Assembly: GCF_000816145.1 (NCBI RefSeq)
Contig: NZ_CP007141.1
Span: forward strand, 1,984,001-2,048,000
DNA: 64,000 nt
Reading direction: 5' to 3'
DNA from: Pseudothermotoga hypogea DSM 11164 = NBRC 106472
Lineage (GTDB): Bacteria; Thermotogota; Thermotogae; Thermotogales; DSM-5069
The notes beneath the pieces are model-generated. The model ran no database searches, had not been told where the DNA came from, and saw only the letters and a program-made list of their open reading frames with translations. This document shows, piece after piece, positions 1-64,000 of the stretch. Numbering within the stretch: position 1 is the stretch's first letter; each line of letters opens with the position of its first letter. The position numbers and the translations under genes were made by a program.

Positions 1-1302
1 TCAATCGCTTTTTCTATCAACTTGGTCTCGTTCATTCGTTTCTCCCCTCTTTATCGTCATCAAAACTCTTTCTATCTTACTCTTAGTCGCGGCGACAATC
101 TTGAAGTGAAAGCCGTTCACGTCCAGCTCTTCGCCGACGGAAGGAATCCTCTGAAATTGTTCGAGCAGATAACCTGCAAGTGTTTCATGCTCGGTCGGTG
201 GAAATTCGACGTCAAGTTCTCTCTCGATGTCGTTCAAAGGTGTCGTGCCCCTCACCATATAACTGTTCTCTGTCACCTTCTTTATCCCACTCGTCTCGTC
301 GTAGTCGTACTCGTCCATGATCTCTCCTACGAGCTCTTCGAGGATGTCCTCCAGCGTTACGATGCCTGCAGTGCCACCGAACTCATCCACCACGATCGCC
401 ATGTGCATCTTCTTCTCCTTGAACACCCTTAACAGCGTGCTCACCTTCATGGTCTCAGGCACGAATATGGGTTCTCTCATGATTTCCGAAACTTTCTTGT
501 TTCTGGCGACTTCCCATCCCAGCTCTTCGATGAGCCCCACGGCATCCTTCACATAGCAGATGCCTACGATGTCGTCGATGTCTTCCTTGTAAACAGGGAT
601 TCGTGAATAACCCTCTTCATTCACAAGTTTGATGAATTCTTCTATCGTGGCGCTCTCACTGATGGCAACCACGTCCACCCTGGGCGTCATGATCTCCTTT
701 ATGTCGGTCTCGCTCATTTCGAAAGTACGCTCGACAATCATTCCTTCCTGTTTGCTTATCGTACCACCCTCGGTGCCAGCGCTCACGGCGTTGATAATGT
801 CTTCAGTGGTTATGAACGGTGCATCCTCCATCGCCTTGCCACCCAGCAGACGCACCAACAGGTTGCTGATGTGGAGCAGCGGGTTTATCAAAGGAGCAAG
901 AACTCGATCCAAGAATCTCAACAGCCTGTCCACGCGCTGGTACACACGTTCAGAATACTCCCTCGCGTAGATCTTCGGAGAAATCTCCCCCACCACGAGC
1001 ACGATCAGCGTGACGAAGATCGTTCCAAGCAAAGCCACGAGACCCTCATTCAGATTGCTGAACAACCTGACGAACAGCAACGTGGCGACAGACGAAAGCA
1101 TGAGATTGACGAAGTTGTTCATGATCAAAACCGCGGTCAACATACGGTTGACTCTGTGGATCGATTCTTGCTCGTTTTTCTTGATCAGTTTAAGCCTGCT
1201 CAAAGACGTCAGGGCCGTCTCCGAGGCTGAGAAAAGTGCCGAAAAGGCCAGTAGCAAGATCATTATCAAAAGCTGCAACAAACTACCGTAAGGATCCTCC
1301 AC
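1..1302 (-). CDS. CBS-domain membrane protein, hemolysin C / CorC-like family
   Basis: A 433-residue membrane protein of the DUF21-CBS-CBS-CorC_HlyC family. The N-terminal ~150 residues hold four hydrophobic segments (DUF21). Two CBS repeats follow (around 205-325, with the motif IMTPRVDVV at the start), and a transporter-associated CorC domain ends the chain. Family members are linked to Mg2+/Co2+ or Na+ export, but the ion cannot be read from sequence. It is the last gene of the minus-strand ftcD-hutI-rlmH operon, 18 bp after rlmH. Its stop codon occupies the first three bases of the window, so it is complete. Confidence 0.9.
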   Translation of the reverse strand: MEDPYGSLLQLLIMILLLAFSALFSASETALTSLSRLKLIKKNEQESIHRVNRMLTAVLIMNNFVNLMLSSVATLLFVRLFSNLNEGLVALLGTIFVTLIVLVVGEISPKIYAREYSERVYQRVDRLLRFLDRVLAPLINPLLHISNLLVRLLGGKAMEDAPFITTEDIINAVSAGTEGGTISKQEGMIVERTFEMSETDIKEIMTPRVDVVAISESATIEEFIKLVNEEGYSRIPVYKEDIDDIVGICYVKDAVGLIEELGWEVARNKKVSEIMREPIFVPETMKVSTLLRVFKEKKMHMAIVVDEFGGTAGIVTLEDILEELVGEIMDEYDYDETSGIKKVTENSYMVRGTTPLNDIERELDVEFPPTEHETLAGYLLEQFQRIPSVGEELDVNGFHFKIVAATKSKIERVLMTIKRGETNERDQVDRKSD

Positions 1303-1320
1303 CAGAAAACCACCTCCAGT

Positions 1321-1770
1321 TTAATAATGATACTTCTGGTTGCTCAGAATCTTAAAACTTCTGAAAAGTTGCTCCAGAAGAACTATCGTTGCGATTCGAT
1401 GCGTTAACGTCAGCTTTGAAAGTGAAATTCTTTCGTTTGCCCTTTTTTTCAAACTATCGTCCACACCGAGGGGCCCACCCACCAAAAAAACGAGTTTGCC
1501 TCTGGTCATGATGAGTTCAGAGATGTGATGAGCGAAGGAAATCGAGTCAAAGTCCTTACCGTGCTCATCCAGAAGGATGAGGTGATCGTCGTCTCTCAAC
1601 ATTCTGAGAACCTTCGCCGAATCTCTCTTCAGAGAGGAGGTGTCTTCGATGTTCTCGTGCCCCAGCTCGAGCAGTTTCACCTCGTGGAACTGCGAAAGCA
1701 TCTTGACATATTCGTTGGCGATCTGCGCGAAGTCCTTCAGCTTGCCCAGAACGAACACATCAATTCTCAA
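1321..1770 (-). CDS. rlmH: 23S rRNA (pseudouridine1915-N3)-methyltransferase RlmH
   Basis: A 149-residue SPOUT methyltransferase of full family length. The SAM-binding knot is visible as FLVGGPLGVDD near residue 95. The invariant C-terminus ends in YHY, which in the family contacts the substrate. The enzyme methylates pseudouridine 1915 in helix 69 of 23S rRNA. The start overlaps the 3' end of hutI by 11 nt, so translation is probably coupled to it. Confidence 0.95.
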   Translation of the reverse strand: MRIDVFVLGKLKDFAQIANEYVKMLSQFHEVKLLELGHENIEDTSSLKRDSAKVLRMLRDDDHLILLDEHGKDFDSISFAHHISELIMTRGKLVFLVGGPLGVDDSLKKRANERISLSKLTLTHRIATIVLLEQLFRSFKILSNQKYHY

Positions 1771-2959
1771 AAACCTGACCTCTCTTCACAACAGCTTTGG
1801 GAGTCAGGCCAATCATGTACGGAAGTGTGAGAAGATTCGCATCATCATACAGGACCAAATCTGCTTGCTTTCCAACCTCAACAGTTCCGATTCTTTCGGA
1901 AAGACCGAGCACACAGGATGCATTGAGCGTGAAAGCTGTAAGTATTTCTTCTGGGGACATTTTCAGATATCTCACGGCCAAATGCATGACGAACGTCGGC
2001 TCCAGCGTGGGACTCGAACCAGGATTGAAATCACTTGCGATGGCTACGGGTACGTTCGATTCAATGAACTTTCGTGCCGGTGCATACGTTTCATTCAAAT
2101 GGAAACTCGTCGAAGGCATCAAGACTGCGATCGTTCCCGACCCGGCCAACGCTTGGATGGCGTCTTCGTCTATCTTTAAGAGATGATCCGCAGAGACGGC
2201 CTTCAACTCCGCAGCGAGCCTGCTCGCTCCTATGTTCGATATTTCGTCCGCGTGAATACGCAACTTGAAGCCCTTTTCTAATGCCTTCGTTAAGAAGGTT
2301 TTTGCTGATTCCACGCTGAAGGCCCCAACATCGCAGAAGATGTCAACGAAGTTTGTGTAGTTCTTGACTTCGTCCAGCATGTCGATCAACTGATCGACAT
2401 ACTCACCCTCGTTCAGACCTTTGGGAATGGCGTGCGCACCGAGAAAAGTGGAAACGATGTCCTGCGGGGCAATCTTGGAAAGTTTGTCGATCACGTTCAG
2501 TTGTTTCAACTCGTTTTCCCTGTCGAGTCCATAGCCGCTCTTGCACTCCACGGTCGTTACACCCTTTTTCAAAAGTTCCCTCAGAAACCTCAGATTAAAC
2601 CTCAAAAGGTCGGTTTCTGAAGCCTTTCTCACTTTTTCGACGGTCTCAAACAACCCCCCACCCGAGCTGTGCAGCTGCAAATAGGTCGCTCCACCCACGC
2701 GCTTGAGAAAATCGTTCTCCCTGAAACCGTAGAAAGGTATGTGCGTGTGACAGTCGACGAAGCCAGGGACCACCAGATCTGCTTCGACGAACCTGACAAA
2801 GCTCTTTGGTTTCGACGTGGAGATTTCGACTATTTTTCCACTCTCGATCCAGATGTACACACCTTCCAAGAGCTCGACTTGAGACATGTCCTGTCCTGAT
2901 TTCGGGCCGTTACCCTTCGGTGTACAAAGTTTGTCCGCAGCAACGATGAGTTCTATCAT
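1760..2959 (-). CDS. hutI: Imidazolonepropionase HutI
   Basis: A 399-residue amidohydrolase that opens imidazolone-5-propionate to N-formimino-L-glutamate in histidine degradation. Metal and active-site motifs are in order: DCHTHIPFYG (residues ~68-77), GAHAIPKG, HADEIS and ASDFNPGSSPT. Length matches the family. It overlaps ftcD upstream by 4 nt and rlmH downstream by 11 nt. Its product is the substrate of the upstream FtcD. No hutH or hutU is in the window. Confidence 0.95.
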   Translation of the reverse strand: MIELIVAADKLCTPKGNGPKSGQDMSQVELLEGVYIWIESGKIVEISTSKPKSFVRFVEADLVVPGFVDCHTHIPFYGFRENDFLKRVGGATYLQLHSSGGGLFETVEKVRKASETDLLRFNLRFLRELLKKGVTTVECKSGYGLDRENELKQLNVIDKLSKIAPQDIVSTFLGAHAIPKGLNEGEYVDQLIDMLDEVKNYTNFVDIFCDVGAFSVESAKTFLTKALEKGFKLRIHADEISNIGASRLAAELKAVSADHLLKIDEDAIQALAGSGTIAVLMPSTSFHLNETYAPARKFIESNVPVAIASDFNPGSSPTLEPTFVMHLAVRYLKMSPEEILTAFTLNASCVLGLSERIGTVEVGKQADLVLYDDANLLTLPYMIGLTPKAVVKRGQVFEN

Positions 2960-3882
2960 TGCTCCACCTCTTTCAGTTTGTTGGCAAGTATCTCGAGGAT
3001 CTTGCTCTCGATGATCCTGTTCATGTCAAAGTCGTCGAGTTGCAAATAGAACTGGGCAACTTCGAGCATCGCCTGCATCGGAACCATACCTATGATCTCC
3101 GTACCCACAACGGGCACGCCGTATCTTTCCGCTTCTCGCTTTATCGTTTCGAAGACTCTGAACAAGGGACTCTTCTTGTAGTTCGTCATGTTCATCGATA
3201 CCTGAACCATGCCCTTTTCCTTCAAGTCCACGGCGATCGCCTTGACGTACCTGTACCCACCGCTGATGTGTCGTACGGCCTTCGCAATCTTTTCGGCGAT
3301 CTCTATCCTCGTCGTTCCCAGATTCACATTGAACGCTATCAGATACTCCCTCGCCCCCACTGCGGTTACACCCGCTGTTGGGTGTACTTCTTCTGGCCCG
3401 AAGTCTGGTTTCCAGCGCGGATCTTTGATCTTCTCGAAGAAACCTTCGAACTCGCCTTTCCTTATGTCCGCCAAATTTTCCCTGTGAGGAGCTGTCGCCG
3501 ACCTTTCGTAAAGAAAAACGGGTATATTCAGTTCGTCACCTATCCGCTTTCCAAGTCTTTTCGACAGTTCCACGCATTCTTCCATCGTGATGTTCATAAC
3601 CGGCACAAGAGGTATAACGTCCGTCGCGCCCATCCGCGGATGTTCTCCTTTGTGCGTCCTCAGATCAATGAGCTCCATGGCCTTCTTGGTCATCCTGAAG
3701 AGCGCCTCCAAAAGTGGCTCGGGTGAACCCACCAACGTCACCACGGACCTGTTGTGGTCGATGTCCATTGACCAGTCCAAGATCCACACGTCCTGAACTC
3801 CTTCAGCCTGAGCAATTATTTGCCTAACGATCTCTTCGTTTCTTCCCTCACTGAAGTTCGGTGCAGATTCGACTATCTTCAC
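2956..3882 (-). CDS. ftcD: Glutamate formimidoyltransferase (formiminotransferase domain only)
   Basis: A 308-residue enzyme that moves the formimino group of N-formimino-glutamate to tetrahydrofolate. The N-terminus KIVESAPNFSEGR and the following DHNRSVVTLVG and HPRMGATDVIPLVP blocks are typical. There is no cyclodeaminase domain, as in most bacteria with the separate form. I chose the GTG at 3882 because AGGAGGT-like bases (3890-3895, minus) lie 7 nt upstream; a GTG at 3891 would give three more residues. It is the first gene of a minus-strand operon with hutI, rlmH and the CBS protein. Confidence 0.93.
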   Translation of the reverse strand: MKIVESAPNFSEGRNEEIVRQIIAQAEGVQDVWILDWSMDIDHNRSVVTLVGSPEPLLEALFRMTKKAMELIDLRTHKGEHPRMGATDVIPLVPVMNITMEECVELSKRLGKRIGDELNIPVFLYERSATAPHRENLADIRKGEFEGFFEKIKDPRWKPDFGPEEVHPTAGVTAVGAREYLIAFNVNLGTTRIEIAEKIAKAVRHISGGYRYVKAIAVDLKEKGMVQVSMNMTNYKKSPLFRVFETIKREAERYGVPVVGTEIIGMVPMQAMLEVAQFYLQLDDFDMNRIIESKILEILANKLKEVEQ

Positions 3883-3891
3883 ACACTCCAC

Positions 3892-3958
3892 CTCCCACGT
3901 TCACTACAGTGATTATACTCGAAACACTGTGCTATTATGATTCTTGGAGGTGTACGAG
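3892..3958. promoter_or_regulatory. Divergent promoter region ftcD / mscS
   Basis: The short gap between two divergent genes holds a minus-strand TATAAT (3912-3917) and a plus-strand TATTAT (3933-3938). Good -35 boxes are not obvious for either. A GGAGGTG at 3946-3952 serves the mscS start. With so little room, the two promoters must overlap, so transcription of one may hinder the other. Confidence 0.4.
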
Positions 3959-4741
3959 ATGACTGTGGTCATCAGGCTGATTAAAACTGCCATCACTGTT
4001 GCTGTCGCTTATGGTGCTTATCGGTTCTTATACGCAAGCATACTCAAAGGTGCGGAAAGACTCGGTAAAGAACTTCGAATGAAAAACACGCTTCGGATCA
4101 TACTCCTCACGATTACTTTTGTTATCGCTCTTATGGTTGTCCTGGGAATCTGGCGAGTGAACTTGTTACCCTACGTGACGGCCCTTGGAATCGGTGGAAT
4201 CGCGGTCGGTTTGGCAATCCAGGAACCACTTTCGAACTTCATCAGTGGTTTGTTAGTGATATTCACAGGGAAGCTCCACGAGAATGACGTCGTTGAGATA
4301 GATGGTATCACCGGTATCGTCGAGGTTGTGAACTACAACCACACAGTACTGCGGACTTTCGATGGGAAACACGTCTTGGTGCCCAACAAGCAGGTGTGGA
4401 ATCAAAGACTTATCAACTACTGGCCCACGAACGTTAGAAGATTCACCCTGAAGGTTTCAGTTTCCTACGGAAGCGATCTCGAAAAAGTCTTGGAGATACT
4501 CAGAAAATGCATTGAAGAAGAACCATTCGTTGAGAAGTCCCCAGAACGGTCCAACTCGATTGTTTTCGCCGAATTCGGTTCATCCTCGATAGACTTCAAT
4601 GTGAATTTCTGGGTCCAGCGTCAGAACTATTTCGATGCTCTCAACAGTTTGGCAAACAGGATCAAGAGAGAACTCGAAGCCAATGGCATCGTGATACCGT
4701 TCCCGCAACTCGATGTGCACATCAAGGAGAGAGTGGTTTGA
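3959..4741 (+). CDS. mscS: Small-conductance mechanosensitive channel, MscS family
   Basis: A 260-residue membrane protein that would open under membrane tension to release solutes during osmotic downshock. It has three N-terminal hydrophobic segments (about 5-20, 42-62, 70-95). The pore-lining helix carries GIGGIAVGLAIQEPLSNFISG, followed by the beta domain motif ENDVVEIDGITGIVE. Length is close to E. coli MscS. The ATG at 3959 is preceded by GGAGGTG; an in-frame TTG at 3944 would overlap that site. It overlaps the exonuclease gene by 4 nt. Confidence 0.92.
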   Translation: MTVVIRLIKTAITVAVAYGAYRFLYASILKGAERLGKELRMKNTLRIILLTITFVIALMVVLGIWRVNLLPYVTALGIGGIAVGLAIQEPLSNFISGLLVIFTGKLHENDVVEIDGITGIVEVVNYNHTVLRTFDGKHVLVPNKQVWNQRLINYWPTNVRRFTLKVSVSYGSDLEKVLEILRKCIEEEPFVEKSPERSNSIVFAEFGSSSIDFNVNFWVQRQNYFDALNSLANRIKRELEANGIVIPFPQLDVHIKERVV

Positions 4742-5301
4742 GAACGAGACCGACGGATCTCATCTTCTGCGCCATGGACACGGAAACAACGGGTACCGAT
4801 CCTCTGGCCGGCGATCGCATAGTAGAAGTCGCCATGGTGCCCATCTACAAGGGCAAGATTCTCTACAGAGGGATCTACCATTCTTTGGTGAACCCGCAGA
4901 TACGAGTCCCAGCCACGATCGAAAAGGTGCATGGTATAGGGAACGAACAGTTGCAGAACGCACCGAGCATGGACGAAGTTTTCGACAAGATTCGCAGTTA
5001 CATAAGCAGGTCGGTCATGATCTTTCACCGTGCGGAGTTCGACCTGACCTTTCTCGATTTCACGGCCAAGGATGTTGGAACTTTCCTTCCCACTGTGCGT
5101 TTCTTGGACACTTACGAGATCGCCGAACTGCTCTTCAGGGAGAGAAAGACTCTCTCCTGGCTCGCAAAACATTACGATCTTCCAGCACCCACACACAGGG
5201 CCCTGGATGATGCGATCATCACTGCGAAGATTTTTTTGAGAATGACTCGTGATTTGAGGATGGACGTTACCGAATTGGTGAAGACATGGAGTGGTGAATG
5301 A
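4738..5301 (+). CDS. DEDDh 3'-5' exonuclease (DnaQ/PolC-epsilon-like)
   Basis: A 187-residue single-domain exonuclease. The DEDDh residues are visible: AMDTETTGTD (Exo I, Asp and Glu), HRAEFDLTFLD (Exo II, Asp) and HRALDDAIIT (Exo III, His and Asp). It could be a proofreading subunit or a repair/RNA exonuclease; the sequence does not decide. It starts with TTG inside the stop region of mscS (4-nt overlap) and overlaps the next gene by 4 nt (ATGA), so it is translationally coupled on both sides. Confidence 0.85.
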   Translation: MRTRPTDLIFCAMDTETTGTDPLAGDRIVEVAMVPIYKGKILYRGIYHSLVNPQIRVPATIEKVHGIGNEQLQNAPSMDEVFDKIRSYISRSVMIFHRAEFDLTFLDFTAKDVGTFLPTVRFLDTYEIAELLFRERKTLSWLAKHYDLPAPTHRALDDAIITAKIFLRMTRDLRMDVTELVKTWSGE

Positions 5302-6542
5302 TGGTTAAGAACTACGTTCTGGACACCAACGTTTTGGTCCATGATCCGGAGAGCATCTACAGTTTCGAGGATAACAACATCGTCATACCCCTTCCGGTTC
5401 TCGAAGAGCTCGATTCGCTCAAGAGAAGATCTGACTCAGTGGGCAGGTCGGCAAGGCAAGTGGTGAGAGAACTGGACAGGCTCAGACAGTCTGGAGATCT
5501 TTCCAAAGGCGTGCGTTTGGAAAACGGAGGAACGTTGACAGTGATGAGCCTGACAAACCTCAGGGAAGACTTCGTCGAGTATTTTCGATCCAAGTACATA
5601 GACAACTGGATTCTCGCGTATGTCGTGAGACTGAGCAGAACGAGTTCGATCCCGACGATACTGGTGAGTAAGGATATAAGTTTGCGGGTGAAAGCCTCCG
5701 CATTGGGCATCCAGGCACAAGATTATCTGACGGACAGATCCAATCTCGCGTTGCTTCCAGATGGCTACAGAATGTCTGAAAGAACCATCTCGGAAGGGGA
5801 ATCGCTGGACGGCTTTCTCGAGAACGAGTACATCAAGAGTCCCAACGGGTACTTCAAGGTGAAGCAAGGCAAGGCAGCGAAGTTGTCTTTGGACCTTTCG
5901 AGCACGATCTGGGGCGTTCAACCTCTGAACGAAGAACAGCTCTACGCTATGGACGCAATGATGGACGACGATGTTTCTTTGGTAACGCTGGTTGGAATGG
6001 CTGGGACAGGTAAAACACTCATAGCACTCGCCTGTGCGCTGGAAAAAACGATCAACCAGAAGAAATACAGAAGGATCATCGTGGCGCGTCCACTCGTTCC
6101 CATGGGCAAAGACGTGGGATTCTTACCCGGTTCGCTCGAGGAGAAGCTCGAGCCTTGGATGCAACCGATCATGGATAATCTGGAATTTCTCTTCGATCGT
6201 GTGGAAATGAGTCTGAAGGAGTTTCTGAAGAAGAACGTCATGGAAATAGAAGCACTCAGTTTCATAAGGGGAAGAACCATACCGAACCAGTTCGTGATCA
6301 TAGATGAAGCCCAGAACCTGACGCCACACGAGGTGAAAACCATTCTCACCAGGATCGGAAACAACACGAAGGTCGTATTGTGCGGTGATCCATACCAGAT
6401 AGACACACCTTATCTGGACAAAGACAGCAACGGCTTGGTGTACGCGGCCAGCAGGCTGATCGGCAACCCCCTCGTAGCGCACATCACTCTGAAGATGGGG
6501 GTTAGATCTGCTCTGGCGAGCCTGGCCGCGGAGAGATTGTAG
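5298..6542 (+). CDS. PIN-PhoH family ATPase
   Basis: A 414-residue two-domain protein. Residues 1-~145 are a PIN domain (VLDTNVLVHDP with the first catalytic Asp). Residues ~200-414 are a PhoH-type P-loop ATPase with GMAGTGKT (Walker A), VIIDEAQN (Walker B) and VLCGDPYQID. PhoH2-type fusions have been reported to act as RNA helicase/nuclease, and this architecture fits. It sits in a coupled operon after a 3'-5' exonuclease. Confidence 0.9.
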   Translation: MMVKNYVLDTNVLVHDPESIYSFEDNNIVIPLPVLEELDSLKRRSDSVGRSARQVVRELDRLRQSGDLSKGVRLENGGTLTVMSLTNLREDFVEYFRSKYIDNWILAYVVRLSRTSSIPTILVSKDISLRVKASALGIQAQDYLTDRSNLALLPDGYRMSERTISEGESLDGFLENEYIKSPNGYFKVKQGKAAKLSLDLSSTIWGVQPLNEEQLYAMDAMMDDDVSLVTLVGMAGTGKTLIALACALEKTINQKKYRRIIVARPLVPMGKDVGFLPGSLEEKLEPWMQPIMDNLEFLFDRVEMSLKEFLKKNVMEIEALSFIRGRTIPNQFVIIDEAQNLTPHEVKTILTRIGNNTKVVLCGDPYQIDTPYLDKDSNGLVYAASRLIGNPLVAHITLKMGVRSALASLAAERL

Positions 6543-6552
6543 GAGGGACAGG

Positions 6553-7317
6553 ATGGCGAACGTTGTCATAGAAACTCAGAATCTGGTCAAGAATTTCGGA
6601 AAAATTTGTGCGGTCAAGGATTTGAACCTCAAGGTTTTTCAGGGTGAAATCTACGGTTTTCTCGGTCCAAACGGAGCCGGAAAGACGACGACGATCAGAT
6701 TGCTCACCGGAACGCTCAAACCCACTTCCGGAACTGTTCGCGTGCTCGGCATGGACATGAAGCAGGACGAGATAAAGATCAAGAGATCGATCGGCGTTGT
6801 TCCCGACGAACCACGTATGTATTCGAACCTGAAGGGTTACGAGTTCCTAAACTTCATCATCGAGATATTTGGTCTGGACAAGCGAACGATGCATGACAGG
6901 ATCGAAGAGCTCTCCACAGCCTTTGGAGTGAACTATCTCGACAAGTACATCTCCGACATGTCTCATGGAATGAAACAGAAACTGCTTTTGATGAGTGTGT
7001 TGATGAGAAAACCTAAGGTGATCTTTTTGGATGAACCAACCGTCGGCTTAGATGCCAAATCTGCGAAAATACTGAAGTTGTTGCTCACGAAGTACGCATC
7101 GGAAGGTTGCACGATCTTCATGACGACGCACGTACTCGAGATAGCAGAAAAAATGTGCTCGCGGATAGGTATCATAGACAAAGGTTTGCTCATCGCGGAA
7201 GGCACGATGGACGAACTGAGGAAGCTTGTGAAAGACAACGTGGCGAGCCTGGAAGATGTTTTTCTGCGCCTGACTGCGACAGAGCAAGACATACTTCAGA
7301 TCGTTGAGGAGCTGTGA
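6553..7317 (+). CDS. ABC transporter ATP-binding protein
   Basis: A 254-residue ATPase subunit with GPNGAGKTTT (Walker A), a signature MSHGMKQKL, VIFLDEPTVGLD (Walker B) and a switch His in MTTHVLEIAEK. It resembles the export-type ATPases that pair with ABC-2 permeases. A strong AGGAGGGA site precedes the ATG. The permease gene follows after 3 bp. The substrate is unknown. Confidence 0.88.
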   Translation: MANVVIETQNLVKNFGKICAVKDLNLKVFQGEIYGFLGPNGAGKTTTIRLLTGTLKPTSGTVRVLGMDMKQDEIKIKRSIGVVPDEPRMYSNLKGYEFLNFIIEIFGLDKRTMHDRIEELSTAFGVNYLDKYISDMSHGMKQKLLLMSVLMRKPKVIFLDEPTVGLDAKSAKILKLLLTKYASEGCTIFMTTHVLEIAEKMCSRIGIIDKGLLIAEGTMDELRKLVKDNVASLEDVFLRLTATEQDILQIVEEL

Positions 7318-7320
7318 TTC

Positions 7321-8850
7321 ATGCGCCGGTTGTTCGTGCTGTTGAAGTACGGGCTGTGGACAAACTATCGTCAAAGAAGCGGCAGGGCACGGCGGTTGCC
7401 CGGTTTTCTCGTCACGATCGCTGCCTCTTTCATGATCGGTCTTCCGTTGGGTTCGATCTTTTTCGAAACGTTCAAGATCTTGTCGTCCGTCACAATAAAT
7501 TCCCACGATTTATCAGCTTTGCTGATTCTCCAATGGACGTTGCTGAACGGTTTTCTTTTCCTGACCTCGTTCGTACCAAGTTTGATCAACTCGTTTTCAC
7601 GAAACGAAGAGATTCAGTTGTTGCTGACATTTCCTATGAGACGTTGGACGATCGTGGCCTATCAGATGATTTTGACACTCTCGATGCAATCTTTTCCCGT
7701 TGTGATGTATCTGTTCGTTTTCCCTGCCTACGTTGTGGCACGCGGAGAAAATCTTTTTCTTGGCCTGATCGTTGCCTTTCTGTTTGTGCTTCTCATGCTC
7801 TCGATTTCTGTGCTGCTCTCCTGTGTCTTTGGCCTGCTCTTGAGCAAGTCCGTCGCAAGAAGGGTTACAGTGGTGGGCTTGATAGCCACCGTGGTGCTGT
7901 TCTTCCTCGCGACGCAGTTTTTACCGAACTACGTTCAGGTCTTACTCACACGTGATCCTGGGACCTTATCAGCGACACTCGTCAAGCTGACGCATCCTCT
8001 GAACATCTTCGCGTGGCCCATCAAAGCCTTAGATGAACCAGTGTATTCTCTGCTGATGCTGGCGTTCTGCTTTCTGTTAGTCTTGCTTTCGTCACCCGTG
8101 GCCGAGAAACTGAGTTTCGAACAGACCAGCTCTACGGGGAGGGCGAGGAACAAGGCTTTCAATGGTGGCAGAATGTTCTGGAAAGACTTCAAACTCATGG
8201 CGAGGAGTGAGCAGGGTTTGTTCACGCTGGTCTATCCAGTCATCTTCGCCGTTCTGTTCGGACTTTCGCTCAAATCTCCCATCCCTGCACTTTTGATCTC
8301 GATGGTGCTGAGTGGAACTTACGTTGCGTACAATTCTGCCATGCTGACCAAGCAGGAACTCGCTGTCTGGCCTCTACCGCTTGTTTTTCCGTTGAGGGAC
8401 GTGGACATCCTCTTGCCGAAGCTGTTTGTACCATCCTTTATCTACTGGGGCCTGTTTTCAGCACTGCTGGTGTTTTTCAAATTCTGGTTCTCAATGTCTG
8501 CCGCGGCCTTCTTGCTTGTGCCAACGGTGTTCGTTACGTTCGTCTTTTCTTCCACACTGGGTATGTTCTTCTACCTCAAACAGCCTTCAAAGGCTGAGCC
8601 TTCCAATCCCTCCCGTGTTCTGAACACCACAAAGGTCTTGATCGTTCAGGGATTGTTGTTGCTGACTTCGCTGGTTTACATCCTGCCTGTGCTGCCATCC
8701 CTTCAACTCGCACTGCTCGAATTTCTCAAGATTCGCACCATTGTCTCATTCGTCGTTTACATGGGGCCCTTGGGTTGTGCCCTGACGCTTGCCTTTTTTT
8801 CGAAAAAACTCTTTAATCGGGCGAAAGAACTGTTTCAAAGAGTCGAATAG
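7321..8850 (+). CDS. ABC-2 type transporter permease, substrate unknown
   Basis: A 509-residue polytopic membrane protein with roughly 10-12 hydrophobic segments spread over the whole chain. It lies directly after its ATPase gene. There is no periplasmic binding protein nearby, which argues for export rather than import. It has no signature that names a substrate. Confidence 0.8.
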   Translation: MRRLFVLLKYGLWTNYRQRSGRARRLPGFLVTIAASFMIGLPLGSIFFETFKILSSVTINSHDLSALLILQWTLLNGFLFLTSFVPSLINSFSRNEEIQLLLTFPMRRWTIVAYQMILTLSMQSFPVVMYLFVFPAYVVARGENLFLGLIVAFLFVLLMLSISVLLSCVFGLLLSKSVARRVTVVGLIATVVLFFLATQFLPNYVQVLLTRDPGTLSATLVKLTHPLNIFAWPIKALDEPVYSLLMLAFCFLLVLLSSPVAEKLSFEQTSSTGRARNKAFNGGRMFWKDFKLMARSEQGLFTLVYPVIFAVLFGLSLKSPIPALLISMVLSGTYVAYNSAMLTKQELAVWPLPLVFPLRDVDILLPKLFVPSFIYWGLFSALLVFFKFWFSMSAAAFLLVPTVFVTFVFSSTLGMFFYLKQPSKAEPSNPSRVLNTTKVLIVQGLLLLTSLVYILPVLPSLQLALLEFLKIRTIVSFVVYMGPLGCALTLAFFSKKLFNRAKELFQRVE

Positions 8851-8886
8851 TTTTCGAAGCGAACTTTCTGGTACAATCTTTCCGGG

Positions 8887-9882
8887 GTGAATTTCGTGGA
8901 CAAACTCGTGGAAAAGTTGATCGAACTGTGTTCTGTTCCAGGAGTGTCAGGGAGAGAAGAAAAGGTTCGACAACATTTGATCGAGAAGCTGGAGGTTCCC
9001 CACCGTGTGGACAATGTTGGAAACCTCATCGTGGAGCTCGGTGAAGGAGAAAAAACTGTTGCGCTCATGGCACACATGGACGAAATCGGTCTGATCGTTA
9101 CCGGCGTGAACAACGATGGAACGCTTAATTTCAGAAAAGTAGGAGGCTTCGACGACAGGATCCTCGCAGGTTCGCACATTCAGGTCGTGACTGAATCAGG
9201 AATATTGGAAGGTGTGATCGGCATCACACCACCACATCTTTCAAGCCAGCAAACAACTGAGAATCTGAGAATAGACATCGGTTGCAGGAGCAAAGATGAA
9301 GCCGAAGCGCTCGGTGTAAAGGTGCTGGACTACGCGGTCTTCAAAAAACACGCGAGCTTGCTGAACGGTGAATTCTTTGCGATGAGATCGCTCGACGATC
9401 GTTTCGGCTGTCTGGCGTTACTCGAGGTTTTGAACGGAGTGAAAGACAAGAAGCTCGACAAAAAAGTCTACTTCGTTTGGACGGTTCAAGAGGAGATAGG
9501 CCTTAAGGGCGCCAAAGCGTTCGTGTCGAACCACAGGATAGACGTGTGTTATGCGATCGATTCTTTCGCGTGTTGTTCAGTCCTCACCGGAGACGTCGCC
9601 GTGGGCAAAGGACCAATCTTGAGAATGCTGGACAACAGCGCCTTTGCGAACTACGATCTTATGAGACAGATCCTGAACCTGGCTGAAAAGCACAGTCTCC
9701 CAGTGCAGGTTGGCGTGACAGGCGGGGGCACTGATGGTTCTGTAGCTATGGAGTTCGGAGCGAAGATGGTGCCCATAACGCTTGCAGTCAGATACCTGCA
9801 CACTCCTGCAGAATGCATTTCGATAAAGGATCTGAAGAACCTGATAGAACTTCTGATTGTTCTCGTTACAGAAAACGTGTAG
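8887..9882 (+). CDS. M42 family aminopeptidase (glutamyl aminopeptidase / endoglucanase M-like)
   Basis: A 331-residue dinuclear zinc peptidase. Metal and catalytic motifs follow family order: LMAHMDEIGL, FAMRSLDDRFG, WTVQEEIGLKGAKAF and CYAIDSF, then GGGTDGS and RYLHTPAE near the C-terminus. M42 enzymes form large tetrahedral complexes that trim peptides in thermophiles. It starts at GTG 8887 after a weak site (TCCGGGG). A TACAAT box just upstream suggests its own promoter. The tauE gene follows after 12 bp. Confidence 0.9.
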   Translation: MNFVDKLVEKLIELCSVPGVSGREEKVRQHLIEKLEVPHRVDNVGNLIVELGEGEKTVALMAHMDEIGLIVTGVNNDGTLNFRKVGGFDDRILAGSHIQVVTESGILEGVIGITPPHLSSQQTTENLRIDIGCRSKDEAEALGVKVLDYAVFKKHASLLNGEFFAMRSLDDRFGCLALLEVLNGVKDKKLDKKVYFVWTVQEEIGLKGAKAFVSNHRIDVCYAIDSFACCSVLTGDVAVGKGPILRMLDNSAFANYDLMRQILNLAEKHSLPVQVGVTGGGTDGSVAMEFGAKMVPITLAVRYLHTPAECISIKDLKNLIELLIVLVTENV

Positions 9883-9894
9883 GAGGAATGCGCC

Positions 9895-10623
9895 TTGCTG
9901 TACTTTCTCGTCTTTTTGTCTGGAATCGCGTCGGGCTTTTTAAACGTTGTGGGCGGTGGTGGAAGTCTCATAACTCTGCCTCTGTTGACGTTGCTGGGTA
10001 TGGATCTGAGCATTGCAAACGGTACGAACAGGATCGCCATCCTGATGCAGAACATAACGGCGGTCCGAAGCTTTTACAAAGATAAAGTGTTACCCGTGAA
10101 ACTGTCTTTGCTGTGTGCCATTCCCGCAACGATAGGTTCGATCGCGGGGACTTACGTGGTGGTGAACATACCTCAGACTCTTCTGAAAAAGATCGTAGGT
10201 GTACTACTGCTCGTGATGGCCTTCTTCATTATTGCGAAGCCTTCCATGTGGTCCGGACAGAAGAAAGAACGGTTGAACGTTGCACTCATCGTTCTGGCCT
10301 TTTTTGGCATCGGCTTCTACGGTGGCTTCATTCAGGCAGGAGTTGGCTTTTTCTTCGTCTTTTTCACCGCCGTGTTGCTTGGACTCGACCTGGTGAAGAA
10401 CAACGCGCTGAAGGTTTTCATAGTTCTACTGTACACACCGTTTTCGTTGCTCATATTCCTTCTCAACGGGAAGGTGCAGCCGTTGGCAGGCGTTATCCTC
10501 GGTGCGGGCAGCATGATTGGGGCTCAACTCGGAGCGAAGTTCGCGGTGAAAAAGGGCGTTAACTGGCTCAGGTACATCTTGCTCGCAACGGTTGTTGCCA
10601 GCGGTGTGAGTTATCTGATTTGA
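9895..10623 (+). CDS. TauE/SafE (TSUP) family membrane exporter
   Basis: A 242-residue protein with about seven hydrophobic segments. The family N-terminal motif is present as VGGGGSLITLPLL, with NGTNRIAI following. A matching second-half repeat, GFYGGFIQAGVGF, is near residue 145. TSUP proteins move sulfite, sulfoacetate or other organic anions; the substrate here is unknown. The start is TTG after AGGAGG. It converges on the minus-strand MFS gene and overlaps it by 13 bp. Confidence 0.85.
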   Translation: MLYFLVFLSGIASGFLNVVGGGGSLITLPLLTLLGMDLSIANGTNRIAILMQNITAVRSFYKDKVLPVKLSLLCAIPATIGSIAGTYVVVNIPQTLLKKIVGVLLLVMAFFIIAKPSMWSGQKKERLNVALIVLAFFGIGFYGGFIQAGVGFFFVFFTAVLLGLDLVKNNALKVFIVLLYTPFSLLIFLLNGKVQPLAGVILGAGSMIGAQLGAKFAVKKGVNWLRYILLATVVASGVSYLI

Positions 10624-11849
10624 GAAAGACTCTCCAGATCGAGCTGTAACGATTTGACGATCCTTCTGGTGAGAAAGTAAGCGATCATCGCGAAGGCCAG
10701 GATCCCGTAGGTGTTTCTTATCCCGATCGCATTTGCTAACAGGCCGAAGAGGAAGGTACCAGCTGGTGAACCTCCGGTGTTGATGAGCGCATAGAGAGAC
10801 ATGGTCCTGCCACGCATGTTTGGAGGCGAAAGATATTGAGTCCTTGTATTTGCCGTGTTGAAGAAGATCGTCTGCGCGGCACCGTTCAGGAAAGACATAA
10901 CGTACGCCGCCGGTGGGTAGAGGAAGGAAACTAAGGTGCTCAGTCCGATCCACAGTATGAAGCGTTCTTCTTTGAACTTTATCACCGTGTCGATTTCGAG
11001 AGAGCCCGCGAGCATGGCACCAACGAGCGCTCCAAGTCCCATCGATCCCATGATCAACCCATAGCCTGTGAGTCCCGTCTTCACAGCACTCTTCGCGAAC
11101 GCCTGCATCAGCATGCTGTAAGGCATGCCGAAAACGGCGTAAATCGTCGAAGAAAGAAAGGTGACCAGCAAAACCTTGCTGGATGCCACGTAGCGTATGC
11201 CAGCCTTCAGATCTGCAAAGAAATCCCTTTGAACGTGCTGTTGCACAGGTTTCTGTACTCTTATGAACATCAGAGAGACGATCAATGGCAAGAACGTCAA
11301 GGCGTTCACCACGAAACCGAACCCCAAACCTTTGTATTCGACCACGAACCCTGCAATGGAAGGTCCTATCATCCTTGCTAAGTTGAATATCATGGCATGG
11401 AGGGCGAGTGCGTTCGAAAGCAATTTCTTTGGAACAATGGATCCAATGAAGCTGTTACGCGATGGCAGATAGAAGGCCTGGGAAATTCCCATCACGACGC
11501 TGAGCACAAGCAGCTGAACGGCGTTCAAAACGTTCCTGTAAACCAGATACGCCATGAGTGTCGCATTGAGTGCATCCGCGATCTGTGTGAAGAGCAGAAC
11601 GTTTTTAGGACCAAACCAGTCTATGATCACGCCACATGCAGGAGAAAGGATGACCGTGGGAAGTCCTTTGAGCAGGGCGATCAAACCAATAAACCCCGCT
11701 GCTTTGTTTTCAGCAAAAAGGTTGACAGCAACCCAGCCCCTGAGTGTGGTATCAATCCAGGTGCCGATCAAAGAGATACTCTGTGGTAACCAAAAAAGGA
11801 AATAGTTCCTGTTCTTCAGTGCACGAAAAGGATTAGAATATTTCGCCAT
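10611..11849 (-). CDS. Major facilitator superfamily transporter (drug-efflux-like)
   Basis: A 412-residue protein with about 12 transmembrane segments. It shows the early NYFLFWLPQSISLIGTW block found in MFS proteins of the enterobactin-exporter/tetracycline-like group, and a loop 2-3 region IDWFGPKNVLLF. The substrate is unknown. No Shine-Dalgarno sequence is evident before its ATG. It shares the gap 11850-12086 with ffh. Confidence 0.85.
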   Translation of the reverse strand: MAKYSNPFRALKNRNYFLFWLPQSISLIGTWIDTTLRGWVAVNLFAENKAAGFIGLIALLKGLPTVILSPACGVIIDWFGPKNVLLFTQIADALNATLMAYLVYRNVLNAVQLLVLSVVMGISQAFYLPSRNSFIGSIVPKKLLSNALALHAMIFNLARMIGPSIAGFVVEYKGLGFGFVVNALTFLPLIVSLMFIRVQKPVQQHVQRDFFADLKAGIRYVASSKVLLVTFLSSTIYAVFGMPYSMLMQAFAKSAVKTGLTGYGLIMGSMGLGALVGAMLAGSLEIDTVIKFKEERFILWIGLSTLVSFLYPPAAYVMSFLNGAAQTIFFNTANTRTQYLSPPNMRGRTMSLYALINTGGSPAGTFLFGLLANAIGIRNTYGILAFAMIAYFLTRRIVKSLQLDLESLSQIR

Positions 11850-11868
11850 GCGAACTATGTATACACCA

Positions 11869-11978
11869 ATCGTGTTAATTGATGCGGCACCACAGATTAA
11901 AGTTTTCTTGAAGCTCAGGGGTCAGATACTGTGACAATGAGGATGCGAAAGTGTGTGGATTAAGTTAATTCACACGAT
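11869..11978. promoter_or_regulatory. Inverted 12-nt motif pair in the MFS/ffh divergent gap
   Basis: ATCGTGTTAATT (11869-11880) is matched by AATTCACACGAT (11967-11978), an inverted copy with one mismatch, 86 bp away. The second copy continues into CACGATTATCGTG, itself a small palindrome (11973-11985). The arrangement suggests two sites for one dimeric regulator in the gap between the MFS gene and ffh. No regulator gene adjoins. Confidence 0.35.
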
Positions 11979-12086
11979 TATCGTGCGATGATTGTAACAT
12001 AGAAGCGTCACATTCGTTTCGAACTCTGCCCTTCACTTAATTGATTTGGACCTCGACATGACGTATCATGAAAAGAGGTGTTGTCC

Positions 12087-13388
12087 ATGTTCGAAAATCT
12101 TCAGGAGAAACTTTCGAAGATCTTCAAAACGATCACTGGGCAAGGAAGGCTGACGGAGAAGAACATCAACGAGGCCGTGAGGCAGGTCAAGCTGTCCCTG
12201 CTCGAGGCCGACGTCAACTACAAAGTGGTCAAGGATTTCGTCGAGAACGTTAAACAGAAGGCGTTGGGAGAAGAAGTTCTCAGAAGTTTTACACCAGATC
12301 AGCAGTTCATAAAGATCGTCAGAGACGAGCTGATCAACATAATGGGACGTGCCAACGCACCGCTTGAATTGAGGCACCATCCTTCCGTGATCATGCTGGT
12401 TGGCCTTCAGGGCAGCGGAAAAACGACAACGGCAGGCAAGCTCGCACTCCACTTGAGAAAACAGGGCAGAAGCCCCATGCTCGTTGCCGCCGACACGTAC
12501 AGGCCTGCAGCTATAGACCAGCTGGAAAAACTTGGTAAGAGCATCAACATCCCAGTGTTCTGCGGAGACAGGAAGAACGCGATTCAGATAGTCAAAGGTG
12601 CTCTGAAGGCTGCTCAGGACCTTCGCTGCAATGTTTTGGTGCTCGACACCGCCGGAAGGCTTCACATCGATGACGAGATGATGAAAGAGCTCGAAGATAT
12701 AAAGGCACTCACCAATCCGGACGAGATACTCATGGTCATCGACGCGATGGTTGGACAGGATGCGGTGAACTCGGCGCTGGAATTCGACAGAAGACTTTCT
12801 CTGACGGGTTTCATAGTGACCAAGCTGGATGGTGATGCCCGCGGTGGAGTGATCCTGTCGATAAGCTATGTTACGGGGAAACCCGTCAAGTTCATTGGTG
12901 TGGGAGAAAAACTTGACGCATTGGAACCGTTCTATCCTGACAGGATCGCCGGTAGGATCCTCGGCATGGGCGATGTGCTGAGTTTGATAGAGAAGGCTGA
13001 AAAAGAGCTCGACAAAGAAAAGATGGAAGCGACGGCAAAGAAATTGCTTCAGGCACAGTTTACGCTGGAAGACTTTCGCGAGCAGCTCAGAGAACTCAAA
13101 AAACTTGGACCACTAAGCTCGGTGTTCGAAATGTTGCCTGGTGCTCCAAAAATCGATGTGAACGCGAGCGAAAAAGAACTCAAGAAAATTGAAGCGATCA
13201 TCAACTCCATGACAGCCGAGGAGAGAAAAAACCCCAGGATTCTGAATGCCAGCAGAAAGTTGAGGATCGCAAAAGGTAGTGGTACAACGGTTCAAGATGT
13301 CAACAAGCTGCTGAAATCTTACGAGCAGATGAGGGAACTCATGCAGAGGTTCAAACATGGAAAGCTGAAACTGCCCTTCGGGCTTTGA
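12087..13388 (+). CDS. ffh: Signal recognition particle GTPase Ffh
   Basis: A 433-residue SRP54 protein that binds 4.5S RNA and signal peptides and brings ribosomes to the membrane. The NG domain shows GLQGSGKTTTAGKLA (G1), DTYRPAAIDQL, DTAGRLHID (G3), TKLDGDARGG (G4) and GVGEKLDALEPF. The C-terminal M domain includes the basic RILNASRKLRIAKGSG helix that binds RNA. The ATG at 12087 follows AAAAGAGGTG; GTG 12078 and TTG 12081 in the same frame overlap that site. It heads the operon ffh to lepB. Confidence 0.97.
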   Translation: MFENLQEKLSKIFKTITGQGRLTEKNINEAVRQVKLSLLEADVNYKVVKDFVENVKQKALGEEVLRSFTPDQQFIKIVRDELINIMGRANAPLELRHHPSVIMLVGLQGSGKTTTAGKLALHLRKQGRSPMLVAADTYRPAAIDQLEKLGKSINIPVFCGDRKNAIQIVKGALKAAQDLRCNVLVLDTAGRLHIDDEMMKELEDIKALTNPDEILMVIDAMVGQDAVNSALEFDRRLSLTGFIVTKLDGDARGGVILSISYVTGKPVKFIGVGEKLDALEPFYPDRIAGRILGMGDVLSLIEKAEKELDKEKMEATAKKLLQAQFTLEDFREQLRELKKLGPLSSVFEMLPGAPKIDVNASEKELKKIEAIINSMTAEERKNPRILNASRKLRIAKGSGTTVQDVNKLLKSYEQMRELMQRFKHGKLKLPFGL

Positions 13389-13400
13389 GGAGGTGTTCAC

Positions 13401-13697
13401 GTGGTAAGGATCAGACTCACAAGGTTAGGAAAGAGGCACATGCCTTTCTACAGGATCGTCGTGGTTGATTCAAGAAGGAGGCGTGACGGAGCGTACATCG
13501 AGTCGCTGGGTTATTACAATCCCTTGCGCAATCCGGCAGAGATAAAGGTCAACGTTGAGAGGGCAGTCGAATGGATCTTGAAGGGTGCGCAACCCAGCGA
13601 CACGGCGAGGGACATACTCAGTAAAGCCGGCGTGATGAAGAGGGTGCACGAAATCAAGTATGGTAAGAGAGAAACCACAGATGAAACAGGTGCTTGA
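13401..13697 (+). CDS. rpsP: 30S ribosomal protein S16
   Basis: A 98-residue protein with the family start [20 protein letters not shown] and the ESLGYYNP block. It starts with GTG after GAGGAGGTG, 12 bp after ffh. Its last codons overlap the start of khpA. Confidence 0.97.
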
Positions 13698-13905
13698 GCA
13701 CATCGTCAAGGGAATAGTCAAACATCCCGAGGACGTCGTTGTCGTCGAGTTCGACGAGGCTAACGGCAAGGTCCTCGAGATCGTTGTGAACGAAGAAGAC
13801 GTAGGTCAGGTCATAGGAAAAGACGGTAGAACCATCAAGTCACTGAAGGTCCTGCTATCGGCACTCTTCGATGTGGAAGATTTCACTTTGCGGGTGGTAA
13901 GGTGA
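13681..13905 (+). CDS. khpA: KH-domain RNA-binding protein KhpA
   Basis: A 74-residue single KH domain with the signature [16 protein letters not shown]. In Gram-positive bacteria KhpA binds RNA together with KhpB. The ATG at 13681 gives the family-typical N-terminus [19 protein letters not shown] and overlaps rpsP by 17 nt; an in-frame GTG at 13660 would add seven residues. It overlaps rimM by 4 nt. Confidence 0.92.
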
Positions 13906-14404
13906 GCGAGTACATCGTGATCGGCAAGATCACGCGAACTCACGGTTTGTTTGGTAACGTCAAGGTTTTTCCGATGACCAACGTGAAGGAGGTTTTCTCC
14001 AACCTCAAACAGGTTTTCATACAGGACGAGGCCCGCAATGGAATTTACAGAGTCACAGTTCAGAAAATGAAAAAAGTTGGTAAAGAGTACTTGGTGAAGA
14101 TCGAAGGTATAGACAGTTTGGAAAAAGCCAAGAAGATCGTGGGATTGCAACTGGCGATAAGACTCGAGGATTTGCCAAAACTCAAAACCGGTGAATATTA
14201 CTTCTATCAGCTGTTGAACGTCGAAGTATATGACGAGCAAGGCAAAAGATTGGGCAAAGTGGTCGACATCATAGAGACCGGTTCGAACGATGTCGCGGTA
14301 GTGAAAGGCGACAGTGGTGAGATTCTAATACCCATGATTAAGGAATGCGTCGTAGAATTCGAGCCACAGAAGAAGCTCGTGGTCAGGCTTCTGGAGTGGA
14401 TGTG

Positions 14405-14405
<1 letters not shown>
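13902..14405 (+). CDS. rimM: 16S rRNA processing protein RimM
   Basis: A 167-residue maturation factor for the 30S head domain that binds S19. The N-terminal domain has IGKITRTHGLFGNVKVFP. A linker with TGEYYFYQLLNVEVYDEQG leads to the PRC-barrel C-domain ending in VVEFEPQKKLVVRLLEWM. It starts with GTG in a 4-nt overlap with khpA and shares one base with trmD. Confidence 0.95.
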
Positions 14406-15701
<1,296 letters not shown>

Positions 15702-15704
15702 ACC

Positions 15705-16055
15705 GTGAGCATGGATAACGTTGTGAGACTGATCGAGAAGGATCAGTACAGACAGCTTCCCGAGTTCAGACCGGGTGATACCGTCAGGGTTCACGTCAAG
15801 GTCGTGGAAGGAGGAAAAGAACGAATTCAGATCTTCGAAGGTATCGTCATCAAGATCAGAGGATCTGGCCTCAGCAAAACGTTCACAGTACGCAAGATTG
15901 CAAGTGGAGGTATAGGTGTTGAGAGGACCTTCCCCTATCACTCGCCAGTCGTTGAGAAACTGGAGGTCGTCAGGAAAGCACAGACGAGAAGAGCCAAGCT
16001 GTATTATTTGCGCGATGTGAAGGGAAAGATCAAGCTGAAAGAAAAAAGAGAGTGA
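15705..16055 (+). CDS. rplS: 50S ribosomal protein L19
   Basis: A 116-residue L19. The motifs [26 protein letters not shown] and [19 protein letters not shown] are typical. The GTG at 15705 lies 7 nt after GGAGAGGAGGT; an ATG two codons later is possible. It overlaps lepB by 4 nt. Confidence 0.97.
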
Positions 16056-16963
16056 CGTTCGTGGTAAAGAAAGTCGTGAGAAATGAAGAAAGGTCGAAGT
16101 CGATATCGATCGACAAGGAGAAACTGAAGAAGCATACATTGGATTGGTTGAAATCTTTGGCCTACGCGATCGTCGCCGCAACGATCATCAGACTGTACGT
16201 CTTCGAGACCATGCTGGTACCAACCGGATCGATGATACCCACAATAAACGTGGGTGACAGGTTGTTCATAGAAAAGGTAACCTACACGGTTAGAGAGCCA
16301 CAAAGAGGTGACATAGTTGTTTTCTGGGCCCCGTTCATAGACGAGCGTGCCTTGACTATGTTGAGACCCTTCGACAAGTTCATGGATCTGTTCGCACCAA
16401 GTAAGTTCAGAGGAAGGGTGAAATATGTCAAGCGCCTCGTTGGCGAGGAAGGGGATGTTTTGCAGATCAAGCTTTCGGAGGACGGCGAATACCATCTGTA
16501 CGTCAACGGAAAATTGGACGAGCAGTTGAAGAACATCGTTTACGCGCCGGAAGGTATCTTCAAGTATCCAGAGCTTCTCAACTGGTTCGTCGAAGCGAGC
16601 CAGTTGAGAAACAACCAAACGGCATACAGGCAGTATTTGCAACGGCTCGCGCAGAAAGATATCGAAGCTGCAAATTTGGTGTTCTCCGTCGTTGGAGGCA
16701 TGTATCCCGTGCCGCTGGGCGTTCCTTTCGATCGCACGTTCTCGGACATCTACAAAGACATCGACTTGAGCAAGTACATCAGAAGAACACCTGAGGGTGT
16801 TGAGGTCGAAGTTCCAAAGGGATTCTACTTCTTCATGGGTGATAACACGAACGACAGCTTCGACAGCCGTTACTTCGGTTTTGTACCTAAGGACCACATT
16901 ATTGGAAAGCCCATACTGCGCATATGGCCATTGCAAAATTTTGGTCCAGTACAAGGGAGCTGA
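16052..16963 (+). CDS. lepB: Signal peptidase I
   Basis: A 303-residue membrane serine protease that removes signal peptides on the outer face of the cytoplasmic membrane. One TM segment lies near residues 35-55. The catalytic Ser is Ser60 in [10 protein letters not shown] and the general base Lys is Lys127 in [11 protein letters not shown]. The C-terminal [19 protein letters not shown] block is present. An insert of about 100 residues (roughly 140-245) lies between the Lys motif and that block, longer than in E. coli-like minimal forms. It is last in the ffh operon. Confidence 0.93.
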
Positions 16964-16980
16964 ACGCTCCCTTTTATTTT
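16954..16980 (+). terminator. Intrinsic terminator after lepB
   Basis: GGGAGC and GCTCCC pair around a short loop that includes the lepB stop codon, followed by TTTTATTTTG. It ends the ffh-lepB operon just before upp. Confidence 0.75.
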
Positions 16981-16987
16981 GCTTTGA

Positions 16988-17626
<639 letters not shown>

Positions 17627-17867
17627 CTGAATTCGAAGCGACGGTCATTCGTTTGTAACTGTATCGCAACTATTTTGAAAACACTGTTGTGTCACAATTT
17701 GCCAGTGTAGAGATAAAATTTTTTTGAACACCAGCGAAAGACAGTAACGGCTTTAATTATCGCTCGGCCTTAATTTTCCTACTAAAGCAACTTTCTGCCT
17801 ATTCTGAATCAATAACGTGGTAGTGGCTCTCCGAAAAAAATATTTCCAAAAGTGGGGAGGTGTGCAC

Positions 17868-18827
17868 ATGAGGTCAAAAGTTTTGCTTGCTTTACTCTTG
17901 ATAGGTATTCTTGCGTTTTCGCAGGTGAACTTTCCAACGAGACCCGTAACGATCATCGTTCCCTGGTCTGCTGGTGGAGCTACGGACATGTTGTTCAGAG
18001 CCGTTGCGTCTGTGTTTCCAAAGTACGCTAATGGCCAGCCACTCGTGATCAATAACATTCCAGGGGCCGGTGCGGTGACAGGCACGATGGAGTTTCTCAA
18101 GGCTGAACCCGACGGTTACACATTACTGTCTTTGGCCACACCGATCATCACGAAAATTCACTGGAGCAACGTGAAGTTTACCGTGGATGACTTCATTCCA
18201 GTGATCAACATCGTGAACGACCCAAGCTATATACTCGTTAACGTGAACTCGCCGTACAAGACCTTGGAGGACCTTCTGAAGGCTGCACGAGCGAACCCAG
18301 AAACCATCACGATGGGTAACGGAGGTGCAGGTGGTGGCAACCACCTGGTGGCGCTCGCGTTCGAGGACTTCGTGGGTGTGAAGTTCATCCACGTGCCTTA
18401 CAACGGCGGTGCACCGGCGATCGCGGATTTGGTTGCGGGTCACATCGATGCGGTGATGGCCGCCGCACCCGAGGGTGTGGCACAGGTTCAGGGAGGTCAA
18501 CTGAGATGCCTGGCAGTTCTTGGTACACAGAGGCTCATCGTGTTTCCGGACGTGCCAACAGCTAAGGAACAGGGTTACGACTTCACGCTGGGCATGTGGC
18601 GAGGCGTAGCAGTCCGGAGAGGAACACCTCCAGAGATCGTTCAGGCACTCCACGACATCTTTTACAAGTGCATCAACGATCCAGACTTCCTGGCAAAAGC
18701 TAAGGAAATGGGAAGCGTGATCCACTACATGGACACGGTGACGTACGCCAAGTTCGTGCGCGAGCAGAACGCGTTCTGGGAGAATTTGATGAAGATCAAG
18801 AAGGTCGGAGAAAAGTACGGGAAATGA
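17868..18827 (+). CDS. tctC: Tripartite tricarboxylate transporter, TctC-type binding protein
   Basis: A 319-residue secreted solute-binding protein. A signal peptide covers residues 1-19 (LLALLLIGILAFS). The family motifs PTRPVTIIVPWSAGGATD and VNNIPGAG-like INNIPGAGAVTGT follow. TctC proteins bind carboxylates in the periplasm and deliver them to TctAB. The ATG at 17868 follows GGGGAGGTG. The TctB and TctA genes come next, separated from this gene by a very stable hairpin. Confidence 0.92.
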   Translation: MRSKVLLALLLIGILAFSQVNFPTRPVTIIVPWSAGGATDMLFRAVASVFPKYANGQPLVINNIPGAGAVTGTMEFLKAEPDGYTLLSLATPIITKIHWSNVKFTVDDFIPVINIVNDPSYILVNVNSPYKTLEDLLKAARANPETITMGNGGAGGGNHLVALAFEDFVGVKFIHVPYNGGAPAIADLVAGHIDAVMAAAPEGVAQVQGGQLRCLAVLGTQRLIVFPDVPTAKEQGYDFTLGMWRGVAVRRGTPPEIVQALHDIFYKCINDPDFLAKAKEMGSVIHYMDTVTYAKFVREQNAFWENLMKIKKVGEKYGK

Positions 18828-18832
18828 GGCAT

Positions 18833-18854
18833 TCCCCGCCCTTCGGGGCGGGGA
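18833..18854 (+). promoter_or_regulatory. Stable UUCG-capped hairpin between tctC and tctB
   Basis: TCCCCGCCC (18833-18841) pairs perfectly with GGGCGGGGA (18846-18854) around a TTCG tetraloop closed by C-G, a very stable RNA hairpin. No T-tract follows, so it is not a standard terminator. It most likely protects the 3' end of the tctC message, giving more binding protein than membrane protein. Confidence 0.7.
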
Positions 18855-18868
18855 TTTCGGTGATTAGT

Positions 18869-19318
18869 ATGTCGAGAAAAGGCGATCTGTTGTCGGGTTT
18901 GATCGTGTCTATCACAGGTTTGCTATTCCTTTTGAGCACGATCGGAATCAAAAGACCAAGAATTGGACTCGGTTCGGCAGGTTTTCCACGCTTGGTCACG
19001 GTGTGTCTGATCGTGTGTGGCGTCATCCTTGCACTGCGCGCCTTGCTGTCGAAGAGGGTGGTCGTTAAACCTTCGCGCATTGATACCAGATTCGTGTTGA
19101 ACCTCGTTGGTCTCGTTGCTTCGTTCGTTCTCTATCTCTACCTTTTGAAAAAACTTGGCTTTCTCATCACAACTGCACCTCTTCTATTCTTCGCGATGTA
19201 CGTGTTCGGTTACAGGAAACATTTCATGAACGTCGTCCTGAGTGTGATCACATCCCTCCTGATCTATTACGTCTTCACCGTCGTCTTCAAAGTGCCTCTG
19301 CCAAGGTTTTCGTTGTGA
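18869..19318 (+). CDS. tctB: Tripartite tricarboxylate transporter, TctB-type small membrane subunit
   Basis: A 149-residue protein with four hydrophobic segments (about 8-28, 37-57, 75-95 and 100-145), the usual TctB layout. TctB sequences are poorly conserved, so the call rests on size, topology and position between tctC and tctA. The ATG at 18869 is preferred; upstream in-frame codons from 18824 would lie inside the hairpin. Confidence 0.8.
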   Translation: MSRKGDLLSGLIVSITGLLFLLSTIGIKRPRIGLGSAGFPRLVTVCLIVCGVILALRALLSKRVVVKPSRIDTRFVLNLVGLVASFVLYLYLLKKLGFLITTAPLLFFAMYVFGYRKHFMNVVLSVITSLLIYYVFTVVFKVPLPRFSL

Positions 19319-19331
19319 GGTGTGAGTTCGA

Positions 19332-20825
19332 ATGATCAACTATTGGCTCGAAGGGCTCAGAATAGCGTTTCAACCTTTCAACTTGTTGATCATGCTCGTT
19401 GGTGTCACGAGTGGAATCGTTGTTGGTGCGCTTCCGGGTGTCACTTCGTCGATGGGCATAATCTTGCTTCTGCCATTCACCTACTACATGAAACCCGAGA
19501 CAGCTTTGCTGATGTTGACCGGCATGTATTGCGCCTCGATGTTCGGTGGCTCCATTGCTGCAATCCTCTTGAGAACACCCGGTACGCCATCTGCGGCAGC
19601 CACATCCATAGATGGGTATCCGCTGGCGCTACAGGGGAAAGCAGGCAAGGCTATCTCTGCAGCACTCATTGGCTCGTTCTTCGGCGGTATTGCAAGCGGC
19701 GTGTGCATGGTTTTCCTGGCCCCGCTGCTTGCCAGGTTCGCTCTCAAGTTTGGTCCTCCCGAATATTTCGCTCTGGCTGTGTTTGGCTTGACCATAATTG
19801 CGAGCGTCTCAGGAAAAGACCTGCTCAGGGGTCTCATTTCCGGACTCGTAGGTCTCTTACTATCCTTGATAGGCATTGACAACATAACAGGTTCCCAACG
19901 CCTAACATTGGGCATTGATGCTCTGGCCAATGGTTTCAATTTTCTGCCTGTCATGATTGGAGTTTTCGCGGTATCCGAAGTTTTGAATAGGCTTGAAAAA
20001 AAGGGTGAACGGGCTCAGATCACTGCTTCATTGGGTCAGCTGTTTCTCACCTGGGAAGAAATGAAGAGTTTGGTCTTACCCATCGTCGTCGGTATCATCA
20101 TTGGTACTCTGATAGGGGTTCTGCCAGGTACAGGCGGTGCGATCGCAACTTTTCTGGCCTACAACGAGTTGAGGAGATGGTCCAAGAACAAAGAAAAGTT
20201 TGGTCAGGGTGCACTTGAAGGCGTTGTGGTTTGTGAGACTGCCAACAATGCCGTGACCGGTGGAGCCATGGTACCAACTCTGTCGCTCGGGGTGCCCGGT
20301 GATGCGGTGACCGCCGTGATGCTTGGTGCGTTCGTTCTGATCGGGGTACGTCCCGGTCCGTTGATGTTCACTCAACAAGCAAACATTGTCTACTCCTTCT
20401 TCGCGGGTTGGTTCGTCATCCAGTTCATGATGCTCGCGGTCGGGTTCGTGTCCATCATTCTTGCTCCGAACATTCTCAAGATCAGAGACGAGATACTGAT
20501 GCCCATCGTGTTGGTTTTGTGCATCGTAGGTTCTTTCTCGCTGAGGAACAGTGTATACGATGTCGGTGTAGCGTTGTGTTTTGGTGTACTGGGATACCTC
20601 ATGAGGAAGGCGGGCTTTCCCATGCCGCCGTTGGTACTTGGTTTGATACTTGGTCCCATGGCGGAACAGAACCTCAACAGAACGCTCCTCATTGCAAAGA
20701 ACGACTGGACTATCCTCTTCAAAAGGCCAATCTCGTTGACTTTGCTCTTGGCAGCCTTCGTTTCTGTGACCCTTTCTCTGATAGGAGCGTACAGAGCTTC
20801 GAAAAAGGAGGCCACAAGGTCATGA
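19332..20825 (+). CDS. tctA: Tripartite tricarboxylate transporter, TctA-type large permease
   Basis: A 497-residue permease with about 12 hydrophobic segments. It carries both conserved TctA repeats: VGALPGVTSSMGIILLLPFT near residue 35 and IGVLPGTGGAIATFLAYNE near residue 265. The SLGVPGDAVTAVMLGAF motif follows. It uses an ion gradient to drive carboxylate import. It overlaps the next gene by 4 nt (ATGA), tying that gene to the transporter. Confidence 0.94.
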   Translation: MINYWLEGLRIAFQPFNLLIMLVGVTSGIVVGALPGVTSSMGIILLLPFTYYMKPETALLMLTGMYCASMFGGSIAAILLRTPGTPSAAATSIDGYPLALQGKAGKAISAALIGSFFGGIASGVCMVFLAPLLARFALKFGPPEYFALAVFGLTIIASVSGKDLLRGLISGLVGLLLSLIGIDNITGSQRLTLGIDALANGFNFLPVMIGVFAVSEVLNRLEKKGERAQITASLGQLFLTWEEMKSLVLPIVVGIIIGTLIGVLPGTGGAIATFLAYNELRRWSKNKEKFGQGALEGVVVCETANNAVTGGAMVPTLSLGVPGDAVTAVMLGAFVLIGVRPGPLMFTQQANIVYSFFAGWFVIQFMMLAVGFVSIILAPNILKIRDEILMPIVLVLCIVGSFSLRNSVYDVGVALCFGVLGYLMRKAGFPMPPLVLGLILGPMAEQNLNRTLLIAKNDWTILFKRPISLTLLLAAFVSVTLSLIGAYRASKKEATRS

Positions 20826-21919
20826 CCAGGACAGAAGAAGTAAAGGTAAAGTTGGACCGTGTGAGGGAATTCCTCGAAAGAAAGGGCCTATCTGCGATGT
20901 TGATGAAGAAGCAACCCAACTTTTCTTGGATCACCGCCGGTGGTTTGAACATGGTCGGCATCGCAACGGAAATGGGTGTGGCTTCAGTCCTCGTTACGAA
21001 GGACAACTGTTATGTCATAGCGAACAAGATCGAAGCACCAAGAATGATGGATGAAGAGGTCGCAGAACTCGGTTTTGAGATCCTCTCTTACGAATGGTAC
21101 GAAAACAAAGAGCTTGAAATCGTCAGAAGGATCGCCGGAGAAAGGGTGGGTTGCGATACTGCTGTACCAGGTTTGATACACGTTGAGGCAGAGTTCAACG
21201 AGCTCAGGTACGAGTTGACGCAAGCTGAGGTAGAACGATATTTGTACCTCGGAGAGAAGTTGTCCAGAGCCCTGGAAAGTGTTCTCCTTTTCACAAGACC
21301 TGGTGATACGGAAGCCGAGATAGCAGGAAGAATCAGCGCTGAGCTTTGGAAGTACAGAATCGACCCAACGGGCTTCATGGTTGCGGCGGACGAGAGGGCG
21401 AAACTCTACAGACATCCGATACCCACTATGAGAAAGATTGAACGGCTCGTGATGGTTTCCGTCAACGCGAGGTACAAGGGATTGATCACAACGGTTACAC
21501 GAATGGTCCACTTCGGAGAACCACCGAATCAGTTGTTGAAACAGTACAGAGAGAACGTGGAGATCGAGTGTGTAATGATCGCAAAAACGAAAATCGGAGA
21601 AAAGATGAACGTGCCTGTGCTCGCAGCGATAGAAGAGTACGAAAAGAGAGGTTATCACGGCGAATGGAAGTTGCACCATCAAGGCGGGCCCATGGGTTAC
21701 TACGCAAGAGATGTGAGAGTAACACCTGATTGCCAACAGATCGTGAGGCGAAACCAGGCTTTCTGTTGGAATCCAACGATCAGCGGAACGAAATCGGAAG
21801 ATGGATTCGTCATCACCGAAACAGGTCCCATCATGATCACCAAGCCTTTTGTTTTTCCAGCAGTGAAGCTCGAAGTGGAGGGAATCTCCTTTGTGAGGCC
21901 CGACATGCTCGTTCTGTGA
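20822..21919 (+). CDS. M24-family (Xaa-Pro peptidase-like) protein lacking metal ligands
   Basis: A 365-residue protein with a creatinase-like N-domain and a pita-bread C-domain. Where active M24 enzymes have two Asp ligands (DxG...DxTR), this one has SVNARYKGLITTVTR, that is Ser213 and Thr224. The His region (LHHQGGPMGYY) and a Glu (VITETGPIM) remain. It is therefore unlikely to be a normal dinuclear metallopeptidase. It is coupled to tctA by a 4-nt overlap, so a role with the imported compound, such as C-N or amide chemistry like creatinase, is plausible but inferred. Confidence 0.75.
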   Translation: MTRTEEVKVKLDRVREFLERKGLSAMLMKKQPNFSWITAGGLNMVGIATEMGVASVLVTKDNCYVIANKIEAPRMMDEEVAELGFEILSYEWYENKELEIVRRIAGERVGCDTAVPGLIHVEAEFNELRYELTQAEVERYLYLGEKLSRALESVLLFTRPGDTEAEIAGRISAELWKYRIDPTGFMVAADERAKLYRHPIPTMRKIERLVMVSVNARYKGLITTVTRMVHFGEPPNQLLKQYRENVEIECVMIAKTKIGEKMNVPVLAAIEEYEKRGYHGEWKLHHQGGPMGYYARDVRVTPDCQQIVRRNQAFCWNPTISGTKSEDGFVITETGPIMITKPFVFPAVKLEVEGISFVRPDMLVL

Positions 21920-21932
21920 GGGGGTTGTGCAC

Positions 21933-23111
21933 ATGAAGAGAGTGAGAGTTGGAATCGTGGGAGCCGGCTTCATCGCGAAGATCCACATGGCAGCATTCAG
22001 ACAGAATCATCAGATTGTTGATGTGGTAGGTGTCTGTGCGGGGCATAGAGAAAACGCCGAAAGATTTGCGAAGCAACACGGAATCGCTCACGTATTCGAC
22101 AACTTCGAGCAGCTGTGTTCGAGCCCTGATGTGGACGTGGTTGATGTTTGCACACCAACCAGCCTGCACGATGACGTGATACTCTGCGCAGTTGAAAATC
22201 ACAAGCATGTGATTTGCGAGAAACCCCTCACGGGTTACTTCGGTGAGGATATGCCCGAGGTCGAGGAGGTTGGCAAGATCTCAAAAACGCACATGTACGA
22301 GAAAGTGAAAGAGAAGGTCGCACTCTTGGAAGATAAGATCAAGAAGGCTAACGTCAAATTCATGTACGCTGAAAACTGGGTGTACGCACCGGCGATCGAG
22401 AAGATGAAGAGAATGCTGAAAGCCTCTGACATGGTGTGCTTCGAATTGCGCGCTGAATGTAGTCATTCAGGCTCTCAAGCAACTTACTCACGCAGATGGA
22501 AAACGTCCGGCGGAGGAAGTCTGATACGCCTTGGCTCACATCCCATAGCTACGGTGATCCACTTGAAGCATTACGAAGGATACGTCAGAGACGGCAAACC
22601 CATAAAGCCAAAAGCGGTACTGGCGGACATCGCGAACCTCACGAAGATGGAAGCCTTGAAAGACAAACCTTGCTACGTCGTCAGTTCGTGGCAAGATGTT
22701 GAAGATTGGTCAGTCGTGATATTGGAATTCGAGGATGGCTCCAGAGCCACGGTGTTTTCAACCGATGTGAGTCTGGGAGGTGTAAAGAACAGAATAGAGC
22801 TCTACGGCTCTAAAGGTATGATACTGGCCAACATCACACCGAACAACGCCATGGTTGCGTTCGCTCCGAATGAATCTGTGTGGGGTGATGAGTACATCAG
22901 CGAAAAGCTCGAGACGAAGGCAGGTTACAGTTTTCCCTCACCCGATGAATTCTGGACCAGGGGATATCCACAGGAAATGGCAGATTTCGCGATGGCTGTG
23001 TTGGAAGACAGAAGCGTTTTGAGTGGTTTCGATCTTGCAAAAGAAACCATGTTGGTGATGTACGCAGCATACGCCTCTGCGGAACTTGGCAAGCGGGTTT
23101 TCATTGGATGA
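21933..23111 (+). CDS. Gfo/Idh/MocA family NAD(P)-dependent oxidoreductase
   Basis: A 392-residue dehydrogenase. The Rossmann fold start VGIVGAGFIAKIHMAAF is at the N-terminus. VDVCTPTSLHDDV and the EKP motif (HVICEKPLTGY) mark the cofactor domain. The chain is longer than many family members because of an insert around residues 110-135. Substrates in this family are sugars, inositols or related polyols. The ATG at 21933 follows GAGGGGG. It lies 13 bp after the M24-like gene, in the same operon. Confidence 0.88.
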   Translation: MKRVRVGIVGAGFIAKIHMAAFRQNHQIVDVVGVCAGHRENAERFAKQHGIAHVFDNFEQLCSSPDVDVVDVCTPTSLHDDVILCAVENHKHVICEKPLTGYFGEDMPEVEEVGKISKTHMYEKVKEKVALLEDKIKKANVKFMYAENWVYAPAIEKMKRMLKASDMVCFELRAECSHSGSQATYSRRWKTSGGGSLIRLGSHPIATVIHLKHYEGYVRDGKPIKPKAVLADIANLTKMEALKDKPCYVVSSWQDVEDWSVVILEFEDGSRATVFSTDVSLGGVKNRIELYGSKGMILANITPNNAMVAFAPNESVWGDEYISEKLETKAGYSFPSPDEFWTRGYPQEMADFAMAVLEDRSVLSGFDLAKETMLVMYAAYASAELGKRVFIG

Positions 23112-23160
23112 TGTGAGGGGTGTATCGAAGGGGAAAGTTCTCAGATAGGGGGTGTTGGTT

Positions 23161-24123
23161 GTGAGGAAACTTTTCGTTCTCTCACTCGCATTGATCGTCA
23201 CGGCGCTGTTTGGGTTTCAAATTGTATTGAAGGCCACAACACCATTTCAGGAAGGTCACATCCTCGCAGAGGCCATGAAGCAGTTCAAAGAGAAGATCGA
23301 GGCTGAGACGAAAAAAGCGATAGTGGTAGAACTTCAGATTGGTGTGGTGTCGGAGGAAGAAGCGAACAACCAGTGCGCCCAGGGCTTGGTTGATTTGCAG
23401 TTCACCGGTGGCCGACCTGTGGAGGTCTTCGCACCTGAATACTTCTTCGTGAACGCACCGTTTGTCATCAAAGACTACGAGCACTTCTTGAGGGTCTGGA
23501 ACGGACCGATCGGCGAAAAAGCAAAAGCACTCATCGCCGAGAAGGGCAACATGATCTGCCTCGGTACAGTCTATCGTGGTTACAGACAGATGACAGCGAG
23601 CAAACCTATCTATGGTCCTTCGGACATCAAAGACTTGAAGTTGAGACTGCCCGTCGTACCCACGTGGATCAAGATCTGGGAAGCGATCGGCGCAAAAGCT
23701 GTGCCGGTGCCATTGACAGAACTGTACCAAGCTTTGAAGGAAGGTGGGGCCGAAGCTTCCGAAGGTGACGTGACTCAGATATCTTCCTTCAAACTTTACG
23801 AAGTACAGACTTATCTGATCATCACGAACCATCAGTGTGGTGTTGGTTGGATCACTATGAACAAAACTGCCTACGAAAGACTGACCCTTGAAGAAAGACA
23901 GCTCGTTCACAAGATCATGGACGAAGTGTGCACTTGGGCCACGGAGAAACTCAAAGCGAGCGAGGGAGATATCATCAGGTTCTTACAGGATAACGGTATG
24001 AAAGTGATCAAACTCGATGAAGGAGCTCTGAAAGCGATCAGAGAGCTCGCGGCACCAGCAGTTGAAGAACTCTTCAAGACCACTTGGCCCGTCACAACGT
24101 GGGCAGAAGTTCTGGCTCAATGA
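23161..24123 (+). CDS. TRAP transporter DctP-type solute-binding protein
   Basis: A 320-residue secreted binding protein. A signal peptide covers residues 1-20. The family pattern ATTPFQEGHILAEAMKQFKE is followed by the conserved Arg region DLKLRLPVVPTWIKIWEAIGAKAVPVP, which in DctP proteins contacts a carboxylate ligand. The GTG at 23161 follows TAGGGGGTG. No DctQ or DctM membrane gene is in the window, and an intrinsic terminator follows, so it is an orphan subunit here. Confidence 0.87.
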   Translation: MRKLFVLSLALIVTALFGFQIVLKATTPFQEGHILAEAMKQFKEKIEAETKKAIVVELQIGVVSEEEANNQCAQGLVDLQFTGGRPVEVFAPEYFFVNAPFVIKDYEHFLRVWNGPIGEKAKALIAEKGNMICLGTVYRGYRQMTASKPIYGPSDIKDLKLRLPVVPTWIKIWEAIGAKAVPVPLTELYQALKEGGAEASEGDVTQISSFKLYEVQTYLIITNHQCGVGWITMNKTAYERLTLEERQLVHKIMDEVCTWATEKLKASEGDIIRFLQDNGMKVIKLDEGALKAIRELAAPAVEELFKTTWPVTTWAEVLAQ

Positions 24124-24139
24124 ATACCCCTTGAAGTTG

Positions 24140-24168
24140 AGCCCGGCCATCAGGCCAGGCTTTTCTTT
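24140..24168 (+). terminator. Intrinsic terminator after the TRAP binding protein gene
   Basis: AGCC and GGCC on the left arm pair with GGCC and GGCT on the right, with one internal mismatch and an ATCA loop, followed by TTTTCTTT. It ends the tct operon. Confidence 0.75.
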
Positions 24169-24287
24169 GATAGATATTCTCATAGACATGTGAGGATAAT
24201 CGAGTTTGCGAAAAATGAATCCGAAAGTTCTTCCTGTTCTTTGGACATCCATCTGCAAGGCTTGTACGACGATGTCTGCGTTTGACG

Positions 24288-24320
24288 AAAAAAAATAGGG
24301 GACCATTTCGGACGTCCCCT
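24288..24320 (-). terminator. Intrinsic terminator for tRNA-Glu (minus strand)
   Basis: AGGGGAC (24297-24303) pairs with GTCCCCT (24314-24320). On the minus strand a run of eight T follows (24295-24288). It lies directly downstream of the minus-strand tRNA-Glu gene. Confidence 0.8.
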
Positions 24321-24340
24321 AACGCATTTTCTATAAAGTC

Positions 24341-24415
24341 TGGTAGCCCCACGGGGAGTCGAACCCCGACCTTCGGACTGAGAATCCGATGGACTAGCCG
24401 TTATCCTATGGGGCC
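24341..24415 (-). tRNA. tRNA-Glu (anticodon CTC)
   Basis: The minus strand folds into a 75-nt tRNA with the 3' CCA encoded. Acceptor arm GGCCCCA pairs with TGGGGCT. The anticodon stem TCGGA/TCCGA encloses the loop TTCTCAG, anticodon CTC. The T arm is CGGGG-TTCGACT-CCCCG. It reads GAG. Confidence 0.95.
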
Positions 24416-24424
24416 ACATTTACT

Positions 24425-24451
24425 ATTATACCACAAGGTACAACAAGTCAA
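24425..24451 (-). promoter_or_regulatory. Promoter of tRNA-Glu
   Basis: On the minus strand TTGACT (24451-24446) and a perfect TATAAT (24430-24425) are separated by 15 bp, slightly short of the 17-bp optimum. The -10 box ends about 10 bp before the tRNA 5' end. Confidence 0.65.
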
Positions 24452-24629
24452 GCCATCAGTTCGTGGACCATCCCGACGAGACTCAAACTACACCTTTGAA
24501 AAACCGATATCGCACGATGATTTTACCACACATAGTTGTCTCGTTGTCAACACACTTATCTTCACGGGCTCTCACAGCGTCTGAAGTTCTATAATCAACT
24601 TGAGAGACTATCCACGGGGGAACCTCACG

Positions 24630-25298
24630 ATGAAACAAGACGTGCTCCTTTTGGACTTCGAGGGGGTATATCTCTTCCAACCAAGGCTCCTTGAAAGATC
24701 GAAACACTTGGACCTGAGGCATCTCAGGTCGGTCAAGTACATGTGTGATGAAACCACTCTGACGCTCGTCGGAAAGCTGGTCAAACGAGCCAAGGTGGTC
24801 TTTCTGGGTGATTCTGCCTACCATCATTTCTCCTACATTTTCTTGACACTGATCGATACACCCTTCGAGCTCGTCGTCTTCGACAACCACAGAGACGATA
24901 TGAAGGAGGTTTCAACGCTGCTCTCGTGTGATGGATGGATCAGAGCTGCGAAGAAATTGAACAATCTTGAAGCGGTGCACATACTGAGAACAAAGAATGA
25001 CCTTCCCAGATGCTTGGAACATCCAATCTATTTGAGCATAGACAAAGATGTCCTCTCGGATCGTTTTCTCAAGCTGGGTTGGGATCAGGGTGCTATGAAA
25101 CCCGAAGAGCTTTTGGAAGCTGTAGAACTCCTGTGCAAAGAATTCGAAATCGTTGGTGTGGACATCAGTGGTGAACCGAGAGATGCCTTGGAAATGACGC
25201 GGAGCGAAGAGATCAATTTGGAGTTGCTCAAGATCCTTCTGAAGGACGAGCTTTCGAGAGTGACTCTCAAATCCTTCTCACAGCGTCACCGCGTTTGA
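24630..25298 (+). CDS. Short arginase/agmatinase-superfamily (ureohydrolase) protein
   Basis: A 222-residue protein that keeps the ureohydrolase metal pattern in a shorter chain than the usual ~300 residues. FLGDSAYHHFSY resembles the GGDHS His region. VVFDNHRDDM matches DAHxD (Asp, His, Asp). YLSIDKDVLS matches SxDxD. IVGVDISGEPRDA matches the late strand motif. Metal binding and amidine hydrolysis are plausible, but the substrate is unknown. The ATG at 24630 follows ACGGGGGAAC; a TTG at 24600 is less likely. TATAAT lies at 24590-24595. It converges on the MFS gene, overlapping it by 32 bp. Confidence 0.75.
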   Translation: MKQDVLLLDFEGVYLFQPRLLERSKHLDLRHLRSVKYMCDETTLTLVGKLVKRAKVVFLGDSAYHHFSYIFLTLIDTPFELVVFDNHRDDMKEVSTLLSCDGWIRAAKKLNNLEAVHILRTKNDLPRCLEHPIYLSIDKDVLSDRFLKLGWDQGAMKPEELLEAVELLCKEFEIVGVDISGEPRDALEMTRSEEINLELLKILLKDELSRVTLKSFSQRHRV

Positions 25299-26514
25299 CG
25301 AGAATCATGGTGATCGAGGCGCAGATCACAAAAATCGCCGCAAAGTTGAACAGCACTTTATAGCCAAAAATGTCCATGATCAAACCTGTGAGCGGTGGTG
25401 AGACTATGTTTGCAAGCATTGAGGAAAAATAATACAGCCCGGTGTAACCACCCAGTTTTCGCTCGGGAGCCATGTCCAGCACCATTGGCAAGGAATTGAC
25501 GTTCGTCAGCGCCCAACCCGTCCCACCGACTATGAACAGCACCAGAAAAGGTTTGATTATTGCCTCACCACTGGTTACTGAAGCAATCAGCGTTCCCACA
25601 AAGAGACAGCTGGCCGTGATGATGAGTCCAAGAATTATCGATCTTTTTCTGCCGATCCTCGCGCCGATGTGACCAGCGGGAACTGCGAAAAGCATGAAAG
25701 CCAACGACAACACTCCGAGCATGCCCGTGGCGATCTGTTCAGGCAGTTTCAGATAGAACTTCGCATAACTCGTGAAGAACGTTTCCAGCGCATTGAAGCC
25801 GGTGAACCAGATGAAGATGGATAGAAGCATGAACAACAAGCTCTTTTCCCGAGACAAGATCACCTCTTTGAGGTTTTCAAGTAATTCCGAATGGCTTTTT
25901 CTGAACGTCTCCTTGATCGAGAATTTGATCTTCGCGCCACCGTGGGTAGGTTCTCTCACCAACAGGATCACGAGACCGTTGGACAAGAGCAACAAGACAG
26001 ATCCCACGAGGAAGGGCATGACTGGCGAAGATTCGTACAAGAATCTTCCAGAAAGATAAGCGAGCATCGCACCGAGGCCCCCCATGAAATTGATGATCCC
26101 GTTGGCCTGGCTTCTATACTGTGAAGGTGTTGTGTCGGGCATGAGGGCGATCAAAGGGGATCGGAAAAGTGCCATCGCAAAGTTCATGAAAATGATGCTG
26201 AACGTAACGGTCAGGAAGTTGTGTTTTGCCCAGAAAACTGGTATCAGAAAGAAAAACAGCGCGGCCAGGGGGGCTCCGATCAGAATGTAGGGTTTCCTTT
26301 TTCCCAGTTTCGTCACCGTTTGATCGCTCAGCGCCCCAACGTAAGGTGAGAGCACCAGGGCGAAGATGTTGTCGAGGGTCATGTACCCGCCAACGACGAA
26401 GGATGAAAGGCCAAAGGATTTGAGAAATATTGGAACGTACGCGTTGTACAAAGGCCAGATTGTGTTTATGCCAAAGAAACCAAAGCCGAGCAACCAGAGT
26501 CTCGTCATAGTCAC
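25267..26514 (-). CDS. Major facilitator superfamily transporter (glycoside-cation / SLC45-like)
   Basis: A 415-residue protein with about 12 TM segments. FFGINTIWPLYNAYVPIFLKS at the N-terminus and the loop GALSDQTVTKLGKRKPYILIGAP resemble the GPH/SLC45-like sugar transporters. The substrate is not fixed by sequence. The GTG at 26514 overlaps the upstream MBL gene by 4 nt; an ATG two codons later is also possible. Confidence 0.83.
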   Translation of the reverse strand: MTMTRLWLLGFGFFGINTIWPLYNAYVPIFLKSFGLSSFVVGGYMTLDNIFALVLSPYVGALSDQTVTKLGKRKPYILIGAPLAALFFFLIPVFWAKHNFLTVTFSIIFMNFAMALFRSPLIALMPDTTPSQYRSQANGIINFMGGLGAMLAYLSGRFLYESSPVMPFLVGSVLLLLSNGLVILLVREPTHGGAKIKFSIKETFRKSHSELLENLKEVILSREKSLLFMLLSIFIWFTGFNALETFFTSYAKFYLKLPEQIATGMLGVLSLAFMLFAVPAGHIGARIGRKRSIILGLIITASCLFVGTLIASVTSGEAIIKPFLVLFIVGGTGWALTNVNSLPMVLDMAPERKLGGYTGLYYFSSMLANIVSPPLTGLIMDIFGYKVLFNFAAIFVICASITMILVKRGDAVRRI

Positions 26515-27260
26515 ACTATCACTCGATCCAGATCTTCAGGGACAATGATCCTGCCATTGAAGATCTCTTCAGCTGTGCGTGTGAGCTTGCACAAATGTTC
26601 TTCCAGTTCCAGTCCGAGGTGAACCAGACACAAGTTCTTAACCCCTGCCTGCTTCGCGATCCGTGCCGCATCCTCCACACAGCTATGACCTTCCTTCTTG
26701 CCAGTCACGAGTTCAGAACACGTGGCTTCGTGCACAAGCAAGTCCACACCTTTCGCTCGTTCAACCACCTCTTCGCACGGCTCTGTGTCGCTCGTGTACA
26801 CAACGCACGCGCTGGAGGTTGAGAACTTGAGACCAAAGTTAGGAACACTGTGCTTCACGGCGAAGGTTTCGATTCTCAAGGAATCTTCGAAGAGAACACA
26901 GCCATCGACTCGGATGGGTGCCATTTCTAAAGGAAAATCTTCGCGGATTAATCCGTACACACTCAGGATCTGTCTCATTTCGAAGAAAAAGTCTTCGTTG
27001 ATGCATATTTTCAGCGGTTCCTTTTTACCCGAGAGTCTGAGCATCTCCAACAGGGATGGCAAACCATAAGCATGGTCAACGTGTCTGTGCGTGATGATTA
27101 TCGTGCGAAGCTTCAATGGATCGTAGCCGGCTTTGATCATCTTGCCAAACACGTTTCCAGGACAATCGATGAGCACATCATCAATTAGAAGCGATGTGTT
27201 GTCCCTTTTGTTGCTCGAAACGGCCGCAGAGGTTCCCAGAAAAACGATTCTCAAAAGCAT
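26511..27260 (-). CDS. MBL-fold metallohydrolase, RNase Z-like
   Basis: A 249-residue metallo-beta-lactamase-fold protein. FLGTSAAVSS at the N-terminus and the zinc motif THRHVDHAYGLP resemble tRNase Z. KHSVPNFGLKF, VVYTSDTEPCEEV and LLVHEATCS add further ligands. The insertion (exosite arm) typical of long RNase Z is short. It may mature tRNA 3' ends or act on other phosphodiesters. The ATG at 27260 gives MLLRIVFLGTSAAV; an earlier in-frame codon at 27287 is less likely. It is coupled to the downstream MFS gene. Confidence 0.8.
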   Translation of the reverse strand: MLLRIVFLGTSAAVSSNKRDNTSLLIDDVLIDCPGNVFGKMIKAGYDPLKLRTIIITHRHVDHAYGLPSLLEMLRLSGKKEPLKICINEDFFFEMRQILSVYGLIREDFPLEMAPIRVDGCVLFEDSLRIETFAVKHSVPNFGLKFSTSSACVVYTSDTEPCEEVVERAKGVDLLVHEATCSELVTGKKEGHSCVEDAARIAKQAGVKNLCLVHLGLELEEHLCKLTRTAEEIFNGRIIVPEDLDRVIV

Positions 27261-27381
27261 CACCCGAAGTGGATTATAATCCAGCAAGGCTGCATAAGAT
27301 CGTGCCGCTCATTAAGTTGGAATTTGGTATAAAATCGTGATGAATCTTTTCTTCTCTCATATTTCTTCTGGAGGTGATGGA

Positions 27382-28716
27382 ATGAGGTACGATGTCGTAG
27401 TCGTTGGAGGAGGGCCTGCCGGATTGGTCGCGGCCCTGACTACCAAGAAGTTTTACAAGGACAAGAAGGTGCTCGTGATCAAAAAGACAGAGAAGGAACT
27501 GGTCCCTTGTGGTATTCCTTATGTCTTTCACACACTTGACGGTGTGGAGAACGACTTCATGGGAGTGGAAGAAAGATTTCAAAAGGCAGGAATCGACCTG
27601 CTGATAGATGAAGTCGTCGGCGGTGACACAGATCAAAAGAAGATCGTCACTAAAACAGGAAAAGAGATCATTTATGAGAAACTCATTCTCGCAACCGGTT
27701 CAATCCCGGCAGTTCCCAGAATCGCTGGGATAGATCTTTCAAACGTCTTCACGATCTCTAAGGACGCAAAATATTTGAGCTCAGTGCTCGAGAAGACCAG
27801 AACTTGTAGAAACATCGCCATCATCGGTGGTGGGTTCATAGGCATCGAGGTAGCCGACGAACTGAAGCGGGCCGGAAAGAACGTAACCGTCGTAGAAATC
27901 ATGGATTGCCTTCTACCTGTGTCTTTCGATCCAGACTTTGGAGAGCTGGCACGCAAAGAGATCGAAGCAGAAAATCTGAAGGTCTACACGAGCAGGAAGG
28001 TTGTAGAAATCTACGGGTCGAAATCCGTCGAAGGTGTAAAGCTGGACAATGGAGAAAACATACCCGCGGACGCCGTCATACTGGCAACGGGTTACAAACC
28101 CAACACAGAGCTTGCCCGGCAACTGGGCCTCAAGATCACAGAGTACGGTTTCATAGAAACGGACGAATACATGAGAACGTCTAAGCCAGACGTCTTCGCG
28201 GCCGGTGATTGCGTGCAACACAAGGATTTTCTGACTGGCAAGCCTTCAAGGCTCATGCTCGCCTCGGCCGCCGTTTTCGATGCGAGGATCGTGGCGTCCA
28301 ATTTGTATGGACTGAAGGTTATCAGAACCAACAAAGGTTCGTTGAATGCGTATTCCACCGTCATAGGACACAAAGCGTTCGGTTCCGTGGGAATAACAGA
28401 AAGAACCGCGAAAGAAGAAGGATTTGAAATCGTCGTTGGTAAGGCCGAAGGTATCGACAGACACCCGGGTAAGTTTGACGATACGAGCAAACTCATTGTG
28501 AAACTCATATTTTCCCAAGACAGTAGGATCCTGCTCGGGGCACAACTCTACGGTGGAAAAAGTGTTGGTGAGATCGTGAACATATTGAGTCTTGGAATCC
28601 AAAAGGGTATAACCGCAAACGATTTGTTCACCATGCAGATCGGAACCCATCCACTGCTGACTTCGGCTCCGACGTCTTATCCTCTCGTGATCGCGGCGGA
28701 GCAGGTTCTGCACTGA
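27382..28716 (+). CDS. FAD-dependent CoA-disulfide reductase / NADH oxidase family protein
   Basis: A 444-residue flavoprotein of the one-cysteine pyridine nucleotide-disulfide reductase family. The FAD motif VVVGGGPAGLVAAL is at the start. The redox cysteine is Cys43 in VPCGIPY, the same position as in CoA-disulfide reductases. The NAD(P)H motif IAIIGGGFIGIEVADEL and VFAAGDCVQH follow. It may reduce CoA disulfide, polysulfide or O2. The ATG at 27382 follows CTGGAGGTGATGG. A TATAAA box lies at 27328-27333 and a strong terminator follows. Confidence 0.9.
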   Translation: MRYDVVVVGGGPAGLVAALTTKKFYKDKKVLVIKKTEKELVPCGIPYVFHTLDGVENDFMGVEERFQKAGIDLLIDEVVGGDTDQKKIVTKTGKEIIYEKLILATGSIPAVPRIAGIDLSNVFTISKDAKYLSSVLEKTRTCRNIAIIGGGFIGIEVADELKRAGKNVTVVEIMDCLLPVSFDPDFGELARKEIEAENLKVYTSRKVVEIYGSKSVEGVKLDNGENIPADAVILATGYKPNTELARQLGLKITEYGFIETDEYMRTSKPDVFAAGDCVQHKDFLTGKPSRLMLASAAVFDARIVASNLYGLKVIRTNKGSLNAYSTVIGHKAFGSVGITERTAKEEGFEIVVGKAEGIDRHPGKFDDTSKLIVKLIFSQDSRILLGAQLYGGKSVGEIVNILSLGIQKGITANDLFTMQIGTHPLLTSAPTSYPLVIAAEQVLH

Positions 28717-28735
28717 AAGTTTTTTCATAAAGATG

Positions 28736-28762
28736 ACGCCCCTCCGATGGAGGGGCGTTTTG
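28736..28762 (+). terminator. Intrinsic terminator after the flavoprotein gene
   Basis: ACGCCCCTCC (28736-28745) pairs fully with GGAGGGGCGT (28749-28758) around a 3-nt loop, followed by TTTTG. Confidence 0.85.
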
Positions 28763-28823
28763 TGATCATCGTCCGCACCCACGTGTGAAAGAGAAGGATT
28801 TTGTCTCAAGATTTTTGAGATAC

Positions 28824-28872
28824 TTGACCACGTGGTCAATCTGTGGTATGATCCTGTTGACCACATGGTCAA
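28824..28872 (+). promoter_or_regulatory. TetR-type promoter/operator with two palindromes
   Basis: A perfect 16-bp palindrome TTGACCACGTGGTCAA (28824-28839) contains the -35 box TTGACC. A -10 box TATGAT (28847-28852) follows at exactly 17 bp. A second copy, TTGACCACATGGTCAA (28857-28872, centre changed by one base), covers the expected transcription start and reaches the ribosome binding site. Centres are 33 bp apart, about three helical turns. The TetR-family gene at 30577 in the same operon is the likely ligand, giving autoregulation. Confidence 0.85.
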
Positions 28873-28884
28873 GGAGGTGTGAAG

Positions 28885-29766
28885 ATGTCTGTCATAGAAA
28901 CCAGAAACCTGTGCAAGTACTATGGAAAGCACAGGGGAATAGTTGACGTTAGTTTCTCCGTTGAGGAAGGAGAGATCTTCGGCTTCATTGGTCCGAACGG
29001 TGCAGGAAAAACCACGACAATAAGGATTCTCCTCGGTTTGATATTCCCAACCTCTGGTACCGCAAGGATCTTTGGTAAAGACTGCACAAGAGAAGGTCAT
29101 GAAATAAGAAAAGAGATCGGGTACGTTCCAGGCGAAGTGAATTATTATTCGAGCGTCACTGTTGATGAACTGCTCAACTACTCGGCGAGCTTTTACGACA
29201 GAGTTGATAAAAAATACATCAAGGAGTTGTGCGAAATTTTCGAACTCGATCCGAAAAAGAAGTTTCGAGAACTGTCTACGGGTAATAAGAAAAAGGTCGC
29301 TATAGTACAGGCCCTTCTACACAAACCAAAGCTGCTCATATGTGATGAGCCGACCAACGGGCTCGATCCAATCATGCAGAACAGACTGTTCGAAATAATC
29401 CGAGAACTGAAAGGGCAGGGTACGACGATCTTTTTTTCTTCACACATACTGAGTGAAGTTCAAAAGCTGTGTGATGAATTCGCGATGATCAAAGAGGGCA
29501 AAGTGGTGAAGACAGGAAAAATAGAGCAGCTGGCCGGGTTCAACTACAAATCCATCACCCTTCAATCGAGGCAGATAGACGAACTCGAAAGGACCCTGAA
29601 AATCCCACATCGAAGGATCGACGACTCAACGATCAGTTTCAAATACAGTGGAGACATTAACGAGCTTTTGAAGAAACTTTCAGAGATTCAGATCGAGAAC
29701 ATATGGATCGAGGATCCTTCGCTTGAGGAACTCTTTCTATCCTTTTACGAGGAGGGGGAAAGATGA
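28885..29766 (+). CDS. ABC transporter ATP-binding protein (TetR-regulated exporter)
   Basis: A 293-residue ATPase with GPNGAGKTTT (Walker A), LSTGNKKKVAIVQAL (signature region), LLICDEPTNGLDP (Walker B) and SSHILSEVQ (switch His). The C-terminal extension of about 80 residues is typical of drug-export ATPases. The ATG at 28885 follows AAGGAGGTG. It is the first gene of ATPase-permease-TetR-aldo/keto reductase. Confidence 0.9.
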   Translation: MSVIETRNLCKYYGKHRGIVDVSFSVEEGEIFGFIGPNGAGKTTTIRILLGLIFPTSGTARIFGKDCTREGHEIRKEIGYVPGEVNYYSSVTVDELLNYSASFYDRVDKKYIKELCEIFELDPKKKFRELSTGNKKKVAIVQALLHKPKLLICDEPTNGLDPIMQNRLFEIIRELKGQGTTIFFSSHILSEVQKLCDEFAMIKEGKVVKTGKIEQLAGFNYKSITLQSRQIDELERTLKIPHRRIDDSTISFKYSGDINELLKKLSEIQIENIWIEDPSLEELFLSFYEEGER

Positions 29767-30563
29767 ACGTCTACACGTGGGAGATGAAGAGGAACATCAA
29801 GACGACTATCGTTTGGATGGTTGCACTCGTGCTCGTGCAGTTGATGTACATATCGGTTTATCCATCCATGGTGAAAGATACCGAGCTTTTGACAAGAATG
29901 ATGAAGCTCATGCCCAAAGCTTTCCTGAGGATCTTCGGTCTGGAAGATCTCGATTTTTCCAACATTTTGAACTATCAGGCCAGCATTTCCAGCATCTACG
30001 TGACCCTGGTTGGAAGCATCTTCGCGGTTCTTCTGACCTGCAAAGTGCTCGCCAAAGAAGAGAGCGAGAAAACCGCCGAATTTCTCCTCTCAAAACCAGT
30101 CAAAAGATCTAACGTTCTTTTGCAAAAGATTTCGAGCACACTGACTTTGATCTTGACGTTCGATCTCGTAATTTGTGTATCTTCACTTTTGATGGTCGAA
30201 TTCTTTAAGCAAGGTGCGGTCGATTACACCAAGTTTTGGCTCTTATGGCTCTCACAGATTCTTCTGCATCTCACCGTCTCAAATCTGGTTTTTGCCGTCA
30301 TCGTTCTTGCTAAACGTCAGGACAGCACCACCTCATTTAGCATTGGTATGACGTTCGTTTTGTACATCCTTGCCATGGCAAGCAAACTCACGGAGAAGCT
30401 CGAGCTCTTGAAATATCTAACGCCCTTCTATTACTCCGAAGGAATCAGAATAGTGAAGTACGGGAGGATGGAACCCGTCTTCTTAGTGATATATTTCTTT
30501 CTGAACCTTGCGCTGGTTCTTTCTTCGCTTTTCTTTTACTCGAAAAAGGACATCTATTTGTGA
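29763..30563 (+). CDS. ABC-2 family permease (TetR-regulated exporter)
   Basis: A 266-residue membrane protein with six hydrophobic segments and the CKVLAKEESEKTAEFLLSKP loop common in ABC-2 permeases of bacteriocin/drug exporters. It overlaps its ATPase gene by 4 nt, so the pair likely forms a 2+2 exporter. The substrate is unknown but probably toxic, given the TetR regulator. Confidence 0.87.
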   Translation: MNVYTWEMKRNIKTTIVWMVALVLVQLMYISVYPSMVKDTELLTRMMKLMPKAFLRIFGLEDLDFSNILNYQASISSIYVTLVGSIFAVLLTCKVLAKEESEKTAEFLLSKPVKRSNVLLQKISSTLTLILTFDLVICVSSLLMVEFFKQGAVDYTKFWLLWLSQILLHLTVSNLVFAVIVLAKRQDSTTSFSIGMTFVLYILAMASKLTEKLELLKYLTPFYYSEGIRIVKYGRMEPVFLVIYFFLNLALVLSSLFFYSKKDIYL

Positions 30564-30576
30564 AGAAGGTGGTGTA

Positions 30577-31209
30577 GTGCACGAAGTCGTGGAGCGAATC
30601 TTGAAGGCTTCCATAGAAGAATTCTCGGAAAAAGGTTACGCAGCCGCTTCGACAAATTCGATCGCTAAGAAAGCGAAAGTGTCGAAAGGTTTGTTGTTTC
30701 ATTACTTCAAGAGCAAGGAAAATTTGTACATCGAATGCTACAAGCACGTTCTTTCCTGGTCTAAGAAAAAATTTGAAGAGTTCGCCAAACAAGTAAAAAA
30801 CGAGGATTTTTTCGAATTCATCAAGAAATGGGGCTTGCAGAAGATCACTCTGGCAATCGAGAATCCCGTCTATTCGAAGTTCCTCCTCACAGTAACGAAT
30901 CTTTCTCCAAAGCTGCGCGCGATCGTACTGGGTTTGATCAGGGAAGCTCTTCTGGATTCGAGAGAGATCTTGCTTGAGAAGATCAAATCCGTGAAATTAA
31001 GACGAGGCATCAGTGAGGAAGATGCTTTAAAATTTATCACGGCAGTTTTCGATGGTGTAGCTAACAGTTATTTGGATCAGTATCGAGACAAACCCGAGGA
31101 ACTTTTGAACAACCTGGAGAGAATCATGGTCGAATCGGACAAGCTGATGGATCTGATAAAATTTGGTATCCTCGACAGAGAGCCGCAACAATTACACAGG
31201 GAGGTGTGA
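30577..31209 (+). CDS. TetR/AcrR family transcriptional regulator
   Basis: A 210-residue regulator. The N-terminal helix-turn-helix reads ILKASIEEFSEKGYAAAS, then NSIAKKAKVSKGLLFHYFKSKENLY. The rest is a helical ligand-binding domain. The GTG at 30577 follows GAAGAAGGTGG; upstream in-frame codons overlap the permease. It most likely binds the two TTGACCAC palindromes in front of its own operon and releases them when it binds the exported compound (inference). Confidence 0.9.
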   Translation: MHEVVERILKASIEEFSEKGYAAASTNSIAKKAKVSKGLLFHYFKSKENLYIECYKHVLSWSKKKFEEFAKQVKNEDFFEFIKKWGLQKITLAIENPVYSKFLLTVTNLSPKLRAIVLGLIREALLDSREILLEKIKSVKLRRGISEEDALKFITAVFDGVANSYLDQYRDKPEELLNNLERIMVESDKLMDLIKFGILDREPQQLHREV

Positions 31210-31211
31210 AA

Positions 31212-32339
31212 ATGCAATACAGAACCTTCAAAAACGTGCGCTGTTCCATCTTAGGCTTCGGAGCAATGAGGTTACCCACACTCAACAACGATGATTCACA
31301 AATCGATGAAGATAAGGCTATAGAAATGATCAGATACGCGATCGATCACGGAGTCAACTACGTCGATACCGCTTATCCTTACCACAGGGGAAGGAGCGAG
31401 ATACTCGTTGGTAAGGCGCTGAAAGACGGCTACAGAGAAAAGACTTTTCTGGCCACGAAGTCCCCTGTTTGGCAAGTGGAAAGTCATGAAGATTTCTACA
31501 AATTCCTCGACGAACAGCTGGAAAAACTCCAAACCGATCACATCGACATGTACCTGATGCACGCTTTGAGTAAAGAGAGATGGGAAAAGATCAAGAGCCT
31601 GAGGTTTGACAAATTCTTCGAACGAGCGAAGGCAGAGGGAAAGCTTAGATTCGCGGGCTTTTCCTTTCACGACAAATACCCCATCTTCAAAAAAATCATC
31701 GACGAATACGATGGCTGGGACTTCTGTCAGATTCAATTGAACTACATGGACATAAACTACCAAGCCGGCTTGAGGGGTCTGAAGTACGCAGCCTCGAAGG
31801 GCTTACCCGTCGTGATAATGGAACCACTAAAGGGTGGGAAGCTTGCGAGGTTGCCCGACAGAGCCATGAGCGTTCTCAGAAAAAGCGGAAAGAACTGGTC
31901 CGCCGTGGAATGGAGTCTAAGGTGGCTTGCGAACTTTCCAGAGGTATCTGTCATTCTTAGTGGGATGAGCACTTTCGAACAGGTGAAAGAGAACGTTGAA
32001 ATAGCAGAGCAGCTGGTACCCAACAACTTGACGGAAGAAGAACTCCGTTTGATCGACGAGTTGAGAAAAACTTTGGAGTCCTACGCAGTGATAAACTGTA
32101 CCGAGTGTGGTTATTGCATGCCATGTCCCCATGGTGTGGATATTCCTGCGAACTTCAGGTTGTACAACGAAGCGATCATGTTCGAAAATTTCGAGATGGC
32201 GAAAGGTGAGTATCGCTGGTTCAGTAGCCAGAAAATCTCTGCAGCCTTCTGCACCGAATGCGGTGAATGTCTGAGTAAATGTCCACAGAAGCTACAGATA
32301 CCAACTTTGATGAAGAAAATCAACGGTGAGCTCTCTTAG
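31212..32339 (+). CDS. Aldo/keto reductase with C-terminal iron-sulfur motifs
   Basis: A 375-residue protein. The TIM-barrel part starts with LGFGAMRLPTL and has DTAYPYHRGRSE (active-site Asp and Tyr) and HIDMYLMHAL. The C-terminal ~80 residues hold two cysteine clusters, CTECGYCMPCPHGVDIP and CTECGECLSKCP, as in ferredoxin-like aldo/keto reductases. It probably reduces a carbonyl using a redox chain. The ATG at 31212 follows GGGAGGTG, and the gene joins the TetR-regulated operon, suggesting detoxification of the same or a related compound. Confidence 0.88.
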   Translation: MQYRTFKNVRCSILGFGAMRLPTLNNDDSQIDEDKAIEMIRYAIDHGVNYVDTAYPYHRGRSEILVGKALKDGYREKTFLATKSPVWQVESHEDFYKFLDEQLEKLQTDHIDMYLMHALSKERWEKIKSLRFDKFFERAKAEGKLRFAGFSFHDKYPIFKKIIDEYDGWDFCQIQLNYMDINYQAGLRGLKYAASKGLPVVIMEPLKGGKLARLPDRAMSVLRKSGKNWSAVEWSLRWLANFPEVSVILSGMSTFEQVKENVEIAEQLVPNNLTEEELRLIDELRKTLESYAVINCTECGYCMPCPHGVDIPANFRLYNEAIMFENFEMAKGEYRWFSSQKISAAFCTECGECLSKCPQKLQIPTLMKKINGELS

Positions 32340-32352
32340 ACTTTGGCGGAAC

Positions 32353-33260
32353 TCACATCGAAGGCTTAGAAAGGAAATGCTTGTATCTCGGACGGAACAG
32401 CAAGACGAACGAGACCCTTGCGATCAACGCGAAACTTGCTCCGAAAGAACCAAAGCACACTGGGCCGAGGTACTGAAATGTGAAGGTATCCAAAAACGGG
32501 CTGAGTATCTTCATCAAACTGTCGATGGAGTTGAATATACTTAGTGTTCCTCGAGTTTGTCACGATCAACTGTGTGACCAACGAACCTCGTGAAACGCTT
32601 GTCAAGATAGAATCAATAGAGGTGCCAGAAGTGCCAACAGAACTGTGACGTTCGGGAACATCGAATACAGAACCAGATGAGATATGGACTGAGAGATCAA
32701 GGCAAAAGAAGTCTGGAAAGTTGTAACACACAGAACGCAGAAAAACTTCACCAGCATCAAGCAACTAACATGCGGTGTGTTTTCAGTTCAGCGAACGTGA
32801 ACGACACTTTTCTCGAGCCCCTTTGTATTTTAAGCTGCACGAAGACGATGTTCACTAAATTGAAGAACAAAAGAACCGAGACAAAGAACGTGGGAGCTGA
32901 AAGCCCCATCATGCCATATGTGAAAGCCAGTCCGTACGCCGCACCTGTGAGAGCGTGAAGAATCTGATGGAACGAGCAAAACCAAGCATCAGCCGATAGA
33001 AACGTACCTCCCACACTAAGAGGCAGAGCCTTCTCCCGCCGAACTTATCCAGCATCCTGCTTATCAAGGGTAAGCAAGAAACCTTGTTCGTCAACAACAC
33101 TCATAGTCAGGTTGGCTGCCGACGCAATAGAACCAACCGAGTGGAATAGCAACACCGACAGAAGAAGCTGCTCTGAGCACCAATCCACTGTACTTACATG
33201 CGGATGAAGCTTATTGATTTCTTCCATCATCTGAGGCACGACGTGGTCAGCGAAGCACAT
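32353..33260 (-). pseudogene. Decayed MFS transporter gene
   Basis: The minus strand carries transporter-like segments scattered over three frames. From its 5' side: an N-part with LLLSVLLFHSVGSIASAANLT, then PLISRMLDKFGGRRLCLLVWE (the MFS loop motif), then ALTGAAYGLAFTYGMMG and FVSVLLFFNLVNIVFVQLK. The C-part reads LSIFNSIDSLMKILSPFLDTF then YLGPVCFGSFGASFALIAR and ends at a stop at 32353. No single frame is open for more than ~130 codons. The region was probably an MFS gene; its N-terminal half is not recognisable. Confidence 0.7.
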
Positions 33261-33387
33261 CGTTCTGTAACATTACTCAAAATAACGAAAACACATGATT
33301 CGGGACGAAAACAAAAGTTTTCAGAGATTATCACCGTCTGAGTGCTGACAGCCTCGCCTTTTGACTGAAATTTGCCTTGGATCAGAC

Positions 33388-33416
33388 TTGAAGTTAACGT
33401 TGCGATAGTGTATGAT
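33388..33416 (+). promoter_or_regulatory. Promoter of the ROK regulator gene
   Basis: TTGAAG (33388-33393) and TATGAT (33411-33416) are separated by exactly 17 bp, about 30 bp before the gene start. Confidence 0.65.
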
Positions 33417-33445
33417 TTATTTCTGAGAAAGATATTCAAAGACGA

Positions 33446-34603
33446 ATGGAGGGACCTTCGACGCACACTAAATTGAATCCCATTTCCATGAAGAGAGAGA
33501 ACAAAAAATTGATTCTGAGGTACCTGATAGAGAGAGGACAAAGTAGCAGGATGGAAATTGTGCGTCACACAAAACTTGCCCAGAGTGCCATCTGGCGGAT
33601 AATGAACGAGCTCGTGAACGAGGGACTCGTACAGGAGAGAGGTTTCACTACGGGTAAAAGGAGAAAGCCTGTCATCTATGGTCCCACGAGATCTTTCATT
33701 ACCTCGGTTGTGTACAACGTCGAGGTCCTGGAAACACTCGTTGCAATCGGTTTCCTTGATGGTTCGTGGAAGGTCATCGAAAGATTTCCCACACCACCGA
33801 ACTTTGAACTGTTCAAAGAGAGTGTGAAGATGTCATTCGAAAAGATCATAAAGGAGAAAACCATCAGGAAGGATATCACAAAGATCGTATTTTCATTGCC
33901 GGGTATGGTCAACTACGAGAAAAAGCTTTTGATCTTCGCGCCGAATTTGAGTTGGAAGAACATAGATTTTCAACAGGAGTTCGTGGATCTGAATATGGAA
34001 GTTTTTGTCGAAAACGATGCCAACCTTTCTCTTATGGCTGAACAATTTTTCTCTCAGGATGTGAAGAGATCGAAGGTTGCGTTCTTTCTCTATTTCGGTG
34101 AAGGCATAGGTGGTGCGATCTCGGTGGACGGGAGCATCGTCAGAGGAAAGAACTCCGCCGCGGGGGAAATCGGGCATGTGACATTCAACGGAGACAAAAA
34201 CGAGATAGAAAGTTTTCTTTCCATTTCGAGGCTCATTGACAAGGTGCAAAAATGGATCGGAAACAATGATAGCCCGCTGGAAGAAAAGTTTCAACGTTTA
34301 AAGCGTCTCTGGTTCATTGGACAAAGGGATGTGAAAAAAATCCTGGAGGATTACTTGCACCATGTCGCAGTTGTTCTCAGAGACCTTGTTTACTTTTTGA
34401 ATCCCGATGTCATCATTTTGGGAGGATTGATAAACGACATATACGAGACCTTTGGACCGTACATAAGAAGAGAACTGGAAACCATCACGGAAAAGGAGAT
34501 ACTGACAGGTGTGGTGATAAGAGATTCCATCTTCAAAGAAGTTCCACCATCCCTTGTTGGTGGTAACGTTTTGGTCATCGAGAATGTTTTGAAAACCCTA
34601 TAA
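33446..34603 (+). CDS. bglR: ROK-family transcriptional repressor of the beta-glucan locus
   Basis: A 385-residue regulator. The N-terminal winged helix includes ILRYLIERGQSSRMEIVRHT followed by SAIWRIMNELVNEGLV. The ROK sugar-binding domain has LPGMVNYEKKLL, VENDANLSLMAEQ, YFGEGIGGAIS and GEIGHVTFNG. The cysteine zinc motif (CxCGxxGCxE) that normally follows GEIGH is missing. By position it matches the Thermotoga BglR repressor of beta-glucoside genes, a homology-based inference. The start is uncertain: ATG 33446 has only AAAGA upstream, and an ATG at 33488 gives MKRENKKLIL. Confidence 0.85.
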   Translation: MEGPSTHTKLNPISMKRENKKLILRYLIERGQSSRMEIVRHTKLAQSAIWRIMNELVNEGLVQERGFTTGKRRKPVIYGPTRSFITSVVYNVEVLETLVAIGFLDGSWKVIERFPTPPNFELFKESVKMSFEKIIKEKTIRKDITKIVFSLPGMVNYEKKLLIFAPNLSWKNIDFQQEFVDLNMEVFVENDANLSLMAEQFFSQDVKRSKVAFFLYFGEGIGGAISVDGSIVRGKNSAAGEIGHVTFNGDKNEIESFLSISRLIDKVQKWIGNNDSPLEEKFQRLKRLWFIGQRDVKKILEDYLHHVAVVLRDLVYFLNPDVIILGGLINDIYETFGPYIRRELETITEKEILTGVVIRDSIFKEVPPSLVGGNVLVIENVLKTL

Positions 34604-34636
34604 GAGGGGGGTTACACCATCCGAGGAGGTGGTTTC

Positions 34637-36448
34637 ATGAGGCGGTTCTTGGTGCTTCTTGTCTTGGCATTAACTGTGCTTTTGATCGCGCAGGTCACCA
34701 TTCCAAGGGAGGAAACTGTCTACATCGCCGGTGCTCTCTGGGGGCCGGCAACGACATGGAACCTGTACGCACCACAGTCAACTTGGGGAACAGACCAGTT
34801 CCTGTTCGTCTCGGCGTTCCAGTACGATCTTGGAAGGGACGCATGGATACCGTTCATCGCACAGAAGTACGAATTCGTCGATGACAAGACCATCAGAATC
34901 CACATAAGGCCCGAGGCGAAGTGGAGCGATGGTCAACCCATCACGGCAGAGGACTTCGTGTACGCACTGGAGCTTTCGAAAAAGCTTGGTGTTGGACCAG
35001 GCGTTGGTTGGGACAAATACATTGAGTACGTGAAGGCGATCGACACGAAAGTTGTTGAATTCAAAGCCAGAGAAGATGCGCTGAACTACTATCAGTTCCT
35101 CTCCTATTCACTCGGTGCTCAGCCGATGCCGAAGCATGTTTACTCCAAACTCGAAGCAGAAGGAACGATTAGAGACTGGGTCAACGATAAACCAGACGAA
35201 CAAGTCGTCTCTGGTCCTTACAAGCTTTACTACTACGATCCGAACATCGTCATCTACCAGAGGATTGACAACTGGTGGGGCAAGGACATCTTCGGACTGC
35301 CGAGGCCGAAATTCATCGGACACGTGATCTACAAAGACAACCCGAGTGCGAGCTTGGCCGTGGAAAAAGGAGACGTCGACTGGGCTGGACTCTTCATACC
35401 AAGTGTATGGGAGATGTGGGAGAAGAAGAAACTGCCCATCGGTACTTGGTACAACGAAAAACCATACTACTTGCCCGATGGCGTGGGATTTGTCTATCTG
35501 AACAACACAAAACCTGGGCTTTCCGATCCTGCTGTCAGAAAAGCGATTGCCCACGCAATACCTTACGAAGAAATGTTGGTCAAGGCCTACTTCGGTTATG
35601 GTAGTCAAGCGCATCCATCTATGGTCATAGACCTGTTTGAACCCAACAAGCAGTATATAAACTACGATCTTGCAAGAAAAACTTGGGGCACGAGTGATGG
35701 AAGGATACCATTCGATCTTGCGAAAGCAAAGAAGATCCTCGACGAAGCTGGTTACAAGGTTGGCAAGGATGGTATCAGAGTTGGACCAGACGGTAAGAAA
35801 CTTGGTCCGTACACTATATCTGTTCCATACGGATGGACAGACTGGATGATGATGTGCGAAATGATCGCCGAGAATCTGAGAAGCATAGGCATCGATGTTG
35901 TCACAGAATTCCCAGACTACTCCGTCTGGGCAGACAGAATGACTAAAGGAACTTTCGACATCATCATTTCCTGGAGCGTTGGTCCAAGCTTCGATCATCC
36001 GTTCAACATCTACAGGTTCGTGCTCGACAAGAGGCTTTCTGCACCAGTCGGTGAAGTGACTTGGGCTGGAGATTGGCAGAGGTACGACAACGATGAGGTC
36101 GTTGAACTATTGGACAGAGCCGTCTCGACGCTGGATCCAGAAGTTCGAAAGAACGCGTACTTCAGAATTCAAGAGATCATCTACAGAGATATGCCAAGCG
36201 TTCCAGCGTTCTTCACAGCTCATTGGTACGAGTACTCGACGAAGTACTGGATCAACTGGCCGAACCAAGACAATCCGTACTGGTTCAGGCCTGCCCCGTG
36301 GCATGTGGACACTTTGCCAACACTGTTCGGTATCTCTCCAAAAAACAACCCGCAGCCTGTTCCAAAGTGGATAGAAACCACCGACAAAGGCGGAATGGGC
36401 GTACCAACCTCGAAGGTGTTTGAGGATCTTCAGTCCGCAAAGAAGTGA
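34637..36448 (+). CDS. Oligosaccharide/oligopeptide ABC transporter substrate-binding protein
   Basis: A 603-residue cluster-C binding protein (DppA/OppA fold). The signal peptide covers residues 1-18 (RRFLVLLVLALTVLLIAQ). EAKWSDGQPITAEDFVYALELSKK is the family signature. In Thermotogae such proteins often bind oligosaccharides rather than peptides. Its place between a ROK regulator and GH3/GH16 genes points to laminari- or cello-oligosaccharides (counterpart of Thermotoga BglE). The ATG follows CCGAGGAGGTGG. A stable hairpin follows the gene. Confidence 0.9.
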   Translation: MRRFLVLLVLALTVLLIAQVTIPREETVYIAGALWGPATTWNLYAPQSTWGTDQFLFVSAFQYDLGRDAWIPFIAQKYEFVDDKTIRIHIRPEAKWSDGQPITAEDFVYALELSKKLGVGPGVGWDKYIEYVKAIDTKVVEFKAREDALNYYQFLSYSLGAQPMPKHVYSKLEAEGTIRDWVNDKPDEQVVSGPYKLYYYDPNIVIYQRIDNWWGKDIFGLPRPKFIGHVIYKDNPSASLAVEKGDVDWAGLFIPSVWEMWEKKKLPIGTWYNEKPYYLPDGVGFVYLNNTKPGLSDPAVRKAIAHAIPYEEMLVKAYFGYGSQAHPSMVIDLFEPNKQYINYDLARKTWGTSDGRIPFDLAKAKKILDEAGYKVGKDGIRVGPDGKKLGPYTISVPYGWTDWMMMCEMIAENLRSIGIDVVTEFPDYSVWADRMTKGTFDIIISWSVGPSFDHPFNIYRFVLDKRLSAPVGEVTWAGDWQRYDNDEVVELLDRAVSTLDPEVRKNAYFRIQEIIYRDMPSVPAFFTAHWYEYSTKYWINWPNQDNPYWFRPAPWHVDTLPTLFGISPKNNPQPVPKWIETTDKGGMGVPTSKVFEDLQSAKK

Positions 36449-36453
36449 TCTAT

Positions 36454-36473
36454 CCGGCCCCGTCTGGGGCCGG
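36454..36473 (+). promoter_or_regulatory. Intercistronic hairpin after the binding-protein gene
   Basis: CCGGCCCC (36454-36461) pairs with GGGGCCGG (36466-36473) around GTCT, followed only by TTT. It may be a weak terminator or a 3' mRNA stabiliser that favours the binding protein over the permeases. Confidence 0.6.
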
Positions 36474-36505
36474 TTTACAATCTCCCAAGAGGAGTGGAGA
36501 AAGAA

Positions 36506-37522
36506 ATGGCTTCCAAACCGTTGTTCAAGTTCCTTTTGAGACGTTTCATCTTTCTTTTGGTGACGTACATCGTTGCGACCACTATAGTTTTCATACTTCC
36601 GAGGGCGATCCCCGGAAATCCACTCGCTCAATTGCTTTCGAACCTTTCAAGACTGGCCCAAGCGAATCCAGAAGCCATAAGGGCTGCCGAGAGAACTTTG
36701 ATGGCAGAGTTTGGGATCGACAAACCTCTGTTGGTTCAGTACGTGACGTTCGTTTTCAAAGCGTTGCGCGGTGATCTTGGAACTTCCATATCCTTCTATC
36801 CTCGAAAGGTTATAGACCTCGTCGTTCCTGTGATACCTTGGACGTTGGTTCTTCTTCTACCCGCAACACTCGTTGCGTGGATACTCGGTAACACCCTCGG
36901 GGCAATGGCAGCTTACAGACGAAACACGTGGATAGACAAAGGGGTTTTGACAACTTCCTTGATCGTTTCACAGATACCCTACTACTGGCTCGGAATGATA
37001 TTCATTTTCTTCTTCGGCGTGAGACTCGGTTGGCTTCCCACTCAAGGTGCCTACTCTCTGGGAACCATACCGAACCTGAGCTGGGGATTTTTCTTGGACG
37101 CTCTGAAACACTACGTGATGCCCTTCGCTTCAATCGTGATCTCTGCGATGGGTGGCTGGGCGATAGGCATGAGGGTGATGGTTGTTTATGAACTTGGAAG
37201 CGATTATTCTTTGTTCTCAGAGTATCTTGGAATGAAAGACAAGAGGATCTTCAAGTACGCCTTCAGAAACTCGCTTTTGCCACAGATAACGGGGCTCGCT
37301 CTGAGTTTGGGAGGAATCCTTGGAGGTGCTCTGATCACCGAAATCGTGTTCAACTATCCCGGCACGGGCTTTCTGCTCTTCAAAGCTCTGACAACGCTGG
37401 ATTATCCGATGATACAGGGAATATTCGTCATTCTCATCGCATCGATCTATCTAGCGAACTTCATCGTGGATTTCTTGTACGCACTGATAGATCCGAGGAT
37501 AAGACTCGGACAGGAGGAATGA
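36506..37522 (+). CDS. ABC transporter permease, DppB-type (beta-glucan oligosaccharides)
   Basis: A 338-residue inner-membrane permease with six TM segments. Its N-terminal part includes FKFLLRRFIFLLVTYIVATT and IPGNPLAQLL. The EAA loop region carries EYLGMKDKRIFKYAFRNSLLPQ. It pairs with the DppC-type protein encoded next. The ATG at 36506 is preferred; an in-frame GTG at 36494 lies within the AAGAGGAGTGG site. Confidence 0.9.
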   Translation: MASKPLFKFLLRRFIFLLVTYIVATTIVFILPRAIPGNPLAQLLSNLSRLAQANPEAIRAAERTLMAEFGIDKPLLVQYVTFVFKALRGDLGTSISFYPRKVIDLVVPVIPWTLVLLLPATLVAWILGNTLGAMAAYRRNTWIDKGVLTTSLIVSQIPYYWLGMIFIFFFGVRLGWLPTQGAYSLGTIPNLSWGFFLDALKHYVMPFASIVISAMGGWAIGMRVMVVYELGSDYSLFSEYLGMKDKRIFKYAFRNSLLPQITGLALSLGGILGGALITEIVFNYPGTGFLLFKALTTLDYPMIQGIFVILIASIYLANFIVDFLYALIDPRIRLGQEE

Positions 37523-37525
37523 AGA

Positions 37526-38368
37526 ATGTTCGCGACGATGATAAGGCCACTTTTCAAGAATAAAAAATTCATAGTAGGCATTTCGATATTCCTCTTCTTC
37601 TTGATGTTGGGCATTTTGGGACCTGTTCTTTACAGAGTCAGTCCCACCAAGATGACGTGGGATTACGAACAACCTCCTTCCGCTAAGTATCCGCTGGGTA
37701 CGGACACGTACGGCAGAGATGTTCTGGCACAACTTCTCCACGGCATTCGATCCTCCCTTTACATAGGTTTTCTTGCGGCGATCATTTCCTTGAGTATTGG
37801 AACTGTCGTTGGTAGTCTGGCGGCGGTGAAAAGAGGCATTGTGGATGACACGTTGATGGCGATAACGAACATCGTTTTGACGACACCATCTATCCTCATA
37901 GCCATACTGATCGCGAGTTATCTGAGGATAAGAAGCATGGAAGTTGTCGCCGTGATCTTGGGGCTGTTCCAGTGGCCTTGGTTCGCGAGGGCGATCAGGG
38001 CACAGTTGATGAGTGTCATGTCGAGAGAGTACGTCTATCTCTCGATCATGGCGGGTTATTCGGACATGAGATTGGTGATAGAAGATTTACTGCCGACCAT
38101 AGCCACCTACGCCTTCATGTCCTTCGTGCTCTTCATAAACGGAGGCATAATGGGCGAGGCGGGTTTGAGTCTGATAGGTCTTGGACCCACGAGAGGAATT
38201 TCTCTTGGTTTGATGTTGCAATGGGCGGTGCTCATGGAAGCTGTGAGAAGAGGACTGTGGTGGTGGTTCGTTCCACCAGGAGTTGCCATCGTTGCTTTGA
38301 CGGCGTCGCTCATGGTTATCAGTACGACGATGGATGAAGTTTTCAACCCGCGCTTGAGGGAGGAATAG
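37526..38368 (+). CDS. ABC transporter permease, DppC-type (beta-glucan oligosaccharides)
   Basis: A 280-residue permease with an N-terminal TM segment, the KYPLGTDTYGRDVLAQLLHG motif typical of DppC/OppC, and five further TM segments. It starts 3 bp after the DppB-type gene with GGAGGAATGAAG in front. It forms the membrane heterodimer of this transporter. Confidence 0.92.
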   Translation: MFATMIRPLFKNKKFIVGISIFLFFLMLGILGPVLYRVSPTKMTWDYEQPPSAKYPLGTDTYGRDVLAQLLHGIRSSLYIGFLAAIISLSIGTVVGSLAAVKRGIVDDTLMAITNIVLTTPSILIAILIASYLRIRSMEVVAVILGLFQWPWFARAIRAQLMSVMSREYVYLSIMAGYSDMRLVIEDLLPTIATYAFMSFVLFINGGIMGEAGLSLIGLGPTRGISLGLMLQWAVLMEAVRRGLWWWFVPPGVAIVALTASLMVISTTMDEVFNPRLREE

Positions 38369-38371
38369 AGA

Positions 38372-39364
38372 GTGAACGAAGTATTGATGCGAATAGAAAA
38401 CGCGAAGGCCTACTATAAATTGGAGAAAGTTTCCGTCAGGGCAGTGGATGGAGTTTCGTTCGAAATATTTGAAGACGAGGTCATCGGTGTGGTGGGTGAA
38501 TCAGGTTGCGGAAAGACCACGCTTTCGAACCTCATTTCTATGAACATCTTAAAGCCGCTAACTCTGGTCGAAGGCAAAGTGTTCATGAAGATCGACGGAA
38601 AATTCGAAGAGATCTCCTCCATGTCGAGGGAGGAAGTGAAGAAAAAACTTTGGGGAAAAGAGATAACCATCGTTCCGCAGAGCGCGATGAACGCTCTGAT
38701 GCCGACGATAAGGATGGCAAAATACGTTGAACACCTGGCACAGTCGCACGAACTGAATGGGAAAGAACTTTTGCAGAAAGCTGAAAAAAGATTTGAAGAA
38801 GTTGGCCTGAACCCACTTTGGTTGAAGAGATACCCATTCGAACTCAGTGGAGGCATGAGACAGAGGGCGGTCATAGCCATAGCGACGATTTTGAACCCAA
38901 AGCTTCTGATAGCAGATGAACCGACGTCTGCCCTCGACGTAGTCAACCAAAAGGTGTTCCTCAAAGTCTTGATGCAGTTGAAGAGAATGGGTGTTGTGAG
39001 GAGCATCATCTTCATAACGCACGACATCGCCACCGTTCGACAGATCGCCGACAGGATTATCGTCATGTACGCTGGAAAGATCGTTGAGATATCCACCATG
39101 GAGAAGATATTGCAAAGACCCCTCCATCCATACACGAAAGGTCTGTTCAATTCGGTGTTGACGCCTGAACCTGAGGTCAGAAGAAGAGGCATCAGCGTGA
39201 TTCCCGGCACGCCACCCAACTTGATAAATCCACCCAGCGGATGCAGGTTCCATCCCAGATGTCCACATGTGATGGAGGTGTGCAAGGAAAGAGAACCAGA
39301 GTTAAGAGAAGTTGAGGAAGGTTCAAAGGTGGCCTGTTTTCTGTATTCGGAGGAGAGAACATGA
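38372..39364 (+). CDS. ABC transporter ATP-binding protein, DppD-type
   Basis: A 330-residue ATPase with GESGCGKTTLSNL (Walker A), LSGGMRQRAVIAIA (signature) and LLIADEPTSALDV (Walker B). The C-terminal oligopeptide/dipeptide extension contains PPSGCRFHPRCPHVMEVC, the conserved Cys cluster that binds an iron-sulfur cluster in characterised DppD/DppF proteins. It starts with GTG and overlaps the next gene by 4 nt. Confidence 0.93.
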   Translation: MNEVLMRIENAKAYYKLEKVSVRAVDGVSFEIFEDEVIGVVGESGCGKTTLSNLISMNILKPLTLVEGKVFMKIDGKFEEISSMSREEVKKKLWGKEITIVPQSAMNALMPTIRMAKYVEHLAQSHELNGKELLQKAEKRFEEVGLNPLWLKRYPFELSGGMRQRAVIAIATILNPKLLIADEPTSALDVVNQKVFLKVLMQLKRMGVVRSIIFITHDIATVRQIADRIIVMYAGKIVEISTMEKILQRPLHPYTKGLFNSVLTPEPEVRRRGISVIPGTPPNLINPPSGCRFHPRCPHVMEVCKEREPELREVEEGSKVACFLYSEERT

Positions 39365-40167
39365 GCAGACTCGTGGTTGAAAACCTCACCAAGATATTCA
39401 CCCTGGGGTTCTTCTCAAGAAAACGCATAGAGGCTGTGAAAAACGTTTCTTTCGAAGTCAAAGAAGGAGAAATTGTCTCACTCGTGGGAGAGAGTGGTTC
39501 TGGTAAGACAACAACCGCGAAGATGATCTTGAGACTCATTCCTCCGACAAGTGGAAGGATCATCTTCGAAGGCAAAGATATCTGGAAAGACTTGAAAGAT
39601 CATGAATCGATCAAAGACTTTCGAAGAAAAGTTCACGCGGTCTTTCAAGATCCGTTCGCGAGTTACAATCCCTTCTATCCAGTCGAAAGAACGCTTTGGC
39701 AAGCGATTAACCTGTTGGAGAAGAAACCTTCCAACAAGAAAGAAGCGTTGGAACTGATAAAAGAATCGCTCGTCAGAGTGGGGATAGATCCCAAGGATGT
39801 TCTGGGAAAGTATCCACACCAGATCTCCGGTGGACAAAAGCAAAGGATCATGATAGCCAGATGTTGGATCTTGAGACCTTTTTTGATAGTCGCGGACGAA
39901 CCGACCTCCATGATAGATGCCTCGAGCAGAGGAGGGATCATACAACTTCTGGAGGAGCTGAGAAAAGAACAGGGAACCTCCATCATATTCATAACCCACG
40001 ATCTCGGGCTCGCTTACTACGTGTCTGACAACATCTTCGTGATGAAGGACGGAGAAATAGTGGAAAGGGGTCATCCAGACAAAGTGGTGCTCGAACCAAC
40101 CCACGAGTATTCGAAGGTTTTGGTGGAGAGCATCCCGAAACTCTACAGGAAATTGGAAGGTCTGTGA
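39361..40167 (+). CDS. ABC transporter ATP-binding protein, DppF-type
   Basis: A 268-residue second ATPase with GESGSGKTTTAKMIL (Walker A), ISGGQKQRIMIARCW (signature) and LIVADEPTSMID (Walker B). The switch His is in FITHDLGLAYY. It has no long C-terminal Cys cluster, unlike its partner. It completes the five-part oligosaccharide importer. Confidence 0.92.
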   Translation: MSRLVVENLTKIFTLGFFSRKRIEAVKNVSFEVKEGEIVSLVGESGSGKTTTAKMILRLIPPTSGRIIFEGKDIWKDLKDHESIKDFRRKVHAVFQDPFASYNPFYPVERTLWQAINLLEKKPSNKKEALELIKESLVRVGIDPKDVLGKYPHQISGGQKQRIMIARCWILRPFLIVADEPTSMIDASSRGGIIQLLEELRKEQGTSIIFITHDLGLAYYVSDNIFVMKDGEIVERGHPDKVVLEPTHEYSKVLVESIPKLYRKLEGL

Positions 40168-40168
40168 G

Positions 40169-40369
40169 ATGTTCACGCGCGCCATTTTGACCATCTTCGC
40201 CTGGGCGTTGGTGCTGGAGATTTTCGTACTGCTCTACTATCTGTTGAAAGGTACAAGGCCTGTCGAGTTCTACGTGAACCTCGGCTTGATGATCTTCACA
40301 GTCTTATTTCTGTCTTTCTTCATTTTTCGGGAACGAAAGAGGAGGGATGAGGATGATAAACGTGGATGA
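40169..40369 (+). CDS. Small two-TM membrane protein in the beta-glucan operon
   Basis: A 66-residue protein with two hydrophobic segments (about 4-27 and 33-53) and a very charged tail, RERKRRDEDDKRG. It starts one base after the DppF-type stop and overlaps the GH3 gene by 17 nt, so it is clearly part of the operon. I do not recognise a family. It could be a small accessory subunit of the transporter. Confidence 0.7.
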   Translation: MFTRAILTIFAWALVLEIFVLLYYLLKGTRPVEFYVNLGLMIFTVLFLSFFIFRERKRRDEDDKRG

Positions 40370-42518
40370 AATCGTTTCGAAGCTCACTTTGGAAGAAAAG
40401 GTGAAAATCGTTGTTGGGGTTGGAATGCCGGGTGTGTTCTCCAATCCACAATCGAGAGTCGCTGGAGTGGCGGGCGAAACGCACTCGATACCGCGTTTGG
40501 GTCTACCGAGCGCCATCCTGGCAGACGGTCCGGCCGGATTGAGAATTAACCCAACGCGCGAGAACGATGAGAAAACTTATCATGCAACTGCTTTTCCGAT
40601 CGCGGTGATGCTCGCTTCCACCTGGAACCTCGAGATTTTGGAAGAAGTGGGCAAAGCGATGGGTGAGGAAGTTAGAGAGTACGGTGTCGACATCCTCTTG
40701 GCACCTGCGATGAACATACACAGAAACCCGTTGTGCGGAAGAAATTTCGAGTACTATTCGGAAGATCCAGTCCTTTCGGGAGAGATGGCATCCGCTTTCG
40801 TGAAGGGTGTACAGTCACAAGGCGTTGGTGCGTGTCTGAAACATTTTGCAGCGAACAACCAAGAAACCAATCGAATGAGCGTGGACACGATCGTCTCTGA
40901 AAGAGCCTTGAGAGAGATATACCTCAGAGGCTTTGAAATAGCCGTCAAGAAGTCCAAACCTTGGAGTGTGATGAGCGCCTACAACAAGTTGAACGGAAAG
41001 TATTGTTCACAGAACGAGTGGCTCTTGACGAAGGTTTTGAGAAAGCAGTGGGGGTTCGAAGGTTTCGTCATGACTGATTGGTTCGCTGGAGACAACCCCG
41101 TCGAACAACTCAAGGCGGGGAACGATCTGATAATGCCCGGTAAGGTGAACCAGGTGAACATGTTCAGAAAAGACGAAATCAGTGAAATCATGGAGGCTCT
41201 TAAGGAAGGAAAACTGAGCGAGGAAACTTTGAACGAGTGTGTGAGGAACATTTTGAACGTTCTTGTGAACTCCCCTTCTTTCAAGGCTTATAAGTACTCC
41301 AACGAACCGGACCTCGATGCACACGCGAAGATCGCTCACAAAGCGGGTATTGAGGGTGCAGTACTTTTGAAGAACGAAAACACCCTTCCCATTCAGAAAG
41401 ATGCAAAGATCGCCATCTTCGGAACAGGACAGATAGAAACGATCAAGGGAGGAACGGGAAGTGGAGACACACACCCGAGGTACGCGATCTCCGTCCTCGA
41501 AGGTGCGAAAGAGAAAGGATTGAAGGTGGACGAGGAACTCGCGAACATGTACGAAGAGTACATCAAGAAGATGAGAGAAACGGAGCAATACAAACCAGTG
41601 CAACATCCTTGGGGATTTTTGGTCTATCCGAAGTTGTTGGAAGATTTCTTGACGGAGGACGAAGTGAAGAAATTCGCTGAAAGGAACGACCTTGCGATCG
41701 TAGTGATAAGCAGAATCTCTGGCGAAGGAGAAGACAGAAAACCGATCAAGGGAGATTTCTACCTCTCTGACGATGAAGTCAAACTCCTTCAAGTAGTTTC
41801 GAAGCAGTTCCATGAGGTTGGAAAAAAGGTTGTTGTGTTGCTCAACATAGGTGGTCCCATCGAGATGGTGAGCTGGCGAGATCTGGTCGACGGGATCTTG
41901 TTGATCTGGCAGGCTGGACAAGAAACTGGTAGGATCGTCGCAGACCTTTTGACGGGTGAAGCGAATCCGTCTGGAAAACTACCCACCACGTTCCCAAAAG
42001 ATTACTCAGACGTGCCTTCATGGAACTTTCCGGGAGAACCCAAGGAAGATCCCGAAAGAGTGATCTACGAAGAAGACATCTTCGTTGGCTACAGGTATTA
42101 CGACACCTTCGGTGTTGAACCAGCTTACGAGTTCGGTTACGGTCTTTCCTACACGAAGTTCGACTACGGTGATCTGAAAGTCTCTGTGGACAGCGACGTC
42201 TTGAAGGTCTCTTATGTAATCAAGAACGTGGGTGATATGGCTGGAAAAGAGGTATCGCAGGTTTACATCAGAGCGCCGAAGGGAAAGATTGATAAACCTT
42301 TCCAGGAACTCAAGGCCTTCCACAAAACGCAACTTTTGAACCGTGACGAGTTTGAAGAGATCTGCATCGAAATACCACTGAGAGACCTTGCGAGTTTCGA
42401 TGGAGAAGAATGGCTCTTGGAAAAAGGAGAGTACGAAGTCAGAGTGGGCTCTTCCTCGAGGGACATCAGGTTGAAGGGAACGTTCGTTTTGAAAGAGGAA
42501 GTGAGGTTTGCACCGTGA
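40353..42518 (+). CDS. bglB: Glycoside hydrolase family 3 beta-glucosidase
   Basis: A 721-residue intracellular enzyme with no signal peptide. It has the GH3 N-domain with the substrate-binding region DGPAGLRINPTR and CLKHFAANNQETNRM. The nucleophile is Asp242 in VMTDWFAGDNP. The (alpha/beta)6 sandwich and a C-terminal fibronectin-III-like domain follow (VSQVYIRAP). It removes glucose from beta-gluco-oligosaccharides brought in by the upstream transporter. The ATG at 40353 is spaced well from GAGGAGGG; ATG 40347 abuts that site. Confidence 0.94.
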   Translation: MINVDEIVSKLTLEEKVKIVVGVGMPGVFSNPQSRVAGVAGETHSIPRLGLPSAILADGPAGLRINPTRENDEKTYHATAFPIAVMLASTWNLEILEEVGKAMGEEVREYGVDILLAPAMNIHRNPLCGRNFEYYSEDPVLSGEMASAFVKGVQSQGVGACLKHFAANNQETNRMSVDTIVSERALREIYLRGFEIAVKKSKPWSVMSAYNKLNGKYCSQNEWLLTKVLRKQWGFEGFVMTDWFAGDNPVEQLKAGNDLIMPGKVNQVNMFRKDEISEIMEALKEGKLSEETLNECVRNILNVLVNSPSFKAYKYSNEPDLDAHAKIAHKAGIEGAVLLKNENTLPIQKDAKIAIFGTGQIETIKGGTGSGDTHPRYAISVLEGAKEKGLKVDEELANMYEEYIKKMRETEQYKPVQHPWGFLVYPKLLEDFLTEDEVKKFAERNDLAIVVISRISGEGEDRKPIKGDFYLSDDEVKLLQVVSKQFHEVGKKVVVLLNIGGPIEMVSWRDLVDGILLIWQAGQETGRIVADLLTGEANPSGKLPTTFPKDYSDVPSWNFPGEPKEDPERVIYEEDIFVGYRYYDTFGVEPAYEFGYGLSYTKFDYGDLKVSVDSDVLKVSYVIKNVGDMAGKEVSQVYIRAPKGKIDKPFQELKAFHKTQLLNRDEFEEICIEIPLRDLASFDGEEWLLEKGEYEVRVGSSSRDIRLKGTFVLKEEVRFAP

Positions 42519-42528
42519 GGTGGTGAGC

Positions 42529-44427
42529 ATGAAGAAGGTTCTTTCTGTCTTGTTTCTTTTGCCGATCATCGTGCTCGCTCAGAACGTTCTTACGAACGGT
42601 TCATTCGATCGACCAATTCTCATCGCGAACGTCGACATCGAGCCACCGGCTCCGGATGGTTTCATCGACACCAGGGAAAACTGGATCTTCTTCCCCAACA
42701 GTGGTGGTGAAGGCACGGCATACGTCGAAGATGGAGTTCTCGTCGTCGAGATCACAAACGGTGGACATCATACCTGGTCGATCCAGATCATTCAATCCCC
42801 GATCCTGGTGGAGAAGTATCACAAGTACAGGGTATCTTTCAAGGCAAAGGCCTCGAGTGAAAGAAACGTCGGCGTGAAAATCGGAGGCATCGCGACGAGA
42901 GGCTGGCCAGCCTACAATCCCGGCACTGATGAATCAGGAGGAATGGTTTTCAATCTTAGCACAGACTGGCAAACTTACGAATTCGAATTCGTCATGAGGC
43001 AAGAGACTGATCCGAAAGCGCGCTTTGAGTTTCAACTTGGAAGAGCCGTTGGAACGGTTTGGATAGACGACGTGGTCATGAAGGAGGTTGGAGTCGTGGA
43101 GGTCTCCGAGCCGGGAGCGAGGAAGCGAAAGGTGAAAGAATGGAAGCTTGTTTGGAGTCAAGAGTTCGACGAAGATTTCGTAGACGAGAGTGTGTGGAAT
43201 TTCGAGATTGGAAACGGACACGCGAAAGGAATTCCCGGCTGGGGGAACGCTGAGCTCCAGTACTACACGAAAGAAAATGCCTTCATCGAAAACGGATGTT
43301 TGGTCATAGAAGCCAGAAAGGAAACTGTTTCGGACGAATATGGCACCTACGACTATACGTCCGCGAGGATGACGACGGAGGGAAAGTTCGAGATTCAGTA
43401 CGGAAAAATCGAAATAAGAGCGAAATTGCCGAAAGGACAAGGTATATGGCCGGCTCTCTGGATGCTCGGAAGCAACATAGGAGAAGTTGGATGGCCAACA
43501 TGCGGTGAAATCGATATCATGGAAATGCTTGGTCATGACACCAGAACCGTTTATGGAACGGCCCACGGCCCAGGTTACTCGGGTGGAGCTTCCATAGGGA
43601 ACGCTTACAAATTGTCCAAGGATGAGCCTGACTTTTCAGATGAATTTCACGTGTTCCACATCGAATGGGACAAGGACGCGATCGAGTGGTACGTGGACGG
43701 AAAGCTCTATCATGTGCTCACCAAAGCCAAACTCGAAGCGTTGGGACTCAAATGGGTCTTTGATCAACCCTTCTTCCTGATCGTCAACGTGGCGGTTGGA
43801 GGTTACTGGCCCGGTTATCCAGACGAAACGACACAGTTCCCGCAGCGCATGTACATCGATTACATAAGAGTTTACGAGGACGTTGGCCCAGAAGTGTACG
43901 AAGAAGTGCAAGAAATCGAACTGGAGCAAGAGGTACCTGAAGTCACCTTCGAGAAGATCAACAACCCGAGTTTTGACGAACCCATCATGAACGATCAGGC
44001 GAATAGGCCAGACGAATGGTTCATCTGGGAAGCTGGAAGGTACGGAATAAGCGGTGCTCGTGTGAGCGATTACGGAGTGAAGAATGGCTACGCATACATA
44101 ATCGTTGCAAACTCAGGAACTGACACCTGGCATATCCAGTTCAACCAGTGGATCGGTTTGAAGCGTGGAAAGAGTTACACCATCTCGTTCAAAGCCAAAG
44201 CAGATGTTCCAAGATTGATAAACGTCAAGATCCTTCAGAACCACGATCCATGGATAAACTACTTTGTTCAAACTGTGAATCTCACAACTGAATGGCAAAC
44301 CTTCACATATTCTTACACACATCCAAAAGATGTGGACGAAGTCGTTCAGATAAGCTTCGAGCTCGGTTTGCACAAACCTACGACGATCTATTTCGATGAG
44401 GTGACGGTGGAGCCCACGAATCGGTAA
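42529..44427 (+). CDS. lamA: Secreted laminarinase, CBM4-GH16-CBM4
   Basis: A 632-residue extracellular endo-1,3-beta-glucanase. A signal peptide covers residues 1-17 (KKVLSVLFLLPIIVLAQ). A carbohydrate-binding module (about 20-190) is followed by a GH16 domain (about 205-460) whose catalytic motif EIDIMEMLG contains Glu327, Asp329 and Glu332. A second binding module (about 480-630) repeats the first: compare NGGHHTWSIQI with NSGTDTWHIQF. The domain order matches Thermotoga laminarinase. It starts 10 bp after bglB, behind GAGGTGGTG, and ends the operon. Confidence 0.95.
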   Translation: MKKVLSVLFLLPIIVLAQNVLTNGSFDRPILIANVDIEPPAPDGFIDTRENWIFFPNSGGEGTAYVEDGVLVVEITNGGHHTWSIQIIQSPILVEKYHKYRVSFKAKASSERNVGVKIGGIATRGWPAYNPGTDESGGMVFNLSTDWQTYEFEFVMRQETDPKARFEFQLGRAVGTVWIDDVVMKEVGVVEVSEPGARKRKVKEWKLVWSQEFDEDFVDESVWNFEIGNGHAKGIPGWGNAELQYYTKENAFIENGCLVIEARKETVSDEYGTYDYTSARMTTEGKFEIQYGKIEIRAKLPKGQGIWPALWMLGSNIGEVGWPTCGEIDIMEMLGHDTRTVYGTAHGPGYSGGASIGNAYKLSKDEPDFSDEFHVFHIEWDKDAIEWYVDGKLYHVLTKAKLEALGLKWVFDQPFFLIVNVAVGGYWPGYPDETTQFPQRMYIDYIRVYEDVGPEVYEEVQEIELEQEVPEVTFEKINNPSFDEPIMNDQANRPDEWFIWEAGRYGISGARVSDYGVKNGYAYIIVANSGTDTWHIQFNQWIGLKRGKSYTISFKAKADVPRLINVKILQNHDPWINYFVQTVNLTTEWQTFTYSYTHPKDVDEVVQISFELGLHKPTTIYFDEVTVEPTNR

Positions 44428-44481
44428 GATTGAAACTTCGTCCTCGTTCGGAACCACCAAGTGGTGAAGACACTTTACCAA

Positions 44482-44508
44482 AAAGGGGAGGATGACTTCC
44501 TCCCCTTT
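44482..44508 (+). terminator. Intrinsic terminator after laminarinase gene
   Basis: AAAGGGGAGGA (44482-44492) pairs with TCCTCCCCTTT (44498-44508) around a 5-nt loop, ending in TTTGTT. It closes the beta-glucan operon. Confidence 0.85.
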
Positions 44509-44566
44509 GTTCAGCTGTCTGATATGTTGGTGCTTCGGGGTAAAAACACGAGTACGATCCTATGCC

Positions 44567-44790
44567 TTATCGAAAGGATAGCTCTCTGCGCGGCCGGTCA
44601 TGCTCTCGCAAGAGCATGAGATACGCAACAGTTCTGAAACCTTCTGCTCCCAGGATGGAAGGTATTATCTGTGCTTCTGTTTCTTCAGCTCTACATCCTC
44701 CATGTAGATATCTTCGCCATTACCTCGACGGATCAGTCTTTGAGCAATCCTTCCATATCGTTTGATAGAGTACCGCCATTCTCAGAAGGC
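44567..44790 (-). pseudogene. Coding-like fragments of a decayed small gene
   Basis: On the minus strand two fragments in different frames look like protein rather than noise. One reads RYGRIAQRLIRRGNGEDIYM then EDVELKKQKHR and stops at 44665. The other reads IIPSILGAEGFRTVAYLMLL then REHDRPRRELSFR and stops at 44567. Neither has a good start. They lie downstream of the small reading frame at 44720-44950 and could be its frameshifted continuation. A hairpin CATGCTCT-CGCA-AGAGCATG sits at 44599-44618. Confidence 0.35.
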
Positions 44791-44950
44791 TATCCTGTTT
44801 GATGGCATCTTTAGAAAAGCTTGTAACAATCTTCAACGTCCCAGAACTTCGTTCGGGGTGACTTCCAGGAGCACCTTTGCGCACTTTCACAATGTTTTTG
44901 TGTGCAATATCTGGGTTATGATAAGCACGTACAACGGCTCGTTTAATCAT
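44720..44950 (-). CDS. Small hypothetical protein (possibly a truncated gene)
   Basis: A 76-residue basic reading frame starting MIKRAVVRAYHNPDIAHKNI. A good AAAGGAG site lies 5 nt before the ATG, just after the stop of the 54-codon frame upstream, so it looks like part of a small operon. The last 15 or so residues may be out of frame, since a more protein-like continuation exists in another frame. I recognise no family. Confidence 0.35.
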   Translation of the reverse strand: MIKRAVVRAYHNPDIAHKNIVKVRKGAPGSHPERSSGTLKIVTSFSKDAIKQDSLLRMAVLYQTIWKDCSKTDPSR

Positions 44951-44959
44951 GAAACTCCT

Positions 44960-45124
44960 TTAGTAAGGCTGAAAGTAAACCTCAAGATCGAAAACAGCAT
45001 AATCATTTACAAAATCGAAGTCAGTAACCTCCCATCCATCGTCTGTATTATCCACTACGAGGGCGTAGTTTCCCGGAGCCACGCCGTCGAATTCAAAATA
45101 ATAATAACCTTCCTCACATTGCAT
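44960..45124 (-). CDS. Very short acidic reading frame, probable remnant of a secreted protein
   Basis: A 54-residue frame with clear protein character: GYYYFEFDGVAPGNYALVVD then NTDDGWEVTDFDFVNDYAVF. It resembles the last beta-strands of a carbohydrate-binding or carboxypeptidase-regulatory-like domain. The ATG at 45124 has a poorly placed ribosome site. A better AGGAAGGTAAAG-ATG lies 12 nt upstream but is out of frame, so one frameshift may have broken the start. It follows the 299-residue unknown gene by 52 bp. Confidence 0.4.
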   Translation of the reverse strand: MQCEEGYYYFEFDGVAPGNYALVVDNTDDGWEVTDFDFVNDYAVFDLEVYFQPY

Positions 45125-45176
45125 CACATGACATCTTTACCTTCCTGAGTAAGCGTCCTTTCAAAAAAGACTAAGA

Positions 45177-46076
45177 TCATCTTACACCCATCTCAACTTG
45201 GCTCAAAAGACGCTCATAGTACTCTTTGTGGAGGAATTCGTCGAACAGTTCATACTTCGCTTTCATTTCACTATACCTGATCCAGTTCAATATCCAGCTG
45301 AATGCCATTGCTGCAGGAACAATATACTGGCCTCCCGGAACAAAAAACAGCGTGATTATACAAGAGTTCAGGAGGGTCTGGGGAGAAAATAGTGCTTCTC
45401 TGAATGACCCGGTCGCTATGGCTCTTAGGGTGATATCCACTACGATGTAAATGATTGGACCTAGGAATCCCGAAGGCAAAAATGACAGGAATCTGCCAGG
45501 CTGAGAGTAGACATACGGGAATATCCTTGAAACAAGGAAGTTCACAACAATTGTCGAACCAGTACTTATTACAAACCCCGTGAACGTACGCTCTAAAGCA
45601 GTTATTGGATCAACATCCAGAAGAGCGACCTGGTATATGAAATCGAAAATACTCAGCACAGCAATACGTCCCACGGCCCTGATAGTAGTAGGCTTGAAGA
45701 ATTCTCTCGATAGGATTTTTCTTGCTTCCACTACTGATTCATATGGGACACCTGCCTTTGTTTTGGAGTCTTGAAGAATGTGAATGGCCCATGCTACTCG
45801 TTTCTGTGAAACTGAAAGCCCGGAGCTATCACTACTTAGAAGCTTTGCTAAACTATTCGTGTCGTGTCCCCACCTTTCTCTGTGATACCATCCACCAGGT
45901 GCATAGGAGCCCGGAACAGTATCTATAGCTCTGTGAAAGGTCACTAATTGTTCGTATCTTGCAGGAATTTTTAGAATATTTAGCACTCTCACTGTTTCGG
46001 AAGCATGATACATCTCAGGCAATCCGAAAGCAAACACCGATACCAGAAACCAAAAGGCTATCAGTGTCTTCTTCAT
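45177..46076 (-). CDS. Secreted/membrane protein of unknown function with His-rich motifs
   Basis: A 299-residue protein. A signal peptide covers residues 1-18 (LIAFWFLVSVFAFG). Residues 20-110 contain a set of possible metal ligands: His24, His48, His65, HD at 71-72 (GGWYHRERWGHDTNS), His99 and Asp103 (AWAIHILQDSKT). This pattern recalls zinc-dependent phospholipase C-like or S1/P1-like folds, but I cannot confirm the family. Three or four hydrophobic segments follow (about 130-280). GAAGGGGGGG lies before the ATG. It is the second gene of a two-gene operon. Confidence 0.65.
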   Translation of the reverse strand: MKKTLIAFWFLVSVFAFGLPEMYHASETVRVLNILKIPARYEQLVTFHRAIDTVPGSYAPGGWYHRERWGHDTNSLAKLLSSDSSGLSVSQKRVAWAIHILQDSKTKAGVPYESVVEARKILSREFFKPTTIRAVGRIAVLSIFDFIYQVALLDVDPITALERTFTGFVISTGSTIVVNFLVSRIFPYVYSQPGRFLSFLPSGFLGPIIYIVVDITLRAIATGSFREALFSPQTLLNSCIITLFFVPGGQYIVPAAMAFSWILNWIRYSEMKAKYELFDEFLHKEYYERLLSQVEMGVR

Positions 46077-46093
46077 ATCCGTTGGCCCCCCCT

Positions 46094-47395
46094 TCAGGGT
46101 GATCGTTTACCTTGATTGAACATGGTGTCAACGAATACCTTGAGATCGTTTTCTTTTTTCAATTTTTCCACGATCTTGGATAGTACCCAGTTGTAATACA
46201 CATTGACTTCCGGAAACAGGTATCTTGTATCAATCTGTCCTAGTTCTTTTGCATACTGCTGTATCTGTGAAACATTCCAATCTTGACTGTACACTTTCAG
46301 AATCTCCAGAGCCCACCGATTGTAATCCTTCAAATTCCTCAAGCTTTTCTCTTCAAGTGTCTTCTGCATAGCTTTCTGTACGTTGTACATACCCTCGTAA
46401 ATTCTCTCTCTGTCACTGTTTTCCAGAAGAGGATTATTAATCAATCTCTGGGCTTTTGCCAGTAGGTTCTGAACTTTCGCCGATAGTTCTGCTTCATCCA
46501 TATCTGGATATGGTTGAAGTTGTTCTCTTTCCAACTCAGAACATAAGGAATCGACCTCTTTGTTCAGTTCTTTTCTTTCTATGTCACTGATTAGCTCATT
46601 AATTCTGTCAATACGATCTTTGATGGACGTGCTATCAACTGCGTTCAGAGCAAATCTTTCCTCAAGGGAAACGGCCATTTCTAAGGTCACGTATGCAAGA
46701 TTGAGTGAGGGATTCTCTAATGCTGAAAGGCGTTCCAATCTTTTGAGAAGCAAATCCACAATGTTGTCAGTCAATTCCCTGGAAGATGAGAAAACATGCA
46801 AAAAATTCTTTATTAGGAGGTTTACCCTGTCTGTGTTCCCTTCCTCTTCCAGTTTTCGAATGTACTTTACCATATTCTCCAGATATTTTGATCTTTTGTC
46901 TCTTATGAGCTTCAGAATTCGGTTCAGACTCAGAAAATGCGACGGTTCGGCCTCGGACATGAACTTTATGATGAGAGTTTCTCCGTCGTTCAGTATCCCG
47001 AACACGGCTTGAGGATTGTCAACGTTCGAAATGACTGCGCTGAGGATCTGATCGTATTCATTGAGAAGTTTGGCATTGTCTGGGAAGATCTTCAGCGAGT
47101 TCAAAATCATCAGATGAGCGGTCTCGTAATCGGATGAGGAAAGTCTTAAATCTGCTTGTTTGATAATATCACGAACTAATGAACCATCATCTCGTGCTCT
47201 AATAATCGCGAGTCGAGTGGCACCGATGAAATGATTGAGCATAAGCAATGCCAGCAGACTGGTCGCAACTGAAGCAGAACACAAAATCATCAGAACAACT
47301 ACCGTGAGTTTCGAGATGACAGGCTCTTTCTGATTAGTGATATGACTTTCTCCTTCCTGGTCCTGAGGATCCTTTTCCCTTTCGTTTTCCTTCAT
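46094..47395 (-). CDS. Membrane-anchored helical-repeat protein of unknown function
   Basis: A 433-residue protein with a short charged cytoplasmic start (KENEREKDPQDQEGE), one TM segment (about 28-53) and a long, highly charged, mostly helical extracytoplasmic part. A TPR-like stretch is near residues 75-110 (DYETAHLMILNSLKIFPDNA). Coiled-coil character is strong around 160-350. The ATG at 47395 has AAGGAGGG 8 nt upstream. An in-frame ATG at 47458 would add a CPSCRYV start but has a weak site. I recognise no family. Confidence 0.65.
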   Translation of the reverse strand: MKENEREKDPQDQEGESHITNQKEPVISKLTVVVLMILCSASVATSLLALLMLNHFIGATRLAIIRARDDGSLVRDIIKQADLRLSSSDYETAHLMILNSLKIFPDNAKLLNEYDQILSAVISNVDNPQAVFGILNDGETLIIKFMSEAEPSHFLSLNRILKLIRDKRSKYLENMVKYIRKLEEEGNTDRVNLLIKNFLHVFSSSRELTDNIVDLLLKRLERLSALENPSLNLAYVTLEMAVSLEERFALNAVDSTSIKDRIDRINELISDIERKELNKEVDSLCSELEREQLQPYPDMDEAELSAKVQNLLAKAQRLINNPLLENSDRERIYEGMYNVQKAMQKTLEEKSLRNLKDYNRWALEILKVYSQDWNVSQIQQYAKELGQIDTRYLFPEVNVYYNWVLSKIVEKLKKENDLKVFVDTMFNQGKRSP

Positions 47396-47544
47396 GTCCT
47401 GTCCCTCCTTCGCAAACTTTCGGACATAACGACAACTTGGACAAGTTTCTTTAATCATTGGCAGGGAACTTGATCCTTTTCACTCAGTAATGCAGACTCC
47501 ATCATCTAAAGGTGAGCGTCCTAAATTCATTCAAGAGCCTTCCA

Positions 47545-47825
47545 TCAAAGCTGACTCTTTACAAGCTCGAGTTTGCTAAGGATCTCAATTACCTGTGATA
47601 GTTTTTCATGTGTGTTTATGACGTCGGTAACGCTCCAGTATCCCAGCATCTTCGGAAGTTCTCTGGAAGTGGTTCTACATTGCGCCAGTTTTTCGAGTGC
47701 TTGAGAAAAAGCCACCCATCTCAGATCAGTTCCAAGAACTGACGCAGGATCTCTTCAGTCTCATCTGAACTACGGTGTTGTATGGGATACCTACCATGTC
47801 GGAACAGATCTATGATGGTGATCAA
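47545..47825 (-). pseudogene. Frameshifted small gene, unknown function
   Basis: The first half starts at TTG 47825 behind GGGGGGAT and reads ITIIDLFRHGRYPIQHRSSD then ETEEILRQFLELI, stopping at 47721. The second half, one base back in frame, overlaps it and reads DLRWVAFSQALEKLAQ, then ELPKMLGYWSVTDVINTHEK and LSQVIEILSKLELVKSQL, stopping at 47545. Joined, they would give a helical protein of about 95 residues. A sequencing error, a real frameshift mutation or programmed -1 frameshifting could each explain it. Confidence 0.45.
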
Positions 47826-47970
47826 ATATCCCCCCTACGTACATATAATAGCACTTCTGAAGTGGAAGAACGAAGCGTGTATATGTACCACCTACACGTG
47901 AAGATGTGTAATATATGTGTGTGACCTTCTGGTGTGCAGAACTGACAGCATCGACTCATGAAGGCGCTTT

Positions 47971-48906
47971 TTAATACTCGTACTCACTCACCACGTTCCC
48001 GTTGACATCGTACAGTGTAGCTTTATCACCTTTGTCGTTCCAGATGTATTGGTTCGTCCATACGAGGGCTCCACTTGCCTCTGGTCCTGAGTGCACAGAT
48101 ATTATTTCGCCTGGATCAAGCGTGATATTTGGGAACGTGTACCACTGTCCGCCCTTGCTGAAGATCTTCCAACCAGCGAGGTTCACAGGAGAAGTTCCAA
48201 AGTTTTGAATGACAATGTATTCATCCTTGCCTTTGTACTGAATAGTGACAATCTTCACGTTGTACGTCTTTACGTCCTCTGTCTCCTGCGATTCGACAGG
48301 TGTACTCTCTTGTGTTTTCTGTGGTCCGGTGGATGTACTTCCCTGCGCTTTCTGTGGCTCGGTGGATGTGCTCCACAGTCCAAGTCTGAGTTTTCTCGCA
48401 TAGCATTCAAGCTCTCTGAATTTCTCCATGTACTCTTCTTTGAACGCAAAATCAGTGTAAACGTTTCCGTATCCGTTCAGGATCAAGACGGCGTTCCACA
48501 AAACGTATTTTGTTTCTCCTCTAAATTCAACAGGAAGCCACACGTACGCTAAGAGTCGTCCATATTTGTCCTGCCTGTTCTGGTCATACGTCAGATAGAC
48601 CGTTTTGCCTTCAAGATGTGTCCTCGTAAACTCCGATGCTTCTTTTCCAAACTGCTCAACGGGCTTGCTTGGATGTACCGTTTCGGGCGTATTCACACCG
48701 ATCAATCGAACGTATACGCCATCGTTTATCACAATCGTGTCTCCGTTAACAACCCGTGAGCAAAATGCCTCATCACTCGTTGCAGGATCATCAAAGAAAG
48801 CAAAGTCATAGAGGAACGAGTTGACTATTACGAGAGACAAAGCAAAAGCGATGGCTGAAAAAATCATGAAAAACACCGCTACAATCAACCTTTTCACGAT
48901 CTTCAC
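47971..48906 (-). CDS. Membrane-anchored thermonuclease-like protein with lamin-tail domain
   Basis: A 311-residue protein. One TM segment or uncleaved signal covers residues 8-30. A staphylococcal-nuclease-like domain follows (about 48-178) with NGDTIVI, VRLIGVNTPE (Arg67, Glu75) and DKYGRLLAYVW (Arg117), matching the catalytic Arg/Glu/Arg of the family. Asn72 replaces the common Asp. A low-complexity linker (about 180-212) has near-repeats of STEPQKAQG type. A lamin-tail-like beta domain ends the chain (IQNFGTSPVNLAGWKIFS). GGGGGGTGAAGATC precedes the ATG. It likely degrades external nucleic acid. Confidence 0.85.
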   Translation of the reverse strand: MKIVKRLIVAVFFMIFSAIAFALSLVIVNSFLYDFAFFDDPATSDEAFCSRVVNGDTIVINDGVYVRLIGVNTPETVHPSKPVEQFGKEASEFTRTHLEGKTVYLTYDQNRQDKYGRLLAYVWLPVEFRGETKYVLWNAVLILNGYGNVYTDFAFKEEYMEKFRELECYARKLRLGLWSTSTEPQKAQGSTSTGPQKTQESTPVESQETEDVKTYNVKIVTIQYKGKDEYIVIQNFGTSPVNLAGWKIFSKGGQWYTFPNITLDPGEIISVHSGPEASGALVWTNQYIWNDKGDKATLYDVNGNVVSEYEY

Positions 48907-49090
48907 CCCCCAGAATTGTCCTTCACGATAGCCCCTTTGCTGCCTGTGCGATCCACTTTCCTGAATATCTTTCTGAAACTTGAACTAACTTCTTTGAATC
49001 GTTGGTTGAGTAACATCCAGTTTATATTTTAGCGGAGTTAACTCTGGCTGAACTGTCCCTTGTTCTGAATCGCCCCCCGGAGAATAAACA

Positions 49091-49122
49091 GGAAAATAAT
49101 GCCCCCGAATAACCTCGGGGGC
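49091..49122 (-). terminator. Intrinsic terminator for tRNA-fMet (minus strand)
   Basis: GCCCCCGA (49101-49108) pairs with TCGGGGGC (49115-49122). On the minus strand the hairpin is followed by ATTATTTTCC. It lies about 55 bp downstream of the tRNA gene. Confidence 0.75.
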
Positions 49123-49176
49123 CAGTCTCAGTAACGTTCGGGTTTCATTTGAAATGCTTAAACCTGGTTACATACC

Positions 49177-49253
<77 letters not shown>

Positions 49254-49265
49254 ACGCCGTTAATC

Positions 49266-49294
49266 ATATTAGCACACAACCAACTCAGTGTCAA
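49266..49294 (-). promoter_or_regulatory. Promoter of tRNA-fMet
   Basis: On the minus strand a perfect TTGACA (49294-49289) and TAATAT (49271-49266) are 17 bp apart, ending 12 bp before the tRNA. Confidence 0.8.
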
Positions 49295-49551
49295 GTTTCT
49301 TCTACTCTTCACCACATCCAGAACTGGCTTGTTGATTGTACTCGACCATGTTTTGAAAATGTGGTCTGGATCTTTTCCATCAGCAACAGCCCAAACATGA
49401 CGTTGTATCGGTGAGTTTTACATCGTAGTTTCCTCGCCGCAATAGTCACATCCGTATATATATTTATGGGAGCGCTCCTTGGATGGTACATTCTTCAGCG
49501 GGAAGCATCCCGTAAATGGCCCTTGGTCTAATCTTTCGTAACGAACTATGC

Positions 49552-49580
49552 TTGAAAAGAGTGTGCGCTCCCAATCTAAT
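49552..49580 (+). promoter_or_regulatory. Candidate promoter with no protein gene downstream
   Basis: TTGAAA (49552-49557) and TCTAAT (49575-49580) are 17 bp apart. Apart from a low-quality open frame, only the terminator at 49843-49866 follows. Together they could define an RNA of about 280 nt. Confidence 0.35.
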
Positions 49581-49586
49581 GGTTTC

Positions 49587-49866
49587 GGAAAGATTCATCA
49601 AAATCATTGAAAGTTGCAACTCTCACAGACCAAGCATCACCATTCGAACCGAATCATCACTATACATAGCCAACTACGAAACACGAGATCGCCGTGAAGA
49701 CCATGCGAACGAAGCGGTCACACAACAAGGACTCAAATCAAAAAGATATTGTTGGTTGATTCCTCGCGAGAGCTCTCCCCAAATTCTAAGCACCCTGGTA
49801 GGTTAGAAAACTGAATAAACGATTTTCATCAGCCATAATCCCAAGCCCCCGCAAGGGGGCTTTTTG
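49587..49866 (+). ncRNA. Candidate small RNA of unknown type
   Basis: The stretch 49254-49998 has no convincing protein gene. A 96-codon frame at 49516-49806 lacks a ribosome site and reads unlike a protein. A promoter-like pair upstream and an intrinsic terminator at its end suggest a transcript. It does not show the sequence marks of tmRNA, RNase P RNA or SRP RNA. The call is speculative. Confidence 0.25.
49843..49866 (+). terminator. Orphan intrinsic terminator
   Basis: AAGCCCCC (49843-49850) pairs with GGGGGCTT (49855-49862) around GCAA, followed by TTTTGCG. No plus-strand gene ends just before it. Confidence 0.75.
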
Positions 49867-49998
49867 CGTTTGTCCTCATCGACTGAGCCTCTCACTTTCT
49901 TGCTCTTTCAACTTGCCCTTCAAAAAATGTTAAGAAGCGAAAGGTATTATCATTGCTGTGTTTTCGTTGTGCACTTCTACCTGTGGGAGGGAGAAAAC

Positions 49999-51333
49999 AT
50001 GGAGAAGCTCTTTCGTTTGAAAGAGCAAGGTACTACTGTTCGTCGCGAGATCATCGCAGGAATCACAACATTTCTCACTATGGCCTACATCGTCTTCGTG
50101 AACCCTTCGATCCTCATCAACGTAATACCTGGAGCAACCCCTGGTAGCAGTCTGTACACACAGTTTTTCGGGGCTTTCATGGTCGCCACCATCATTGGTA
50201 GCTTCATCGCAACGATGATCATGGGGCTCTACGCGAACTATCCATTTGCACTCGCTCCAGGTATGGGCCTGAACGCTTATTTTGCTTTCACAGTGTGTCT
50301 GAAGATGGGCATAGACTGGAGAGTTGCGCTCGCAGCGGTGTTCGTGGAAGGGATAATTTTTATCGTTCTGACGATCACAGGAGCAAGGAGCTTCGTTGTC
50401 AAAGCGATACCTGCTTCGGTGAAACTCGCAACCGGTGCAGGCATTGGATTGTTCATCGCGTTCATAGGTTTGAAGAGCGCTGGGATCGTCGTGAGCGATC
50501 CTGCAACCTTTGTGAGTCTTGGTCATCTGAGCGACCCGAACGTCTTGGTGGCGATAATAGGTTTCTTCATCATCGCTGCGCTTTTCGCTATGAGAATACC
50601 GGGCGCCATTATGATAGGTATCTTAGCGAGCACGCTCATAGGTGCGCTACCGATTTTCGGTGTGACGAAGTATCAGGGAATTGTGGGTAAGGTACCGAGC
50701 ATTGCACCGACGTTCATGAAAATGGATTTCAACCTTCAGGCGCTCGGGAGCGCCACGTTCTGGATGGTGGTTTTCACGTTCTTCTTTGTAGACTTTTTCG
50801 ACACGGTGGGAACCTTGACGGGACTGGCCGAATCAACTGGCTTCACAAAAAACGGTGAATTCCCGAGAGCCTCGAAGGCGTACCTTGCAGATGCAGTTGG
50901 AACTTCAGTGGGTGCGATGTTCGGAACCTCCACGGTAACCACTTACATAGAGAGTAGTGCTGGAATAGCGGAAGGTGGAAGGACTGGATTAACCGCTGTG
51001 ACGGTCGCCGTTCTGATGCTGTTGATGCTCTTTTTCTCACCTTTGGCGATGACCGTTCCCGCTGCGGCAACGGCCCCTGCTCTGATATTCGTCGGCGTGC
51101 TCATGATGAAGAGTTTGAAGAAGATCGACTGGGACGATGTGACGGAAGCGATTCCTGCGTTCATAACGTTGCTCATGATGCCATTGACCTATTCCATCGC
51201 CAACGGTATAGCACTCGGAATCGTTACGTATCCCATCGTCAAGTTGCTTTCGGGAAAAGGTAAGCAGATACACTGGTTCACGTGGATCCTTGCGATTCTG
51301 TTCGTTCTGTATTTAGTGCTGTTGAGAGAGTGA
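49999..51333 (+). CDS. NCS2-type nucleobase permease (AzgA-like)
   Basis: A 444-residue permease with about 12-14 TM segments. REIIAGITTFLTMAYIVFVN at the start, ALAPGMGLNAYFAF, GAGIGLFIAFIGLKSAGI and FFVDFFDTVGTLTGLAE are typical of the AzgA (adenine/guanine/hypoxanthine) branch. The ATG at 49999 follows GGGAGGGAG. The gene stands alone and shares a bidirectional terminator with the converging ABC operon. No purine riboswitch was recognised upstream. Confidence 0.92.
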   Translation: MEKLFRLKEQGTTVRREIIAGITTFLTMAYIVFVNPSILINVIPGATPGSSLYTQFFGAFMVATIIGSFIATMIMGLYANYPFALAPGMGLNAYFAFTVCLKMGIDWRVALAAVFVEGIIFIVLTITGARSFVVKAIPASVKLATGAGIGLFIAFIGLKSAGIVVSDPATFVSLGHLSDPNVLVAIIGFFIIAALFAMRIPGAIMIGILASTLIGALPIFGVTKYQGIVGKVPSIAPTFMKMDFNLQALGSATFWMVVFTFFFVDFFDTVGTLTGLAESTGFTKNGEFPRASKAYLADAVGTSVGAMFGTSTVTTYIESSAGIAEGGRTGLTAVTVAVLMLLMLFFSPLAMTVPAAATAPALIFVGVLMMKSLKKIDWDDVTEAIPAFITLLMMPLTYSIANGIALGIVTYPIVKLLSGKGKQIHWFTWILAILFVLYLVLLRE

Positions 51334-51337
51334 AGAA

Positions 51338-51361
51338 AAAGCGGGCCGAAAGGCCCGCTTT
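51338..51361. terminator. Bidirectional terminator
   Basis: AAAGCGGGCC (51338-51347) pairs perfectly with GGCCCGCTTT (51352-51361) around GAAA. T-rich ends on both strands let it serve the permease gene and the minus-strand ABC operon. Confidence 0.85.
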
Positions 51362-52185
51362 CATTTCAACGCGAGTTTCCGCTCGGATTTGCCTGTCAGA
51401 TAAGCCACCACGATCTCGCTGAGCTTGGGATATTTTCCAACATCGCTGCTTGCCTTCACGAGCACGTTCTGACCCACCAAACCAACGACTTCTCCATCCT
51501 GAATGCTTTCTCCCTTTTCGACGATCCTGTGCTTCTCCTTAGCCTCATCTATAGAGTCTGTGTAGATGATCCTTCCCTCTTTGATGATCGCCATATGTGT
51601 TGCGTACTCTTCAAGTTCGAAGATCTCGTGGGAAGAGACTATGGCCGACCTTTCTCCATCCACGTACTCTTTCAAGAGAGACATCACTTCCAGCCTCACC
51701 GTGGGATCCAGGTGTTGCGTAGGTTCGTCGAGGATCAGCACGTCTGCCTGACTGGAAATGCATAGGCCAAGCAAAAAAAGCGTCTTCATGCCTATGGAGT
51801 AAGATTCGACCTTCTGTGAAAGATCGAACCCATAACGAGCCACGAAATTTGAGAAGATCGAATCGTCCCATTTGGGATACAGGCTCGCCCACAGCTGTGC
51901 GTAGTCTGCCCCACTGAAGTTTCTGAAAACAACTCTTTCTTCCGGCACAACGGCGATCCTTTGTTTTGCGGTGTGCGATGTGACGTGTTCGAACCTCTCG
52001 CCGAAAAGGGTCACTGAACCGGCATCTGGCTTCAACACTCCAGTGATGCAGCGGATCGTTGTGGTTTTTCCCGCGCCGTTGGGACCAACCAACGCAAGGA
52101 TGCTTCCAGGCTCAACAAAGAAAGACACGTCGCTGAGCACCTGTTTGCCAGAGAAATTCTTCCTGAGATGCTCCACTCGAATCAT
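51361..52185 (-). CDS. ABC transporter ATP-binding protein (GntR-linked exporter)
   Basis: A 274-residue ATPase with GPNGAGKTTTIRC (Walker A), YSIGMKTLFLLGL (unusual signature region), LILDEPTQHLDP (Walker B) and SSHEIFELEEYA (switch His). It overlaps the upstream membrane-protein gene by 4 nt. It is the last gene of the operon 54035-51361 and resembles YtrB-type ATPases by context. Confidence 0.88.
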   Translation of the reverse strand: MIRVEHLRKNFSGKQVLSDVSFFVEPGSILALVGPNGAGKTTTIRCITGVLKPDAGSVTLFGERFEHVTSHTAKQRIAVVPEERVVFRNFSGADYAQLWASLYPKWDDSIFSNFVARYGFDLSQKVESYSIGMKTLFLLGLCISSQADVLILDEPTQHLDPTVRLEVMSLLKEYVDGERSAIVSSHEIFELEEYATHMAIIKEGRIIYTDSIDEAKEKHRIVEKGESIQDGEVVGLVGQNVLVKASSDVGKYPKLSEIVVAYLTGKSERKLALK

Positions 52186-52772
52186 CTTTCACCACTCCTC
52201 GTCGTGAACAATCTGTAAGAAGCGTAAGTGAGCACCGCGGCGAACGCTGCCGAGGCTAACACACTCTCCTGTCTCAACGGGCTGATGAACTTGTATGGGT
52301 TGAAACTGACCGAGAGTCTCGTCGAGCCGATCGAACCCATGACTATGTCGAACAAGAGGAACAAGAAAGCGGCGCCGAATGGGTCGAATCCCACGCTGAC
52401 GGCAGACAACACGATGCTCAGATAAGCCCAGAGAAAGATCAGCGATTTGAGCAACGTGAGCCAGACTCCGACATTTTTCTCAGCGAAGGGTAGACCAACG
52501 AAAAAGGTTATGCCGAGCATGAGCGAAAGGAAAGCGTATTCAAACCAGAAGATCTGTTTGCGTGTCAAAGGAAGGTAGAGTAACAGATCCAACCTCTTTT
52601 GCCTCACGTCGCTGGCGACAGAGAAGAGTATCAGGAAGAACGTGCCGAACACCTTTGCACCATAGTTGGGTATCATCATGACGACGAAGAAGAACACCAT
52701 GCTCGGGAACTTTTCAAGGAGTTGCTTTTTCATGTAGGCTTCAAACTCTTTCATTCCTCCACACCTCCTCAA
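52182..52772 (-). CDS. ABC permease-like membrane protein
   Basis: A 196-residue protein with about five hydrophobic segments. It has the VRQKRLDLLLYLPLTRKQIFWFEY loop found in ABC-2 type permeases. It is the only membrane partner of the downstream ATPase. It overlaps the GntR gene by 32 nt and the ATPase gene by 4 nt. Confidence 0.75.
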   Translation of the reverse strand: MRRCGGMKEFEAYMKKQLLEKFPSMVFFFVVMMIPNYGAKVFGTFFLILFSVASDVRQKRLDLLLYLPLTRKQIFWFEYAFLSLMLGITFFVGLPFAEKNVGVWLTLLKSLIFLWAYLSIVLSAVSVGFDPFGAAFLFLLFDIVMGSIGSTRLSVSFNPYKFISPLRQESVLASAAFAAVLTYASYRLFTTRSGER

Positions 52773-53112
52773 CGAGGACTAAAGTCGTGTACAGATCGAA
52801 CTGTTTTGATTTCAACTTCGATACCAACTGCTTGATTGCGACAACCACTTCGGCATCGATGTTCAGTTCTTTCACCACGAAGTATCCGATGCCTTGCTCC
52901 GACACAACGAGGCCTTCCGCTTTCAGCCTTTCGAGGGCTTTGAGTATCGTATTTATGTTCACGTCGAAGATCGTCTCGAGCTCTCGAACCGTCGGAAGTT
53001 GCTGACCCGCTTTCAAATTGCCGAGCAAGATCTCCGCTTTGATCTGATTGACTATCTGAAGGTATGCAGGTACACCGCTGTGTTTGTCGATCTTCCGCAA
53101 CATCACCATCAC
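52741..53112 (-). CDS. GntR-family regulator, YtrA subfamily
   Basis: A 123-residue short GntR protein. The winged helix reads YLQIVNQIKAEILLGNLKAG, QQLPTVRELETIFDVNINTI and LKALERLKAEGLVVSEQGIG. Only a short helical tail follows, the YtrA pattern. Four start codons lie close together (53112, 53109, 53106, 53103); family starts favour ATG 53103. It probably binds the 26-bp palindrome upstream of the operon and represses it. Confidence 0.88.
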   Translation of the reverse strand: MMVMLRKIDKHSGVPAYLQIVNQIKAEILLGNLKAGQQLPTVRELETIFDVNINTILKALERLKAEGLVVSEQGIGYFVVKELNIDAEVVVAIKQLVSKLKSKQFDLYTTLVLVEEVWRNERV

Positions 53113-54035
53113 TCGCTTCGGATCTTCACGTTTGAACTCTGCAACTGCAACTTGTTTCCTATCTTGTTGCGTACGGTGACCGTGCCACCCGTTCCGTTCA
53201 AAACGAGCACGGTGGGAAGCGTTCCCGTCACGTCGATGGTTCCGTTAACGCCCACGGCATCCACAATCACCGACTCACAGTTTCTCAGTTCGACTTTCAG
53301 GTTCACTCCAGTGCCATCGATCTTCGTTCGTGTGAAAGAGAATCTTCCATTCAGGTTCACACCCGTTCCATCCACTATCAAGTTCTCACCCGAGAAGTTC
53401 CCACTCATGTTCACACCAGTCCCATCGACGAAAAACCGCGTGCTTACTAAATTACCACGCACGTTCACAGCCGTTGCCCTCAGCTCGAGCTGTTCGAGCG
53501 ATCCCTCACCCTTGAGCGAGATCGAGGTCGCACTGAGTTGGAGGGTCTTTAGTACATCCGTCCCGATCCTCAAGACGTACTTTCTCGACTTCTCCCCACC
53601 AGAGATCTCCAATCGATCTTGAAGGTTTCTCACATTCAACTCCGAGGGATACTCGAGCGATCTACCCTCGACAAGGGACACCTCCAAGCTCCCATCGATC
53701 TTGATCGAGATGGACGGTTCGATCTGAATCGTTGCCGTCGGTTTGCGCTCGGTTTGAACCGACACGTACGGCCACACGTTCAAGTTTTCGAGTGCCTGAA
53801 AGATAATCCTCGAGTACAGATTCACCGTCATAGGCAAGAGAAAAATGACGATCGACAGCACGACGAGTCCGGCGATGCGTTTGATGTAGACTCTGAGGGA
53901 AAGCGCAAGTATCACGATCGAGGCTAAAGCAACGATAAATTTGAAAGGTGCAAAGGGTGTCAACCAACCGACTAAACCGAGCACTGCGATGGTGATGAGC
54001 GTTCCCAGGAGTTTGGATTGCACGATGGAAAACAT
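53109..54035 (-). CDS. Membrane protein with repeated beta-solenoid-like domain
   Basis: A 308-residue protein. Three hydrophobic segments (about 8-30, 32-50, 53-75) precede an outer domain built of repeats (about 105-305). Four near-copies of a short unit are clear: FVDGTGVNMSGNF, IVDGTGVNLNGRF, KIDGTGVNLKVEL and IVDAVGVNGTI, about 20 residues apart. The pattern suits a DUF4097-like right-handed beta structure. It is first in the operon with the GntR protein and ABC exporter; the ATG follows GGAGGTGACAGG. Confidence 0.75.
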   Translation of the reverse strand: MFSIVQSKLLGTLITIAVLGLVGWLTPFAPFKFIVALASIVILALSLRVYIKRIAGLVVLSIVIFLLPMTVNLYSRIIFQALENLNVWPYVSVQTERKPTATIQIEPSISIKIDGSLEVSLVEGRSLEYPSELNVRNLQDRLEISGGEKSRKYVLRIGTDVLKTLQLSATSISLKGEGSLEQLELRATAVNVRGNLVSTRFFVDGTGVNMSGNFSGENLIVDGTGVNLNGRFSFTRTKIDGTGVNLKVELRNCESVIVDAVGVNGTIDVTGTLPTVLVLNGTGGTVTVRNKIGNKLQLQSSNVKIRSE

Positions 54036-54054
54036 CCTGTCACCTCCATTGTCA

Positions 54055-54080
54055 TAGTGTTCTATAGATATAGAACACTA
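54055..54080. promoter_or_regulatory. Perfect 26-bp palindrome, likely GntR operator
   Basis: TAGTGTTCTATA (54055-54066) and TATAGAACACTA (54069-54080) form a perfect inverted repeat around a 2-bp centre. It sits 20 bp upstream of the minus-strand operon that contains a YtrA-type regulator, whose known operators are long palindromes. It probably overlaps the -10 region. Confidence 0.8.
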
Positions 54081-54144
54081 AAACTCTGACATTGCCGTTT
54101 CCCTTCTGTATCTGTTCTGTATCTCACCGTCTCTTTGAAGAGTC

Positions 54145-54173
54145 TTGAACAAAGCCAACGTGTGTGGTAATAT
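54145..54173 (+). promoter_or_regulatory. Promoter of tRNA-Leu
   Basis: TTGAAC (54145-54150) and TAATAT (54168-54173) are 17 bp apart and end 15 bp before the tRNA. Confidence 0.7.
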
Positions 54174-54188
54174 TATTTACGACGGCGC

Positions 54189-54275
54189 GCCGAGGTGGCG
54201 GAAATGGCAGACGCGCATGACTCAGGATCATGTGGGTTTCCACCCGTGCGGGTTCAAGTCCCGCCCTCGGCACCA
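54189..54275 (+). tRNA. tRNA-Leu (anticodon CAG)
   Basis: An 87-nt class II tRNA with encoded CCA. Acceptor GCCGAGG pairs with CCTCGGC. The anticodon loop is CTCAGGA (CAG, reading CTG). A long variable arm (TGGGTTTCCACCC) and the T loop TTCAAGT are clear. Confidence 0.96.
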
Positions 54276-54276
54276 G

Positions 54277-54303
54277 AAGGCCGGGTCCACCGGCCTTAAA
54301 TTT
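54277..54303 (+). terminator. Intrinsic terminator after tRNA-Leu
   Basis: AAGGCCGG (54277-54284) pairs with CCGGCCTT (54290-54297) around 5 nt, followed by AAATTTTG. Because the glycosyltransferase gene starts 18 bp later, read-through could express it. Confidence 0.7.
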
Positions 54304-54320
54304 TGTTTGGAGGTTCGTTC

Positions 54321-55040
54321 TTGGAAAAGGTAGAAATCTTCGGCTTACCAATCACTACAGGAACCTTTAGCGAGATGCTTGAACAGATCCAGAGCAGAAT
54401 ACTTCAGAAGAAGAAGACCTTCGTTGTCACCGCCAACGCAACCATCGTCGTGACAGCCATAGAGAAGCCAGAATATAGGAGGATCGTTCAGAGCGCCGAT
54501 TTGGTGCTACCAGACGGTTTTGGCGTTGTCATGGCGATAAGAAGGTTCCACAAAAAAAGTTCTGAACGCGTCACCGGCATAGACATGATGCTTGAACTCT
54601 GCAAGTTCGCGGCAAAACAAGGATTGAGGGTCTTCTTGCTTGGAAGCAAACAGGAAATCGTTGAAAAGGCTGCCAGAAACCTTGAAAGAACTTACGGGAA
54701 CATAGTGGCTGGTTATCATCACGGTTACTTCGATGGTGAAGGACCAATCGATTTAATTTCTTCCTCGAAAGCCGATCTGTTGTTTGTGGGAATGGGTGTG
54801 CCAAAACAGGAGATGTGGATTGGTGAAAACTTCGACAAGATACCGGCCACGCTCGCCATGGGCGTGGGTGGGTCTTTTGACGTGATATCAGGTTACAAGA
54901 AAAGGGCTCCAAAGATCATCCAGAACCTCAAGCTCGAATGGCTCTACAGATACCTCCAATCACCGCTTCAGAAAAAGAACGTGCCGAAAGATGTGACCAA
55001 GCTGCTCTGGTACATCCTCAAACCTCCGCGCGGACTTTGA
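54321..55040 (+). CDS. WecG/TagA/CpsF family glycosyltransferase
   Basis: A 239-residue GT26 enzyme. The motifs VVTANATIVVTA, LVLPDGFGVVMAIRR, RVTGIDMMLELC and FVGMGVPKQEMWI followed by GVGGSFDVISG are characteristic. It adds a sugar (such as N-acetylmannosaminuronate or ManNAc) to a lipid-linked glycan precursor at the membrane. The TTG at 54321 follows TTTGGAGGTTC. It converges with the MFS gene (23-bp overlap). Confidence 0.92.
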   Translation: MEKVEIFGLPITTGTFSEMLEQIQSRILQKKKTFVVTANATIVVTAIEKPEYRRIVQSADLVLPDGFGVVMAIRRFHKKSSERVTGIDMMLELCKFAAKQGLRVFLLGSKQEIVEKAARNLERTYGNIVAGYHHGYFDGEGPIDLISSSKADLLFVGMGVPKQEMWIGENFDKIPATLAMGVGGSFDVISGYKKRAPKIIQNLKLEWLYRYLQSPLQKKNVPKDVTKLLWYILKPPRGL

Positions 55041-56205
55041 GCAAGAACATCACAAGAACACTCGCAAGCTGAAGCAACAAAGAAAGCAAAACCATGACAC
55101 CAAGCCAGTTCTGATACAGAAGTCCCATGACGAAGCTTCCCGCAAACCAGGAGATGCCAAACACGGAGTTCAACAGACCGTAGGCGAAACCTCTTCTTTC
55201 GGGTGGTATCATCTTCGCTATCACTGCTTTCATCACCGATTCTTGCGCCCCCATGCTGATGCCCCAAAGGCTAACACCGATGATCACAAAAGTTCTGGCA
55301 TCGCTCAGAAATACGAAGGGGGTAGCGAACGCTCCAACAGCTGACGAAATCATGAGAGACGTTATGCCAAGTTTGTCGTAAAGTTTACCAAAGAAGATGG
55401 CAGACGCAGCATCAACACCCATCGCGACTGAATAGAGCAAAGGAACTATTGCGCTCGTGAAGATCTCCCGCTTGGCCATGTGGTAAGAGAACAAGGGAAA
55501 ATCCACGAAACCTGCGGCGAGCAATCCAACAGCGACCAGATACAACACAGCTTCCACGCCCAAACCTCTCGAAGGCTGAGATTTCTCGACTCCACTCTTT
55601 TCGAACTCGATCGGCCTTGGAAAGAGAAACTTTCCGGTGAGCAAGAGCGCCATCGAGACGCTGGCAGGTATCCAGAGGACCGAGAAACCGAAATGGTAAC
55701 GTTCGATCAACTCACCAGATTTAAAGCTTAAGATCAATGAGAGCAACAATGGACCCGTGACGGCTCCTATCTGGTCCAGAGCCTCTTCGATCCCGAAACC
55801 GAAGCCTGGGCCTACTTGCTTGGCAGCGTAAGACACCATACTGTCCCGTGCGGGTTTTCTTATGGCTTTCCCAGTGCGCTCCAGAATCATGAGAAAGACG
55901 GCTACCCTCCAGTCCCAAACGAAGGCCAGAAGAGGTATGGCGAAGAGGTTGAAACTGTAGCCCAGCAACGTGAAGAACCAGTAACGCTTAGTTCGATCGA
56001 CCAAATAACCTGTGAAGAGCCTGAGCACGTAACCTGCGAATTCACCGAAACCTGCGGCGAACGCCACCACGGCGGCACCTGCGCCGAGCTGTAACAAGAA
56101 AGGACCGGCCACACCGCGTGCGCCTTCGTAAACGATGTCCGAGAACAGGCTCACAAAGCCCATCAAGACGATGAAGATCATCGCTGATCTTGTTTTTCCA
56201 CTCAT
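55018..56205 (-). CDS. Major facilitator superfamily transporter
   Basis: A 395-residue protein with about 12 TM segments. FVSLFSDIVYEGARGVAGPF at the N-terminus is typical of a DHA-like efflux subgroup. LFTGYLVDRTKRYWFFTLLGY is the loop 2-3 motif, and RKPARDSMVSYAAK follows TM4. The substrate is unknown. It diverges from mutL across a 50-bp gap. Confidence 0.87.
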   Translation of the reverse strand: MSGKTRSAMIFIVLMGFVSLFSDIVYEGARGVAGPFLLQLGAGAAVVAFAAGFGEFAGYVLRLFTGYLVDRTKRYWFFTLLGYSFNLFAIPLLAFVWDWRVAVFLMILERTGKAIRKPARDSMVSYAAKQVGPGFGFGIEEALDQIGAVTGPLLLSLILSFKSGELIERYHFGFSVLWIPASVSMALLLTGKFLFPRPIEFEKSGVEKSQPSRGLGVEAVLYLVAVGLLAAGFVDFPLFSYHMAKREIFTSAIVPLLYSVAMGVDAASAIFFGKLYDKLGITSLMISSAVGAFATPFVFLSDARTFVIIGVSLWGISMGAQESVMKAVIAKMIPPERRGFAYGLLNSVFGISWFAGSFVMGLLYQNWLGVMVLLSLLLQLASVLVMFLLKVRAEV

Positions 56206-56256
56206 CTCGCCTTCCTCCTCTCTCTTTGGCTTATTATATGTTTTAGAGGTGAAGCA

Positions 56257-57906
56257 ATGAAGATAAAACGATTAGACGATTCTGTCGTTTCTAAGATCGC
56301 AGCTGGTGAAGTGGTGGTCGGCGTTCATTCTGTTGTGAAAGAATTGATCGAGAACGCTTTGGACGCCAAAGCGAAGAAAATCGTCGTGGAACTGATCAAT
56401 GGTGGAAAGAGCGAAGTGAAAGTGAAGGACGACGGTGAGGGCATGGACGAAGAAGATCTAAAAGTGTGCTTTCTGCCACACACAACGAGCAAGATCAGTA
56501 GCTTTTCCGATCTGTCCAACCTTTCGTCGTTTGGATTCCGTGGAGAAGCGTTGCATTCGATAAGTTCTGTTTCAAAAATGAGAGTGATATCGAAAACAGC
56601 ATCAGCACCATTTGGTCACGAGATAGAAGTGGTGGCAGGGAAACTCGTCTACAGCAGACCGATCCACTCGGACGTGGGCACAACAGTGATCGTGAGAGAT
56701 CTTTTCTTCAACGTCCCTGCGAGGAGAAAGTTTCTGAAATCTGCGGCCGTGGAATCGAGGATGGTAACAGAAATCTTCGAGAAATTCTGCTTGTCGCGAC
56801 TGGATGTACACTTCGTCCTGGTGAGAGATCAGCAGGTCGTGTACGATCTGGCGGCGTCGGACCTGCTCGAGAGGGTGAAAGCCATCTTTCCGGATGTTCC
56901 AGTACAGAGTTTGAAATCGTTCGAAGTCGAACACAAGGACATGCAACTAAGAGGTTGCTTGAGCCTGAACACGTTCGCAAAGAGGGGAATGGTGATCTGC
57001 TTTGTGAACGACAGGTTCGTTGTGAACCAAACCCTCACGAGTGCTGTCTATGCCGCGTACTCTGACATGCTCGAAAAGGGCAAACATCCATTTGTGGTGT
57101 TGAAATTGTCTTTGAACCCAAGAAACATCGATGTGAACGTGCATCCTCAAAAACTCGAGGTCAAGTTCGTCAACGAGGAAGACGTGTTCAAGTTCGTCAG
57201 GGACAGTCTGAGGAGGTTGCTTGCGAAACCCATCGTGAGACAGATCCACGTTCAGGAAAGGCCACGTGTTGCGGAGCCCGTTGAGTTCTACAGACCGAGC
57301 GTACAGCCAGAAAAGATCGAGGAGGTTGAAGAGAGACTCTTAGAGGGAGAAAAGCTCAGATTCGTTGGGACAGTGAGGGGTAGGTACGTTTTGTTCGAGA
57401 AAGATGAAGGTTTAGTAATTTTGGACTTTCATGCGGCACACGAGCGGATCGTGTTCGAGCAGATGATGAATTCTTTGGCAAAAAGAAACAACAAAACGTT
57501 GATCGTTGCTATGAGGATCAGGATGAAAGAAACGGACGCCGCTTTACTCGCATCGTCTCAAGTATTGAAAGAACTCGGTTTCGCTCTGAGCGTGGGCGAC
57601 GAGGGACTCGTCGTGGAACAGATTCCAGACTGGATGGAACTCAGCGAGGTTGAAGAGTTCCTGAGAGAAAGCGTCGATGAACTGAAGCTTGTCGATCTTC
57701 AGGGTATGAGAGAAACGATCAAGAAGATATTGGCGGACCATGCGTGTAAAAAATCCATGAGAACGAGAGACAGAGTGAGCGAAATCGAGATGAAAGAACT
57801 CGCAGAGAAGATCATCAATGAGGGTTACAGCACTTGCCCGCACGGTAGACCTCTGATGTTCTCGATCGGTTTCAGGGATCTGGACAGATTCTTTGGGAGG
57901 GATTGA
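56257..57906 (+). CDS. mutL: DNA mismatch repair protein MutL with endonuclease motif
   Basis: A 549-residue MutL. The GHKL ATPase domain shows KIAAGEVV, ELIENALDA, DDGEGMD and FGFRGEALHSIS. The C-terminal domain keeps the nicking endonuclease motif as DFHAAHERIVFE (Asp390, His392, Glu396) and metal-site motifs DHACKKSMR and CPHGRP. It should therefore nick DNA itself, as in MutH-less bacteria. It leads a unit with a GNAT and a membrane sensor-like gene. Confidence 0.95.
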   Translation: MKIKRLDDSVVSKIAAGEVVVGVHSVVKELIENALDAKAKKIVVELINGGKSEVKVKDDGEGMDEEDLKVCFLPHTTSKISSFSDLSNLSSFGFRGEALHSISSVSKMRVISKTASAPFGHEIEVVAGKLVYSRPIHSDVGTTVIVRDLFFNVPARRKFLKSAAVESRMVTEIFEKFCLSRLDVHFVLVRDQQVVYDLAASDLLERVKAIFPDVPVQSLKSFEVEHKDMQLRGCLSLNTFAKRGMVICFVNDRFVVNQTLTSAVYAAYSDMLEKGKHPFVVLKLSLNPRNIDVNVHPQKLEVKFVNEEDVFKFVRDSLRRLLAKPIVRQIHVQERPRVAEPVEFYRPSVQPEKIEEVEERLLEGEKLRFVGTVRGRYVLFEKDEGLVILDFHAAHERIVFEQMMNSLAKRNNKTLIVAMRIRMKETDAALLASSQVLKELGFALSVGDEGLVVEQIPDWMELSEVEEFLRESVDELKLVDLQGMRETIKKILADHACKKSMRTRDRVSEIEMKELAEKIINEGYSTCPHGRPLMFSIGFRDLDRFFGRD

Positions 57907-58416
57907 GTGGAGGACATCACAATCAGATGGGTTAGGCTTTCCGACGCACCACAGCTTGTGATCTTTAAAAAGGCTGTGACGAGCGAGTCTCCTTTTCTCA
58001 TAACCTATCCGGACGAGGTGGAGGATGTCTTTGAGGCGCGGCGCTTCATAAGTATCTATTTGACAGACGAAAGGCGGATCTTCCTCGTTGCGGAGCACCA
58101 CGGAGAGATCGTCGGAATGATAACGCTCGCCGGAAGCTGGAAGAGAAAGATCCTTCACAAGGCGGAGCTGGGTATAAGCGTGAGGAAACCTTATTGGGGC
58201 AAGGGTATCGGGAGCATGCTGATGAGCCAAGCTCTCAGAATTGCGAAAGAGAAGGGCTTCAAGAAGATCCAGCTCGAGGTCATGGCAAACAACGAAAGGG
58301 CCATCAGGCTGTACGAAAAGTTCGGCTTCGAGCTCGAAGGAAGGAAGAAGAAGGCGATACGCCTGAACGATGGGTACGTTGATCTGTTGGTGATGGGAAA
58401 ATGGCTCGAAGATTGA
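57907..58416 (+). CDS. GNAT-family N-acetyltransferase
   Basis: A 169-residue acetyltransferase. The acetyl-CoA loop is GISVRKPYWGKGIGSMLM. The C-terminal part has ANNERAIRLYEKFGFELEG, the usual motif B. The substrate is unknown; it resembles the RimJ/RimL-like small-molecule or protein acetylases. It starts with GTG directly after the mutL stop, behind GGGAGGG. Confidence 0.9.
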   Translation: MEDITIRWVRLSDAPQLVIFKKAVTSESPFLITYPDEVEDVFEARRFISIYLTDERRIFLVAEHHGEIVGMITLAGSWKRKILHKAELGISVRKPYWGKGIGSMLMSQALRIAKEKGFKKIQLEVMANNERAIRLYEKFGFELEGRKKKAIRLNDGYVDLLVMGKWLED

Positions 58417-59234
58417 TACGTTCCCTGTTGCTGGCGCTCTTGTTTTTCGTGTTCGCAATGTTGATCTTCCACCTGTACGACTGGAGCGCAGGTTTAGAAC
58501 GCTTGCAGGAGCAGTTTCTGGATCTGTGCCTCGTTGCGATTGATCTTCAAACGGAGAAACTGGTCGAGGGATCGCTGAAGGATGTCAGTTCGCCTGAACT
58601 GGTTCGTTACACAGAGATAGCCAAAAGGCTCGGTGGGTACGTAGGTTTCGATCCTGAACTGAAGAAGACTGTGGTGGCGGTGAGGAGAGATTCCAACGTG
58701 AAAGTGGCCGTTGTGGATCTGAAACTCGGTTTTGAGGGGTTCGTGTACTATGTGTGTGATCCGTCTGGTGTGGTGCTGGCTTCCTCGAACAAGTCGATGG
58801 TGGGAAAGAACATAGACGCAGTCGTTTCGGATCTATCGAATTTAACTTCTTCGCTGATAAAGTACGAAGGAAAAAAGTACCTCTTCAAACAGAAAAACAA
58901 CGAACAGTTCGGTTTCAGGGTCTTTGTCGGGACGACTTACAAAAACGATCGATTGCAGAGTTATCTCATCTTTGCAGTCGCGATCGTGCTGTTCCTGGTT
59001 GGATTGATTCCGGGGCGAAAAACTGACAGAACTGAAGAAAAGATCGAGAGGGCGATAAGTGATATCATCGAGAAACACAGGTTCGACGAAGCCACGATAA
59101 AAAACCCCGCTTTGAGAAACCAGCTTTCGAGGCTGGCGAGCAAACTTGAGCGAAGCGACAGAATGTTGCGCGAGACTGCCGAAAAGCTGGAGAACTTGAA
59201 ACAGTTGCTCGAGAGGAGGAAAGCCGGTTCATAG
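58401..59234 (+). CDS. Two-TM membrane protein with extracytoplasmic sensor-like domain
   Basis: A 277-residue protein: TM1 (about 6-27), an outer domain of ~160 residues with a PAS/Cache-like C-part (VYYVCDPSGVVLASSNKSMVG), TM2 (about 195-213), then a basic, coiled-coil cytoplasmic tail. The layout resembles a chemoreceptor or sensor kinase input half, but no HAMP, kinase or signalling output domain follows. The ATG overlaps the GNAT gene by 16 nt. Confidence 0.65.
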   Translation: MARRLIRSLLLALLFFVFAMLIFHLYDWSAGLERLQEQFLDLCLVAIDLQTEKLVEGSLKDVSSPELVRYTEIAKRLGGYVGFDPELKKTVVAVRRDSNVKVAVVDLKLGFEGFVYYVCDPSGVVLASSNKSMVGKNIDAVVSDLSNLTSSLIKYEGKKYLFKQKNNEQFGFRVFVGTTYKNDRLQSYLIFAVAIVLFLVGLIPGRKTDRTEEKIERAISDIIEKHRFDEATIKNPALRNQLSRLASKLERSDRMLRETAEKLENLKQLLERRKAGS

Positions 59235-59480
59235 ATTGCGAATGAACACTAAGATCTCCGCAACGGCAATGAAGAGTTCCTCGGGGATCTGTTGGAGGAT
59301 TTCAAGCTCGTACAATTTCTTCACCAGCTCGGGCGATCGAACGATTGGAACGTTGTGTTTCTTCGCTTCCTCCAAGATCTTTCTTGCGAGTTCACCTTTA
59401 CCCTTCGCTATGACGAACGGTGCATCGAATCGTTCTGGATCATAACCGAGAGCCACCGCGATCTCACGCGTACAGTCCAT
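59229..59480 (-). CDS. Stand-alone FlhB C-terminal-domain homologue (YlqH-like)
   Basis: An 83-residue protein resembling only the cytoplasmic C-domain of FlhB/YscU. It keeps TREIAVALGYDP and ARKILEEAKKHNVPIV then LVKKLYELEILQQIPEELFIAVAEIL. The self-cleaving NPTH sequence is absent (DAPFV at that place), so it should not autocleave. Such FlhB-like small proteins occur in many bacteria without a clear role. It overlaps the upstream gene by 17 nt. Confidence 0.85.
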   Translation of the reverse strand: MDCTREIAVALGYDPERFDAPFVIAKGKGELARKILEEAKKHNVPIVRSPELVKKLYELEILQQIPEELFIAVAEILVFIRNL

Positions 59481-60120
59481 CGATACCTGCCCCCAAGACG
59501 AACCTCACGATCGTGAAGTGTTTCGAAAGCCTTTCTCTCAATTCTTCCATCTTTTCGGTCGGCAGCATCTGAGAAAACGACAGCACGATCTGATGTTGCC
59601 AGACATTTCCCTCGAGCACGATGGGCTTTGAGTCTTTCACGAAATCTATCCTGAAAGTGTGGTGAGACCTATCGATGTACACATGTACGGGCGCTTCTTT
59701 GTCGGGAAAGCTTTGAAAGATATAAGGACTGGAGAGTGTGAAAAGCCAGATGCCAAAGCTTTCGTCCTCGGCAGTTTCGTAGTATCGTGCGATCGAGCGG
59801 TAGAAATCTCTGTCCAACTTTCCTGTCCTGCTTTGAACGGCCTGCACCGTTTGGGAAAGGAAGACGACGTCTTCGTCGAACCTGAACTTCTTGATCGCCT
59901 TCAGAATCGGTTCGAGCGAGGACAAAGATGGCGAATCACCTTTCAGTTGCAGGACCTTTTCAGCCAGATAGACCTTGTCGAGCAACGGTTGATCACTTAT
60001 GCGCACGAGCTTGCCAACCTCTGGTGGTTGACCTTTGACCTTCACCACGATGTCGCCTTTGTCGGTGCGCAGCTTGGCGAACTTACCGAAAGTTTCCACG
60101 ACGAAACCTTCCAACATCAT
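59464..60120 (-). CDS. Unknown protein upstream of the FlhB-like gene (possible FliK/YlqG-like)
   Basis: A 218-residue protein. An N-terminal OB-like region (GFVVETFGKFAKLRTDKGDI) is followed by a helical middle part. The C-terminal beta-rich part has APVHVYIDRSHHTFRIDFVK then VLSFSQMLPTEKMEELRERL. In Bacillus an FlhB-like ylqH is paired with ylqG, and the C-terminal pattern recalls FliK-type domains. Function is not established. Confidence 0.55.
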   Translation of the reverse strand: MMLEGFVVETFGKFAKLRTDKGDIVVKVKGQPPEVGKLVRISDQPLLDKVYLAEKVLQLKGDSPSLSSLEPILKAIKKFRFDEDVVFLSQTVQAVQSRTGKLDRDFYRSIARYYETAEDESFGIWLFTLSSPYIFQSFPDKEAPVHVYIDRSHHTFRIDFVKDSKPIVLEGNVWQHQIVLSFSQMLPTEKMEELRERLSKHFTIVRFVLGAGIDGLYA

Positions 60121-60188
60121 TCCTCCAACAGAATTATCGGTTCTGATATGATTTTACTGTAGACGCTTCGGCGTGCGGAGGTGACTCT

Positions 60189-61211
60189 GTGAGGATCTCG
60201 GACTACTTCGAAGCCGGAACGCCCGCTGCGTTGCTCGCGTGGGGCCAGCTTGATTCAACACTGGCCAAAACCACCCATGGGCTTCTCAGACACAGCAAAA
60301 TTCTCAAACCCGTCTGCGTCGTGGCCGAGCACGCAGGTAAGAGGGCGTCGGATTTCGTTAAGCCCATAAGGTACGATGTGCCCATCGTTGACAACTTGAA
60401 AGATGCAGCGCGTCTTGGAGCGAAGGTGCTGATCATCGGGATCGCAAGTGTTGGAGGTTATCTACCACCCATCATGGTGCAGCACGTGCTCGATGCGATC
60501 AATCTCGGTATGGACATTCTTTCAGGGCTCCACATGAAACTGAGCGAAATCGAACCTTTCAAGTCTGCGGCAAAGACGGCGAAGGTCAGAATCATCGATG
60601 TACGACACTACAACGGGGAGCTTTCTATTTTCCGTGGTGATATCTTCAAAAGCAATACGTTACGTGTCGCGGTGCTTGGTACTGACTGTGCTACAGGTAA
60701 ACGGACCACCGCGGTTCAACTGTACGAATTCGCATTGAAGAGAGGCCTGCCAGCGGCTTTCCTCGCAACGGGTCAAACCGGTATCATGCTTGGAGCCGAT
60801 GAAGGTGTCGCGATCGATGCTTTACCTGCTGATTTTATACCGGGAGTCATTGAAAAGCTCATTTTGAAGCTTGAATCTGAGGGCAAGAAACTGATATTCA
60901 TCGAAGGGCAGGGCGCACTGAGGCATCCTGCGTACGGGCAGGTCACACTCGGTTTGATCTACGGTTCGATGCCCCAAATGAGTGTGTTCGTGCACGATCC
61001 GAGCAGGAAGCATTTCGAGTACTTCGAAGGTATAGATATGAAACCAGATGTGGATGCAGAAATCACACTGGTACAGAAATTTGTAGCCACAAAGGTGCTC
61101 GGCATTTCTTGCCTGGACGAGAATTTCAAGCATGAAGTCTATCCGGTGTTCAATCCATTCGATGATAGTCAGATCGAGAAAATCTTTGAGAGAATGGGGG
61201 CGATGTTGTGA
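60189..61211 (+). CDS. dgcN: DUF1611 / DgcN-like N-acetyltransferase
   Basis: A 340-residue protein of the DUF1611 family. The N-part (about 1-145) includes ARLGAKVLIIGIASVGGYLP. The C-part has a P-loop-like AVLGTDCATGKRTTAVQLYE, then LATGQTGIMLGADEGVAIDA and IEGQGALRHPAYGQ. Characterised relatives (DgcN) acetylate D-glutamate in a catabolic pathway with the racemase DgcA, encoded next here. The GTG at 60189 follows GGAGGTGA; TATGAT lies in the divergent gap before it. It overlaps the next gene by 4 nt. Confidence 0.8.
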   Translation: MRISDYFEAGTPAALLAWGQLDSTLAKTTHGLLRHSKILKPVCVVAEHAGKRASDFVKPIRYDVPIVDNLKDAARLGAKVLIIGIASVGGYLPPIMVQHVLDAINLGMDILSGLHMKLSEIEPFKSAAKTAKVRIIDVRHYNGELSIFRGDIFKSNTLRVAVLGTDCATGKRTTAVQLYEFALKRGLPAAFLATGQTGIMLGADEGVAIDALPADFIPGVIEKLILKLESEGKKLIFIEGQGALRHPAYGQVTLGLIYGSMPQMSVFVHDPSRKHFEYFEGIDMKPDVDAEITLVQKFVATKVLGISCLDENFKHEVYPVFNPFDDSQIEKIFERMGAML

Positions 61212-62233
61212 AGATCAAGAGCGTGAAGTTCGAAAAGACTTATTACAGGTACTTCGAGCCGTTCACGATCTCTTTGGGCACCCACGAAGATCAGGAGAAC
61301 ATCGAAGTGCGCTTGGAACTCGAGGACGGCACCGTTGGGCTCGGTGAGGCGTCCACTCTGTTCGTTATCTCGGGTGAAACGGTCGAGATCATGATGCAAG
61401 CAGAGAAAACGGTTCAGGAAATGATCGTTGGTGAGGACGTTGAAAGCTACGGGAAACTGTTCTCAAGGCTTCAGCAACTCAGGGCGACACCTGCGATCAA
61501 AGCGGCAGTCGAGTTCGCAATAATCGATGCCTTCTGCAAGAGAATCGGTATCAGACCATACGAATTTTTTGGAGGGGCGAAAGACCACATCGAGACCGAC
61601 TTGACGGTGGGGATAATGGATCTTGAGAAGACGCTGAAGAAGGTGAAAAAGATATACGAGGATGGTTTCAGAATCATAAAGATAAAGGTTGGCAAGAACT
61701 TCAAGGAAGACGTTGAAAGAGTGGTTGAGTCCAAAAAGATCGCTCCGGAAGCCGTGTTCATAGTGGACGCGAACCAGGGCTTCACTCCGAAAGAAGCGAT
61801 CGAGTTTGCAAACACACTTCACTCAGAAAGGGTGGAGGTTGTGGTGTACGAACAACCTGTTAACCGCTACAACATAGAAGGCCTCAAGCTGGTGCGGTTC
61901 AACTGTCCTTATCCTGTGGCGGCGGACGAATCTATCTTCACCAAGTACGATGCGCTGAGGTTGATCAAGGAAGAAGCTGTGGATTTCATCAACATAAAGC
62001 TCATGAAATCTGGTGTGAGTGACGCACTGGCGATAGTCCATCTGGCACAGTCGGCTGGCGTTCAGCTCATGATAGGCTGCATGGGTGAAAGTAGTCTTGG
62101 AATAAATCAGAGCATTCACTTTGCGGCCGGCACTGGTGCTTTTGCTTACCACGATCTCGATGCGCACCTGTCTCTGGACGAGAAGACCTTCAGGGGTGAT
62201 TTCAGACAAGAAGGGCCACACATCTATCTGTGA
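61208..62233 (+). CDS. dgcA: Enolase-superfamily dipeptide epimerase / N-acetyl-glutamate racemase (DgcA-like)
   Basis: A 341-residue enzyme. The capping domain (about 1-120) is followed by a TIM barrel with catalytic Lys pair IIKIKVGKN, metal ligands in VDANQGFTP (Asp), VYEQPVN (Glu) and AADESIF (Asp), and NIKLMKSGVSDALAI with the second-face Lys. The Thermotoga homologue is known as an L-Ala-D/L-Glu epimerase. Pairing with a DgcN gene also fits N-acetyl-glutamate racemase. It starts with GTG in a 4-nt overlap with dgcN. Confidence 0.88.
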   Translation: MKIKSVKFEKTYYRYFEPFTISLGTHEDQENIEVRLELEDGTVGLGEASTLFVISGETVEIMMQAEKTVQEMIVGEDVESYGKLFSRLQQLRATPAIKAAVEFAIIDAFCKRIGIRPYEFFGGAKDHIETDLTVGIMDLEKTLKKVKKIYEDGFRIIKIKVGKNFKEDVERVVESKKIAPEAVFIVDANQGFTPKEAIEFANTLHSERVEVVVYEQPVNRYNIEGLKLVRFNCPYPVAADESIFTKYDALRLIKEEAVDFINIKLMKSGVSDALAIVHLAQSAGVQLMIGCMGESSLGINQSIHFAAGTGAFAYHDLDAHLSLDEKTFRGDFRQEGPHIYL

Positions 62234-62307
62234 AGGCAACATTTCCGACTTAAAAGGTCCAATATGCTGTAAAGCCAGGTGATTAAAATCTTAATGGGGT
62301 GTGAACG

Positions 62308-63030
62308 GTGCTGAGGTTGCAGAACGTCAGTCTCGTCAGAGATTCCAAGTTCATACTGAAGAATATCAATCTGACGTTCAACGAGAAAGAAGTACACGTC
62401 ATCATGGGGCCGAACGGGGCTGGCAAGTCCTCGTTAGCCTATGTGATCATGGGATTGGAAGGCTACAAACCAACCGAAGGAAGGATCTTTCTCGACGATG
62501 TAGACATCACCGACCTCAGAGTCGATGAGAGGGCGAAACTCGGGATACATCTCATGTGGCAGGAACCAGTCAGGTTCAGAGGTCTGACGGTGAGACAGTA
62601 CCTCACACTGGGTGGAAAAATGAAGGTTTCACAGAGTGATCTCGAGGAAGTCCTGCACCTGGTCGGCCTGTCTCCGGGTCTCTATCTTAACAGGATGGTC
62701 GATGAATTGTTGAGTGGTGGTGAGAGAAAACGAGTCGAGCTGGCGTCCATCTTGTTGCTTAGACCGAGATACGCGATCATGGACGAACCTGATTCTGGCA
62801 TAGATATTCTCTCACTCGACATGATAAAGGCTGTGGCTCAGAGAATCGTCGAACATCGTGGCTCACTCGTAATGATCACACACCGCGAGGAGATGGTTTC
62901 GATCGCAAACGTTGCCCACGTTCTGTGTGATGGTAGGATCATTCAAACTGGTCCACCGGACAAGATCATGAGGTATTACAAAAGCTTCTGTGACGTGTGC
63001 GATCACACGAACGTGCCGGCCAAGGAGTGA
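62308..63030 (+). CDS. sufC: Iron-sulfur cluster assembly ATPase SufC
   Basis: A 240-residue ABC-type ATPase of the SUF system. GPNGAGKSSLAYVIMG (Walker A), LSGGERKRVELASIL (signature), YAIMDEPDSGIDI (Walker B, family-specific) and TITHREEM-like MITHREEM are all present. It powers cluster assembly on SufB/D. It starts with GTG. An Rrf2-type regulator is not nearby. It shares one base with the next gene. Confidence 0.93.
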   Translation: MLRLQNVSLVRDSKFILKNINLTFNEKEVHVIMGPNGAGKSSLAYVIMGLEGYKPTEGRIFLDDVDITDLRVDERAKLGIHLMWQEPVRFRGLTVRQYLTLGGKMKVSQSDLEEVLHLVGLSPGLYLNRMVDELLSGGERKRVELASILLLRPRYAIMDEPDSGIDILSLDMIKAVAQRIVEHRGSLVMITHREEMVSIANVAHVLCDGRIIQTGPPDKIMRYYKSFCDVCDHTNVPAKE

Positions 63031-63035
63031 TGGGT

Positions 63036-63995
63036 ATGCAAGTTGATGTAGACAGAAGAACTGAATTCGAAGCCCTCGTTAAGGCGTACGAGAAGGCCGG
63101 CGGGGACGTATCGAAGTTTCTGGACAGAAGGATCGCTTCGATCATCATAAGCGGCGATAAAGTGGTCGGCCTGAACAACGTTCCGGGCGTGGAGCTCGTG
63201 CCGCAGACGATAGAACACGGCGTTCACGCGAAGATGATCATAAAGAAGGGAACCAAGCTCTCGTTCCCAATCCACGTGTGTACAGGATATCTACAACGCG
63301 ACGGCTATCAAAAGGTGATCTTCGACATCGTCGTGGAGGAAGATGCCGAAGCCCACTTTGTCGCACACTGTGTGTTTCCATGGACGGAACAATTCACCCA
63401 CGATGCACTCATGAACGTCGTGGTCAAGAAGAACGCGAAGATGTCCTACTCAGACGAGCATTACCATTCGGAAGCGGGCACGGTCAATCTGATCACTGTT
63501 TCACGCGTGGTCGTGGAGGAGAACGGGCTCTATGTGAACAGATTCGCGCTCACGAAGACCCGTGTCGGCAAGATGAGGTTGGACTTTTCTGTGGAGTTAA
63601 AAGATCGTGCGGTGGCTGACATGCTGGCGCGCGTGAGGGCGAGTGGGAACGATGAGGTGGACATCCACGAGAAGGTGGACCTGGTTGGTGTCGAATCTCG
63701 AGGCGTGCTGAGTACCATCGTCGTTGCACTGGATAGAGCCAGAGCGCGTGTCGTCAACGAGGCATACGGAAGAGGAGAGTACTCGAAAGGTCACGTGAAG
63801 TGCGAGGAAATCACCAAAGGTTCAGATGTGCAGGTGAGCACGGTTCCAATATTGAAGGTCTTCAACGACAGAGCGGAACTCACCCATGAAGCGTCCATAG
63901 GTAGGGTGAACGCGAAGCAACTTGAAACACTCATGAGTAAAGGTTTGAGTGAAGATGAAGCCACCGAGCTCATCATAAAGGGACTCTTAAGTTGA
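63036..63995 (+). CDS. sufB: SufB/SufD-family iron-sulfur cluster scaffold protein
   Basis: A 319-residue beta-helical SufBD protein, shorter than E. coli SufB (~490). The beta-helix core contains FDIVVEEDAEAHFVAHCVFP and SDEHYHSEAGTVNLITVSRV. The C-terminal HEASIGRVNAKQLETLMSKG LSEDEA block includes the conserved His-Glu used in the scaffold. The chain lacks most of the N-terminal region. The ATG at 63036 is 9 nt after AAGGAG; ATG 63030 is possible. It could serve as both SufB and SufD. Confidence 0.9.
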   Translation: MQVDVDRRTEFEALVKAYEKAGGDVSKFLDRRIASIIISGDKVVGLNNVPGVELVPQTIEHGVHAKMIIKKGTKLSFPIHVCTGYLQRDGYQKVIFDIVVEEDAEAHFVAHCVFPWTEQFTHDALMNVVVKKNAKMSYSDEHYHSEAGTVNLITVSRVVVEENGLYVNRFALTKTRVGKMRLDFSVELKDRAVADMLARVRASGNDEVDIHEKVDLVGVESRGVLSTIVVALDRARARVVNEAYGRGEYSKGHVKCEEITKGSDVQVSTVPILKVFNDRAELTHEASIGRVNAKQLETLMSKGLSEDEATELIIKGLLS

Positions 63996-64000
63996 TGGGG

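What the first reader, a model, noticed from the sequence alone, without database searches (positions are those of the whole stretch)
28824..28872. Twin TetR operators built into the promoter of an ABC exporter/aldo-keto reductase operon
A perfect 16-bp palindrome contains the -35 box, and a second, near-perfect copy covers the start site. The -10 box lies between them at ideal spacing, and the centres are 33 bp apart. The TetR gene is third in the same operon. The unit (exporter ATPase, permease, TetR, Fe-S aldo/keto reductase) looks like a complete sense-export-detoxify module whose ligand is unknown.
Basis: partly seen in the sequence, partly recalled or inferred. Interest (0 to 1): 0.62.

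Follow-up and report, generated by a model that had tools for sequence, protein, structure and literature searches.

The report
Self-repressed exporter operon with twin operators
Two near-identical 16-base palindromes flank the start of an ABC exporter operon in a Pseudothermotoga genome and are almost certainly the docking sites of the repressor encoded in that operon, an ordinary arrangement shared with Thermotoga maritima, while the oxidoreductase gene at the operon's end looks like a neighbour that the operon landed beside.

Summary
No other copy occurs in the 2.17-Mb genome. The pair is conserved where the operon is conserved. Among 103 genomes of the phylum the tandem pattern occurs in five, each time in front of the orthologous exporter ATPase, with no control matches. 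Over 20 orthologous or related promoters, 19 carry TGACYNNNNRGTCA against 0.03 expected. The TetR is the relative (36% identical, same gene order) of T. maritima TM1030, which two reviews list as crystallised on DNA (4I6Z). I conclude that this is an autoregulated ABC-exporter/TetR operon repressed by dimers at two operators: a new member of a known kind. The 'sense-export-detoxify' reading is not supported. The aldo-keto reductase is single-copy and sits elsewhere in every relative except one sister genome, including species lacking the exporter. In two congeners an unrelated membrane gene lies where the exporter-tetR unit lies here. In the sister genome, exporter, tetR, promoter and operators are degraded while the reductase is intact. 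The ligand is unknown.

The parts
28824..28839 (.). Operator O1, perfect 16-bp palindrome TTGACCACGTGGTCAA containing the -35 box
   Evidence: conserved in orthologues
28857..28872 (.). Operator O2, near-perfect palindrome TTGACCACATGGTCAA covering the inferred transcription start and abutting the Shine-Dalgarno sequence
   Evidence: conserved in orthologues
28824..28852 (+). Sigma-A-type promoter: TTGACC, 17 bp, TATGAT
   Evidence: hexamers and spacing kept in orthologues
28872..28877 (+). Shine-Dalgarno sequence AGGAGG, 7 nt before the ATG at 28885
28885..29766 (+). ABC exporter ATP-binding protein
   Evidence: PF00005 E 8.7e-30; no NCBIfam cut-off reached; orthologues
29763..30563 (+). ABC-2 type permease
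   Evidence: PF12679 E 9.6e-17; overlaps the ATPase gene by 4 bp
30580..31209 (+). TetR-family repressor, relative of T. maritima TM1030
   Evidence: PF00440 and PF21256; TM1030 structures E 1e-34; alignment
31206..32339 (+). Aldo/keto reductase with C-terminal Fer4 (4Fe-4S) domain; likely cotranscribed here (4-bp overlap, own SD, ATG at 31212) but not part of the module in relatives
   Evidence: PF00248, PF13187
28736..28758 (.). GC-rich hairpin, likely terminator of the upstream oxidoreductase gene, separating it from the exporter promoter
   Evidence: 10-pair stem called on the - strand; on the + strand the stem is followed by TTTTGTG; similar hairpins after the homologous gene in G001 and G002

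Best explanation
28824-28872 is the promoter of an autoregulated operon (ABC exporter ATPase, ABC-2 permease, TetR) with two operators for its own TM1030-type TetR repressor. One repressor dimer on O1 covers the -35 box and one on O2 covers the start site, so RNA polymerase is excluded. Because tetR is the third gene, repressor supply is set by the same promoter (negative feedback). A small molecule, presumably a substrate of the exporter, is expected to release the repressor and switch the exporter on. Shown here: the sites, their promoter geometry, their conservation with the operon, and the kinship of the regulator to a TetR reported as crystallised on DNA. Inferred: binding by this protein, the direction of regulation, the ligand, and cooperation of the two dimers. 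The downstream aldo/keto reductase gene is probably read from the same transcript in this species as a consequence of where the exporter-tetR unit lies.
For: The exporter-permease-tetR order is conserved in 18 other genomes of the order. The tandem pattern TTGACC-N4-GGTCAA x2 occurs in 5 of 103 phylum genomes, always in front of this operon, with zero control hits. Both operators and their 33-34 bp spacing are kept in G001, G007, G008 and G010 while the rest of the promoter region varies. The Thermotoga-like family keeps pairs of TTGACY-N4-RGTCAA-type sites, also 33 bp apart in L060 and L066, and the third family keeps a single site just after the -10 box. Exact TGACYNNNNRGTCA is present in 19 of 20 promoters against a shuffle mean of 0.027. 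In 41 genomes, 15 of 16 exact TTGACCNNNNGGTCAA sites lie at the promoter of this operon or about 1.5 kb before a weaker tetR match. The TetR of L064 is identical to TM1030 over the 193 residues compared, and TM1030 is listed as a DNA complex, 4I6Z (PMC6018408; PMC4486848). In G003/L007 exporter, tetR, promoter, Shine-Dalgarno sequence and operators have decayed together.
Against: No binding or expression data exist for this protein. The promoters compared are related by descent, so the shuffle statistic overstates the number of independent observations (L062 and L063 are identical). Some orthologues carry only one clear site (L057, L059, L062-L065, L067-L070) and one (L058) only a degenerate site, so the twin arrangement is not essential to the system. 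The sequence of the DNA in 4I6Z could not be checked with these tools.
Confidence: 0.9

Rival explanations
1. The whole four-gene unit is a functional sense-export-detoxify module in which the Fe-S aldo/keto reductase chemically handles the ligand.
For: The reductase start overlaps the tetR end by 4 bp, so cotranscription and translational coupling are plausible. A reductase beside an exporter is a sensible pairing.
Against: The reductase is single-copy at 69-79% identity in 16 other genomes and lies away from the exporter in all of them; two of these congeners (G002, G004) have no exporter orthologue at the threshold used. In G001 and G002 it follows an unrelated membrane protein gene after the same upstream oxidoreductase gene. 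In G003 the exporter and tetR are broken while the reductase keeps 92% identity.
Confidence: 0.12
2. The palindromes bind a different regulator, not the TetR in the operon.
For: No binding data exist for this protein; the genome holds at least one other TetR-family gene.
Against: The sites follow this tetR operon across three families, are otherwise nearly absent from the genomes, and variants appear beside more distant tetR genes as well.
Confidence: 0.05
3. The inverted repeats act in RNA as an attenuator or leader hairpin.
For: O2 is at the start of the transcript.
Against: O1 lies upstream of the inferred start site and is not transcribed from this promoter. The leader folds no better than shuffles (z = -0.03). 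Conservation is of sequence, not only of pairing.
Confidence: 0.02

Closest known systems
TM1030 (T. maritima TetR; PDB 1Z77, 1ZKG, 2ID6, 4I6Z) and its ATPase-permease-tetR operon
   Same: About 36% identity, same gene order, and a related palindrome TTGACTGACCAGTCAA between the -10 box and the ATPase start in the genome encoding TM1030 (L064). Reviews list 4I6Z as TM1030 bound to DNA (PMC6018408, PMC4486848).
   Different: The TM1030 genome has one clear site; the window has two perfect or near-perfect sites with TTGACCA half-sites. The reductase gene is not beside the operon in G021.
FhtR/hrtBA of Enterococcus faecalis (PMC7858072)
   Same: TetR-family repressor of an ABC exporter acting through two palindromic operators in the -10/-35 region; two operators give tight repression.
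   Different: Operators are 14 bp with sequence TTATCAATCGATAA; the ligand is heme. No ligand is known here.
TetR/tetA, the family paradigm
   Same: Dimeric repressor, two 15-bp palindromic operators, control of an exporter (described in PMC3511530).
   Different: tetR is divergent from its target; here it is the third gene of the repressed operon. Different exporter class.

Membership tests
TetR family regulators | N-terminal TetR_N helix-turn-helix domain | tested here: met
   PF00440 62.1 bits against a cut-off of 24
TetR family regulators | Palindromic operator of about 15-16 bp at the target promoter | tested here: met
   Present and conserved as sequence; physical binding not tested
TM1030-type exporter/TetR operon | TetR is closest to TM1030 among solved structures and aligned over nearly full length | tested here: met
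   E 1e-34, residues 5-197
TM1030-type exporter/TetR operon | Gene order ATPase, permease, tetR | tested here: met
   Same order in the TM1030-encoding genome (L064) and other genomes of the order
TM1030-type exporter/TetR operon | Operator half-site TGACY-N4-RGTCA next to the promoter | tested here: met
   19 of 20 promoters
Ligand-induced exporter repressors (TetR, FhtR) | Release from DNA by a ligand that the exporter pumps | not testable with these tools
   No ligand known
Sense-export-detoxify module | Reductase gene associated with the exporter across genomes | tested here: not met
   Adjacent only in the window genome and the decayed G003 copy

The most novel reading that the evidence does not exclude
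In this species the exporter-tetR unit sits where congeners have an unrelated membrane protein gene, just upstream of a reductase found throughout the family, so that the reductase is now induced together with the exporter: a recent regulatory capture that created a working export-plus-reduction unit.
Probability: 0.2. Interest if true: 0.35.

Novelty: new member of a known kind. Interest (0 to 1): 0.2.

Why it matters
It predicts an operator consensus (TTGACY-N4-RGTCAA) and a one-operon regulon for a TetR group with a solved representative (TM1030) whose natural ligand I could not find reported. That gives a ready assay (promoter release) to find the ligand and the exporter's substrate in Thermotogota. 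It also shows that reading function from a single gene neighbourhood would have wrongly tied the reductase to the exporter.

Tried and rejected
A general literature search on the operator sequence returned mostly unrelated papers and no relevant TetR paper. Searches for TM1028-TM1030 and 4I6Z found only passing mentions. RNA hairpin reading rejected. A wider regulon rejected: one-mismatch sites in the genome are below the reversed-pattern control. A first alignment of orthologous promoters used wrong coordinates for three loci and was replaced. One query in the wrong frame failed and was repeated. NCBIfam gave no family above cut-off for the exporter, TetR or reductase, so no substrate can be named.

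Full report
Observation. The two palindromes are present exactly as described. O1 is 28824-28839 and O2 is 28857-28872, and the centres are 33 bp apart. TTGACC inside O1 and TATGAT at 28847-28852 are separated by 17 bp. The start site expected from the -10 box (about 28859-28860, inferred) lies in O2, and AGGAGG begins at the last base of O2, 7 nt before the ATG at 28885. In the whole 2,165,416-bp genome TTGACCNNNNGGTCAA occurs exactly only at these two places; four further places match with one mismatch, fewer than the reversed-pattern control gives. This argues for a one-operon regulon.

Genes. The operon is an ABC ATPase (PF00005), an ABC-2 permease (PF12679), a TetR protein (PF00440, PF21256) and an aldo/keto reductase with a C-terminal 4Fe-4S domain (PF00248, PF13187). 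No NCBIfam family reached its cut-off for the exporter, TetR or reductase, so the substrate is unnamed. The closest solved structures of the TetR are those of TM1030 (E 1e-34; that these entries are TM1030 rests on PMC4486848 and PMC6018408 for 4I6Z, and on my own knowledge for the others). The TetR protein of locus L064 matches those entries identically over the 193 residues compared, which identifies that genome as the TM1030 source or one with the same gene. Two reviews list 4I6Z as TM1030 bound to DNA (PMC6018408; PMC4486848).

Conservation of the operators. I extracted the region before the ATPase gene in 18 genomes of the order that carry ATPase, permease and tetR in that order, plus one (L071) with a more distant tetR placed first. 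Four relatives with 54-58% TetR identity (G001, G007, G008, G010) have the same pair of TTGACC-N4-GGTCAA sites at 33-34 bp with a -10 box between them; the rest of the promoter region is poorly conserved. In the Thermotoga-like family the sites read TTGACY-N4-RGTCAA or nearly so, and pairs 33 bp apart are seen in L060 and L066; L062-L064 keep one clear site. In the third family a single site lies between the -10 box and the gene start. TGACYNNNNRGTCA is present without mismatch in 19 of 20 promoters, against a mean of 0.027 and a maximum of 1 in 1000 sets of shuffles. The promoters are related by descent, so this is not a count of independent events. The exact tandem pattern was found in 5 of 103 genomes of the phylum, always at this operon, with no control matches. 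Of 16 exact single-site matches in 41 genomes, 13 are at this operon's promoter, two (G036, G038) lie about 1.5 kb before a weaker tetR match, and one (G003) is unrelated to either.

Regulator-operator link in distant relatives. Four Desulfobacterota-type loci whose TetR is 25-27% identical (L009, L010, L011, L014) have ATGACC-N4-GGTCAT or closely related sites on both sides of their tetR gene, while several others with a different subgroup of TetR (L008, L012, L013, L015) have none. This fits a TGACC half-site being a property of part of this TetR group, but it was not pursued.

The reductase. Orthologues at 69-79% identity occur once in each of 16 other genomes and are not beside the exporter there. 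G002 and G004 have the reductase but no exporter match at E 1e-60 and no close TetR. In G001 and G002 the order is oxidoreductase (homologue of 27379-28716), an unrelated membrane protein gene, reductase. That membrane gene is absent from the window genome at E 1e-30, and the exporter-tetR unit sits in its place; G001 carries its exporter-tetR unit on another contig. The simplest reading, an inference, is that the unit moved into or replaced a gene at this place in the ancestor of the window species and G003. In G003 (L007) two deletions corresponding to window 29100-30295 and 30420-30506 remove most of the exporter, tetR is frameshifted, and the -10 box, Shine-Dalgarno sequence and both palindromes are altered, whereas the flanking oxidoreductase and reductase stay at 89% and 92% identity. 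G003 is a metagenome assembly, so single lesions could be errors, but the lesions are many and consistent. Operators, regulator and exporter thus decay together, and the reductase does not depend on them.

Mechanism. The best reading is steric repression by TetR dimers at O1 (-35) and O2 (start site), with autoregulation because tetR is the third gene, and release by an unknown ligand. A directly studied parallel is FhtR of E. faecalis, which represses an ABC exporter through two palindromes in the promoter; removing one makes release easier and removing both gives constitutive expression (PMC7858072). Whether the two dimers cooperate here is unknown; 33 bp is close to three helical turns, but the spacing may simply follow from the promoter geometry. 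An RNA-level role is unlikely.

Verdict. Real, well conserved and ordinary in kind: a new member of the TM1030-type exporter/TetR operons with a clean two-operator promoter. The detoxification module is not supported.

Noticed in passing
L007:3281-4400 (Pseudothermotoga sp. RSWP20; G003:C93): Decayed copy of the same operon: two deletions in the exporter, frameshifted tetR, altered promoter and operators, intact reductase.
   Followed up: yes
window:28716-31212 compared with L091 and L092: In G001 and G002 an unrelated membrane protein gene lies between the homologues of 27379-28716 and the reductase; in the window the exporter-tetR unit is there instead.
   Followed up: partly
L009:5918 and 6612; L010:5306 and 6000; L011:4196 and 4881; L014:5921 and 6612: Distant TetR genes in Desulfobacterota-type contigs are bracketed on both sides by TGACC-N4-GGTCA-type palindromes.
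   Followed up: no
G036:C88:4093-4108 and G038:C2:52947-52962: TTGACCGTTCGGTCAA about 1.5 kb before a tetR-like match, suggesting another operon of the same layout.
   Followed up: no
L071 (G006), upstream of the ATPase at 4481: An exporter of the same group with a more distant tetR placed first carries two different palindromes, ATGACTTGACAGTCAT and ATGACTCTTGAGTCAT, starts 16 bp apart.
   Followed up: no
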